A stretch of DNA of 34,048 bases from a virus. Both the position numbers and the translations under genes were made by a program. Positions 1-34,048 of the stretch are shown here, piece by piece (position 1 is the stretch's first letter; every line of letters begins with the position of its first letter). The DNA lies in IMG/VR virus record IMGVR_UViG_3300027770_000016, positions 1 through 34,048 of that record. One strand, 5' to 3'. A model generated the notes under the pieces. That model saw only the letters and a list, made by a program, of their open reading frames with translations. It did not search any database and had not been told where the DNA came from.

Positions 1-60
1 TGTTGGAATCAGGAACTTCCCCAAGTTCATACATCCCCACAACCACAGCGCAAGTAAGCC
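1..60. repeat. Terminal direct repeat, left copy (assembly overlap)
   Basis: Bases 1-60 are identical to bases 33989-34048. The copy falls inside the fibre reading frame at both ends and keeps the frame when the ends are joined. This is what a circular or circularly permuted assembly looks like. A real packaged terminal repeat this short, inside a coding region, would be unusual. Confidence 0.95.
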
Positions 61-566
61 GCAATCCCGACCTTGCATTGATGACCAGCACCAACTTCTC
101 AAGTTGGTTCACAGGTGGAACCACAGGAACATTCTTCGTCGATTGGTACGGTGGCGTGCGCGGGATTACTTCGACTGTGCGGAGCGTGATTTCGACTAGC
201 GATCAAACGACAAAGCATCTTCACTTGCAACAAGCAAGCGCGGCGGGTGCGTTAAAAGTTGCGGATTTTGGAGCGGCTCACAGCGTTTCAACTGCCAACA
301 CAATTACAAGCGGCGCGCGAACCAAAGGCGCATTCTCATTCGTCGGGTCAACAACCACCGTCAATCTTTGCTTAAACGGTGGGACTGTTGCCACATCGTC
401 AGCGATTGCGTTTAGCGTTGCGCCAACATGGCTTGTGCTTGGTGGAACTAGCACCGATGGCTCAACGCTCACGGATTTGACGACAGTTCTCAACGGCAGT
501 ATTCGCCAAATCAAGTACTACCCAACCGCGCTCACAAGCGCGCAACTGATTGCGATGTCAACATGA
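1..566 (+). CDS. Tail fibre protein, C-terminal part (continues from 33238)
   Basis: This is the 3' part of the fibre gene that starts at 33238 and is cut by the window ends. The 60-base overlap places base 3 in the same frame as the upstream part, giving one protein of 438 residues (1317 nt with stop). This part is rich in Ser, Thr and Gly and resembles a LamG/concanavalin-like beta-sandwich, with segments such as GTFFVDWYG and GSIRQIKYYPTALTSAQL typical of fibre and adhesin ends. Such domains usually bind host surface glycans. The apparent start at base 3 (TTG) is internal and not a real start. The stop overlaps the next gene as ATGA. Fibre role is likely; the receptor is unknown. Confidence 0.8.
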   Translation, partial: LESGTSPSSYIPTTTAQVSRNPDLALMTSTNFSSWFTGGTTGTFFVDWYGGVRGITSTVRSVISTSDQTTKHLHLQQASAAGALKVADFGAAHSVSTANTITSGARTKGAFSFVGSTTTVNLCLNGGTVATSSAIAFSVAPTWLVLGGTSTDGSTLTDLTTVLNGSIRQIKYYPTALTSAQLIAMST

Positions 567-859
567 TTGACTATTTCCTACGCACAACCACCCTAGCCAA
601 AATGCAGGCAAGTTTAATCGCAGCGGGTATTGCTGCAAAAAATGCAAGCGGTGATGTCATTGGCCAATGGGACGGCGGGCGAATTGATATTGATTGGATT
701 GGCAAGATCTATGGGACAGTTGATAATGAAACCGTGGTGATTGACAGCGGTTACCACGCCAATGTACGCGTAAGTGGTGGCGAATTAACGCAAGCCCAAA
801 TCGATGAATTGTTTATTGTAGTTCCAACGCCGGTTACCCCCATGCGTGTTTTCGCATGA
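563..859 (+). CDS. Small fibre-associated protein, unknown function
   Basis: A 98-residue protein whose ATG overlaps the fibre stop as ATGA, so the two are translationally coupled. It contains DWIGKIYGTVDNETVV, GYHANVRVSG and a Pro-rich end (PTPVTPMRVFA). Small proteins of this style often follow tail-fibre genes in siphoviruses, but I do not know a demonstrated function. A fibre-assembly chaperone or a small virion protein are both possible. The next gene overlaps its stop by ATGA too, so it sits in a tight fibre-to-lysis transcript. Confidence 0.7.
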   Translation: MIDYFLRTTTLAKMQASLIAAGIAAKNASGDVIGQWDGGRIDIDWIGKIYGTVDNETVVIDSGYHANVRVSGGELTQAQIDELFIVVPTPVTPMRVFA

Positions 860-1389
860 AATGGTTAGCGTTGCTCTTGCTTGCCGGCTGTTCGGCATCG
901 CAACAAATAGCAACTAGCGCAACGGCAATTAGGGAATACGCTTCCACAATCAAAGATCAAAGCGCAAGCATTCAAAACAATGCAAGCGAGCCGGCGGTAA
1001 TTTCAAGCGCAAAATCTATAAGCGCAACAGCGGATAAGATCATTGCCGAAGTTGCCGATATCCAAGAATCCATTCCAAGCGTTGCGGATATAACCCCATG
1101 GTGGGCTACGCTTTTAAAGTTTGGCTTTTTTATGGTTGCGCTTATAGCCGCTACTTTCCTGCTAATTCAGTCCGGCGCGCTAGTTTGGCTACGCCTATTG
1201 CTCAACCTAATTCCTAAACGCGTAACAACAGAAGCCAACATTGCCATGAATGCGCTTGATCCTGCCAAAGAAGATAACTTGACTACATGGATTTCAGCCA
1301 AGCGCGCTAGTGATCCCCTATTCAACAAGGCTTGGTTGCAAGCCAAATCAGAGCGGGTTTCTGATATAGTGATACCTAAGGAGAATTGA
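856..1389 (+). CDS. Lipoprotein with membrane helix, possible one-piece spanin
   Basis: 177 residues. The N-terminus is a lipoprotein signal: a short hydrophobic stretch followed by a lipobox LAGC with the lipidated Cys at residue 12. A polar, helical, Ala/Ser/Ile-rich region follows (about 20-75), then a membrane segment at about 84-108 and perhaps a second hydrophobic stretch to 118. The last 55 residues are charged. An outer-membrane lipid anchor plus an inner-membrane helix in one protein is the architecture of unimolecular spanins, which fuse the two membranes in the last step of Gram-negative lysis. Its larger C-terminal tail is atypical for those. ATGA overlap with the preceding gene. 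The function is inferred from architecture only. Confidence 0.6.
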   Translation: MKWLALLLLAGCSASQQIATSATAIREYASTIKDQSASIQNNASEPAVISSAKSISATADKIIAEVADIQESIPSVADITPWWATLLKFGFFMVALIAATFLLIQSGALVWLRLLLNLIPKRVTTEANIAMNALDPAKEDNLTTWISAKRASDPLFNKAWLQAKSERVSDIVIPKEN

Positions 1390-1392
1390 ACT

Positions 1393-1512
1393 ATGGAAAG
1401 TTTTTTAGGTTCGGTTTGGTTTGGAATTATGCTTGGCGTGGTGGGCTACATTTTTGGGAATCTTGTACCCATCGGAACGCTCGCTAAGTGGATTCCAACT
1501 AAAAAGGATTGA
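1393..1512 (+). CDS. 39-residue membrane protein, holin-like or accessory
   Basis: A small reading frame starting at ATG 1393, three bases after the previous stop, with a strong ribosome binding site (AAGGAG at about 1379-1384). The peptide has one membrane helix (about residues 8-28, rich in Gly, Val, Phe and Leu) and a basic tail ending KWIPTKKD. Its place between the spanin-like gene and terminase, and its size, fit a pinholin-like or lysis-accessory peptide, but no family is recognised. The strong ribosome site is the main support that it is translated. Confidence 0.6.
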   Translation: MESFLGSVWFGIMLGVVGYIFGNLVPIGTLAKWIPTKKD

Positions 1513-1557
1513 CCACCTTTTAACGCTTCCGCAGGGGAAACCCTACGGCGGCAATTT

Positions 1558-1944
1558 ATGGCAAAGCGTAAACCTAAATCTAAAGAAGCCAAGGTTGAAG
1601 AGCCTTCGCCCGCGCTGCAAATTGAAGCGAGGGGTTGCCGGTCGTCGCTTGCCGTTATCAAGCGCGCGGTTGAAAATGGGTGGGATGTTCCGCAACGGAT
1701 TATTGACCAAGTGCCGGAAATCGTTGCCCAAATTATGAATGACGGAATTGCGCCTACCCGTGACCGGCTGCGCGCTAGTGAAGTTCTTGCTTCCCTAGTT
1801 AAGCACAGGGTTGAAGCCGCTATTGCGTTAGACAAAATTGAACGGCTAGACGGTGGGGAAGCAACCGAACGCTTTGTTGTTTCGCCTGAAATCGAAGCCC
1901 GCGCCCGTGAAATTATTACAAGGCGGCTAGGTGAACAGCGATAG
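1558..1944 (+). CDS. Probable terminase small subunit
   Basis: 128 residues directly upstream of the large terminase and overlapping it by 14 bases. The N-terminus is very basic (MAKRKPKSKEAK). The middle is helical with PQRIIDQVPEIVAQIMND and RDRLRASEVLASLVKHRVEAA, followed by an acidic segment LDGGEATERFVVSPEI, a plausible oligomerisation part. Position, size and charge pattern fit a small terminase that recognises phage DNA and loads the large subunit. No DNA-binding motif is certain from the sequence. Translation may start from this ATG despite a weak ribosome site. Confidence 0.65.
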   Translation: MAKRKPKSKEAKVEEPSPALQIEARGCRSSLAVIKRAVENGWDVPQRIIDQVPEIVAQIMNDGIAPTRDRLRASEVLASLVKHRVEAAIALDKIERLDGGEATERFVVSPEIEARAREIITRRLGEQR

Positions 1945-3355
1945 CGTTGCGGCCGTTGCCGCTGCCGCGCGTGAATGTCCTGATGTGTTTGCGGAATTGC
2001 TAGGGTTTCAGCAATCGCAATTGCACACGGATATGCAAACGCACCTAACTAAGCACAAGGATGCAGCGGTAGGAATGCCCCGTGGACATGGAAAATCAGT
2101 ACAAATCGGCATCCGTGAAGCGTGGGAAATTGGCAGAAACCCAAGAATCCGCATAAAACATATTGGGCAAACCGTGGTCAAAGCACAAGAACAAGTTCGC
2201 ATGGTTGTGCAAATCATGCGCTCCGAAGTTTACAAATTGGTGTTTCCCGAAATCCAAATCGTCAAGCCAAAACCCGATGATGACGGCTCTAGTGAAATTG
2301 TTGTGCGTAGCGACACAATGCACAAAGATCCAACGCTACAGGCTGCCAATATCTTTGGTCGAGCGGGTGGACGCGCTGACCTCTTGATTGGCGATGATGT
2401 CTGCGATTTACGCAATTCGATCTTAATTCCGGCGGAGCGGGCAAAGGTAAAAGAATCTTGGCGCAACAATTGGTTACCCATGCGTGACTTTTCAGCCGGC
2501 GTTCCGCGCACTTGGCGGCTGTTCACCCCGTACCATTCTGATGATCTGACGGCTGATTGGAAGCGTTCCGCAGAATTGGACGGCTCCCTTTATTGGAAGC
2601 CCTGCAAGCACTACCTAAGCCCGTGGAGCGAAGTGTTTACGCCGGCAATCCTAGAAGCGCAGCGCAAAGAAATGGGGCAAATGGGCTACGCGCGCGCCTA
2701 CGAACTTGTTGCCATTGCTGACGATAGTTTGATATTCCGTCCGGAATGGATTGAAGCCGGATACTACATTGGCGATCCGTCACATGAAGCGCAGTCTAAC
2801 GGTCGCATTGTTGCCGCAATTGATTGGGCATTTACAGCCAAGAGCGGCGAAAAGGGCGATTTTAGCGTATGCGTTATTGGTTTGCTTGACAGGGAAGGCA
2901 AGGTTTGGATCTTGGAAGCCATGCGGATGCAAGCGACATTTCCCGAATTTATGCGGCGCGCTGTGGATTCTTGTGAGCGGCTAGATGTTTCCCTAATTAT
3001 TGCAGAAGGCAACGGCCCGCAAATGGGGCTATGTCAACAACTCGCTAGTTCAACAAAAATCCCTGTACGCCAAATCAATCGAACCAAAGACAAAGTAACC
3101 CGCGCAAGTGAAGCGCAACCAATGGTTGAACAAGGCAGGCTTAAACTTCGATGCACCACACAAGGCAGGGTTGAAATTACGCAGGAACCAATCCGTGATG
3201 AAATGATCGGATTCCCTGCGGCTGAACATGATGATACTGTAGACGCGGTGGTTGACCTACTCGATTATGCGCGTACAAGTCGATACGATCCTAGAAGCAA
3301 ACCTAGCACGGTGAAAAACGAATTGCCTAAATTGTGGAGATTGTACGGACGATGA
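1931..3355 (+). CDS. terL: Terminase large subunit
   Basis: 474 residues; the packaging motor ATPase and headful or site nuclease. The ATPase domain shows Walker A GMPRGHGKS (residues 48-56) and Walker B DLLIGDD (150-156). The RNase H-like nuclease domain shows AIDWAF (Asp298), IIAEGN (Glu359) and a final HDDTVDAV (Asp434/435), the acidic set expected for metal-dependent cleavage. The start is GTG at 1931, inside the small-terminase gene, which suggests coupled translation. It docks on the portal encoded next, whose ATG overlaps this stop (ATGA). Full length and intact. Confidence 0.93.
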   Translation: MNSDSVAAVAAAARECPDVFAELLGFQQSQLHTDMQTHLTKHKDAAVGMPRGHGKSVQIGIREAWEIGRNPRIRIKHIGQTVVKAQEQVRMVVQIMRSEVYKLVFPEIQIVKPKPDDDGSSEIVVRSDTMHKDPTLQAANIFGRAGGRADLLIGDDVCDLRNSILIPAERAKVKESWRNNWLPMRDFSAGVPRTWRLFTPYHSDDLTADWKRSAELDGSLYWKPCKHYLSPWSEVFTPAILEAQRKEMGQMGYARAYELVAIADDSLIFRPEWIEAGYYIGDPSHEAQSNGRIVAAIDWAFTAKSGEKGDFSVCVIGLLDREGKVWILEAMRMQATFPEFMRRAVDSCERLDVSLIIAEGNGPQMGLCQQLASSTKIPVRQINRTKDKVTRASEAQPMVEQGRLKLRCTTQGRVEITQEPIRDEMIGFPAAEHDDTVDAVVDLLDYARTSRYDPRSKPSTVKNELPKLWRLYGR

Positions 3356-4866
3356 GCGAAAAAGAACAAGACCTAGCGGCGGAAACACAACAAGGCGACA
3401 CGCTTAAAACGCAGCCGGTGTTTCAACAACTTGTTACGCCGGTGGAAATGCAGCGTTCGTTTTATACGAGCGTCAACAAAGTATTGCGCCAAGGCTCTCT
3501 TGCGTTTCGCAAAGATCGAACCCTGCAACGGCAAATGCGGTTTGACCCTGACATCATGGGGCCGCTGTTAAGTTTGCAGTTGGGTGTCGCTTGCAGCGAT
3601 TGGACAGTTTCGCCGCAGTCTGACAAAATGAAAGATCCTGAAGCCATTCAAAAGGCGGCGATTATTGAAAAGTTAGTACGCGGAATTCCCCGCATTACAG
3701 ATTTTATTCGTCACTTGCTAGATGCCCTTTGGTACGGACGCAGCGCAGTCAACATTGTTTATGGTCGCAGCGAGGACATGATTTATATCCGTGATTGGCT
3801 GCCAATTCACGGCGACAGCGTGGTTTCAACGGAACTAAATCAGATTGGTCTAAAGGTTGGCCCGCGTTATTACACACAGTTTTCCGGCGGTGTCGATCCT
3901 GACACGGACAAAATTAACGGCACAATCATCGGTTGGGATTCGCGCGTGTTGCCGCTAGACGAACGCCAACGGGCAACCATTGTGTTGCATACCTATCAAG
4001 CGCAGGGCGTGGACTTTGATGATCCGTATGAAGCGGAAAACGCCTATTTGGGGCGTGGAATGCGTGATCTGTGTTGGTACTATTGGTCGATGAAGCAAGC
4101 CGCGCTTCAAAATTGGGCTACCTATATTGAGCGTTACAGCATGGGAATACGAATTGGAACCTATCCAATTGGTAACGATCAAGCCAAAACTGAAATGGAA
4201 ACCGTCATGCAAAATATGCTTGGCGATGTTTCCGCACTCATGCCGCGTGATCCAAACGCGACGGGCGACCAACCTTTTGATATCAAGATCTTGGAACCAA
4301 ATGCCGGCAACGCTGAAACTTTTGCGCGCATGGTTGAATACCTAGTTGGAAATATCAAGGAAGTAATCCTTGGGCAAACGGGAACAAGCGAAGCCATTTC
4401 TACAGGAATGGGATCTAGCGTAGCCGATGAACACGCCAAAACTTTAAATCGTCAAATGCAATATGTTGCCAACGGTCTAGCGGAAACTATGAACCGTGAA
4501 GTGATCCAACCCCTTTACTTGCACAACTTTGGGCATGAAGGAACAATTCCACAATTCACCTTTAGCATTACTAAACCAAACCCTGAAGAATATATGAAGG
4601 CTGTTGAAACATTTACTAAATTGGGCGGGCGCGTATCGGAGCGTGAAGCCCGCAAGGTGTTTGGATTGTCAGAGCCGGAAGATGATGAGCCTGTATTGCA
4701 AGCCCCCGCTGAAGGCGGAATGGCTCCGCTTGATGTGCGCCCAATGGGCAAAGATCCCGAACCGCTGCCGGACATGGACGAGCAAGAACCGCCTAGCGAC
4801 GAGCCGCCAACTAAGATCAAAGCCCGCAAGCGCGGCAAGAAAGCATTTAAAAAGAAGGCTAATTGA
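3352..4866 (+). CDS. Portal protein, Mu gp29-like
   Basis: 504 residues, counted from the ATG that overlaps the terminase stop. An alternative ATG at 3334 lies inside terminase and is less likely. It forms the dodecameric channel through which DNA enters the head. Features typical of the DUF935/Mu gp29 portals are the region ITDFIRHLLDALWYGRSAVN, the later ILGQTGTSEA(I)STGMGSSVADEH segment, and ETMNREVIQPLYLHNFG. The C-terminus is acidic and then strongly Lys-rich (IKARKRGKKAFKKK). Followed at once by the MuF-like gene, as in Mu-like head clusters. Confidence 0.88.
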   Translation: MSEKEQDLAAETQQGDTLKTQPVFQQLVTPVEMQRSFYTSVNKVLRQGSLAFRKDRTLQRQMRFDPDIMGPLLSLQLGVACSDWTVSPQSDKMKDPEAIQKAAIIEKLVRGIPRITDFIRHLLDALWYGRSAVNIVYGRSEDMIYIRDWLPIHGDSVVSTELNQIGLKVGPRYYTQFSGGVDPDTDKINGTIIGWDSRVLPLDERQRATIVLHTYQAQGVDFDDPYEAENAYLGRGMRDLCWYYWSMKQAALQNWATYIERYSMGIRIGTYPIGNDQAKTEMETVMQNMLGDVSALMPRDPNATGDQPFDIKILEPNAGNAETFARMVEYLVGNIKEVILGQTGTSEAISTGMGSSVADEHAKTLNRQMQYVANGLAETMNREVIQPLYLHNFGHEGTIPQFTFSITKPNPEEYMKAVETFTKLGGRVSEREARKVFGLSEPEDDEPVLQAPAEGGMAPLDVRPMGKDPEPLPDMDEQEPPSDEPPTKIKARKRGKKAFKKKAN

Positions 4867-5918
4867 AAGACTTCGATGCAGTCTACAAGCGCGGTCTAGT
4901 CATCGTTGACCGTCTTTACCGGCAAGCAATTGCCAATCAAATAAAGGGCAACAAAGCAGCCGCCAAAAAATCTTGGGGAAAATATGAATTTGCTTTGTCA
5001 CAGATCCTTACCTTGACCGTTTTACATGGTGAAGCGGTTGCATACGCGGCAGCGCAGCGGGCAGGTTTAAAGATCGTGCCTGATCCAAAACTCAAGAAAA
5101 AGCCCGAAACCTTTGCTGAACGCAAGGCAACCACCGGCTTTGAAGTGGGCGATTTTTGGGAAGCCATTTTGGGATTTAAGAAAAAGATTCCCTTAGCGTC
5201 CAAGGCAGTCCAAAAGGCGCAACTTGAAATGGATGAGTTGGCCGCCAAGATCGTCAAGGCGGAAAGCGCAAACGCCCTTAAAGATCTTTCAGCGCGCCTA
5301 GAAGCACTCCGCAAGACTTTAAAAGGCTCTTTCCGCGTCAAGGGGGCTACCGCAGCGCAGGCTAAAAAACTTAAAGCGTTGATTGCGGATGCCATTATTC
5401 TAAAAAAACTGCCCGAAGGCTTGCGAACCGGCGGAATGAGCCAATTTATTTCCCGCGCGCAGGTGGAAGGAATCGTTGGTTTGACTAGCGCGCGCATGGA
5501 AACGGTCTACCGAACCAATGTGGCAAGCGCATATAACGATGCAACCATTGAAGCGATGGACAAACCCGCCGTACAAACTTGGGCTCCATTGCTTCGGCTA
5601 GTCGAAATCCACGATTCCCGCACCCGTGGCGCGCCAAACGGGGTTTACAAGCAGAAGGGAAAGAGCGCAAATGAGGGTTTCCATTGGCAAATGGACGGGT
5701 ACATTGAAACAGCGCAGCGATTTAAGGAACAAAACCTTGTTCCGCCCAATGGTTTTAACTGCCGTGGATCGCTTGAACCGTTTACCCATGACGATGCAGC
5801 CGAATTAGGCTTGCTGAACAAGGACGAAAACATTGATAGAGAGAAACTAAATCGCTATAACAGCAAGAGGCAAGTTGTGATTGATCGCGGGCTTTACCCC
5901 GATGCAGGATTCAAATGA
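4863..5918 (+). CDS. Minor head protein, MuF-like
   Basis: 351 residues with a TTG start that overlaps the portal stop. The C-terminal half carries the Phage_Mu_F signature: RMETVYRTNVASAYNDA, LRLVEIHDSRTRGAPNGVY, and PPNGFNCRGSLEPF at about 300-315. The usual family ending is NCRC; here it is NCRG, so one of the paired Cys residues is missing. MuF proteins bind the portal inside the procapsid and are often ejected or carry effector domains. The N-terminal half is Lys/Ala-rich helix with no clear extra domain. Tightly coupled to neighbours (ATGA with the next gene). Confidence 0.82.
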   Translation: MKDFDAVYKRGLVIVDRLYRQAIANQIKGNKAAAKKSWGKYEFALSQILTLTVLHGEAVAYAAAQRAGLKIVPDPKLKKKPETFAERKATTGFEVGDFWEAILGFKKKIPLASKAVQKAQLEMDELAAKIVKAESANALKDLSARLEALRKTLKGSFRVKGATAAQAKKLKALIADAIILKKLPEGLRTGGMSQFISRAQVEGIVGLTSARMETVYRTNVASAYNDATIEAMDKPAVQTWAPLLRLVEIHDSRTRGAPNGVYKQKGKSANEGFHWQMDGYIETAQRFKEQNLVPPNGFNCRGSLEPFTHDDAAELGLLNKDENIDREKLNRYNSKRQVVIDRGLYPDAGFK

Positions 5919-6076
5919 CAGAAATGACCCTTCAGCAAATCAACAAGGCAATCCGAGAAGCCAAAAAAGAGCGCGCCGCAATTGTTGCGGCACAAGCCGC
6001 ATATCTAAAAGCGGTTGAAGATACGCGCAAGGCGGTTGACCTAGCAATGGAAAAGGCACGAAAGGCAAACCAATGA
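5915..6076 (+). CDS. 53-residue coiled-coil protein
   Basis: A short gene bounded on both sides by ATGA overlaps (with the MuF-like stop at 5918 and the next ATG at 6073). The peptide is a single predicted amphipathic helix rich in Ala, Lys, Glu and Arg, for example QQINKAIREAKKERAAIV and KAVDLAMEKARKANQ. No membrane segment or Cys. It may be a head-assembly accessory or a portal/MuF partner. Coding status is supported by the tight overlaps rather than by family recognition. Confidence 0.7.
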   Translation: MTEMTLQQINKAIREAKKERAAIVAAQAAYLKAVEDTRKAVDLAMEKARKANQ

Positions 6077-7458
6077 AAATTGAAGATAAAGCGTATTTTG
6101 CAGTTTTACCGGTTGAAACAGAAAAGAAAATTCGTGACCTAACTGCGGCGTGGCGCAAGTTAATGAATGTTGCTGACAACTTGCACGGCATGGCGAACCC
6201 ATCGCCGGAAATTATGAAACGCCAAGATCAAGTTGACGCTGACATGGAACGCATCGGCAACCAAATAGCGGAGTTAAAAAAATCAATTGGCGTTCAAGAA
6301 AATGTTTCCGTAAAACTTTCCAAGCCCGTCGAGGACAAACGGTATTTTGAATTTCAGGACACAAATAAAGAAGCCCTTAAAGAAAAAGTGGCTTTAAATA
6401 TGAAAAAAGAAATAGAAAATCTTGATAAGACTATTGATAAAAAAGCAAAAGAATTAGAAAATACAGTATGGGGCGATAAATGGACAGGATCACCCGCTCT
6501 TGCTGAAAAAGAAAATAAGAAGTTTAAACAACTTTTAGACCAAAGAAATCAATTACGATTTTTAAACTCATTGCTGTTAAACAATGGTATGTCACCCGAA
6601 CTTGTTGAATCATCCCTAAAAAATAGTGTGTCAAAAATACAAAAAATACAGGGTTTTTCAATGCCCGTCGAGGACAAAGCCTATTTTGACCGGCGCATTG
6701 AAGTTGAAACATGGAAAAGCCCAAAGGGAACAACCCTTACTGCCGGATTAAATCAAGGATCGAGCGGACTATTTCAACCTTTTATTACTGCTACCTATTT
6801 GGACGGCGGGCAACAACTAATGACAATGAACCCGCCAAAATTTAAAACTGAAGGCGGCGCAAGAAAATGGTTAAGCGCAGAAATTACAAGGCGCAAAACA
6901 CCAAATGCCCGCCAAGGCTTTAAGGCTAAGTTTGCCAACCGTGGCGCGTTTGCTGAAGCGTCATCGTCGCCGGTTCTTGGAAGCCTGCTAGAAAAAAAGG
7001 TAATGCCCGAAGGCGGTTGGCGCGCTGTAGAAACTGATGGCGGCGCGTTGGTAATCGCCTTTGAGGATGGCGACATTGCCGGCAACTTTGCTAGGAGAGC
7101 AGCGGAAAATGGATATAGTGCAACTGCGCCAATGGCTATGGCGGGACGATATTGGAATGTTAAAGTAGAAAGCAACTCTAAAACCGAGAATAAATTTAAT
7201 AAAAACAACGGCAAAGATGAGTTTGGTTTTACCCCGTGGACAGAAAAAGATCAAGCAGAACTTACCGCATTAGCGGCTGAAGTAGTTGATATAAGACGTA
7301 TGGCAGCAGCCAAAGGCTCAAGTTGGAGTGAGGGAACGTGGATGGCAAATAAGATTTTAGATATTTGCAATGACGTTAATAAAACAAAAGACAAAGATTT
7401 ACTGCAAGTAATAAAATCAAAAATTAAACAGACAAAGGATTTTGTCAAAAAAATATGA
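6073..7458 (+). CDS. Large unknown head-region protein with VEDKxYF repeats
   Basis: 461 residues, no recognised family. It opens with MKIEDKAYF, repeats PVEDKRYF at 85-92 and MPVEDKAYF at 197-205. Between the repeats lies a Lys/Glu-rich helical stretch (about 95-195) with much higher A+T codon use than the flanks. The central part (about 205-330) looks globular, with EGGARKWLSAEITRRKTPN and FANRGAFAEASSSPVLG; the end is Lys-rich. Its place between MuF and the protease fits a capsid cargo, ejected or decoration protein. The modular repeats suggest growth by insertion of units. The function is unknown; only the repeat pattern is secure. Confidence 0.75.
   Translation: MKIEDKAYFAVLPVETEKKIRDLTAAWRKLMNVADNLHGMANPSPEIMKRQDQVDADMERIGNQIAELKKSIGVQENVSVKLSKPVEDKRYFEFQDTNKEALKEKVALNMKKEIENLDKTIDKKAKELENTVWGDKWTGSPALAEKENKKFKQLLDQRNQLRFLNSLLLNNGMSPELVESSLKNSVSKIQKIQGFSMPVEDKAYFDRRIEVETWKSPKGTTLTAGLNQGSSGLFQPFITATYLDGGQQLMTMNPPKFKTEGGARKWLSAEITRRKTPNARQGFKAKFANRGAFAEASSSPVLGSLLEKKVMPEGGWRAVETDGGALVIAFEDGDIAGNFARRAAENGYSATAPMAMAGRYWNVKVESNSKTENKFNKNNGKDEFGFTPWTEKDQAELTALAAEVVDIRRMAAAKGSSWSEGTWMANKILDICNDVNKTKDKDLLQVIKSKIKQTKDFVKKI
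6324..6678 (+). repeat. 16-bp direct repeat flanking an A-rich insert
   Basis: The 16 bases gcccgtcgaggacaaa occur at 6324-6339 and again at 6663-6678, 339 bases (113 codons) apart and in the same frame. They encode the PVEDK copies of the motif. The stretch between is A-rich and Lys/Glu/Asn-rich, unlike its flanks. This is consistent with an in-frame module gained by recombination between short repeats. Confidence 0.7.
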
Positions 7459-7479
7459 AAAACAACAATAAGGTACAAA

Positions 7480-8511
7480 ATGAAAACAAAAACTAATTTT
7501 GCAACAACATCGGATGTCCGCAATTTGATTAACGCAACCGTGGAAACCCTTCCAAACGGGCCGGTTCGTGACGGCATTCAAACAAAGATGTTTAATTATT
7601 GGGACAACCTAAACGCAGGAAACAACTTGCCCGAAGGATCTGACCGTAAACGGTTTCATGCCGAAGCCCTTGACAATTATAAAGCAGCAATTCGCATGGC
7701 GGTAAGTTTAGGCAGTAAAGGGGACAGTAGTTACGAATTTAAAATTACTGAATTGGAACGAAAGTTGTCAAAAATCAAAGTAGGCAAAAACGAAATGGCA
7801 AAGATTGAAGATAAGTTTTATGGCAAGCGCGTTGTGAAGGGAATTTTTGCAAGGGTAAATATATCTTCCCAAATTAACGCGGCAAAACAATTAGGCGTTC
7901 AAATGGCTAGGGAAAACAAATCTAGCGAGTATGGAGATTCTAGATGGAACGCATTGCTAAATGAAACCTACAAAGTGGTGGGCGGTGAAAATACAGATCA
8001 AGGTAGCAATGTGGGTAAACAATTGCGGGCGGCATGGAAATCTGCAAATGAAAAAGAACAAGGCAGAATTAACAAGATACAGCAAGACGCAACTTTTAAA
8101 TTAGAAGCAACTGTTCGATCTTTAAAAAGCAAATTAGAATCTAAAGGCTTTTGCAGCAACAAGAAAAATTGCTCGCCGCAAGATAAAGCACTTCAGCAAG
8201 AAATTGGCGAGGCTTTTTCCTATGAAACTTCAGATCAACAATTTATTAGTTTGATTAGAAAAATGACTGCGCGGCTTAGTCAACCGTTTGGGGCGGCATC
8301 CAAAAATAGACACACAGGCGTTAAGGCAATGTTTGCTTTAAACAAGGCCGAGGCTTTAAACGAAGTGAGGGTTTTAAAATTGGCAATTTCAAAGATAGAG
8401 TTAGAATTAGAAATGTACAAAAGAAACTTGAAGGAAGCAGTCAAGTATTACAAGTCTTTAAATGGAGGCAAAGGATCATTTACCCGCGCTGGCGCAAAGG
8501 CATTCAAATAA
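7480..8511 (+). CDS. Unknown head-region protein, Lys-rich, with one EDK motif
   Basis: 343 residues, start ATG at 7480 with an AAGGT-type ribosome site. No family recognised. Helical and basic, with long stretches such as ELERKLSKIK and SKIELELEMYKRNLKEAVKYYK. Residues 106-117 read MAKIEDKFYGKR, a fourth copy of the motif seen three times in the preceding protein, and could be an old internal start. There are two close Cys residues (FCSNKKNC). The ending KGSFTRAGAKAFK is basic. Its stop overlaps the ATG of the protease (TAATG). Likely a virion-internal or scaffold-associated protein, inferred from position. Confidence 0.72.
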   Translation: MKTKTNFATTSDVRNLINATVETLPNGPVRDGIQTKMFNYWDNLNAGNNLPEGSDRKRFHAEALDNYKAAIRMAVSLGSKGDSSYEFKITELERKLSKIKVGKNEMAKIEDKFYGKRVVKGIFARVNISSQINAAKQLGVQMARENKSSEYGDSRWNALLNETYKVVGGENTDQGSNVGKQLRAAWKSANEKEQGRINKIQQDATFKLEATVRSLKSKLESKGFCSNKKNCSPQDKALQQEIGEAFSYETSDQQFISLIRKMTARLSQPFGAASKNRHTGVKAMFALNKAEALNEVRVLKLAISKIELELEMYKRNLKEAVKYYKSLNGGKGSFTRAGAKAFK

Positions 8512-9761
8512 TGGCAGCATCCCACCAAACAGAAACTACGCCGGACGGCAAGGTTCGCATTAAAGACTTGGAATTGTTCATGGGTTACGATCCCTCAATT
8601 GATGCAGAGGATGACGATGCCATGCAGGAATACGATTCCAAGAAGGTAAAAGACATTGTTAGCCGTACCAACAAATTTATAGCGCGCGGCAGCCGCCCCA
8701 AACTTGTAATTGAGCATGAAAAAGATGGCAAGCCAAGCAACCCAAAGGCAGTTGGCGACATTGAAAAAGTATGGCTTGAGGAACGCAACGGCGTTTCGTA
8801 TGTCATTGGCGATGTGATTATGCCTAAGGAATCATTTAAGGCATACTTAGCAACTAACGCTTTTCCGCGTCGATCCGCTGAAATTTGGAAAGATAATCAT
8901 TTAAGTGAAGTGGCATTGTTGGGACGGGATACCCCGCGCCGACCATTGCCGGACACCTCATTTACAAAACTTGGCGATAAGATTATTTTTGAAAGAAAAT
9001 TGTCCGCGTTGGACATGACACTTGACTTGAAATCAAAATTTGACGAAATTGGCGTAGGTGGTGGTTCAAACACCTTCGTACCATCGTCAGGAATTAAAAA
9101 GGAAACAAAAATGGCTAAGAAGAAGCGAATGGAAGCAGACGAGGAATTGAAGCAAAATGCCGCTATGGAATGCGCTGTTGACCCTGACGAGGATGAAGAA
9201 AACTTTGAGGGCGACGACCTTGAAACTATGGAAGCCGATGCCGAAGCAATGGGCGCGGATGACATGGAAGATGAAATGGCTGAAGATGATGACATGGAAG
9301 TTATGGCTGAAGATGACGACGAGGAAATGAACGCTTACGGCGGCAAAAAGAAAATGAAGCAGCCCGTATTCAGCAAAGGCAGCCGATCCGAAAAGGCTTT
9401 GTTTGCACAAGTGCAGGCTTTAACTCAAGCCAACGCTGCAATGGAGCGACAATTGCGCCTTGAGCGGTTTGGCAAGGAAGTTGACAACATGGTGCGTGAC
9501 GGTTTCCGTTGCTCTAAGTTCCGCAACCAAATGGTTGAGGAGTTGGCAGACAGCGAAACCCCACAAGCAAAGGTTTCCTTTTGGAAAGCGACAATGGCGC
9601 GCGATCTAACGGGTATGCCAATGTTGGCTCAAATGACTGTGCAAAACGATAGCCCAAGTATGGGTGATCGTGAAGCAAGCGACCGCGCTGTGCGTGAAGC
9701 AGCCGGCGACATGACGAAATTCAAGCAACTGTTCAGCAAGTACACAGGCAAACAAGCCTAA
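8511..9761 (+). CDS. Prohead protease-scaffold fusion, Mu gpI-like
   Basis: 416 residues. The first 160 (for example KDLELFMGYDPSID, RPKLVIEHEKDGKPSNP, NHLSEVALLGRDTPRRPLPD) match the style of Mu I-type and related head maturation proteases, with His70 region and the LSEVALLG strand where the catalytic Ser/His framework is expected. A linker GVGGGSNTFVP (181-191) follows, then a basic patch, a very acidic stretch (about 208-275, DE-rich) and a helical C-terminus typical of scaffolds. The linker motif recurs at the major capsid N-terminus, a possible processing or capsid-contact site. Catalytic residues are not assigned with certainty. Confidence 0.7.
   Translation: MAASHQTETTPDGKVRIKDLELFMGYDPSIDAEDDDAMQEYDSKKVKDIVSRTNKFIARGSRPKLVIEHEKDGKPSNPKAVGDIEKVWLEERNGVSYVIGDVIMPKESFKAYLATNAFPRRSAEIWKDNHLSEVALLGRDTPRRPLPDTSFTKLGDKIIFERKLSALDMTLDLKSKFDEIGVGGGSNTFVPSSGIKKETKMAKKKRMEADEELKQNAAMECAVDPDEDEENFEGDDLETMEADAEAMGADDMEDEMAEDDDMEVMAEDDDEEMNAYGGKKKMKQPVFSKGSRSEKALFAQVQALTQANAAMERQLRLERFGKEVDNMVRDGFRCSKFRNQMVEELADSETPQAKVSFWKATMARDLTGMPMLAQMTVQNDSPSMGDREASDRAVREAAGDMTKFKQLFSKYTGKQA
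9111..9761 (+). CDS. Probable scaffold protein from an internal start
   Basis: An in-frame ATG (residue 201 of the protease gene) at 9111 follows a good ribosome binding site (AAAAAGGA at about 9095-9102). It would give a 216-residue basic-acidic-helical protein, the scaffold alone. Nested protease/scaffold genes of this kind are known in lambda (C/Nu3) and Mu (I/Z). It sits just after the GVGGGSNTFVP linker, exactly where a domain boundary is expected. Confidence 0.55.
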   Translation: MAKKKRMEADEELKQNAAMECAVDPDEDEENFEGDDLETMEADAEAMGADDMEDEMAEDDDMEVMAEDDDEEMNAYGGKKKMKQPVFSKGSRSEKALFAQVQALTQANAAMERQLRLERFGKEVDNMVRDGFRCSKFRNQMVEELADSETPQAKVSFWKATMARDLTGMPMLAQMTVQNDSPSMGDREASDRAVREAAGDMTKFKQLFSKYTGKQA

Positions 9762-9779
9762 TTTAAAAGGAAAAATACA

Positions 9780-10208
9780 ATGGGATCATTTTCAAGTACA
9801 CCGGCACTTCAAGCAACAGGCACAATTCTTCCCTACACTTTTGTAGGCATTGGAAGCGGCGATAACACGGGTACGGCGGCAACCGCCGCTGCAACCCAAG
9901 TTCTTGGCGTTTCCGATGGTTCAACATTGCAGTTTGATAGTGCTAATCATGCAACCACGGGCTTGCCAATTACGCTTCAGGGCGGCGATGTGGTTTTGAT
10001 TGCCGTAACGGCTTCAACCGCTATTGCGGTGGGCGACCGTTTGCAGGCTTCAACAAGTGGCTACGCAATTAAAGCAGTTGCTACCGCAGGCCCTGCTTTG
10101 CGTTACCAAGGCTATGTTGCTCTTGAAGCAGTTTCTTCACAAGCGTCAAATGTTGTTATTCGTGCATACAAAAATGGTGGAATGGTTTACTACCCAACCA
10201 CACTTTAA
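9780..10208 (+). CDS. Capsid decoration-like protein
   Basis: 142 residues, Ala/Thr/Val/Gly-rich with almost no charged surface, and a ribosome site AAAAGG before the ATG. Segments such as LPYTFVGIGSGDNTGT, LPITLQGGDVVLIAVTAST and AIAVGDRLQASTSGYAIK match the small beta-rich cement or decoration proteins (DUF2190-like in style) that sit between protease and capsid genes in many siphoviruses. It would bind the outer face of the mature capsid. The family assignment is by style and position. Confidence 0.65.
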   Translation: MGSFSSTPALQATGTILPYTFVGIGSGDNTGTAATAAATQVLGVSDGSTLQFDSANHATTGLPITLQGGDVVLIAVTASTAIAVGDRLQASTSGYAIKAVATAGPALRYQGYVALEAVSSQASNVVIRAYKNGGMVYYPTTL

Positions 10209-10234
10209 AACAAACTTACAAAGGAGTATGAAAA

Positions 10235-11278
10235 ATGGCTGAAGTAGGAGTTGGTGGTGGACTTAATACATTCGTTCCCACCTTTAGTCCGGCAACCGGA
10301 CAATTGCAAATTGAATTTACACGCTCTGTAAACCAATTTCCAATCACTCGTTATGCCCAAATTGTTCCTGTGACCGCCATGAAGGGTTACTACCTCAAGA
10401 TTGACGAAGAGGAAACAGCCCGATTGGTTACCGTTCAAGATGCCCAATGGCCGCTTGGCGAAGATCGACCAACCGGAATCAACAGCGATTTTGAATTTGT
10501 TGCATACACAACGCAACGCTTTCAAAATTCGTTCAGCATTCCGCAGGAAACCGCGCGCCAATCCGCTTGGGACATTGTTGCGAGCCATGCTCGTATTCAA
10601 GCCGCCAAGATGATGACGCACCGCGCATACCGTGCAGCAACAACTTTAACCACTACAACCAACTACACAACCGGCAGTAATTATTTTGCCAAGTCAATTA
10701 GTTTGGTTTCGGGTGCGTACATTGGCGCAAGCGTGGTTGATCCTGTTCAAAAGATTATTCGTGCAGCAATGGAGAAAATCATTCAAAATACCGTTGGCGT
10801 AGTTACGCCAAAGGATATTATCATGGTGATGAACCCAACAACGGCGCGCAAAATTGCTTCTGACGATGGCGTTCGTGATTATGTCAAGAACACCCCAATG
10901 GCATACAGCGCGTTGACAGGTGATGCAACATTCGCAACTTACGGTTTGCCACAAACCTTGTTTGGTTTGGGCGGCGTAGTTGTTGATGACACCGTTTCGG
11001 TAACAACTCGCAAGGGTTCGTTGAGTCCTTCCCGTGGATTCTTTTACGGTGGCGACACTCCGGGCGTTGTGTTTGTAAGTCGTCCGGGAGGATTGATCGG
11101 CAATGAAGGCCCTTCATTCTCAAGTTTGTCCGTGTTTGCTTATGAGGACATGACGGTTGAAACCTTGGAAGATCCTTGGAATCGTCGTATTAAGGGTTCA
11201 GTTGTTGACAATTCAGCGATTGAATTGACTGCGCCGCTCGCATCACTTTACATTGCGGATATTTCAGCGGCATCCTAA
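10235..11278 (+). CDS. Major capsid protein
   Basis: 347 residues preceded by a strong AAGGAG ribosome site, as expected for the most abundant product. N-terminal VGVGGGLNTFVP is shared with the protease-scaffold linker. The body has typical HK97-fold features: a long amphipathic segment (TARQSAWDIVASHARIQAAKMMTHRAYRAA in pieces), the P-domain-like IIRAAMEKIIQNT, KDIIMVMNPTTARKIASDDGVRDYV, and a C-terminal VFAYEDMTVETLEDPWNRRIKGSVVDN. Transcription ends just after it at a strong terminator, separating the head from the neck genes. The capsid call is firm by position, length and content, the exact subfamily is not. Confidence 0.88.
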   Translation: MAEVGVGGGLNTFVPTFSPATGQLQIEFTRSVNQFPITRYAQIVPVTAMKGYYLKIDEEETARLVTVQDAQWPLGEDRPTGINSDFEFVAYTTQRFQNSFSIPQETARQSAWDIVASHARIQAAKMMTHRAYRAATTLTTTTNYTTGSNYFAKSISLVSGAYIGASVVDPVQKIIRAAMEKIIQNTVGVVTPKDIIMVMNPTTARKIASDDGVRDYVKNTPMAYSALTGDATFATYGLPQTLFGLGGVVVDDTVSVTTRKGSLSPSRGFFYGGDTPGVVFVSRPGGLIGNEGPSFSSLSVFAYEDMTVETLEDPWNRRIKGSVVDNSAIELTAPLASLYIADISAAS

Positions 11279-11298
11279 GTAACTCAAGTTTGCATTCA

Positions 11299-11337
11299 AA
11301 GGGTTGCTTAGTTTAAACGCTAGGCAACCCTTTTCTT
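11299..11337 (+). terminator. Rho-independent terminator after the capsid gene
   Basis: Arms 11299-11311 and 11320-11332 form a 13-bp stem with a single G-U pair and an 8-base loop, followed by a T-rich run (TTTTCTTT). It lies in the 72-base gap between the capsid and connector genes. It may let capsid mRNA end here while some transcripts read into the tail genes. Confidence 0.85.
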
Positions 11338-11350
11338 TGGAAGGCTATTT

Positions 11351-11836
11351 ATGAATCAACTTTTGACTAACACCCGCTTGGCTCTCTATGTTGATTCCCG
11401 CATTTTGCAGGAATTGGCTACCGATGACAATACGGATGGAACAATTTCAAGTTCAACCACGATCACGGCGGCTATTTTGCGCGCCGGCGAAGAAGTTGCT
11501 TCTGCTGCTACTCGTTCAAATACCTATTCCACGGTTGACCTAGATACCTTAGCGGCCGCCAACAACGGAATGCTTGAGGGGTTGGTTTCTGATCTAGCCT
11601 TGTGCTTCCTGTTTGAGCGGAGAGGCGGCGATGTTCCCGAAGTCGTTAAGGCTAAGGCTTCCCGCGCGCAAGCGTCCCTAAGCGATCTACGGGACGGCAA
11701 ACGAGTGTTTGCAAACGACACTAACAGAGCCGCCGGACTGCCTAGCGTAGCCGTGATAGCCGTCCAAGCGCGCGGCAACCTTGGAATGGTTTCTGATTCC
11801 TCATTCTTTCCATATCGCAAGGATCGAACGGCGTAA
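11351..11836 (+). CDS. Head-tail connector, Mu gp36-like
   Basis: 161 residues. Early part LTNTRLALYVDSRILQELATDD and ILRAGEEVASAATRSNTYS, then a helical core (GLVSDLALCFLFERRGGDVPE), match DUF1320/Mu gp36 adaptor proteins that dock beneath the portal. It follows the capsid terminator and is linked by TAATG to the next gene, a tail-completion protein. Length is usual for the family. The C-terminal 25 residues are loop-like. Confidence 0.7.
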   Translation: MNQLLTNTRLALYVDSRILQELATDDNTDGTISSSTTITAAILRAGEEVASAATRSNTYSTVDLDTLAAANNGMLEGLVSDLALCFLFERRGGDVPEVVKAKASRAQASLSDLRDGKRVFANDTNRAAGLPSVAVIAVQARGNLGMVSDSSFFPYRKDRTA

Positions 11837-12342
11837 TGGATCCTTTTGGAGAAATTTTAAAGAAGTTGCAGGCTTCCGATGTTGGTTTGATTTTAAAGAA
11901 GCAGGCTCAAAAGCGTATCCGTGAACGCGGCGCAGATATTGGCGGGTATGCGCCGTTGTGGGCTGATACCGCCCGCTTAAATGTTGGAACCAAAAAGAAA
12001 CCTAAGTTTATTGACCATTACCGCAAAGGTGGCGTTCCGCTTTATGATACCGGCGACTTGTTCAGAAGTTTAACCGCAAAAACCCAAGCAATTGCCAACG
12101 GGGTTAGGCTAACTTTAATTGGTTCCGCTATTGCGGCGGCTCAAAGCGCAGGCTTTAAGCGCATCGGAGAAGTAATTATTCCTTTTACGCGCAGGGCTGT
12201 TCGTGGCGATCCCAAAGGGGCGCGGGAAAATTTAGTAGTTAAGCGTGGAGTAACTGTGCCGGCTAGACCTGTATTTGCAATGCCGGAATCTGCAAGAAAA
12301 GAAGTGGCGCGGGCTATCGCAAGAGCGATGGGCGCACGGTAA
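11836..12342 (+). CDS. Virion morphogenesis / tail completion protein, Mu gpG-like
   Basis: 168 residues, basic. It shows the order common in phage virion morphogenesis (gpG-type) proteins: an N-terminal helix KKQAQKRIRERGADIGGYAPLWADT, the core YRKGGVPLYDTGDLFRSL, then IPFTRRAVRG and a final VPARPVFAMPES followed by an Arg/Ala helix. Such proteins join the tail to the head. TAATG overlap with the connector gene. Confidence 0.75.
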   Translation: MDPFGEILKKLQASDVGLILKKQAQKRIRERGADIGGYAPLWADTARLNVGTKKKPKFIDHYRKGGVPLYDTGDLFRSLTAKTQAIANGVRLTLIGSAIAAAQSAGFKRIGEVIIPFTRRAVRGDPKGARENLVVKRGVTVPARPVFAMPESARKEVARAIARAMGAR

Positions 12343-12367
12343 AATATTAAAATAGGAGAATTTAAAC

Positions 12368-12892
12368 ATGGCGACAGCAGTAGAAGTTTTTGGCCCGTAC
12401 ACAATTAGCGCATCGGTCTATACAAAGTCAACGGCAACTTCAGGTAGCGCAAGCGTAATTGGACGCGGCGATAACGACGACCTTTTTAAACTTGACATTA
12501 CATATATGCACACCGATATTTTTACAAATGAATCAGGTGCTATGCCTTATGATTCTGTACGAACAGGCGCAAAAGTAACTTGCTCCTTCTCGCTTATTGT
12601 TATTGACCGCGCTCAAATTGCAACATTTACGCAGGCAGTAGATGGTCATTCGGCGGCTACAGGCGGAGTTAATTACTATCCACAAGTAGGAACCTTGGCG
12701 CAAGATAACACTTTAAACATTATTGTAAATTACACGGTGGGAGCAGCCGCAAAAACATTGACTGTGCCGCGTTGTAAGATTGTGGATCGCAAGGAACTTG
12801 ATTTTGGAAACAAGGGAACTAAAATTGCATTTAATTGTGAATCGTTTGTAAATCAAGCAGCGTTTGAAGGCGCGTTGTATACAATGGCATAA
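12368..12892 (+). CDS. Probable major tail (tube) protein
   Basis: 174 residues just before the chaperone pair, which is where the tube protein usually lies. Beta-rich, with DDLFKLDITYMHTDIFTNESG, MPYDSVRTGAKVTCSFSLIVID and a late FNCESFVNQAAFEGALY. It has a good ribosome site (TAGGAG). It would polymerise around the tape measure. The family was not recognised by motif, so the call rests on position, size and fold style. Confidence 0.6.
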   Translation: MATAVEVFGPYTISASVYTKSTATSGSASVIGRGDNDDLFKLDITYMHTDIFTNESGAMPYDSVRTGAKVTCSFSLIVIDRAQIATFTQAVDGHSAATGGVNYYPQVGTLAQDNTLNIIVNYTVGAAAKTLTVPRCKIVDRKELDFGNKGTKIAFNCESFVNQAAFEGALYTMA

Positions 12893-12895
12893 CCT

Positions 12896-13162
12896 ATGGA
12901 ACTACCACTTAAAAACGGATTTATTTCAAACTACCAAGTTGGCGACAAGATATTTCAAATTGACGAACTACTTGTGTTTTCTGAATTGTCTTTAAACGGA
13001 ACAGAAGGCGAACCTGAAAGCCCTGCGAAACTGATTGAATCAGTTAAAAGAGCCATTCGACCGCCGGAAAGTGCGGGAACATTAACGGATGGCGAGGCAT
13101 TCGCCCTTGCTGTTCGTGTTTCGTTGGCAATTAAAGAATTGGGAAAAGATATCGCACCGTAG
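12896..13162 (+). CDS. Tail assembly chaperone, short form (G-like)
   Basis: 88 residues, the zero-frame product. N-terminal MELPLKNGFISNYQVGDKIFQIDELLVFSEL, then a linker, and a helical GEAFALAVRVSLAIKELGKDIAP. Gene order (tube, chaperone pair, tape measure region) is that of lambda G and GT. Near the 3' end is GGGAAAA in the right codon frame for a -1 shift, and the stop codon TAG lies inside the stem of a following hairpin. Frameshifted ribosomes make the 168-residue fusion listed separately. Confidence 0.75.
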   Translation: MELPLKNGFISNYQVGDKIFQIDELLVFSELSLNGTEGEPESPAKLIESVKRAIRPPESAGTLTDGEAFALAVRVSLAIKELGKDIAP

Positions 13163-13401
13163 CCATGTTTACGGCCGTCTACGGTGCAACCCCTTGGCAA
13201 ATGCCGCCTGAAGCCGCTCTTGGATTGATGCAGAATATTGAACTAGCAAACGCTTGGAAGTCGTTGCAAGTTATACAAGGAGTTTCGGTAGTTATGAACG
13301 GAGAAAAATCAAAACCATCGTTTGAAGCGGCATTAAGGGGAAAACCCATGAGTGTGCGCGACCAAATTAGATCGGCTTTTTTTGAAATGGGTAACAAATG
13401 A
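12896..13401 (+). CDS. Tail assembly chaperone, -1 frameshift fusion (GT-like)
   Basis: Slipping back one base at 13141-13147 joins codons 12896-13147 (84 residues) to 13147-13401, adding RYRTVA and the 78-residue downstream frame, 168 residues in all. Equivalent G and GT proteins in lambda-like phages bind the tape measure and recruit tube subunits. The downstream frame (residues MFTAVYGATPWQMPPEAALG, then LQVIQGVSVVMNG) has its own ATG at 13165 but no independent need for it if the shift occurs. Confidence 0.65.
13141..13187 (+). promoter_or_regulatory. -1 ribosomal frameshift signal: slippery site plus hairpin
   Basis: GGGAAAA at 13141-13147 lies as G GGA AAA in the zero frame. After a 6-base spacer, a perfect 9-bp stem forms between GCACCGTAG (13154-13162) and CTACGGTGC (13179-13187), with a 16-base loop that contains the in-frame downstream ATG. 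The stem contains the zero-frame stop. Spacer and stem are of the size seen in known bacterial -1 sites. Confidence 0.75.
13165..13401 (+). CDS. Tail assembly chaperone downstream frame (T-like part)
   Basis: 78 residues if started at the ATG at 13165. More likely it is expressed mainly as the C-terminal part of the frameshift fusion. Helical, with QNIELANAWKSLQVIQGVSVV and SVRDQIRSAFFEMGNK. Its stop overlaps the next ATG (ATGA). No strong ribosome site of its own. Confidence 0.6.
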   Translation: MFTAVYGATPWQMPPEAALGLMQNIELANAWKSLQVIQGVSVVMNGEKSKPSFEAALRGKPMSVRDQIRSAFFEMGNK

Positions 13402-14675
13402 CCGTAAGCCTTGCTGATCTTTATTCTCGTGTTGGAAAATTGATGGGCATAGCCAAGGTGCAAGTTGACGCGCGCGCGGCTATTAAGTCGCGGGTTGCCA
13501 CCCTAGACGGCGTATACACCGCAGCCACGCGCTTTATGTTTACGCCTGTATTAAACTATTTTCTCAATTTAGGTTCTTCGCAAGATAGAAGCATTACAGA
13601 ATCGGTTTCGGGAGCGGTTAAGACTTTGACCGAAATGGTCTACATAGATAACCCAAACATTCCAAAAGTTACTTTACCGGCTTTGCAAGAGTTAAATCGC
13701 CAAATGATTGCAGCAAGCGCAACCTTTCCTGCAAACACAATTACCCAAGGCGCGGTTACTTTTGGCGCGGCTAATGTTGGAACCGGAAAAGTTATTCTTC
13801 ATGGAATACCTTCTCAAATGTCGCCTACCGAAACATTGCGTTTTGAATGCGTTGGCGACACAACCACAGGATTGACGGCAGGCCGTGAACGCTTTACGGT
13901 TACGGGTAGCGCGCGAGTTTCTGACATTACAAGCGACGAATATCCCGCCGGCAGCGGCGCAAACGGTTCAATTACAAGCAGCGATTACAACGACACCATA
14001 AACACAATAGACAATGGCGGGTTGGATTCGTGGGTTGGTAACCAACCAAGTTCTTGGGTTATGACTTACATCGGAGCAGGATTAGTTGAACAAGAAACTA
14101 CGCAAATGTTGCGAGGTTCTTCATGCTTAGGCTGTGTTGGTGCTGTGAATTGCGAAATGACGCAAACAGGAAAATCAACAATTATTGGCGCAAACAAAAG
14201 AATTATTTTTGGTTTTTGGATTAAAAAGGCAGCCGGTTCGGCCGTGGTTTCACACGATATAGAATTTGAATTACTAGATCAAAACGGTTCAATATTGGAA
14301 GTTGCAACGGCAACAGGGGCTTCGCTTACAACTTCTTGGACACTAATTAAAGCATCGTATAAGTTTCCATCAAACGCGCCGGCAACTACCCTCACAATGT
14401 CTTTAAATTTGATAATTGCTGCGGGCGAATACATATTTATTGACGGCGTTTTTTGTTTTGCTCCATTGCAATATGGCGTGAACGGTCAATTTATTCAAAT
14501 TATTGGTGGCGCAACTGATTGGCGCATTGGCGACTACGCCACGCTTGCAATTACAAACAACTATTACGCAACCGTTTTAAATTACACGGAACGGTTCTTT
14601 GCGCCTTTTCAAAACGGAATTGAATTGCCAACCACTACCGGAACGCCAACCATTTTAAATTCGGTAATTCCGTAA
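13398..14675 (+). CDS. Structural protein with carbohydrate-binding-like domain, paralogue 1
   Basis: 425 residues between the chaperones and the tail terminator-like gene. The N-terminus LYSRVGKLMG, a central beta-rich region from about residue 205 (GGLDSWVGNQPSSWVM, later TTSWTLIKASYKFPSNA and IFIDGVFCFAPLQYG) that looks like a galactose-binding or CBM sandwich, and the C-terminus GGATDWRIGDYATLAI... NGIELPTTTGTPT are all matched in order by the protein at 22122-23510. A surface-exposed tail or head protein that binds glycans is the likely role. This site, in the middle of the tail-assembly cluster, is unusual. Confidence 0.7.
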   Translation: MTVSLADLYSRVGKLMGIAKVQVDARAAIKSRVATLDGVYTAATRFMFTPVLNYFLNLGSSQDRSITESVSGAVKTLTEMVYIDNPNIPKVTLPALQELNRQMIAASATFPANTITQGAVTFGAANVGTGKVILHGIPSQMSPTETLRFECVGDTTTGLTAGRERFTVTGSARVSDITSDEYPAGSGANGSITSSDYNDTINTIDNGGLDSWVGNQPSSWVMTYIGAGLVEQETTQMLRGSSCLGCVGAVNCEMTQTGKSTIIGANKRIIFGFWIKKAAGSAVVSHDIEFELLDQNGSILEVATATGASLTTSWTLIKASYKFPSNAPATTLTMSLNLIIAAGEYIFIDGVFCFAPLQYGVNGQFIQIIGGATDWRIGDYATLAITNNYYATVLNYTERFFAPFQNGIELPTTTGTPTILNSVIP

Positions 14676-15136
14676 TGAGCAACTTATCCGATACAACTAC
14701 CCTAGCCTTGTTTTTTGATGCCGTTGCTTTGGCAATTGAAACCGGTGCTACATTGGCTGACAATCGTGTTTATGTTGTAGACAAACTTAGGTTGCAAGAT
14801 GCCGCTGTACCAAACATTCAAATTGAACCTGTTTCAATGGTTCCGATGTCGCCAAATACGGGCGTTCATACTTGCATAATTGAATACAAAGTTCACGCTG
14901 TGGTAAAAGTCGAATATGACATGGGCGGCAGAATGACAAAAAGATTAGTTGGTACTAAATCCGCTTTTTTAAATGCAAATTTTGTTACCGCAATTCTTGC
15001 CGCAATGGTTGACACAACTTCGTATTCACGCCAAATCTTTGTACGCATGGACGGCGGCGCGCATGATGACGCGCTAGGTTTAACGACGGCGGCAACGACA
15101 TTTCAATGTCATGTAAGGATTCAAAGCGATGCCTGA
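14675..15136 (+). CDS. Tail terminator or minor tail protein
   Basis: 153 residues, coupled to both neighbours by overlaps. It begins with TTTLALFFDAVALAIETGATLADNRVY and has mixed alpha/beta content, ending in TAATTFQCHVRI, close to small tail-terminator and U-like proteins in size and style. In this genome the tape measure is immediately downstream. Family not certain; a neck or tail-completion role is the best reading. Confidence 0.5.
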   Translation: MSNLSDTTTLALFFDAVALAIETGATLADNRVYVVDKLRLQDAAVPNIQIEPVSMVPMSPNTGVHTCIIEYKVHAVVKVEYDMGGRMTKRLVGTKSAFLNANFVTAILAAMVDTTSYSRQIFVRMDGGAHDDALGLTTAATTFQCHVRIQSDA

Positions 15137-16091
15137 CGAATCATTGGGTCATATTGACATTCGATTTCCGTCCGGTGGCGGCGGCGGTGGTGCGGCAGGC
15201 GGTGGCGGCGGGGCGGCTCCACAAAAACGAGAAAAAGAAAAGTTTGATGTAAATATTTTTAAGGAAGCAAACGACCTTTTTAGAAAAGCGGCTTCCGGCG
15301 GTTCAATTTCAGAAGGTAGGGCTGCGATTGGCAGACTTTCCGAAGGTTCTGCCGGCGGATTGTCTGCGGGGGCAACAGGGCTGTTGGGTGCGGCTGTTGG
15401 AATTGGCGTTACGGTTGCCGCTGTTTCAGTTGCAATTAGATCCATTGCTTCAGCGGTTCAAGGAATTATGGAACGCATTACCCAATTGGCGCGCTACAGC
15501 CCAACCTTGGCGTTGGAAGCAATGCTTACAAAGTTGCAAGAAATGCGGCAAGATATATCAGAAGCCAAAATATTGGGGCCGCTTTATCAAGTTGTTGCTC
15601 AAATGTACCGCCAATTTATGAGCGTATTTCAACCAATTTTCTTAGCAATTAAAGTTGTAGTTACCACAATACTTGCATCGTTCCTTGGAAAGATTTATGA
15701 CATAACAAAATCCTTATTGCCGGCAATTATGCAAATAGTTGAATCCCTGCGGGATTTTATGCAATCAATTGCTGATATTGGAAACCCTGACGCTGAAAGT
15801 CAAAAATACCATTACATCAATGGAGTTAGGGTATTAAACCAAGACACCGTTAGCGATTCGGACGCGCTTGGAATCAAGACTCTTTTTAGATATGTAACCC
15901 AAACATTAAAAGAAATGTATGTAAGCGAAGAAGATAAAGTTTTAGCAAAAAAATCAGTTGATGCTTTAAACGAAATTCTTGAAGAACTTAAAAAGAAAAA
16001 TGCTATGCCCACAGGTATAAGCAATTCGCCATTTATTGCCACCCTTAACGGTTTGACTCATCCCGCAATGCGTAAGAGGCCAAACCCATAA
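15129..16091 (+). CDS. Short tape measure protein, probable
   Basis: 320 residues. A Gly-rich segment lies at about 16-29, then helical regions, and hydrophobic stretches at about 72-113 (GATGLLGAAVGIGVTVAAV) and 165-190 (FLAIKVVVTTILASFLG). Amphipathic helices follow and a loose, Pro-containing end. Position after the chaperones and before the hub genes, plus helices with membrane-like segments, fits a tape measure. The usual size is 600-1500 residues, so the tail would be short, roughly 48 nm if 0.15 nm per residue holds. Confidence 0.6.
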   Translation: MPDESLGHIDIRFPSGGGGGGAAGGGGGAAPQKREKEKFDVNIFKEANDLFRKAASGGSISEGRAAIGRLSEGSAGGLSAGATGLLGAAVGIGVTVAAVSVAIRSIASAVQGIMERITQLARYSPTLALEAMLTKLQEMRQDISEAKILGPLYQVVAQMYRQFMSVFQPIFLAIKVVVTTILASFLGKIYDITKSLLPAIMQIVESLRDFMQSIADIGNPDAESQKYHYINGVRVLNQDTVSDSDALGIKTLFRYVTQTLKEMYVSEEDKVLAKKSVDALNEILEELKKKNAMPTGISNSPFIATLNGLTHPAMRKRPNP

Positions 16092-17881
16092 TGAATATTA
16101 AATATGTAACAACCTTGGCGGCTGAAGTTTATTTATCAAACGCAAAAGTAACTAAATACAACACGGAAAATATGTATGAAGGCGACGAATTTAACAGGTC
16201 AGGTCGTCGTCACACAATGGAAGGAACGGCTACTTACCTTCACACTTCAACAAACACAGAAGTAAAATTAGAAGAAATTTCTGCTTTGCTTAATAGCCCG
16301 CAAGGATCAATCTATTGTGATTGGGAAGGAACAGGAGTTACAGGTAATTATATTTTGCTTGCAAGTGAAGATACAGATACAAGAAACGGGCCGTTAGTAA
16401 ACTGTGTTGTAAATGAAATTGTTGGATCAAGAACGAGGTCGCTTATTGTTGTTTCTTTTTCTTTTACATTCTTTTCTTGCGGCGACAGTCGCATCCAAAG
16501 ATTTTCCTACTCAAGAACAACAAACATAGACCAAGCAGGGTTTATGTCTATTACCCATCAGGGTACGCTTGTTATTTCAACATTTTATGATTCCGCCGCA
16601 GTACAAGATATTGTTACACAAACCAATGTTCCAACTGCAAAAAATGTGCTGCCGTTTCCCGATGTAAGCGGCAATACCCCAAATTCCCCCGATTTATATC
16701 GAAATCTTGTAATGCCATTTAAAGAAGATCACTATGTAAGAGAGCGTCAAGAATATGCAATTGATAGCAGTCATAGAACGCTTACTTTTAATGTTGTAGA
16801 CAAACTTGTTTTTCGCGATGTGCCAAACCCTGTTTTAATTGCCGATGGTTCTTATACCTATGAACGATCTATTGACAATATGCTTGGCACAAAAACTTTC
16901 ACAGTAAAAATGGAATCTAGTCCTACATATTTTGCATCGGACATTTTGGCTACGGCCTATGAAGCCTGTCAAGCGCGAATACAATTTACCGGTGCAAATG
17001 CTGACTTGATTCAAAGCATGACCGTAAGAGAGCCGAATTTATACACAAGAAACGCCATTGAATTAACGGTTGTTGCTTTAGGTACTGAAGCGGATTTATT
17101 TCAACCTACTTTAATCCATCAATTTTTTAACCCTTTGCATTCGGCGACTTATCAAGGCGGAACACCAAGAACACTTCTTTATGCGGGCCCGTATGGAACT
17201 TGCGGTTCCATTATGAAAAACATTATGCGTGATCGGTATGATCCATGTACCGCTTGGGTATTTGGAACATATTTTACAGATTTAGGCAATGGAACTAGGA
17301 CACCGCAAGAAGCACCAATTACTATTTTTGAAGTTCCTGCGGATACTGACGCACCCATTCCAAAAGGCAAAGACATTGAAACGGATGTTGGTATGCCTGT
17401 TTCTTCAGGAATTATACATATCAAAACAAAAACTTCGCAAGATACTCAAAGCACCGGAATGGCTTTTTTGGAAACTTGCGGCGGTTCTTATCAATTCCCT
17501 ATGCAACTTACTTTGCCTAAAGTTTTTTATCATCAATCCGTGGAAATGGTATCCACTAAGAAAAATGTTCCAATTCCTTGGGACACAATAAACGAGCCTT
17601 GTGTTCTTGTTGATCAAAACATTTCAATTTCGGGAGCGGCAATTGATACAGTTGGCAACACGCATTTTTGCATTGTTGCTACGCGAACGCTGCAAGTACA
17701 AGCGGCAAATTCAATAAATCTTACTAGGGTTGCGTTTGACGGCGCAGGGATTCCACGAGCAGTCTACGCTACGGCTCAAATGACTTCGCCAAGAACCCCC
17801 TATACAAAATCTTTGGTTTATAGCACCCTTACGGACGCAAACAATCATGGCACGGGAGCCAAATCAGATTACATTGGATAA
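16091..17881 (+). CDS. Distal tail / tail hub protein
   Basis: 596 residues just after the tape measure. Beta-rich, starting NIKYVTTLAAEVYLSN, with a segment on short inserts (SPQGSIYCDWEGTGVTGNY) and RTRSLIVVSFSFTFFSCGD in the first third. These are distal-tail-like in order and style. The later half contains VPADTDAPIPKGKDIETDVG and TFTVKMESSPTYF. TAATG overlap with the tape measure gene, and the next hub gene follows within 4 bases. A baseplate or tip role is likely but no family was recognised. Confidence 0.6.
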   Translation: MNIKYVTTLAAEVYLSNAKVTKYNTENMYEGDEFNRSGRRHTMEGTATYLHTSTNTEVKLEEISALLNSPQGSIYCDWEGTGVTGNYILLASEDTDTRNGPLVNCVVNEIVGSRTRSLIVVSFSFTFFSCGDSRIQRFSYSRTTNIDQAGFMSITHQGTLVISTFYDSAAVQDIVTQTNVPTAKNVLPFPDVSGNTPNSPDLYRNLVMPFKEDHYVRERQEYAIDSSHRTLTFNVVDKLVFRDVPNPVLIADGSYTYERSIDNMLGTKTFTVKMESSPTYFASDILATAYEACQARIQFTGANADLIQSMTVREPNLYTRNAIELTVVALGTEADLFQPTLIHQFFNPLHSATYQGGTPRTLLYAGPYGTCGSIMKNIMRDRYDPCTAWVFGTYFTDLGNGTRTPQEAPITIFEVPADTDAPIPKGKDIETDVGMPVSSGIIHIKTKTSQDTQSTGMAFLETCGGSYQFPMQLTLPKVFYHQSVEMVSTKKNVPIPWDTINEPCVLVDQNISISGAAIDTVGNTHFCIVATRTLQVQAANSINLTRVAFDGAGIPRAVYATAQMTSPRTPYTKSLVYSTLTDANNHGTGAKSDYIG

Positions 17882-17884
17882 ACC

Positions 17885-20290
17885 ATGAATCTTTACGGCT
17901 CTCTTTACAACTCAACTTCCAAAAAAACTACTTTGTTGGTTCGGCGATCAACCGAAATTGACGATGTTTTGACGGCTGCCGGATATGATCCATCCGAAAT
18001 AAACACAATAAAAACTCCGTTAGTTGGAGCCGGAAGATATGCAACCATAAAGGTTTTGGTTGCCGGAACAGGGTTTAACGGCGCAACTTTGGAAGTTCCG
18101 TTTGTTGAATCGCCCGATGCTGATACAACTGATCTTTTTTTCTTAACTTTATTAGAGCCAAAAAACCTACAAACACAAGGTGGAACGCTTGGAACAAATC
18201 CAATTGACGGAAATGTTTCAACTTCCGGCACAAATGGCGGAACAATAACAAATAGTGGAAATCGCGGCGGTGGCTCACAAGAAAATTTTGTTGCAGCAAC
18301 AGGAACGGTTGCGTTAGCGGTTCCTATTCAAGATTTGGGTAGGCAGTTGGTATGGTCAAATTTGATTTGCCGCAGCATTCAAGAGTTGGTTATTTCAGCC
18401 GGCTCAACTCAACAAAAAATCTTTTATAGGCCGCAACCAAATGTGTATCACCCGTCCTTGTTTGTCATGGAATTAGTAGACGCTAGGTACACAATCAATT
18501 CTGCTCTTATGCTGAATTTAACGCCTTCGTCAGGATCTGTTTATAAATCCGGAACTTGTACTGATCAATTTAATATGATTGCGGATAACCCGCTTCACCT
18601 GCGGCCCGAAACCACAAACGCCACAACAAGAGTTTCGCCGGATTACACAACAAGTTTTGTTTTATCCGTAAATCCAAATGTAGACGCAATAGCAGCGGAT
18701 TTGCCCGTTGTCCAACCAAACGCGTGGTATGAACAAACGCCGTACACAATTAAAGACATAATTACAAAAATAACCAATTCGTTTCAAACAAATTCGCAAT
18801 GGTCAGATAAAGAATATATATCTTTTGATTTTGCCACGGTTGCGGCAAATTACAATCCGCAAAGCACTTTTGATTCAATAAATTTAGACCTGACTTCGCG
18901 CACCGTTGGAGAAGCGTTAGACGAAATTGCCGCCCGCGCCGGCTGCGTTTGGTCTTGGGATAGATTTGCTTCCCAATTGGTTTTAAGAGAAGCAAACCCC
19001 GCCCTTGATGAAGGTTTTTTGGATACATGGGTTACACAAAACGAAATTTACAGGGCTGCGGGCGGACTAAATTCTTTGTCAATTGATATGCCGTCAAGCG
19101 TTGTTTCAATTCACGCGGTCAATATGGCAAGCACCTACGGGTACACGGCGGATAAAGTAATTCAAGACTACAGAATATTTGATAACCACAATGGAGTTGA
19201 AGGCTTTAAGCCTACTCAAGCATTGTTTTATAGCAATACTTCGCCAAGAACAAAAAAAACAGATAATCGAACGGCGTACATTGGCGATCACCTTCCCGCT
19301 TTTGTAGGTTGTGTAAGCAAAACAACAACTGATTGGAACACTTGCGTTCCCACAAAAACACCCGATGTAGTAAACATTGTTCCGTGGAATTTAAACTTAA
19401 ATAAAAAAGAAGATTGTTATTGGTTTTCTAAAAGTTATGCGGAAAGCATAGAAGCAAGAAACCGAACTTTAAACCGTAGGTATCAGCGGTTGCGTGATTT
19501 AGTTTCGGGAAATTTAATTTTGTCTCGGATTCCGGCAGCGGGTAACGGGCTTCGCATGGATCAAACTCCTTCGGTTGGGTTGCAACATGAAGAAATAAAG
19601 TTTGGATCTGAAATGAACCAACAAGTTCAATACAGAATTTACGGCGACAAAAAAGATTCTTTGTTGCTGCCTTCTTTGCTTGACCAACCGAAAATTTCTG
19701 CGCTAGGTCTTGCGCGTTGCCGAAATGTTTATGGCGCGCTTAACATACAAGTTTTAAAACCGCGCGCCGGCCTTGTAAGGTCTTTTGTGTGTTTGTTTTA
19801 TAAAAGCAAAGTAATATCAGTTGATGCGGCAAGCGGCTTGCCAACAATGTGGTTATATGCTTTTGATGAAGTACAATTACAAAACCTTGAATTTCCAAAG
19901 TTTTCTAGTGCTAACGACAGAAATAACGCAATAGACGGAGCCGCAGGATATTGTTTAAATTTACCTGAACATTTTACACAACAAAATAAACCTCCCTCAA
20001 AAAATTACGATGGTGGAAAATTATACTATCCCGCAAGTGGAGTTCCGCAAAGCCAACCTTCTATAGTTATGACTCCGGTTGGAGGTGATTCAGGCAATTT
20101 TGGAATCTGTTACGAAGTAATTAACGAGGGCGGAGCAACTACCTTTTGGATTTGCATACCAAACGGCGTTGCCGTGGATTGCAGCGCGGTGGTTCCGTTT
20201 GCCCCACCAAACAGTTCATGGCCCAAATCCGGTGCTTCGGGCATCGCATTTACCAATTCCGATTCTTTAGCGAGTATCATTTCATTATGA
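17885..20290 (+). CDS. Large tail protein, hub or baseplate
   Basis: 801 residues, the longest gene. Regions of note: an early beta-rich part, a Gly/Ser/Asn-rich linker (about 105-135), VGEALDEIAARAGCVWSWDRFASQLVLREANP around 345-375 (a phage tail hub-like unit), SFQTNSQWSDKEYISFDFATV before it, and a Cys-containing end. The order, size and position suit a tail hub or tip protein that contacts the receptor or guides DNA. Its stop overlaps the next ATG (ATGA). Confidence 0.6.
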   Translation: MNLYGSLYNSTSKKTTLLVRRSTEIDDVLTAAGYDPSEINTIKTPLVGAGRYATIKVLVAGTGFNGATLEVPFVESPDADTTDLFFLTLLEPKNLQTQGGTLGTNPIDGNVSTSGTNGGTITNSGNRGGGSQENFVAATGTVALAVPIQDLGRQLVWSNLICRSIQELVISAGSTQQKIFYRPQPNVYHPSLFVMELVDARYTINSALMLNLTPSSGSVYKSGTCTDQFNMIADNPLHLRPETTNATTRVSPDYTTSFVLSVNPNVDAIAADLPVVQPNAWYEQTPYTIKDIITKITNSFQTNSQWSDKEYISFDFATVAANYNPQSTFDSINLDLTSRTVGEALDEIAARAGCVWSWDRFASQLVLREANPALDEGFLDTWVTQNEIYRAAGGLNSLSIDMPSSVVSIHAVNMASTYGYTADKVIQDYRIFDNHNGVEGFKPTQALFYSNTSPRTKKTDNRTAYIGDHLPAFVGCVSKTTTDWNTCVPTKTPDVVNIVPWNLNLNKKEDCYWFSKSYAESIEARNRTLNRRYQRLRDLVSGNLILSRIPAAGNGLRMDQTPSVGLQHEEIKFGSEMNQQVQYRIYGDKKDSLLLPSLLDQPKISALGLARCRNVYGALNIQVLKPRAGLVRSFVCLFYKSKVISVDAASGLPTMWLYAFDEVQLQNLEFPKFSSANDRNNAIDGAAGYCLNLPEHFTQQNKPPSKNYDGGKLYYPASGVPQSQPSIVMTPVGGDSGNFGICYEVINEGGATTFWICIPNGVAVDCSAVVPFAPPNSSWPKSGASGIAFTNSDSLASIISL

Positions 20291-20601
20291 GTTCCTCAGT
20301 CATATTTAGAAAATCATTAACCACGGCAGAAACCGCGCTAGTTATTGCGGATCTTGGCAGTTACTTTTTTAAAACAATTCGGATTTGCAATCTGCACAAT
20401 GCAGCAATAAAAGTAAATTTGGCAATTACTTCGGGACGGTCGTTTGCCACTACCACGGACTACATTATTTTTGGCTATTCAATTTCTAGCGGTCAATTTG
20501 TTGAGTTGACCAATATCCTTGTTCCTGTTGGTCATCAAATGCGCGGATTTTCTGACCATGATCTTTTGTCTAGCGTTGTGATGTGTGGAGTGATGGAGTG
20601 A
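20287..20601 (+). CDS. Small tail protein, unknown
   Basis: 104 residues from the ATG that overlaps the previous stop. Longer upstream starts lie in the large tail gene. Beta-rich, with FKTIRICNLHNAAIKVNLAIT, TDYIIFGYSISSGQFVELTN and VPVGHQMRGFSD, a pattern seen in small virion proteins with a jelly-roll style. The next gene starts at a GTG inside its stop. Not placed in a family. Confidence 0.65.
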   Translation: MSSSVIFRKSLTTAETALVIADLGSYFFKTIRICNLHNAAIKVNLAITSGRSFATTTDYIIFGYSISSGQFVELTNILVPVGHQMRGFSDHDLLSSVVMCGVME

Positions 20602-21593
20602 GTCAGCGCGTGGCGGCTTGTTGTTGCCAAGCCTGTTCCAATCCCACCTTGGGCGCGTGTTGCATTCAAAAGGGTACTGTTTGTACTTGCGAAGAAAACA
20701 AAACTGTTTGCGAATGCACAAAATTGGGCGGCGTATGGAACGCAAACCCTGTTTGCCCCGATGCGTGTTTAGGTGTTTGCTGTGTTACAAACGCAAGCGG
20801 TTACCCAATTAGGTGCATTGACAATGCAACAAAGTGTGATTGTGGCGCGCTAAATGTTGGACAACAAACCGCAATTTTTCAACAAGGAAGAACTTGTTTA
20901 AATACTTCTTGCAATTCTTGTTTAACAAGGCCGCATTGCCCGCAAAACAAAATTATAAACATTGAACTTATGAGAACATTCTCAACTTATGTAGTAAGTT
21001 ATCTTTGCGACAATGTTCCAAACGCAGGAGTTGGTTACAATAGTTCAAGCGGCTCAAGCGAAATGTCTTATGCAGAAGGTGCAGTTTTTCAAGATCCTTG
21101 TTTAGAATTATATATTCAAAATTATGGTTTTGTTATATATGATCCAAACGATCCGTATTATGTTGCAAGATACAACCAATGTTTAGCAAATGCCTTGTCT
21201 TCAACCGTATACACTACACAAACAATTTACGAAGGTGACGGGGTAACGGTAGCCGGTACGGTTGATTTTACGGAAAGAACATCCATACAACCGTTTGCTC
21301 AAATAGTTATACCACCATGCGGAATGTGGGTGGCAGCGGGAACATATCGTTGGGAAGGCCGTAGATATACACACAGTTGCGCGTGTTTTATGGGTTGCCC
21401 TTTTGGTTCAACAATTTCCCCACAATATGATACAACTGAAATTTACAAATATAAATATCCGTCAGTTGACACTTTTTTTCTTGGATGCAATGGGTCAACA
21501 GATATTCCAAATCCTTTTAATAGGCAAACCTTTTCAGACAGAGAAATTGTTACAACTAGCGTTCCTAATCAATGTCAACCTGTGTGTATTTAA
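20598..21593 (+). CDS. Cysteine-rich tail-region protein
   Basis: 331 residues from a GTG start overlapping the previous stop (GTGA). An upstream GTG at 20583 is possible. The first about 110 residues hold 21 Cys in a repeated pattern such as GACCIQKGTVC, CECTKLGGVWNANPVC, GVCCVTNASGYPIRC and CDCGALN. The rest is aromatic- and Tyr-rich, with EIYKYKYPS and a Cys pair. Such Cys-dense units suggest disulfide-bonded extracellular modules, so a surface-exposed virion protein is likely. Similar GxCC...GGxW...C repeats are seen in some environmental bacteria (from memory), but that is not verified here. Confidence 0.7.
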   Translation: MSQRVAACCCQACSNPTLGACCIQKGTVCTCEENKTVCECTKLGGVWNANPVCPDACLGVCCVTNASGYPIRCIDNATKCDCGALNVGQQTAIFQQGRTCLNTSCNSCLTRPHCPQNKIINIELMRTFSTYVVSYLCDNVPNAGVGYNSSSGSSEMSYAEGAVFQDPCLELYIQNYGFVIYDPNDPYYVARYNQCLANALSSTVYTTQTIYEGDGVTVAGTVDFTERTSIQPFAQIVIPPCGMWVAAGTYRWEGRRYTHSCACFMGCPFGSTISPQYDTTEIYKYKYPSVDTFFLGCNGSTDIPNPFNRQTFSDREIVTTSVPNQCQPVCI

Positions 21594-22117
21594 TGCAAAA
21601 CAAAATAGCAACATACTTAAAAGCAGAATACAATCATGCTTTAAACGGCTCGGTAACGGATGTTGATGCCAAAAAGCGGTTGGATGTTTGCATGACTTGC
21701 GAGCATAGAGCGGTTGAATACAAAGGCATGGTGGATCCGGCGGGCGTTGGATATTGCGGCGGCGGTTGTGGGTGCGGGGCAAACGGTAGAGCGCAATTGC
21801 AAACTAAGGTCACTATTGCAGGCGCAGTTTGTCCAAAGGATAAATGGAACAACACTACGCAAACCGTGGGGGGAACAACCCAAAGCGCGCTTGATGCAAT
21901 TAAAGGAATATTTTCAACCGCAAAATCGCTTTTAATTTTTAACAAAAAAAACAAAGTTGCACCGCAACAAATCGACACGGAAAAAATACAAACTAGGGCG
22001 TATGCAAGAATGGCCGAAATTAACAAACAGTTTGGTTTTCCGCCAATTAACCCTGCAAACATAAAAATAACCGTTGCCGCAAACGATTTACCTGAAGGTA
22101 AACAAAAGATAGGATAA
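21593..22117 (+). CDS. Zinc-ribbon-like small tail-region protein
   Basis: 174 residues, start ATG overlapping the previous TAA. An upstream start would add seven residues. The centre has a compact Cys cluster: RLDVCMTCEH, YCGGGCGCG, then AVCPKDKW, a CxxC ... CxxxCxC ... CP arrangement that could bind one or two zinc ions. Small Cys-cluster proteins of this type occur in phage tail regions and are seldom assigned a function. The C-terminal 70 residues are Lys/Ile/Asn-rich. It may assist assembly of the neighbouring Cys-rich protein; that is inference. Confidence 0.65.
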   Translation: MQNKIATYLKAEYNHALNGSVTDVDAKKRLDVCMTCEHRAVEYKGMVDPAGVGYCGGGCGCGANGRAQLQTKVTIAGAVCPKDKWNNTTQTVGGTTQSALDAIKGIFSTAKSLLIFNKKNKVAPQQIDTEKIQTRAYARMAEINKQFGFPPINPANIKITVAANDLPEGKQKIG

Positions 22118-22121
22118 ACGC

Positions 22122-23510
22122 ATGGCTCTCAATGTCGCAAATTTTAGTACTCGTCTAGGTAAGTTGTTTGGATATGCAAACAGCATTGCAACGCAAGTTT
22201 CGCCACTATACGCGGCAAATTTGTCTAGCGTCTTAACAACTTTTGACGGCACAAACTATCGAAACAGCGTTGGAAACCTAGCCGATTTATTGAACAATCA
22301 AATGGGATTGCCTTCCAATATTGGTTTAGTTGCCTATCAAAACATTGCTTCAAGCATAAACGACTTTGTAATTGATGCAATTCGCCAAGAAGAATCCGTG
22401 TATGACGGCACGATTGGAACAGCACTACGCAAACTCCAAGCGGTAATGACAGCCAATAGCAAGTCTTTTGCAGCCGTAGGAACTTCAAGTTTAACCTACA
22501 CAGCCACAAGCGGCAACCAAGGAAACGGAACAATCCTTGTTCGGGGATACCGTCCGGCTTCTTCGTCTATCTTTTTGCAGGAAATGTTTACGGAAACATT
22601 AAACGGCAACTGCACGGTTGGCGGAAATGTGTCTAATTTTGGGGCTGCAACCTTTAGCATTTTGGGACTAGGCGCGTTAGGTTCAAACAATACGCAATAC
22701 CCAACGGGATCAGGAACTACGCCGGTTGCAGGTTCGGGAATTAGGACAAACATTACTTGCACAAGCGCAAGCATTACCGCTTCGTCAGGCATGGCGGGAG
22801 TTTCCTTAATCAGCAACGGCGATTTTGAATCATGGAGCGCAGCGCAAGAACCAACAAATTGGGAAATTGTAACGGGCGTTGCGGGAACACAAATTGGACA
22901 GGGATCAACTCCTGCGCGCGGATCTTACAATTTGCAATTTAACGGCGATGGAACAACGCTTACAAGAATTAGACAGCAAGTAGCAAGCAGCAACGGCGCG
23001 CCGGCAAGCGTGAGCGCAGAAACAAACTATTGCATAATGTTTATGGCGCGCGTATCGGGAACTTCACCAACCGGAACCGTTCTTGTTGCGTTGCGTGATT
23101 CTGCGGGAAATGTTGTTGGCAGTTCCATTTCCTTAAACTTGGCAACGCTAACAACTTCTTACGCAATCCAATCCGTTTCTTTTAGTGTTGCTCGTGGATC
23201 ACTTCCAACAACTTTGTACCTTGATATTTACAGTACCACGGCGGTTAAAAATGCGTGTTCTTTAATGATTGACGAACTAATTTTTTCACCAATGGTTCCC
23301 TTGTATGGTGGCGGCCCTTCCGTGATCGCCTACAGCGGTTCAACGGATTGGAACACAAACGACTCATTTACAATTGCGGTTGTAAGCAATTCAGTAAGCA
23401 CGGGAACATTTATTAAATCGTTCGCTCGATGGTGCAAGACCGAAGCGCAGGGAATTTATTTGCCTGTAAGCGGTTCACCAACCGAATCTGATGGGCTTGT
23501 AACAGTCTAA
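22122..23510 (+). CDS. Structural protein with carbohydrate-binding-like domain, paralogue 2
   Basis: 462 residues, the last rightward tail gene. The N-terminal STRLGKLFGYANS, the central NGDFESWSAAQEPTNWEIVTG... GSYNLQFNGDGT region (a carbohydrate-binding, galactose-binding-like sandwich), SLMIDELIFSPMVPLYG, and the end SGSTDWNTNDSFTIAVV... AQGIYLPVSGSPT run parallel to the protein at 13398-14675. It probably binds cell-surface sugars. It meets the leftward operon tail to tail, with the stop codons overlapping by 4 bases. Confidence 0.7.
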   Translation: MALNVANFSTRLGKLFGYANSIATQVSPLYAANLSSVLTTFDGTNYRNSVGNLADLLNNQMGLPSNIGLVAYQNIASSINDFVIDAIRQEESVYDGTIGTALRKLQAVMTANSKSFAAVGTSSLTYTATSGNQGNGTILVRGYRPASSSIFLQEMFTETLNGNCTVGGNVSNFGAATFSILGLGALGSNNTQYPTGSGTTPVAGSGIRTNITCTSASITASSGMAGVSLISNGDFESWSAAQEPTNWEIVTGVAGTQIGQGSTPARGSYNLQFNGDGTTLTRIRQQVASSNGAPASVSAETNYCIMFMARVSGTSPTGTVLVALRDSAGNVVGSSISLNLATLTTSYAIQSVSFSVARGSLPTTLYLDIYSTTAVKNACSLMIDELIFSPMVPLYGGGPSVIAYSGSTDWNTNDSFTIAVVSNSVSTGTFIKSFARWCKTEAQGIYLPVSGSPTESDGLVTV

Positions 23511-23845
23511 CGAATACGCTTGCGGTGGCATTTACGCTTTCCGCGCAACGGATCTTTTTCAGTTCCACGCAAACTTTTTTGGTGGTGTTTGACCATCAAA
23601 ATATTACGCAACTCGTCAGAAAACAAGCAATCGCCAAAGCGCGTTAGTTCCAAGGCTGTGTTGATTGCTTCCAACAGGCCGGTTAAATCATTGGCAATGT
23701 TTGTTATTGCGTATTTATTTTTAAGCGTTGCAATTGCATCTTCTAGCAATTGAATGTGGCTAGGCGGTTGTTTAACTGTGGGAAGCGTCCTTGATTCCAT
23801 TAGGCGAAGCGTACCAATTAAAAAGACCGCCATGCTTTTCAACAT
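23507..23845 (-). CDS. Last gene of leftward operon, unknown
   Basis: 112 residues if started at the first ATG; starts at residues 5 or 16 are also possible and the ribosome site is weak. A hydrophobic N-terminus (MAVFLIGTLRLM) is followed by helices (LEDAIATLKNKYAITNIAND, LLEAINTALEL) and a basic tail (KCHRKRIR). A cgccatg/catggcg inverted repeat covers the start. No family seen. Confidence 0.55.
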   Translation of the reverse strand: MLKSMAVFLIGTLRLMESRTLPTVKQPPSHIQLLEDAIATLKNKYAITNIANDLTGLLEAINTALELTRFGDCLFSDELRNILMVKHHQKSLRGTEKDPLRGKRKCHRKRIR

Positions 23846-23906
23846 GGCGATCCACTAGGTTGCACCTACGCAGCGTTTCGGGGGCGAGCCGCGCCGGCGC
23901 AATTGT

Positions 23907-24155
23907 TCAGTATCTTCTTTTAATCCATCGGCTGTTGACATACTCTAGCACGATTTTGTAGATAGTTGCGCCGTGTCGTTCAAAAACTAGGGCAACTTCA
24001 AAGGCTTCCGCCCCTTCCTTTTTTCGCAAGCGGGCGCACAAATTCTTAATATTGTCAACGCATTTAAAATCTGAAACCCGCACAATTTTGGTATGGCTTG
24101 TTCCGTTGACCATATAGCGAACATGGGCAAACGGCGTTCGCGTCATCCCGATCAT
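23907..24155 (-). CDS. Small basic protein of leftward operon, unknown
   Basis: 82 residues, ATGA overlap with the preceding winged-helix gene. Basic and mixed alpha/beta: RYMVNGTSHTKIVRVSDFKCVDNIK, then KKEGAEAFEVALVFERHGATIYKIV. No recognised domain. Translational coupling to the regulator gene suggests shared expression and perhaps related function. Confidence 0.6.
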   Translation of the reverse strand: MIGMTRTPFAHVRYMVNGTSHTKIVRVSDFKCVDNIKNLCARLRKKEGAEAFEVALVFERHGATIYKIVLEYVNSRWIKRRY

Positions 24156-24544
24156 GCAAAATTCCTTTTAAAATCCGCCCATGTTGCATCAAATTTTGTC
24201 CACGGTGCGCCTGCGCGCGCTTCAAGAGCCGCACGGATTAGGCGGTTCTTCATTTCCGATTTGCTCGCAGGCAGTTCGGGGAACAAGGTTTCGGGCTGTG
24301 ATGCGACCCAAACTATGGCGTTGCGCCCTGTGCGCGTTGGGGCGCGCTTGCCGGAATCCCTTATGGATTCCAACTTCTTCAAAGCCGTAAATGCCGGCGA
24401 GCAACTTTGATGAGTCAATTGCAACAGGCTCATTGCTTGATCGCAGGTGCAACCGCCAACGCGGTCTATTAGGTCACGCACCCGCGCTTGAATCCGTGAA
24501 GTGTCTACGGAATCGTACGCTTCCTTTGATGTTGTTTGAATCAT
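24152..24544 (-). CDS. Winged-helix DNA-binding protein, probable regulator
   Basis: 130 residues from the ATG that overlaps the lysozyme stop (ATGA); an upstream start would add 10 residues. The middle has a winged helix-turn-helix style: GGCTCDQAMSLLQLTHQSCSPAFTALKKL with the recognition-helix-like SPAFTALKKLE, then the wing IRDSGKRAPTRTGRNAIVWV. Related phage proteins of this style are common and usually unassigned, some act as regulators. It lies within the leftward operon with the lysozyme, so it may govern that operon or the divergent early promoter. C-terminal part is a basic helix. Confidence 0.6.
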   Translation of the reverse strand: MIQTTSKEAYDSVDTSRIQARVRDLIDRVGGCTCDQAMSLLQLTHQSCSPAFTALKKLESIRDSGKRAPTRTGRNAIVWVASQPETLFPELPASKSEMKNRLIRAALEARAGAPWTKFDATWADFKRNFA

Positions 24545-24939
24545 TGTGCAAGCACCTTTTGAATTTTCAACCAATACTTCAGCGTTGCCGGCTTCAAGTA
24601 ACCACGCGGCCCGCCGTTGTGAATCCTTGCAAGCATTTCCAAAGTAACGGTTTTGCCCTTGGGTGTATAGCGGGCAAGGTACGCTTGCACTACAGATTCC
24701 GCATACTTAGGATCTTTGCAATCTTGATAGCACCCGCTTACTTTTGAATCCTGCCAATAGCATTTCCAAATTTGAAAGACTCCAAGGGCTTTACCTTGAT
24801 CGCCTACTGCGTTGGCATCACCACCGGATTCCACTTGTTTTATGGCAGCAAGCAATCGCACCATGTCAGATTCCTGCACTTGTGCAAACGCGCTTGTTGC
24901 CGCCGTCAAGGATAAAACTAAAGGTATTAAGCGTTTCAT
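24541..24939 (-). CDS. Secreted lysozyme, destabilase-like endolysin
   Basis: 132 residues. Residues 1-19 are a Sec signal peptide (KRL, hydrophobic, then AFAQ cleavage site). The mature part has the lysozyme order: AAIKQVESGGDANAVGD with Glu37 as probable acid, ALGVFQIWKCYW (52-62), Cys at 60, 70 and 74, and ARIHNGGPRGY (104-113), a motif typical of the invertebrate-type (destabilase) lysozyme fold. It cuts peptidoglycan and with a signal peptide may not need a holin to reach the periplasm. It is the only recognised lysis enzyme and lies on the leftward transcript, apart from the spanin-like gene. Confidence 0.8.
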   Translation of the reverse strand: MKRLIPLVLSLTAATSAFAQVQESDMVRLLAAIKQVESGGDANAVGDQGKALGVFQIWKCYWQDSKVSGCYQDCKDPKYAESVVQAYLARYTPKGKTVTLEMLARIHNGGPRGYLKPATLKYWLKIQKVLAQ

Positions 24940-25265
24940 TAGTCAAGTTCCTTTGCTTGTTGTACAAGTGCGTGATATTCACTTTCCGCATTGCTGTAAC
25001 TGCTTTCCAAACTAAATTCAATTTGAGCATTCATACGCCACACAAGCAACCCGCCTTCACAACACCTAAGTTTTTCACAATCTGCAACGCTTAATAAATC
25101 ATAAAACGGAAGCATGATTTCCGATTCTTCATGCGGATATCCTTGCGGATGCTGCCCGCAATTCTCATCGCTGTAATTTAAAATAACAACGCTATGCCCG
25201 TCATCAAATTTTTCATCAGTATCCCAAATATCTAACAACTTTTCCATGTATGCCTGTAGTGTCAT
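24939..25265 (-). CDS. Leftward operon protein, unknown, acidic
   Basis: 108 residues, TAATG overlap with the lysozyme gene and ATGA with the upstream gene. Acidic overall, with several Asp/Glu pairs (LDIWDTDEKFDDGHSVVI, YSDENCGQHPQGYPHEESE) and a helix-rich end (NAESEYHALVQQAKELD). Two adjacent Cys (LRCCEGG). No family known. Probably expressed early or with the lysis gene. Confidence 0.65.
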   Translation of the reverse strand: MTLQAYMEKLLDIWDTDEKFDDGHSVVILNYSDENCGQHPQGYPHEESEIMLPFYDLLSVADCEKLRCCEGGLLVWRMNAQIEFSLESSYSNAESEYHALVQQAKELD

Positions 25266-25582
25266 TTGCGATCCCCTAAAACCTTGCGCGCCGCCTCAAG
25301 ATCAGCAACCAAAGATGTGTGTCCGGATTCGCTTGCGGCTTCCATGATCGAAAGCGCAACATTGTTTAGATACCTGTTTGCGGAAACAATGTTTAGAAGC
25401 AATTGCTTGTGACCGTAATCAAGCGCGTCAACAACGCTTTCAAATTCATACATGACATGATCCGCGCCAATGTCGCCGCCCTCGGCTACTTCCTGCAACA
25501 ACTCTTGCGCCTTGCCTTCATGCACTAATCTGCCTGCGCGGCTGCAATTCTGCGAGTAAACAAAAACGATGAAATTTGCCAT
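25262..25582 (-). CDS. First gene of leftward operon, unknown helical protein
   Basis: 106 residues with a good ribosome site (AGGAAAGG on the minus strand). Starts FIVFVYSQNCSRAGRLVHEGK, then helical EVAEGGDIGADHVMYEFESVVDALDYGHKQLL and NVALSIMEAASESGHTSLVADLEAARKVL. No recognised domain. It is the promoter-proximal product of the leftward transcript from about 25641. Confidence 0.65.
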   Translation of the reverse strand: MANFIVFVYSQNCSRAGRLVHEGKAQELLQEVAEGGDIGADHVMYEFESVVDALDYGHKQLLLNIVSANRYLNNVALSIMEAASESGHTSLVADLEAARKVLGDRK

Positions 25583-25624
25583 TTGTGGCCTTTCCTAGTA
25601 GTGCCGGCAACCCCTGCCGTTGGG

Positions 25625-25642
25625 TGTCATCGCCCGATGACA
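25625..25642. promoter_or_regulatory. Palindrome in the leader of the leftward operon
   Basis: TGTCATCGCCCGATGACA is an 18-bp site with perfect 8-bp arms around CC. It covers the expected start of the leftward transcript. It could be an operator for a dimeric repressor or a leader hairpin. Confidence 0.6.
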
Positions 25643-25647
25643 TATGT

Positions 25648-25675
25648 AAGATAACCGCATATCGGCAATGTGCAA
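25648..25675 (-). promoter_or_regulatory. Leftward promoter
   Basis: On the minus strand, TTGCAC (25675-25670), a 16-base spacer, and TATCTT (25653-25648). It faces the leftward operon beginning at 25582. A CCGATA sequence lies in the spacer, as in the rightward promoter. Confidence 0.55.
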
Positions 25676-25679
25676 GCGA

Positions 25680-25721
25680 TTCTTTAACATTTTCTAGATT
25701 TTTTTAATATTTATTAAAGAA
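25680..25721. promoter_or_regulatory. AT-rich inverted repeat between divergent promoters
   Basis: TTCTTTAA (25680-25687) is inverted exactly at 25714-25721 (TTAAAGAA), with an A/T-dense interior containing long T and A runs. It lies between the two TTGCAC elements. It could bind a regulator or act as UP-element or unwinding DNA. Confidence 0.5.
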
Positions 25722-25726
25722 ACCCC

Positions 25727-25754
25727 TTGCACTATCCGATACTTGTGCTAGTAA
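25727..25754 (+). promoter_or_regulatory. Rightward early promoter
   Basis: TTGCAC (25727-25732), 16-base spacer, TAGTAA (25749-25754), about 60 bases before the first early ATG. The -10 match is modest. The spacer starts TATCCGATAC, sharing CCGATA with the opposite promoter, so one factor may touch both. Confidence 0.5.
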
Positions 25755-25816
25755 TGTACCATGCTTTGGGCGAAGCAAGCGACTAGCCGCACCGCTAGAC
25801 AACTAGGAGTATTGAA
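25755..25816 (+). promoter_or_regulatory. Leader of the first early gene with small hairpins
   Basis: The 62 bases from the -10 to the ATG hold two short inverted repeats: TGCTT/AAGCA (25762-25777) and CTAGC/GCTAG (25783-25798). The ribosome site is TAGGAG at 25804-25809. The next early gene has the same ACTAGGAGTAT sequence before its start. Confidence 0.5.
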
Positions 25817-26287
25817 ATGACAACTGCAAACTTTACTGACCGTTTAAGCGTTAAAAAAATGAATGTTGCAATTAACCTTTCCCGTGAAACAACTGCGTTT
25901 ACGGCAGACATTTATTTGGATGGGCGCAAAATTGGCAAAGCAATTAACGATGGCAATGGCGGCGCAACAAATTGTTGGATTGAAAATGATTTGATTGTTG
26001 CAAATTATGGCCACATCATTGAAACATGGATTGATGCGCGCGCCGCCGATGCTGAAAATGCAAAGCGTAATTTGCTTGCATCACGCAAAAATGAGAAGTG
26101 GATCCAAAAGCAACTTCAACAAAACAGATATGTCTTTACCACAGGCAATGAAATTATGGCGCACAGCGATTTTGTAGTTCCAATGCAATCTGATGAACTA
26201 GAAGCAGAGCGAAATTATTGCATCAACAAAATTAAATTAGTGTATCCCGATGCAAAAGATTTCAGATTCCCCGAATCTTTGGTTTGA
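25817..26287 (+). CDS. First early gene, unknown
   Basis: 156 residues, strong TAGGAG ribosome site. N-terminal part is beta-like (NVAINLSRETTAFTADIYLDGRKIGKAINDGNGG), followed by helical stretches (ETWIDARAADAENAKRNLLASRKNEKWIQKQLQQN). No recognised domain and no Cys cluster. First position after the early promoter and separate from the rest by a terminator suggests a host-takeover or early control protein; this is inference only. Confidence 0.7.
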   Translation: MTTANFTDRLSVKKMNVAINLSRETTAFTADIYLDGRKIGKAINDGNGGATNCWIENDLIVANYGHIIETWIDARAADAENAKRNLLASRKNEKWIQKQLQQNRYVFTTGNEIMAHSDFVVPMQSDELEAERNYCINKIKLVYPDAKDFRFPESLV

Positions 26288-26301
26288 CGATCTTCAACTT
26301 T

Positions 26302-26328
26302 CCACCCTTGCGGGGGTGGTTTGTTCTT
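26302..26328 (+). terminator. Terminator after the first early gene
   Basis: CCACCC (26302-26307) pairs with GGGTGG (26314-26319) around a short loop, followed by TTTGTTCTT. It may reduce transcript flow into the recombination genes. Confidence 0.6.
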
Positions 26329-26333
26329 GCTCG

Positions 26334-26372
26334 TCGCAATGATCGCGCTCGCCGATTGCGAGAAACTAGGAG
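26334..26372 (+). promoter_or_regulatory. Leader hairpin and ribosome site of the annealing gene
   Basis: TCGCAAT (26334-26340) inverts to ATTGCGA (26355-26361), just ahead of the ribosome site TAGGAG at 26367-26372. A folded leader could influence access to this start at 26379. Confidence 0.45.
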
Positions 26373-26378
26373 TATGCA

Positions 26379-27407
26379 ATGTCTGATATAGAGAAAAAGA
26401 ATGGAATGGCAGCGGCTATTGAACAAGTAGTTATTGGGGGCGATTTGTCACGCTTATCATCGGAACAGCGTGTTTCGTATGTAAACAATATCTGTAGTTC
26501 GCTTGGGTTAAATCCAACAACCCGCCCTTTTGAGTACATCACTTTAAGCGGCAAACTTACTTTGTACGCAACGCGCGCTTGCAGCGAGCAACTACGCAAA
26601 CTCAACGGCGTAACGATCTTTCCGCTAGATCGTTCCATGATGACCGAAGTGGGCTTATATCAAGTCATTGCACGAGGGAAGGATGCAACAGGTAGAGAAG
26701 ATGAATCAAGCGGCGTTGTGACTATTGCCGGCTTGAAGGGTGAAATGCTTGCCAACGCAATGTTGAAATGCGAAACAAAAGCAAAGCGCAGATTAACGCT
26801 TTCAATTTGTGGCCTTGGGTTCTTGGATGAAACGGAAGTTTCAGATATCCCTAACGCAAGACATGAGCCAACCAATTACGCCGCAGCCGCGCCGCAAGCG
26901 GTCAGCAACGCCACCGCTAGAGTGGAGCAAGTACAGCCAAAAATCGCTGCGCCTGTTGGAATCGCTGTTGAATCGAAGCGGGCGGTTGCGGCTAAATTTG
27001 TGGAATCGTCAGCGGTGGAAGCACCGCAAGCAAAGCAGTCCGAAGGCTTTAAATACAAGTGCGAGCGGATGCCTAAGGACGTTGTGCTTCAACTTGGGGC
27101 TGCAACCGTGGTCAAGATTGGCACAGGCAAGCCAACAAAGACCGGCGGCTCACGCGTTCCAATTTTGTTTGACCGAAACGGTGATGAGTTTTGGGTTGGT
27201 GCATTTGACAGCGGTTTAGTAAATGCCTGCGCTACCTGCGAAGAAAACGGAATGCGCGTGGAATTGCTTGTGCAACCCAATGATAAGTTCGGTTCGACCT
27301 TGTACGGCATCCGTGAGTATTTCAGCGATAGCGCGCAGGTCGATATTGAAGAACCCGAAATGGTTGTTGCCGCAGCACCAATTGATTTGAACGACATTCC
27401 ATTTTGA
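26379..27407 (+). CDS. RecT/Erf-like annealing protein with SSB-type C-terminus
   Basis: 342 residues. The N-terminal half has SLGLNPTTRPFEYITLSGKLTLYATRACSEQLRKLNGV, then GEMLANAMLKCETKAKRRLTLSICGLGFLDETEV, the pattern I associate with phage single-strand annealing (RecT/Erf-like) proteins, though I could not verify it. A variable Ala/Pro/Val linker follows, then a C-terminal region with DRNGDEFWVGAF and a final DLNDIPF (residues 336-342). The last residues resemble the DDIPF tip with which bacterial SSB recruits partners. It begins at ATG 26379; an out-of-frame ATG at 26374 stops at once. Likely acts on ssDNA in recombination or replication. Confidence 0.6.
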   Translation: MSDIEKKNGMAAAIEQVVIGGDLSRLSSEQRVSYVNNICSSLGLNPTTRPFEYITLSGKLTLYATRACSEQLRKLNGVTIFPLDRSMMTEVGLYQVIARGKDATGREDESSGVVTIAGLKGEMLANAMLKCETKAKRRLTLSICGLGFLDETEVSDIPNARHEPTNYAAAAPQAVSNATARVEQVQPKIAAPVGIAVESKRAVAAKFVESSAVEAPQAKQSEGFKYKCERMPKDVVLQLGAATVVKIGTGKPTKTGGSRVPILFDRNGDEFWVGAFDSGLVNACATCEENGMRVELLVQPNDKFGSTLYGIREYFSDSAQVDIEEPEMVVAAAPIDLNDIPF

Positions 27408-27418
27408 TTAAACATAGG

Positions 27419-27452
27419 GGTTGGCGGTTATCTTCGACGGATACCGCCAACC
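27419..27452 (+). promoter_or_regulatory. Hairpin before the Gp157-like gene
   Basis: GGTTGGCGGT (27419-27428) pairs with ACCGCCAACC (27443-27452), a 10-bp stem that can grow by three pairs past a bulge. No clear T-run follows, so it is more likely an RNA stabiliser or weak attenuator than a full terminator. Confidence 0.5.
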
Positions 27453-27475
27453 CTGCTCTTTACAAGGAAATACAA

Positions 27476-27991
27476 ATGACAGAATTACAGCGAGTTTACA
27501 AGGCGAGCCAAGCGGCTCAACAGTTGGAAGCGTTGCTTCTTAGCACGGAAGAATCCGGCGGTGATGCTACTTTGCTCATGGGACAAATTGATGTTTTGGC
27601 AGCAACAGCAAGCACGTTAGGGGGTTGTTTTGATGATCTTTTATCGGTGGCCGCAGAGATCACAATGCGGGCTAGTACGCGTAAACAGGAAGCGGCGCGC
27701 TTAAATGCGCTTGCAAAACGCGATGAAGCAATGGTTGCATTTATGAAGCAACAAGTTATGCGTGTCATGCAAGAATCGGATATTGAAAAGTTGGAAACAC
27801 CGCTTCATAAATTGAGCATTGCAAACGCGGGCGGCAAACAATCAATGGAAATTGTTGGCGATGTTCCGCCGGAATTTACCATGACTGAAATCGTTCCAAA
27901 CAAGGAATTGATTAGGTCTAAATTAGAAGCCGGCGAACAACTTAACTTTGCGCTGTTGCATCCCCGTACTCAAACTTTAAGGATTTCATAA
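27476..27991 (+). CDS. Siphovirus Gp157-like protein
   Basis: 171 residues from ATG 27476, preceded by AAGGAAA; the longer upstream start crosses the hairpin and is unlikely. Helical N-terminus (residues 1-110) with repeated coiled-coil-like segments (KASQAAQQLEALLLS, ASTRKQEAARLNALAKRDEAM), then the characteristic region ESDIEKLETPLHKLSIANAGGKQSMEIVGDVPPEFTMTE. That pattern fits the Gp157 family of siphoviruses, which often lies in recombination or early clusters. Exact biochemical role not established here; partner of the annealing protein is possible. Confidence 0.7.
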   Translation: MTELQRVYKASQAAQQLEALLLSTEESGGDATLLMGQIDVLAATASTLGGCFDDLLSVAAEITMRASTRKQEAARLNALAKRDEAMVAFMKQQVMRVMQESDIEKLETPLHKLSIANAGGKQSMEIVGDVPPEFTMTEIVPNKELIRSKLEAGEQLNFALLHPRTQTLRIS

Positions 27992-27992
27992 A

Positions 27993-28304
27993 ATGTATTC
28001 AGTCGAATTAGTTCAAGCAGCAATTCAACAATGCCTTGCTCGCAGGGGTTTCAAATATCCACGCCACAACGAAAGGGGCAAAGACAGCAACACCGCGCGA
28101 ATGCTTGCCTTTGATGCCATGTTTGCCCTTACGGGCGGCAGCGTTACAGGCAGCGCGGTGAATGTCAACGCTTCAACCGGCAGCGGCAAGGCGTTACTTG
28201 AACGCACAACTACGGCGTACAGGAATAAGGACGAACGCAATATTTGGATTGCCGAAGTTCGGTTGCAAGTTCAATTAAATATTCAAAACGGCGAAGCAAA
28301 ATAA
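27993..28304 (+). CDS. Small early protein, unknown
   Basis: 103 residues, starting one base after the previous stop. N-terminal MYSVELVQAAIQQCLARRGFKYP, a central Ser/Thr/Gly/Asn-rich stretch (TGGSVTGSAVNVNASTGSGKALLE), then TTTAYRNKDERNIWIAEVRLQVQL. No domain recognised. Tight position in the early block supports that it is real. Confidence 0.6.
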   Translation: MYSVELVQAAIQQCLARRGFKYPRHNERGKDSNTARMLAFDAMFALTGGSVTGSAVNVNASTGSGKALLERTTTAYRNKDERNIWIAEVRLQVQLNIQNGEAK

Positions 28305-28323
28305 TTATGCAAAGCAGCAGGCT

Positions 28324-28644
28324 ATGACCGCAACGCAAAAGCAACATTATTTCCTGCGCCGTGAAGATGATGAAATCTTGATGGGTCGCAAAGGCTATTG
28401 GTTGCTTGCGCGTGATCACGATGATGTCTACCTATGTTTGCAGTTTCTAGGAATTGATGGCTTTGAGGGCGACCAAATTCTTGTGAAGGAATTTGAAGTT
28501 GCCAAGGAATCCATAACGGAATATGACTGTGCAACGCAGGAAATTAAAACTTACGACCGCATGACGTTTACCATCATCACGGAAGCCGGCACAAATTTTG
28601 TCGGCGTGTTGGTCGGTCACGCCGCCGTTAAGGCAAAAAAATGA
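28324..28644 (+). CDS. Small early protein, unknown, acidic
   Basis: 106 residues. Contains LRREDDEILMGRKGYWLLARDHDDVYLCLQFLGIDGFEGDQILV and TITEAGTNFVGVLVGH. Predominantly beta-like with many Asp/Glu. ATGA overlap with the next gene. No family seen. Confidence 0.6.
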   Translation: MTATQKQHYFLRREDDEILMGRKGYWLLARDHDDVYLCLQFLGIDGFEGDQILVKEFEVAKESITEYDCATQEIKTYDRMTFTIITEAGTNFVGVLVGHAAVKAKK

Positions 28645-28889
28645 CAAACGAAAACCAACCATCATTGTTTGAAAATGAAAAAGCATGGAAAGAACATTGG
28701 CAAGGTATGCCCGAATTTGTTCAACCAAGCAAAGAATCAATAAAACAAATTATTGTTCATTTTGAAACCTTTGAAGATGTTAAAAAGTTTTCTGAATTGG
28801 TAGGCATTAAAATTTCTGTAGATACCAAAAGTTTTTTTTATCCGCCAAAAAAACAATCTGATTTAATGGTTTATGTAGATGAATCCTAA
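28641..28889 (+). CDS. 82-residue protein coupled to the glycosyltransferase
   Basis: 82 residues: WKEHWQGMPEFVQPSKESIKQIIVHFETFEDVKKFSELVGIKISVDTKSFFYPPKK. It overlaps the glycosyltransferase start by 11 bases and the previous stop by ATGA. The pattern MPEFVQ... FETFEDVKKF... IKISVDTKSFFYP is of a kind I recall next to this glycosyltransferase type in other phages, but this was not checked. It may be a partner or accessory. Confidence 0.6.
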   Translation: MTNENQPSLFENEKAWKEHWQGMPEFVQPSKESIKQIIVHFETFEDVKKFSELVGIKISVDTKSFFYPPKKQSDLMVYVDES

Positions 28890-29751
28890 ACACCCAATTT
28901 ATATTGTGTCCAAGGGAAGATGGGATAGCCGTCTTACAAGCAAAGCGTTAGAAGCAATGGGCGTTCCTTATTACATAATTGTTGAACAAAACGAATATGA
29001 AAAATATGCGGAATTTATTTCCAAGAAAAAAATTCTAGTTTTGCCGCAATTATTTTTGGATAAGTATGAAACACTAGACAATTTAGGCGAAACAAAAAGC
29101 AAAGGGCCCGGGGCCGCGCGTAATTTTTGTTGGCAACATTCAATTCAAATTGGCGCAAGGTGGCATTGGGTACTTGACGACAACATTAACGGATTTGTCC
29201 GACTCAATCGTAACCAACGCATAAAAGTACAAACCGGATCAATGTTTGCGGCGGCTGAAGATTTTGTAGACCGGTATGAAAATGTGGCGCAAGCAGGATT
29301 TGAATACAGATTTTTTGCCGGAGGCGGCAGGCGCGAAAAAGCACCCTTTAGATTAAACACCCGTGTTTACTCTTGCATTTTAATACGAAACGATATTCCT
29401 TTTCGGTGGCGTGGTCGATACAACGAAGACACAATTTTGTCTTTAGATATTTTGAAGCAGGGTTGGGCAACAATTTTGTTTCAAGCGTTTTTGCAAAACA
29501 AAGCGGCAACCCAAACCGTCAAGGGCGGAAATTCTAAAGATTTTTACGATTATGAAGGAACTTTGCCAAAGTCTAAAATGCTTGTTGACACCTATCCGGA
29601 ATATGCAAGGTTGGTTACTCGATACGGGCGATGCCATCACCATGTCGATTACCAACCTTTTCAGGCAAATAAATTTGTACGCAAGGCTGAAATCAAAATT
29701 AAAAAAGAAGTAAACAACTATGGGATGGTTTTGCGGCAATGCCGCCGCTAG
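28879..29751 (+). CDS. TET-associated-type glycosyltransferase (TAGT-like)
   Basis: 290 residues. The order is that of the phage TAGT family: N-terminal IYIVSKGRWDSRLTSKALEAMGVPYYIIVEQNEYEKY (7-43), KGPGAARNFCWQHS (75-88), the metal-binding-like VLDDNINGFVRLN (98-110), EDFVDRYENVAQAG (127-140), RVYSCILIRNDIPFRWRGRYNEDT (162-185), and GGNSKDFYDYEG followed by GRCHHHVDYQPF (250-261). Known TAGT enzymes transfer sugars to hydroxymethylcytosine made by phage TET oxygenases. I find no TET, cytosine methyltransferase or hydroxymethylase in this window, so the acceptor here is uncertain. Confidence 0.8.
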   Translation: MNPKHPIYIVSKGRWDSRLTSKALEAMGVPYYIIVEQNEYEKYAEFISKKKILVLPQLFLDKYETLDNLGETKSKGPGAARNFCWQHSIQIGARWHWVLDDNINGFVRLNRNQRIKVQTGSMFAAAEDFVDRYENVAQAGFEYRFFAGGGRREKAPFRLNTRVYSCILIRNDIPFRWRGRYNEDTILSLDILKQGWATILFQAFLQNKAATQTVKGGNSKDFYDYEGTLPKSKMLVDTYPEYARLVTRYGRCHHHVDYQPFQANKFVRKAEIKIKKEVNNYGMVLRQCRR

Positions 29752-29760
29752 GACAAAAAA

Positions 29761-29847
29761 ATGACAATCATACTTTTGCTTTGCGTGATTGTGTTGGAAA
29801 TAATCCTCATTGCATATTTGGGCGGTAAGTCGCGCAGGGACTACTAG
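29761..29847 (+). CDS. 28-residue membrane peptide
   Basis: An ATG at 29761, ten bases after the previous stop, opens a frame of 28 residues: a nearly uninterrupted hydrophobic helix (MTIILLLCVIVLEIILIAYL) followed by GGKSRRDY. Typical small phage membrane peptide. No ribosome site stronger than weak A-rich sequence was found, so translation is uncertain. Confidence 0.4.
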   Translation: MTIILLLCVIVLEIILIAYLGGKSRRDY

Positions 29848-29956
29848 ATTGCGTTCAAGAAAAACAAGAGTTACGATAGAAAGCGAAACAGCCCAAGAAT
29901 GTAACTTGGACTGCTTCTAAATCATACGCGGCGATAAGGCCGCAGAGAGATCTGAT
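29848..29956 (+). other. 109-base leader before the replication gene
   Basis: No coding sequence seen. An inverted repeat cagCccaag/cttggActg (one mismatch) lies near 29890-29915 and a 5-bp GCGGC/GCCGC stem at about 29928-29943, close to the ribosome site AGAGAGA before the ATG 29957. It may fold as a leader; no strong T-run. Confidence 0.4.
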
Positions 29957-30772
29957 ATGAGTTTAACAAATGCAGGCGCGCCATTGGCGTTCCTCAAATT
30001 CTACGGTAGCGACTTCCTAAATTCAACTGCGTCTTGGACAATGGAAGAGCGCGGAGTTTACATGACCTTGCTTTGGTACGCATGGGTAAACGATGGGCTT
30101 CCGCCGGAAGTTGACCGCCTAGACCGTATGGCTGCCGGAACCAAATCCTGTTGGTCAGTCGTTGGCTCAAAGTTTCCTATTGCGGAAGATGGCTTGCGCC
30201 GCAACCCGCGCATGGAGCGTGACCGCCAAACCTTGTTAGTTCAACTTGAAACATGGAAGGCAAGAGGAACAAAAGGGGCTGCAAAACGATGGTCAAAGGA
30301 TGCTTCAAGCAATGCTTTAAGCATTGCCCAAGCATCACCCAAGCAATGCTTAGAAGATGCTCAACCGATAGTATGTCAGATATCAGATGTCAGATATCAG
30401 ATATCAGATATCAAATCTCAGATTTCAAATTCAGATAAAAAACATACGCTCATCGGCTTCGCCGCCGAGCAAGATATTTCACCGCCAAGGAAGAAACCGG
30501 CAAGCAGCATCACGGATTCCGATTGTGAAATTGTGTGGCAAATCTTTCCACGCCGCGTAGGTAAAAAGAAAGCCTTTATTTTGATCCGAAAAGCGGCCGC
30601 TGAACTTGCTGAAGAATACGAACAAGATGATCCCGCAGCCGGCATTTCCGTCTTGTGCGAACGAGTACAAAAATTCGCCGATGCCAACAAAACCGCCGAC
30701 CCCAAATTTATCGCACATCCAACCACTTGGCTACAGCAGGGGCGTTACCTCGACCCGCAGGAGGCTTTGTAA
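29957..30772 (+). CDS. DUF1376-type replication protein
   Basis: 271 residues. The N-terminal 110 (AFLKFYGSDFLNSTASWTMEERGVYMTLLWYAWVNDGLPP, ending in KGAAKRW) has the DUF1376 pattern, a winged-helix-like replication initiator domain. The centre has three heptad-like units QISDVRY, QISDIKS, QISNSD. The C-terminus (EIVWQIFPRRVGKKKAF... FIAHPTTWLQQGRYLDP) is that of phage replication and helicase-loading proteins. Such genes often carry the origin inside, as in lambda O, and the DNA here shows repeats in the centre. Its stop overlaps the next ATG by one base. Confidence 0.8.
   Translation: MSLTNAGAPLAFLKFYGSDFLNSTASWTMEERGVYMTLLWYAWVNDGLPPEVDRLDRMAAGTKSCWSVVGSKFPIAEDGLRRNPRMERDRQTLLVQLETWKARGTKGAAKRWSKDASSNALSIAQASPKQCLEDAQPIVCQISDVRYQISDIKSQISNSDKKHTLIGFAAEQDISPPRKKPASSITDSDCEIVWQIFPRRVGKKKAFILIRKAAAELAEEYEQDDPAAGISVLCERVQKFADANKTADPKFIAHPTTWLQQGRYLDPQEAL
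30307..30351 (+). repeat. Three copies of an AAGCAATGCTT-like element
   Basis: The 19-base palindrome GCAATGCTTTAAGCATTGC (30309-30327) has perfect 9-bp arms. AAGCAATGCTT recurs in direct orientation at 30341-30351. Three related half-sites within 45 bases, just before the heptamer array, may bind the initiator. Confidence 0.6.
30377..30432 (+). repeat. Heptamer repeat array, candidate replication origin
   Basis: Eight tandem 7-base units of form CAGATAT (units: cagatat, cagatgt, cagatat three times, caaatct, cagattt, caaattc) run from 30377 to 30432. The array is inside the replication gene, A/T-rich, and adjacent to the AAGCAATGCTT elements. Iteron arrays within the initiator gene mark the origins of lambda-like phages. 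The three bases of a codon and the 7-base period combine to give a 7-residue protein repeat. Confidence 0.6.
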
Positions 30773-30900
30773 TGCCATTAGAATCAACACCACCGCATTT
30801 GTTTGGTCAAGTAGGGGGTAACGCCGCCGTGATCCTAGAAACGCCGCACGGGGCATTTAGAGAGTTTTCAAATTTAATTGAAAAGGGAATCAAATGTTGA
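30772..30900 (+). CDS. 42-residue early peptide, unknown
   Basis: ATG overlaps the previous stop by one base and its end overlaps the next start. Contains PPHLFGQVGGNAAVILETPHGAF and REFSNLIEKGIK. No domain. Supported by tight linkage only; it could act as a translational coupler. Confidence 0.5.
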   Translation: MPLESTPPHLFGQVGGNAAVILETPHGAFREFSNLIEKGIKC

Positions 30901-31430
30901 TGCAAAATAGGGAAGATGAAAATTGGCATTTGACCGCGCGGAACAATCAGATTGTCAAACTTCTAGATTATGAGTTTAGAAACGCCTCTCTTGTGGGCTA
31001 CAACCGCTGCGTAAATTCAGTCTTAAAAAATGGCATCAATTACTTCCCTGAAAAGTATGCCGGACAGGCGTGGTACAACTCGATTATTGGAGCGTGTGGC
31101 GAAGCGGCAGTTGCCAAATATCTTAATGTTTATTGGGGCGCGGGCGTTGACACCTTTAAGCAATCCGACTTGTTGGGCTACCAATGCGAGATCCGAACTA
31201 CCCATGCCGATAAGCCTTGCCCCAAAATCAGGCCGACCGATAACGGCATTGTCATTGCCGTAATTGCAAGCCCAAACTACAAAACCACTTTTAAGATTTG
31301 GGGTTGGCTAAACGCTGAAGAAGGAAAAAAACCTGAATGGTACTATGAAGACAAAAACCCATGTTGGTTTCCACCGCTAGATGTTTGGAATGAAATGAAC
31401 ACGCTACCAAAGGAATCAAAAAATGACTGA
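30894..31430 (+). CDS. Possible PDDEXK-like DNA-processing protein
   Basis: 178 residues. YNSIIGACGEAAVAKYLNVYWGAGVDTFKQSDLLGYQCEIRTTHADKP (from about residue 62) has the order of restriction-endonuclease-like proteins: a GE helix, then D...GYxxEIRT. The usual final Lys of the ExK is replaced by Arg (ExR). The rest has IVIAVIASPNYKTTFKIWGWLN and an aromatic-rich end. Sited in the replication and recombination block. Family membership is tentative. Confidence 0.4.
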   Translation: MLMQNREDENWHLTARNNQIVKLLDYEFRNASLVGYNRCVNSVLKNGINYFPEKYAGQAWYNSIIGACGEAAVAKYLNVYWGAGVDTFKQSDLLGYQCEIRTTHADKPCPKIRPTDNGIVIAVIASPNYKTTFKIWGWLNAEEGKKPEWYYEDKNPCWFPPLDVWNEMNTLPKESKND

Positions 31431-31881
31431 CCAAATTTTGCATACAATTTTGGAATATTTTCCAACGACAAAATGGACTAGCAAGGAAAGCAAATTACAC
31501 GCGCAAGCAATGCGTGATTTGGAAACTTTTGATAACGACACTTTAATCATTGCCTTAACCAATGCAAAGCGTTCACTAGCAAGGACTTTCATAGCCGTTC
31601 CCGAATTAGTCCAAGCCTGTAAAACCGTGCAGAAACTCGCTAGAAGCATGGTGAAAATCAAGCAAACGCAATTTTCAGAAGGCGAAGTAAAAATGGATCA
31701 GGATGAAGCAGCAAGGCGCATAGCCAAGATGTCCCGTGAACAAGTAGCCGAGGCCGTGGCGCATTGCAGGGCAACCGGCGCGCTAGGTGGCGATCCTGTT
31801 TCCCCGCACCGTGAGCAATGGACAAAGTGGACGCGGGGGATGGTCAACGCGGCTTCAATTGCCTTATCCCAAAATGTCTAA
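31423..31881 (+). CDS. Early helical protein, unknown
   Basis: 152 residues overlapping the previous gene by 8 bases. Helical with ILEYFPTTKWTSKESKLHAQAMRDLETFDNDTLIIALTNAKRSLART and ARRIAKMSREQVAEAVAHCRATGALGG. Acidic-basic mixed. Some phage replication accessory proteins have this look, but I do not recognise it. Last gene before the resolvase region. Confidence 0.6.
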   Translation: MTDQILHTILEYFPTTKWTSKESKLHAQAMRDLETFDNDTLIIALTNAKRSLARTFIAVPELVQACKTVQKLARSMVKIKQTQFSEGEVKMDQDEAARRIAKMSREQVAEAVAHCRATGALGGDPVSPHREQWTKWTRGMVNAASIALSQNV

Positions 31882-31959
31882 TATCGTTGGGGGTATAGGG
31901 GGAACTGCATTTTGGCGGTGCATATTCCCTTCAACCAATAAACTTGAAACAATGCGCTT
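31882..31959 (+). other. 78-base gap before the RusA-like gene
   Basis: Contains a G-rich run (TTGGGGGTATAGGGGG) and the near-repeat TGCATTTT / TGCATATT. No convincing promoter or ribosome site. The downstream gene depends on a GTG start here. Confidence 0.4.
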
Positions 31960-32349
31960 GTGAATGATGAATCAATCAAGATCACAGTTGGTATTCCGGC
32001 GCGGGTGTTGTCGCCAAATACCCGCTGTCATTGGGCTGTCAAAGCCAAAGCAACCAAATCAGCCCGTATTGAATCTTGGGCTGCAACCCAAATTGCTATG
32101 GACGGCATGAAAGGAAATTGGATTGCAGCCGAATGTCAAGCATATTGGTACGCGCGCGACTCACGGGTGCGGGATAAAGATAACTGCCTAGCAAGCCTAA
32201 AGGCTACCTTTGACGGGCTAAAGGATGGCGGGCTACTTAAAGACGATTCCGGCTTGATTCATTTACCCTTGCGCCTATTTGTGGACAGCAAAAACCCGCG
32301 CGTCGAATTGTTCCTAACAAAAATTGAAATAACGGAAGCGTCAAAATGA
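31960..32349 (+). CDS. rusA: RusA-like Holliday junction resolvase
   Basis: 129 residues from a GTG start; an in-frame stop lies 15 bases upstream, so no longer start is possible. The RusA pattern is clear: GIPARVLSPNTRCHW (11-25), the metal-binding RDKDNCLASLKATFDGLKDGGLLKDDSG with Asp72, Asp74 and Asp95/96. The enzyme cuts four-way DNA junctions; it would clear branched DNA before packaging or act with the annealing protein. Weak ribosome site. No late-gene signal seen between it and the following membrane protein. Confidence 0.88.
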   Translation: MNDESIKITVGIPARVLSPNTRCHWAVKAKATKSARIESWAATQIAMDGMKGNWIAAECQAYWYARDSRVRDKDNCLASLKATFDGLKDGGLLKDDSGLIHLPLRLFVDSKNPRVELFLTKIEITEASK

Positions 32350-32396
32350 TGGTCAGCAGCGTAGACCTAGAAAACGCCATTTGCTAGGATTTAAAA

Positions 32397-32681
32397 ATGA
32401 GTAGTGACACCGAACTAAAAATGTCCAAGCAAGTTTCGCTTCAAACCGTGTTTAGCGGTATTCAAGCGATTGTGCTTCTAGGATCAATCGCCGGTGCGTT
32501 TATGCTCATCGGCCGGCGCGATGCCGCGCTAGACAATCAAGGCGAACGCATTAAAGACTTGGCTTTAATTAGCAGCGACCTAGCCAAAGCGGTTGGCAAC
32601 CTATCGGCAAATGATCGGGAATTTAACGCTAAGATGGATTCAATATTGATGCGACTCGACAAACTTGAAAAGACAAAATAA
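32397..32681 (+). CDS. Membrane protein with coiled-coil tail, possible lysis accessory
   Basis: 94 residues. A membrane helix at about 15-38 (SLQTVFSGIQAIVLLGSIAG then AFMLIG) is followed by a charged coiled coil (LDNQGERIKDLALISSDLAKAV ... DSILMRLDKLEK). A single-helix protein with a coiled-coil tail next to fibre genes may be a holin or inner-membrane spanin part; if the lipoprotein at 856 is not a one-piece spanin, this could be its partner. No family recognised. Confidence 0.55.
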   Translation: MSSDTELKMSKQVSLQTVFSGIQAIVLLGSIAGAFMLIGRRDAALDNQGERIKDLALISSDLAKAVGNLSANDREFNAKMDSILMRLDKLEKTK

Positions 32682-32693
32682 AGGAAAGCACAA

Positions 32694-33236
32694 ATGGCAC
32701 TAGCAACAGCGGCAACGGGACAGGCAGCGTATAACTTTAGCGGCCTTATCACGCTTACAAGCGCACAGGCTTACGACGCGGCTTCACCAACAGCAACTAA
32801 GCCAAGCACAACTAGCCAAAGCGCATTGTTGTATGACCTTGGAACAAACTACCCCAACCTTATTAAAATCGTTCCAAGCGTAAGCGGCAACAATTTTACT
32901 TCCGTTGGAATGCGCGTTATTGGTTGGTCATCATATTCCGCAATTACGGGTAGCAACCCCTACATTCCAACAGTTCTTGCGGATGTAACCCTAGGCTATA
33001 CAAGCGGAACCGTTGCAAGTTTAAGCATTGATGGAACAACCAATTATTTCTTTAGTTCCGCAACGGTTGCGGCAAGCGTTCCAACCGTAAACATTTACAC
33101 GCCTGCAACGGCAGCCGGCGCGAATGTTGAGCCTGCAAGCGTCATCATTGATTGCGTTGGTTCTTTGCTTATTCAAGTGCAATTTAAAGCCACCGGAACA
33201 ACGCCAAAGATGGGTGCGTTTTGGTACACGATCTAA
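32694..33236 (+). CDS. Small virion protein upstream of the fibre
   Basis: 180 residues, good ribosome site (AAAGGAAAG). Ser/Thr/Ala/Asn/Gly-rich, with ATLTSAQAY-like repeats, PNLIKIVPSVSGNNFTSVGMRVIGWSS and a conserved-looking end PASVIIDCVGSLLIQVQFKATGTTPKMGAFWYTI. Beta-rich, similar in style to small decoration or tail-fibre-support proteins that precede fibres in environmental phages. Family not placed. The fibre ATG follows one base after its stop. Confidence 0.65.
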   Translation: MALATAATGQAAYNFSGLITLTSAQAYDAASPTATKPSTTSQSALLYDLGTNYPNLIKIVPSVSGNNFTSVGMRVIGWSSYSAITGSNPYIPTVLADVTLGYTSGTVASLSIDGTTNYFFSSATVAASVPTVNIYTPATAAGANVEPASVIIDCVGSLLIQVQFKATGTTPKMGAFWYTI

Positions 33237-33237
33237 A

Positions 33238-34048
33238 ATGCGAACGCGCCAAGTCATAATGCCACGCCGGTATTCCCGCATGGGAATTGGTGGCGATGGC
33301 TCTACGCTGAATTTGGATTTTACAGGTGGCTCTTTAGATTCTCGCGTGGTGCTGACACGATCAGCGGCTACAGCGACCTACATCAATTCGTCGGGCTATG
33401 TTGCAACTGCGGCGGCAAACGAAGCGCGGTTTGATTATGACCCGACGACGCTTGCGGCGAAGGGGCTGTTGATTGAGGGTAGCGCAACTAATTATCTTTA
33501 CGGCAGTCAATCTTTTGCTACTAGCGGCCTTTCTGTGAATTGGAGCGATGGCGCAATTTTATCGCGGACTAGCGGAAACACAGACCCTGCAAACGGTGCA
33601 ACCGCAATTGGATTCAATGAAACTTTGGCTTTGGATTATCACCGGATTTCAACAAATTATAGTTTGACAGGCGTGGTAACGATTAGCGTGTTTGCAAAAC
33701 AAATAAACGCCGCTAGACGATTTGCGATTAACGCGCAAAATTACGCGGGTGTATCTGCGATTTTTGATCTTACATCAGGATTGCAAGTTGGTTCAACAGG
33801 TGGAACCGCAATTAACAAAGCAGCAACCGCAACAGCATATGCAAACGGATGGTTTCGATTTAGTGTCACGGGTACTTATGTTGGGGCCGCAAATGTTTAC
33901 TTTTCAATTTGCTCGTCAACCTCAACAGATACTACAGGCGCAAATTTTACGGGAACTTCTGACGGTGGTGTTTATATATGGGGCGCAATGTTGGAATCAG
34001 GAACTTCCCCAAGTTCATACATCCCCACAACCACAGCGCAAGTAAGCC
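33238..34048 (+). CDS. Tail fibre / head spike-type protein, N-terminal part
   Basis: From ATG 33238 this frame runs open to the window end and, through the 60-base overlap, into 1-566, giving 438 residues. Key N-terminal features: STLNLDFTGGSLDSRVVLTRSA, RFDYDPTTLAAKGLLIEGSATNYL (the head spike/fibre domain signature), SGLSVNWSDGAIL and GGVYIWGAMLESG. The C-terminal part is the LamG-like domain described at 1-566. This places an adhesive fibre after the small virion protein. The out-of-frame reading near 33722-34045 is not real. Confidence 0.85.
   Translation, partial: MRTRQVIMPRRYSRMGIGGDGSTLNLDFTGGSLDSRVVLTRSAATATYINSSGYVATAAANEARFDYDPTTLAAKGLLIEGSATNYLYGSQSFATSGLSVNWSDGAILSRTSGNTDPANGATAIGFNETLALDYHRISTNYSLTGVVTISVFAKQINAARRFAINAQNYAGVSAIFDLTSGLQVGSTGGTAINKAATATAYANGWFRFSVTGTYVGAANVYFSICSSTSTDTTGANFTGTSDGGVYIWGAMLESGTSPSSYIPTTTAQVS
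33989..34048. repeat. Terminal direct repeat, right copy (assembly overlap)
   Basis: Identical to bases 1-60. Removing one copy leaves about 33,988 bp and joins the two parts of the fibre gene in frame. Confidence 0.95.

Follow-up and report, generated by a model that had tools for sequence, protein, structure and literature searches.

An 11-residue peptide common to the protease-scaffold linker and the capsid N-terminus co-varies across uncultured viruses and may mark a maturation-protease site

Why should two unrelated head proteins of one virus carry almost the same 11-residue peptide? The question is raised by an uncultured virus, IMG/VR virus record IMGVR_UViG_3300027770_000016, whose whole stretch of 34,048 bases was analysed and is called the window here. 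One copy of the peptide lies in the linker of a protease-scaffold fusion protein and the other near the N-terminus of the major capsid protein, which has 347 residues and begins MAEVGVGGGLNTFVP. The original prediction had placed both copies, and its coordinates, reading frames and codons are all exact. The features of the locus are as follows.

8511..9761, + strand: protease-scaffold fusion gene, 416 aa (open reading frame; family of relatives with the same gene set)
8511..8930, + strand: predicted protease domain, residues 1-140, gp21/assemblin-like by AlphaFold2 model and structural match
8715-8717 and 8874-8876, + strand: putative catalytic His69 and Ser122, respectively, proposed from their invariance
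9051-9083, + strand: linker copy of the peptide, GVGGGSNTFVP, protease-scaffold residues 181-191
9099-9103 and 9111-9113, + strand: internal Shine-Dalgarno AAGGA and ATG, predicted start of a nested scaffold gene
9111..9761, + strand: nested scaffold product, free of the motif, with an acidic stretch, a likely coiled coil and a C-terminal helical part (coiled-coil and helical assignments by inspection)
9780..10208, + strand: small head protein, decoration-like or head-scaffolding-like (phrog_673, E 2.1e-9)
10235..11278, + strand: major capsid protein, HK97 fold, 347 aa (phrog_29, E 7.5e-4; Foldseek)
10247-10279, + strand: capsid copy of the peptide, GVGGGLNTFVP, capsid residues 5-15, at the tip of the N-arm

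The two peptides are identical at 10 of 11 positions. This is the top ungapped 11-residue match among the 595 pairs formed by the 35 ORF products of the window, where the next best pair reaches 8/11, and composition-preserving shuffles of both proteins (n=300) gave a maximum of 7/11; the near-identity noticed originally thus stands above all other pairs and all shuffles. A six-frame scan of the window allowing up to 4 substitutions found no further copy of the motif. Given the glycine-rich composition of both stretches, one could suppose a chance likeness between flexible segments, or a recent duplication without function. We consider this hardly credible: shuffling does not come near the observed match, and the peptide, as described below, is kept in 140 genomes, co-varies between the two genes and shows codon agreement at background level.

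Scans of IMG/VR returned about 300 loci from relatives; loci overlap and contigs recur among them, and without this redundancy 140 distinct genomes carry the two genes. Compared with the window, protease-scaffold proteins range down to about 31% identity and capsid proteins to 44%, and the motif is present in 300 of 300 intact linkers and in all 306 capsid N-termini (in an earlier set, both copies were found in 260 of the 263 loci having both genes), so that conservation holds in the relatives of either gene, as the original prediction implied. Six of 306 linkers lack the motif; four of these are truncated by the contig, and two come from a single contig, represented by overlapping loci, in which the reading frame is interrupted. 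In the latter (L059 and L082, IMGVR_UViG_3300045125_000087) the gene is broken between the protease domain and the linker, and motif and scaffold run on in another frame, which may be an artefact of assembly or a genuine separation of the two parts. Across the relatives there is one copy per gene and none in other head genes. Extra copies that might serve as scaffold cut sites were sought and none was found, the remaining pattern hits coming from the two frame-broken loci and from another gene encoding GSGASSYIPT. In that gene, E[TA]GSGASSYIPT occurs about 2.2-2.5 kb into the locus (L086, L096, L099 and others); its likeness to the motif is superficial, and its sequence context is different.

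The two copies sit in different landscapes of conservation. The linker motif is an island, with information peaks of 4.3 bits at G184 and 4.2 bits at P191 against about 1.5-2.5 bits for most ungapped flanking positions; the capsid motif is preceded by only 3-9 residues and leads into a conserved N-arm, with 2.4-4.3 bits at residues 15-35. The residue after the proline is small in both genes in 140 of 140 genomes (S or T in capsids; S, G, T, A, N or D in linkers). As judged from these sequences, the core of the motif is G-x-x-[NS]-[TV]-[FY]-[VI]-P followed by a small residue. Another island of conservation, VH[IV]DIxSH, was seen within the scaffold's acidic region of low complexity in 75 of the 140 genomes (for example the protease-scaffold gene at 3321-4514 of L013, and those of L023 and L096); it is absent from the window and from every other protein of the loci, and metal binding or partner binding are possible roles. 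Beyond IMG/VR, tblastn with the capsids of five clades and the protease-scaffold protein of the window found no relatives among cultured phages. Bacterial genomes contributed a single truncated contig, from a Nitrospiraceae assembly, and 294 other genomes of that assembly's phylum held no relatives.

Is the peptide merely retained in each gene, or do the two copies change together? The relatives fall into five distinguishable clades. Linkers in clade A, to which the window belongs, read GVGGGLNTF[VI]P, and its capsids G[VI]GGGLNTF[VI]P or APGGGLNTF[VI]P. Clade B pairs the linker GVGGGLNTFVP with the capsid TVGGGLNTYVP, and clade C pairs TVGGGLST[FY]VP with VVGGGLSTYIP. Two pairings occur in clade D, V[AS]PGGSNTFVP with VAPGGGNTFVP and V[AS]PGSANTYVP with VAPGQANTYVP. 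In clade F the linker AAPGVGNVFVP and the capsid NIGGGLSTFVP agree at the core only. Overall, linker and capsid agree within genomes at 8.39 of 11 positions, compared with 7.17 (sd 0.10) when partners are permuted among genomes and 8.18 (sd 0.05) when they are permuted within clades; no permutation of either kind reached the observed value. Since permutations leave some relatedness in place, changes were also mapped by parsimony on a tree built from the remaining protease and capsid sequence. On 6 branches, where 1.7 were expected (p=0.003), both genes had changed to an identical residue at the matching position, in a test that is moderate rather than overwhelming, with a midpoint-rooted tree and a null that places changes by branch length. 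Two of these co-changes are on terminal branches. Of the others, N7 to S falls in a clade of 35 genomes, and a different clade shows G3 to P, P3 to A and F9 to Y on branches nested within one another. The search for co-variation in relatives that had been proposed at the outset therefore gave a positive answer.

At matching residues, codons agree with a frequency of 0.375 within genomes and 0.372 across genomes. Because this agreement is no better within than between genomes, selection acts on the peptide, and recent duplication or gene conversion can be ruled out. An RNA-level feature was likewise rejected, as codons vary freely and the RNA structure predicted near the linker is unremarkable (z -0.74). 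Taken at the level of the sequences, conservation and co-variation exclude chance and support a partner common to both copies.

The AlphaFold2 model of the capsid protein has a pTM of 0.79 and matches HK97-fold capsid chains, including HK97 itself, with a Foldseek probability of 1.00, and 42 of 67 capsid relatives match phrog_1005 (best E 6.8e-11); on this basis the protein has the HK97 fold. The solved structure closest to the capsid model (m46b04927c0bb) is 3bjq (E 1e-10), which is not the capsid of a studied phage but a phage-related Bordetella bronchiseptica protein (BB3626). Neither the capsid nor the protease protein of the window had a significant Pfam match. The small head protein keeps its position between the two genes in the relatives and lacks the motif. 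The upstream genes encode a terminase (phrog_38, E 1.7e-56) and a portal of the Mu type (Portal_Mu, E 3.6e-50), together with a Mu F-like protein whose match falls just under the cut-off, and downstream are head-tail connectors and a tape-measure-like gene. Elsewhere in the window, positions 28879-29751 encode a TET-associated glycosyltransferase (TAGT, PF20691, E 1.5e-43), which suggests that the DNA of the virus is hypermodified.

Capsid residues 1-32 have pLDDT below 50 in the monomer model although they are conserved, and for this reason the N-arm is probably conserved for contacts made in trans. In the main rival to the cleavage reading given below, the linker would imitate the tip of the capsid N-arm and settle in the pocket that this arm uses on a capsid subunit. 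The few scaffolds that bear a protease would thereby be kept at the shell until maturation, when the real N-arm would take the pocket. The conserved yet unordered arm into which the capsid motif runs fits this idea; the capsid N-arms of JBD30 do hook onto neighbouring capsomers (PMC11445458), a pocket common to both copies would account for their co-variation, and in 80alpha the shared N-terminal sequence of the scaffold is essential while its cleavage is not (PMC5744158). Yet the nested and presumably major form of the scaffold lacks the motif, so only the long form could dock, and docking does not by itself account for the placement of the peptide at the junction of protease and scaffold. 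We regard it as possible, if not probable, that the peptide serves for docking. The broader proposal, in which the linker mimics the N-arm tip and a single pocket times both protease placement and shell locking, is put forward tentatively and is rather unlikely.

The position of the linker copy points instead to the protease. The AlphaFold2 model of the N-terminal domain has pLDDT values mostly of 61-94 up to about residue 138. When it was compared by VIA-align, the best match was T4 gp21 (5jbl; Z 8.2 over 115 residues, 3.4 A), and herpesvirus proteases scored Z 4-6 amid unrelated MCE-domain (lipid-transport) proteins scoring up to Z 5.8. The gp21 score is close to the best level reached by unrelated models, and the herpesvirus protease matches agree with it; Foldseek alone was weak here, placing gp21 at rank 31, and a sequence search of the PDB for relatives gave no significant match. 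H69, S122 and E133 are invariant in 67 relatives. With moderate confidence, the modelled domain can be assigned to the gp21/assemblin type of protease. The original prediction had put the motif exactly at the boundary between protease and scaffold, which is about right: the domain ends near residue 140, the motif occupies residues 181-191, and the nested scaffold would start at residue 201.

The ATG of this predicted nested start, at 9111, lies ten residues past the motif, and the AAGGA precedes it with a spacing of 7 bases. With a criterion of at least 4 Shine-Dalgarno bases located 4-12 bases before the Met, the first Met after the motif has such a signal in 90 of 96 distinct relatives, compared with 371 of 1302 (28%) other in-frame Mets, and capsid starts have it in 85 of 92. 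By these sequence signals, an in-frame internal scaffold start is a conserved property of the protease gene. As the nested product lacks the motif, the motif marks the C-terminal edge of the protease-only part.

We propose that the peptide is a recognition or cleavage site common to protease release and capsid trimming, a reading that we consider somewhat more probable than its alternatives taken together. The 11-residue peptide would be recognised and cut by the virus's own capsid-maturation protease. Once the procapsid is complete, the protease would free itself by a cut shortly before the point at which the nested scaffold begins, and the same enzyme would trim every capsid subunit at its N-terminal copy of the peptide, which may help the N-arm to switch from the procapsid to the mature arrangement. 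We infer, then, that the domain is active as a protease, that its cut falls within the motif or beside it, and that maturation is aided by the trimming. Two explanations had been offered originally, a cleavage sequence and a shell-docking peptide. A common binding partner is supported by the co-variation; between the two explanations cleavage is favoured, with docking at the lower probability given above, owing to the assemblin/gp21-like domain, the site before the nested start, the nested form without a motif, and the precedents.

Among these precedents, the principle of such cleavage sites is already known from 80alpha, P2, T4 and the herpesviruses. In the herpesvirus UL26/UL26.5 system, cleavage at the R-site leaves a product 21 residues longer than the nested scaffold (PMC4498786). 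The arrangement here would be similar, with protease, linker and scaffold in order, a nested scaffold beginning soon after the linker, the peptide at the position of the release site and, as far as the model can tell, a similar fold. The second herpesvirus site, the M-site, is located at the scaffold C-terminus, whereas here the second copy is at the capsid N-terminus, and cleavage is established in herpesviruses. The R-site predicted for pseudorabies virus is YLQA↓T (PMC4498786), and the likeness of [FY]-[VI]-P-small to this sequence suggests a cut one residue after the proline. Our guess by analogy is thus that, if the subsites resemble those of assemblin, the bond cut would follow linker residue 192 and capsid residue 16.

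In bacteriophages a close parallel is Staphylococcus phage 80alpha, in which CP and SP have a common sequence that is cut by Prp, removing 13 and 14 residues (PMC5744158). There, too, a conserved sequence is common to the capsid N-terminus and an unrelated scaffold, and the short stretch on the capsid is of similar length. The 80alpha protease is a host enzyme that also cuts ribosomal protein L27 (PMC5744158), whereas in our virus the candidate enzyme is a viral domain joined to the scaffold; both 80alpha copies are N-terminal, whereas the scaffold-side copy here is internal (181-191) and upstream of the nested start. One might suppose from the same precedent (PMC5744158) that a host protease or chaperone, and not the viral domain, recognises the peptide. 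We find this very improbable, given that the virus encodes a gp21-like domain directly upstream and that the motif, with F/Y followed by V/I, is unlike the Prp site, where the cut falls between F and A.

Other systems share parts of the arrangement. According to the portion of the P2 account available (PMC7552001), gpO combines an N-terminal protease and a C-terminal scaffold in one protein, as here, removes 31 residues from the N-terminus of the capsid protein gpN and cuts itself; that portion describes no long motif common to gpO and gpN, and we found no sequence relationship to either protein. T4 gp21 (5jbl) gave the best structural match to the modelled domain. In SPN3US, the single motif A-X-E of the prohead protease gp245 is common to several head proteins (PMC10052503), but it has three residues and occurs in many head proteins, in contrast to 11 residues in two proteins with one copy each. 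Mu-like protease/scaffold genes, in the part of the source at hand (PMC4378225), have a nested in-frame scaffold start with a Shine-Dalgarno sequence, and Mu-like phages further resemble our viruses in the Mu-type portal, in the sub-threshold match to Mu F and in a small head protein between the protease-scaffold and capsid genes; that part describes no peptide common to protease and capsid.

Several observations weigh against a shared cleavage site. The nested, presumably abundant scaffold is devoid of the peptide and would have to be removed in some other way, and known recognition sequences, A-X-E among them (PMC10052503), are shorter and less conserved than the motif. Trimming would take off little, as only a few capsid residues precede the motif. 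The linker is unordered in the AlphaFold2 model (pLDDT about 35-40), whose confidence profile gives no sign of the linker docking in the active site, and nothing else places the motif there. The fold match is modest, and in clade F the two copies match at the core only. In a further reading, the protease would bind both copies in its active site or close to it but leave them uncut at that place, and the N-terminus of the capsid protein would activate or restrain the enzyme until the shell is complete. The same co-variation and position would fit such an arrangement, and in herpesviruses dimerisation inside capsids and a C-terminal extension regulate the assemblins (PMC4498786). We judge it improbable, as a cut site elsewhere would be required and we recognised none, and we found no precedent for an uncut capsid N-terminus acting in this way.

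Common protease recognition sequences in head proteins are already known. The literature searched gave no description of a long co-varying peptide that joins the release-site position of a protease-scaffold fusion to the capsid N-terminus in diverse uncultured viruses. The bond cut by a maturation protease, and the means by which the enzyme finds both itself and the shell protein, are usually worked out virus by virus using mass spectrometry; here, evolution points to one peptide in two unrelated proteins, changing in step. The peptide is thus a prediction of where cleavage (or docking) takes place throughout a group of uncultured viruses, with the clades supplying matched natural variants for testing specificity. 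If the cleavage reading is right, a herpesvirus-like release site would be linked directly to the capsid N-terminus in tailed phages. The search for short peptides that co-vary between protease and capsid genes could be applied to other phages.

Follow-up and report, generated by a model that had tools for sequence, protein, structure and literature searches.

Glycosyltransferases of the TET-associated type (TAGTs) are plentiful in phages and have mostly been annotated after the enzyme of T6, whose acceptor is glucosylated hydroxymethylcytosine. This enzyme, the beta-glucosyl-HMC-alpha-glucosyltransferase of T2 and T6 (PF20691), extends alpha-glucosyl-hmC according to PMC13216743, and in T6 its gene adjoins one that reads as a dCMP-hydroxymethylase. 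The glucosyl-hmC system of the T-even phages comprises a dCMP hydroxymethylase together with alpha-GT and beta-GT, and the TET-associated DNA hypermodification system combines a TET/JBP enzyme with a cytosine-C5 methyltransferase. In the TET-TAGT-methylase cluster of Nonlabens phage P12024L, the TET gene lies immediately upstream of the TAGT gene. Solitary TAGTs, unaccompanied by an alpha- or beta-glucosyltransferase, are reported from 288 of 753 phage genomes in the same paper, and the TAGT of phage Aeh1 has been listed as 'presumably modifies DNA, unknown base', with reference to Iyer et al. 2013 (PMC8056088). The TAGT itself, its solitary members and the Aeh1 orphan enzyme presumed to modify DNA are thus already known.

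Here we compare with these systems a viral DNA of 34,048 bp (IMG/VR record IMGVR_UViG_3300027770_000016), the whole of which is referred to below as the window. Its TAGT resembles the solitary enzymes but lies directly behind a gene for a small protein with a domain that we have named MPEF, and the passages of PMC13216743 consulted mention neither an MPEF nor a ParB partner. The window enzyme belongs to the same Pfam family and GT-A fold as that of T6; however, the window has no hydroxymethylase gene and has the conserved MPEF gene instead. Neither the dCMP hydroxymethylase nor the alpha-GT/beta-GT of the T-even system was found in it, and both components of the TET-associated system are missing. 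The TAGT of P12024L, a phage of similar size, is 24% identical to that of the window and has no MPEF beside it. Aeh1 provides a closer relative (about 52% identity) in which MPEF is fused to the N-terminus of the TAGT, but Aeh1 is a 233-kb lytic phage with one fused protein, whereas the window represents a 34-kb phage with two overlapping genes. Because no gene for a known acceptor is present and a near-constant adaptor accompanies the relatives, the TAGT is most likely one half of a two-part enzyme. In the literature searched, to which Iyer et al. 2013 did not belong, we met no account of the MPEF partner, of ParB-MPEF fusions or of the two-gene unit, and priority for the MPEF partner is therefore not certain.

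The MPEF-TAGT gene pair in the window

An exact 60-bp direct repeat at the ends of the window (1-60 and 33989-34048) would fit a complete genome, and the contig is probably a circle of 33,988 bp; an ORF appears to cross the junction of the circularised molecule. Table 1 presents the features of the locus. The original prediction had placed a TAGT of 290 residues here, and this identification stands: the ORF is present with the motifs that were quoted for it, and its product scores 149.6 bits with the PF20691 profile (E=1.5e-43), above the curated cut-off of 27.5, and matches PHROG 842 with E=3.6e-50. Conservation across 143 relatives is 97% or higher for each of the residues DDN100-102, N182-E183-D184, G216-G217, R251 and H254, so that the enzyme looks intact. 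A predicted structure of the homologous Aeh1 MPEF-TAGT fusion (pLDDT 84.6, pTM 0.84) retrieves GT-A enzymes from the PDB, with COLGALT1 and GnT-I at the top (E about 1e-4, modest TM-scores). This model, made for the homologue and not for the window protein, supports a GT-A fold for the TAGT, and the T6 enzyme has likewise been assigned to GT-A in PMC13216743. Such fold matches would speak for the fold and not for the identity of the acceptor.

Table 1. Features of the MPEF-TAGT locus and its early-region context, in window coordinates.
Feature	Position	Strand	Evidence or remark
Gp157-like protein, early-region context	27404..27991	+	Pfam (PF05565), PHROG ('Mu Gam-like')
MPEF adaptor protein, 82 aa, apparently an obligate partner	28641..28889	+	Directly 5' of TAGT in 143/150 non-redundant loci, 13 of these fused
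11-nt MPEF/TAGT overlap	28879..28889	+	GTAGATGAATCCTAA
TAGT glycosyltransferase, 290 aa, presumed catalytic subunit	28879..29751	+	PF20691, PHROG 842
DDN, residues 100-102, presumed metal/NDP-sugar site (DXD-like)	29176..29184	+	141/141 at each position; role assigned from GT-A enzymes
N-E-D, residues 182-184, presumed catalytic base region	29422..29430	+	140, 138 and 140 of 140; role presumed
DUF1376/primosomal replication protein, early-region context	29957..30772	+	PHROG 9327, E 3e-20

The 82-residue product gave nothing above cut-off in Pfam and no family in PHROGs or NCBIfam. Its conserved residues are W20, M23-P24, F50 and P68, and E25, F41 and L53 are nearly invariant. The nucleotides shared by the two genes code both for the conserved C-terminal DES-stop of MPEF and for the MNP start of the TAGT, with the TAGT ATG inside the DES-stop codons, and an overlap of this length is the commonest MPEF/TAGT spacing (28 of 66 pairs). 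Since start and stop are shared in this way, and since no ribosome-binding site is obvious in GTAGATGAATCCTAA ahead of the TAGT ATG, the nucleotide sequence suggests that the two genes are translationally coupled.

Elsewhere in the window, a lysozyme-like lysis protein (Destabilase/SLT family) is encoded at 24541-24939 on the minus strand. An early protein of 342 residues (26379-27407), with no Pfam or PHROG match and 46% identity to a protein of one related locus (L221), is possibly a recombination protein. A search of the window genes against PADLOC found no defence-system member, and such a role was set aside.

Conservation and mobility of the pair

At least 599 candidate TAGT relatives were found in viral contigs. 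In the first 80 loci the family of the 82-residue protein accompanies the TAGT in 67, directly upstream. With near-copies removed (TAGTs at least 90% identical), the matches listed yielded 150 non-redundant loci, and in 143 of these MPEF lies just 5' of the TAGT, as it does in the window, an arrangement that we define as the MPEF-TAGT two-gene unit. These 143 comprise 82 loci with MPEF alone, 48 with a ParB-MPEF protein and 13 in which MPEF is fused to the TAGT; the MPEF-alone set includes L265, which is in spirit a member of the ParB group because a ParB-like ORF lies immediately upstream. The other seven are four truncated loci, two fragments and one with a divergent MPEF that was seen by eye (L255).

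The association was also approached from the side of MPEF. Consensus queries for MPEF alone, run against viral contigs, added about 126 loci, and in the pooled set 214 of 217 MPEF domains are followed on the same strand by a TAGT no more than 2.5 kb away, although divergent free MPEFs could be missed because the consensus was derived from copies linked to a TAGT and because the best 80 of 220 matches entered from the first scan. The three exceptions are one truncated case and two second copies beside the fused MPEF-TAGT genes of Aeh1 and POP12. All 16 records of named or isolated phages that contain MPEF also carry a TAGT, and a search of plasmids found no MPEF. Natural MPEF-TAGT fusions occur in Aeh1, phage 65, POP12, Kuja, PTm1, Vibrio 1.076.O and Vibrio 1.124.O. 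On a quick FastTree phylogeny of the TAGTs, the ParB state changes about 11 times, at least four of these changes being forced by well-supported branches, with gain and loss not told apart, while MPEF stays across the tree; it is the only gene next to the TAGT that is conserved in most loci. The suggestion that the coupled 82-residue protein may be part of a two-gene unit is thus borne out by its near-universal presence in this TAGT clade, and we hold with high confidence that the pair functions as a single unit.

Several loci show elaborations of this plan. In Aeh1 (L084:5921-6064) and POP12 (L088:4876-5007) the second MPEF gene is free-standing and immediately follows the fused gene, and a second, degenerate MPEF-like repeat precedes MPEF at the N-termini of two TAGT fusions (L301:1138-2619 and L085). 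Tandem TAGT genes, which possibly serve stepwise sugar addition, are present in Kuja (L085 3233-5921) and at L229 8001-9850. By sequence reading, an extra GT-B-like or cytidylyltransferase-like gene lies near MPEF-TAGT at L253:6902-7984, at L176:3178-3588 and in L053, and might supply or extend the sugar.

Among the matches listed, the TAGTs nearest to that of the window are those of L002 (78% identical), L014 (74%) and L003 (69%). Comparison of 20.9 kb of L002 with the window revealed only MPEF and TAGT in common; the flanks of L003 add one weak match beyond the pair, and L014 has one weak match elsewhere. The nearest relatives of the enzyme thus share little or nothing else with the window, which argues that the pair moves as a cassette. 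Related prophages reside in Bartonella (MAG), Chryseobacterium, Pantoea, Erwinia, Rhodovulum, Marivivens, an Acidobacteriaceae isolate and a Verrucomicrobiaceae MAG, so the cassette extends at least to Bacteroidota, Pseudomonadota, Acidobacteriota and Verrucomicrobiota.

Possible sources of the acceptor

Six-frame profile searches of the window detected no Tet_JBP, thymidylate-synthase/dCMP-hydroxymethylase or C5-methylase family, in agreement with the original prediction that a TET/JBP oxygenase, a cytosine methyltransferase and a thymidylate-synthase-type hydroxymethylase are all absent. As the same searches found TET in P12024L and thymidylate synthase in Aeh1, they evidently work. Tet_JBP was found in none of 60 MPEF-TAGT records, and a thymidylate-synthase-family gene in none of the 55 below 100 kb nor in a 334-kb contig; such genes were confined to six lytic phages larger than 100 kb (Aeh1, Kuja, PTm1, henriette, POP12 and 65). 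A cytosine-C5 methyltransferase occurs in 2 of 29 records tested, and no alpha-GT or beta-GT that might carry out a first glucosylation was matched among the proteins scanned with Pfam and PHROGs. For this clade, therefore, 'TET-associated' names the family and not the context. A priori, the enzyme might nevertheless be a classic TAGT that depends on TET or a hydroxymethylase, its partner having escaped detection through strong divergence or a position beyond the ends of the contig. Profiles can indeed overlook divergent enzymes and several of the contigs are fragments, but some of the records without TET or thymidylate synthase look near-complete, and the gene that most loci do conserve beside the TAGT is MPEF; we consider a missed partner very improbable.

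Two other sources had been suggested. One was an early protein of the window itself, the product of the gene at 25817, 27993 or 28324. These genes have no or merely weak phage relatives, and none has a relative in any of 269 loci; they are therefore not conserved partners, and this proposal was discarded. The other was the host, which might provide a modified base through a methylase or another activity, leaving the phage to add only the sugar. The absence of phage-encoded acceptor enzymes would be explained in this way, and C5-methylases are common in bacteria (PF00145 was found in 10 of 14 control genomes). However, none of 15 host or MAG genomes with such prophages encodes TET, which argues against a host TET as the source; the cassette is spread over at least four phyla whose host modifications differ; and plain 5mC has no hydroxyl to offer. 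Of this suggestion there remains a host-made base of some other kind, which we retain as an improbable acceptor.

Adaptors, neighbouring genes and the target

The adaptors of the relatives bear on the nature of the target. About one third of them carry a ParB domain. A predicted structure of a ParB-MPEF protein (pLDDT 88) has an N-terminal part that resembles Noc/ParB CTPases and sulfiredoxin, and the best PHROG matches of this part are the ParB-like phrog_620 (E 2.2e-56) and the N-terminus of the DNA methyltransferase phrog_498 (E 1.9e-46); in PADLOC, ParB-MPEF matches MTase_II (E 6e-34). The ParB-headed phage DNA methyltransferases of PHROG 498 therefore have the same N-terminal ParB as these adaptors, but it is followed by a methyltransferase domain and not by MPEF with a separate TAGT. 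The window adaptor is MPEF alone, and no ParB was found in the window, which in this respect resembles most of the loci with MPEF alone. Supply of ParB in trans was considered and rejected, as neither the window nor any tested record of the MPEF-alone type matched the Pfam ParB_N profile, which is, however, insensitive here.

Across the 150 loci, the neighbours, named by sequence reading, are genes for terminase large subunits, DUF1376/primosomal proteins, ERF, DnaB-like proteins and RusA. In henriette the fused gene is surrounded by genes for the clamp loader and DNA polymerase, and in Vibrio 1.124.O it adjoins an adenine methylase and a dUTPase. Modification of LPS or tail fibres was considered, but these neighbours are replication and packaging genes.

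Two further TAGT clades were compared. In the second (relatives of L273; L320-L396), another adaptor lies directly upstream of the TAGT and is ParB-headed in 65 of 74 testable loci, the rest being mostly adaptor alone. The domain of this adaptor, found in phages and prophages, has the motif KIEAPxYxPK...YYAHA...SALVIID. A third, small clade (L283, L317-L319) combines ParB with yet another C-terminal domain. Profile comparison gave a probability below 1% that the adaptors of the three clades form one homologous family, and so only the plan of an adaptor, often with ParB, and a TAGT is common to them.

The ParB fusions and the replication and packaging neighbours lean towards DNA as the target, and the repetition of the ParB/adaptor plan in the second clade counts in the same direction. 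Against this stand the lack of ParB in over half of the loci and the closest solved folds, which include the protein glycosyltransferases COLGALT1 and GnT-I. It had been suggested that the target is not DNA, and in its most serious form this alternative holds that the pair glycosylates a protein, either of the host or virion or the adaptor (MPEF or ParB-MPEF) itself. Besides the fold matches, the lack of any known base-oxidising partner in the 60 records is in its favour, as is the little bulk DNA modification suggested for phages such as Aeh1. Petrov et al. 2010 (PMC2993671) record the absence of genes 42 and 56 and of the T-even glucosyltransferases from Aeh1 and 65. They argue that in T4 relatives without this whole network cytosine is probably not modified to a major extent, and ordinary restriction enzymes cut some of these DNAs. 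Bulk DNA glycosylation is therefore unlikely in phages like Aeh1, and a mark on DNA, if any, may be sparse. However, the ParB fusions are held in common with DNA methyltransferases, the neighbourhood is one of replication and packaging and not of tail genes, and fusion to the enzyme would be unusual for a mere acceptor. We keep a protein target as the main rival, though a rather unlikely one. Judged from these gene arrangements, DNA is the likelier target, a reading that we hold with about even confidence.

With similarly balanced confidence, we propose that MPEF and TAGT form a two-subunit transferase that is aimed at DNA and whose acceptor is made by no known route. The TAGT would bind an NDP-sugar donor at DDN, with NED as the catalytic base region, and MPEF would dock the enzyme on its target as a docking or specificity subunit. 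In a less certain step, phage DNA would be decorated during replication or packaging and would thereby resist host nucleases. The acceptor would come neither from TET nor, in phages of this size, from a thymidylate-synthase-type hydroxymethylase; candidates are a canonical position, a modification made by the host, and whatever an unrecognised activity might produce. The more specific idea that TAGTs guided by adaptors (MPEF, often ParB-headed) glycosylate an unmodified base or canonical position, with no prior hydroxylation, seems to us unlikely.

As a whole, these results have implications for how phage TAGTs are understood. No known pathway would give the MPEF-TAGT phages an acceptor of the T6 type, and a fixed partner, sometimes with a ParB like that of DNA methylases, offers a concrete two-subunit enzyme, open to expression and assay, in place of an orphan whose partner is missing. 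If its target is a protein, hundreds of phage genes are wrongly annotated. If the target is DNA, the pair would represent a new modification route, relevant to the evasion of restriction and CRISPR; and if that DNA is glycosylated at a canonical position, small phages and prophages in several phyla would possess a new route to glycosylated DNA.
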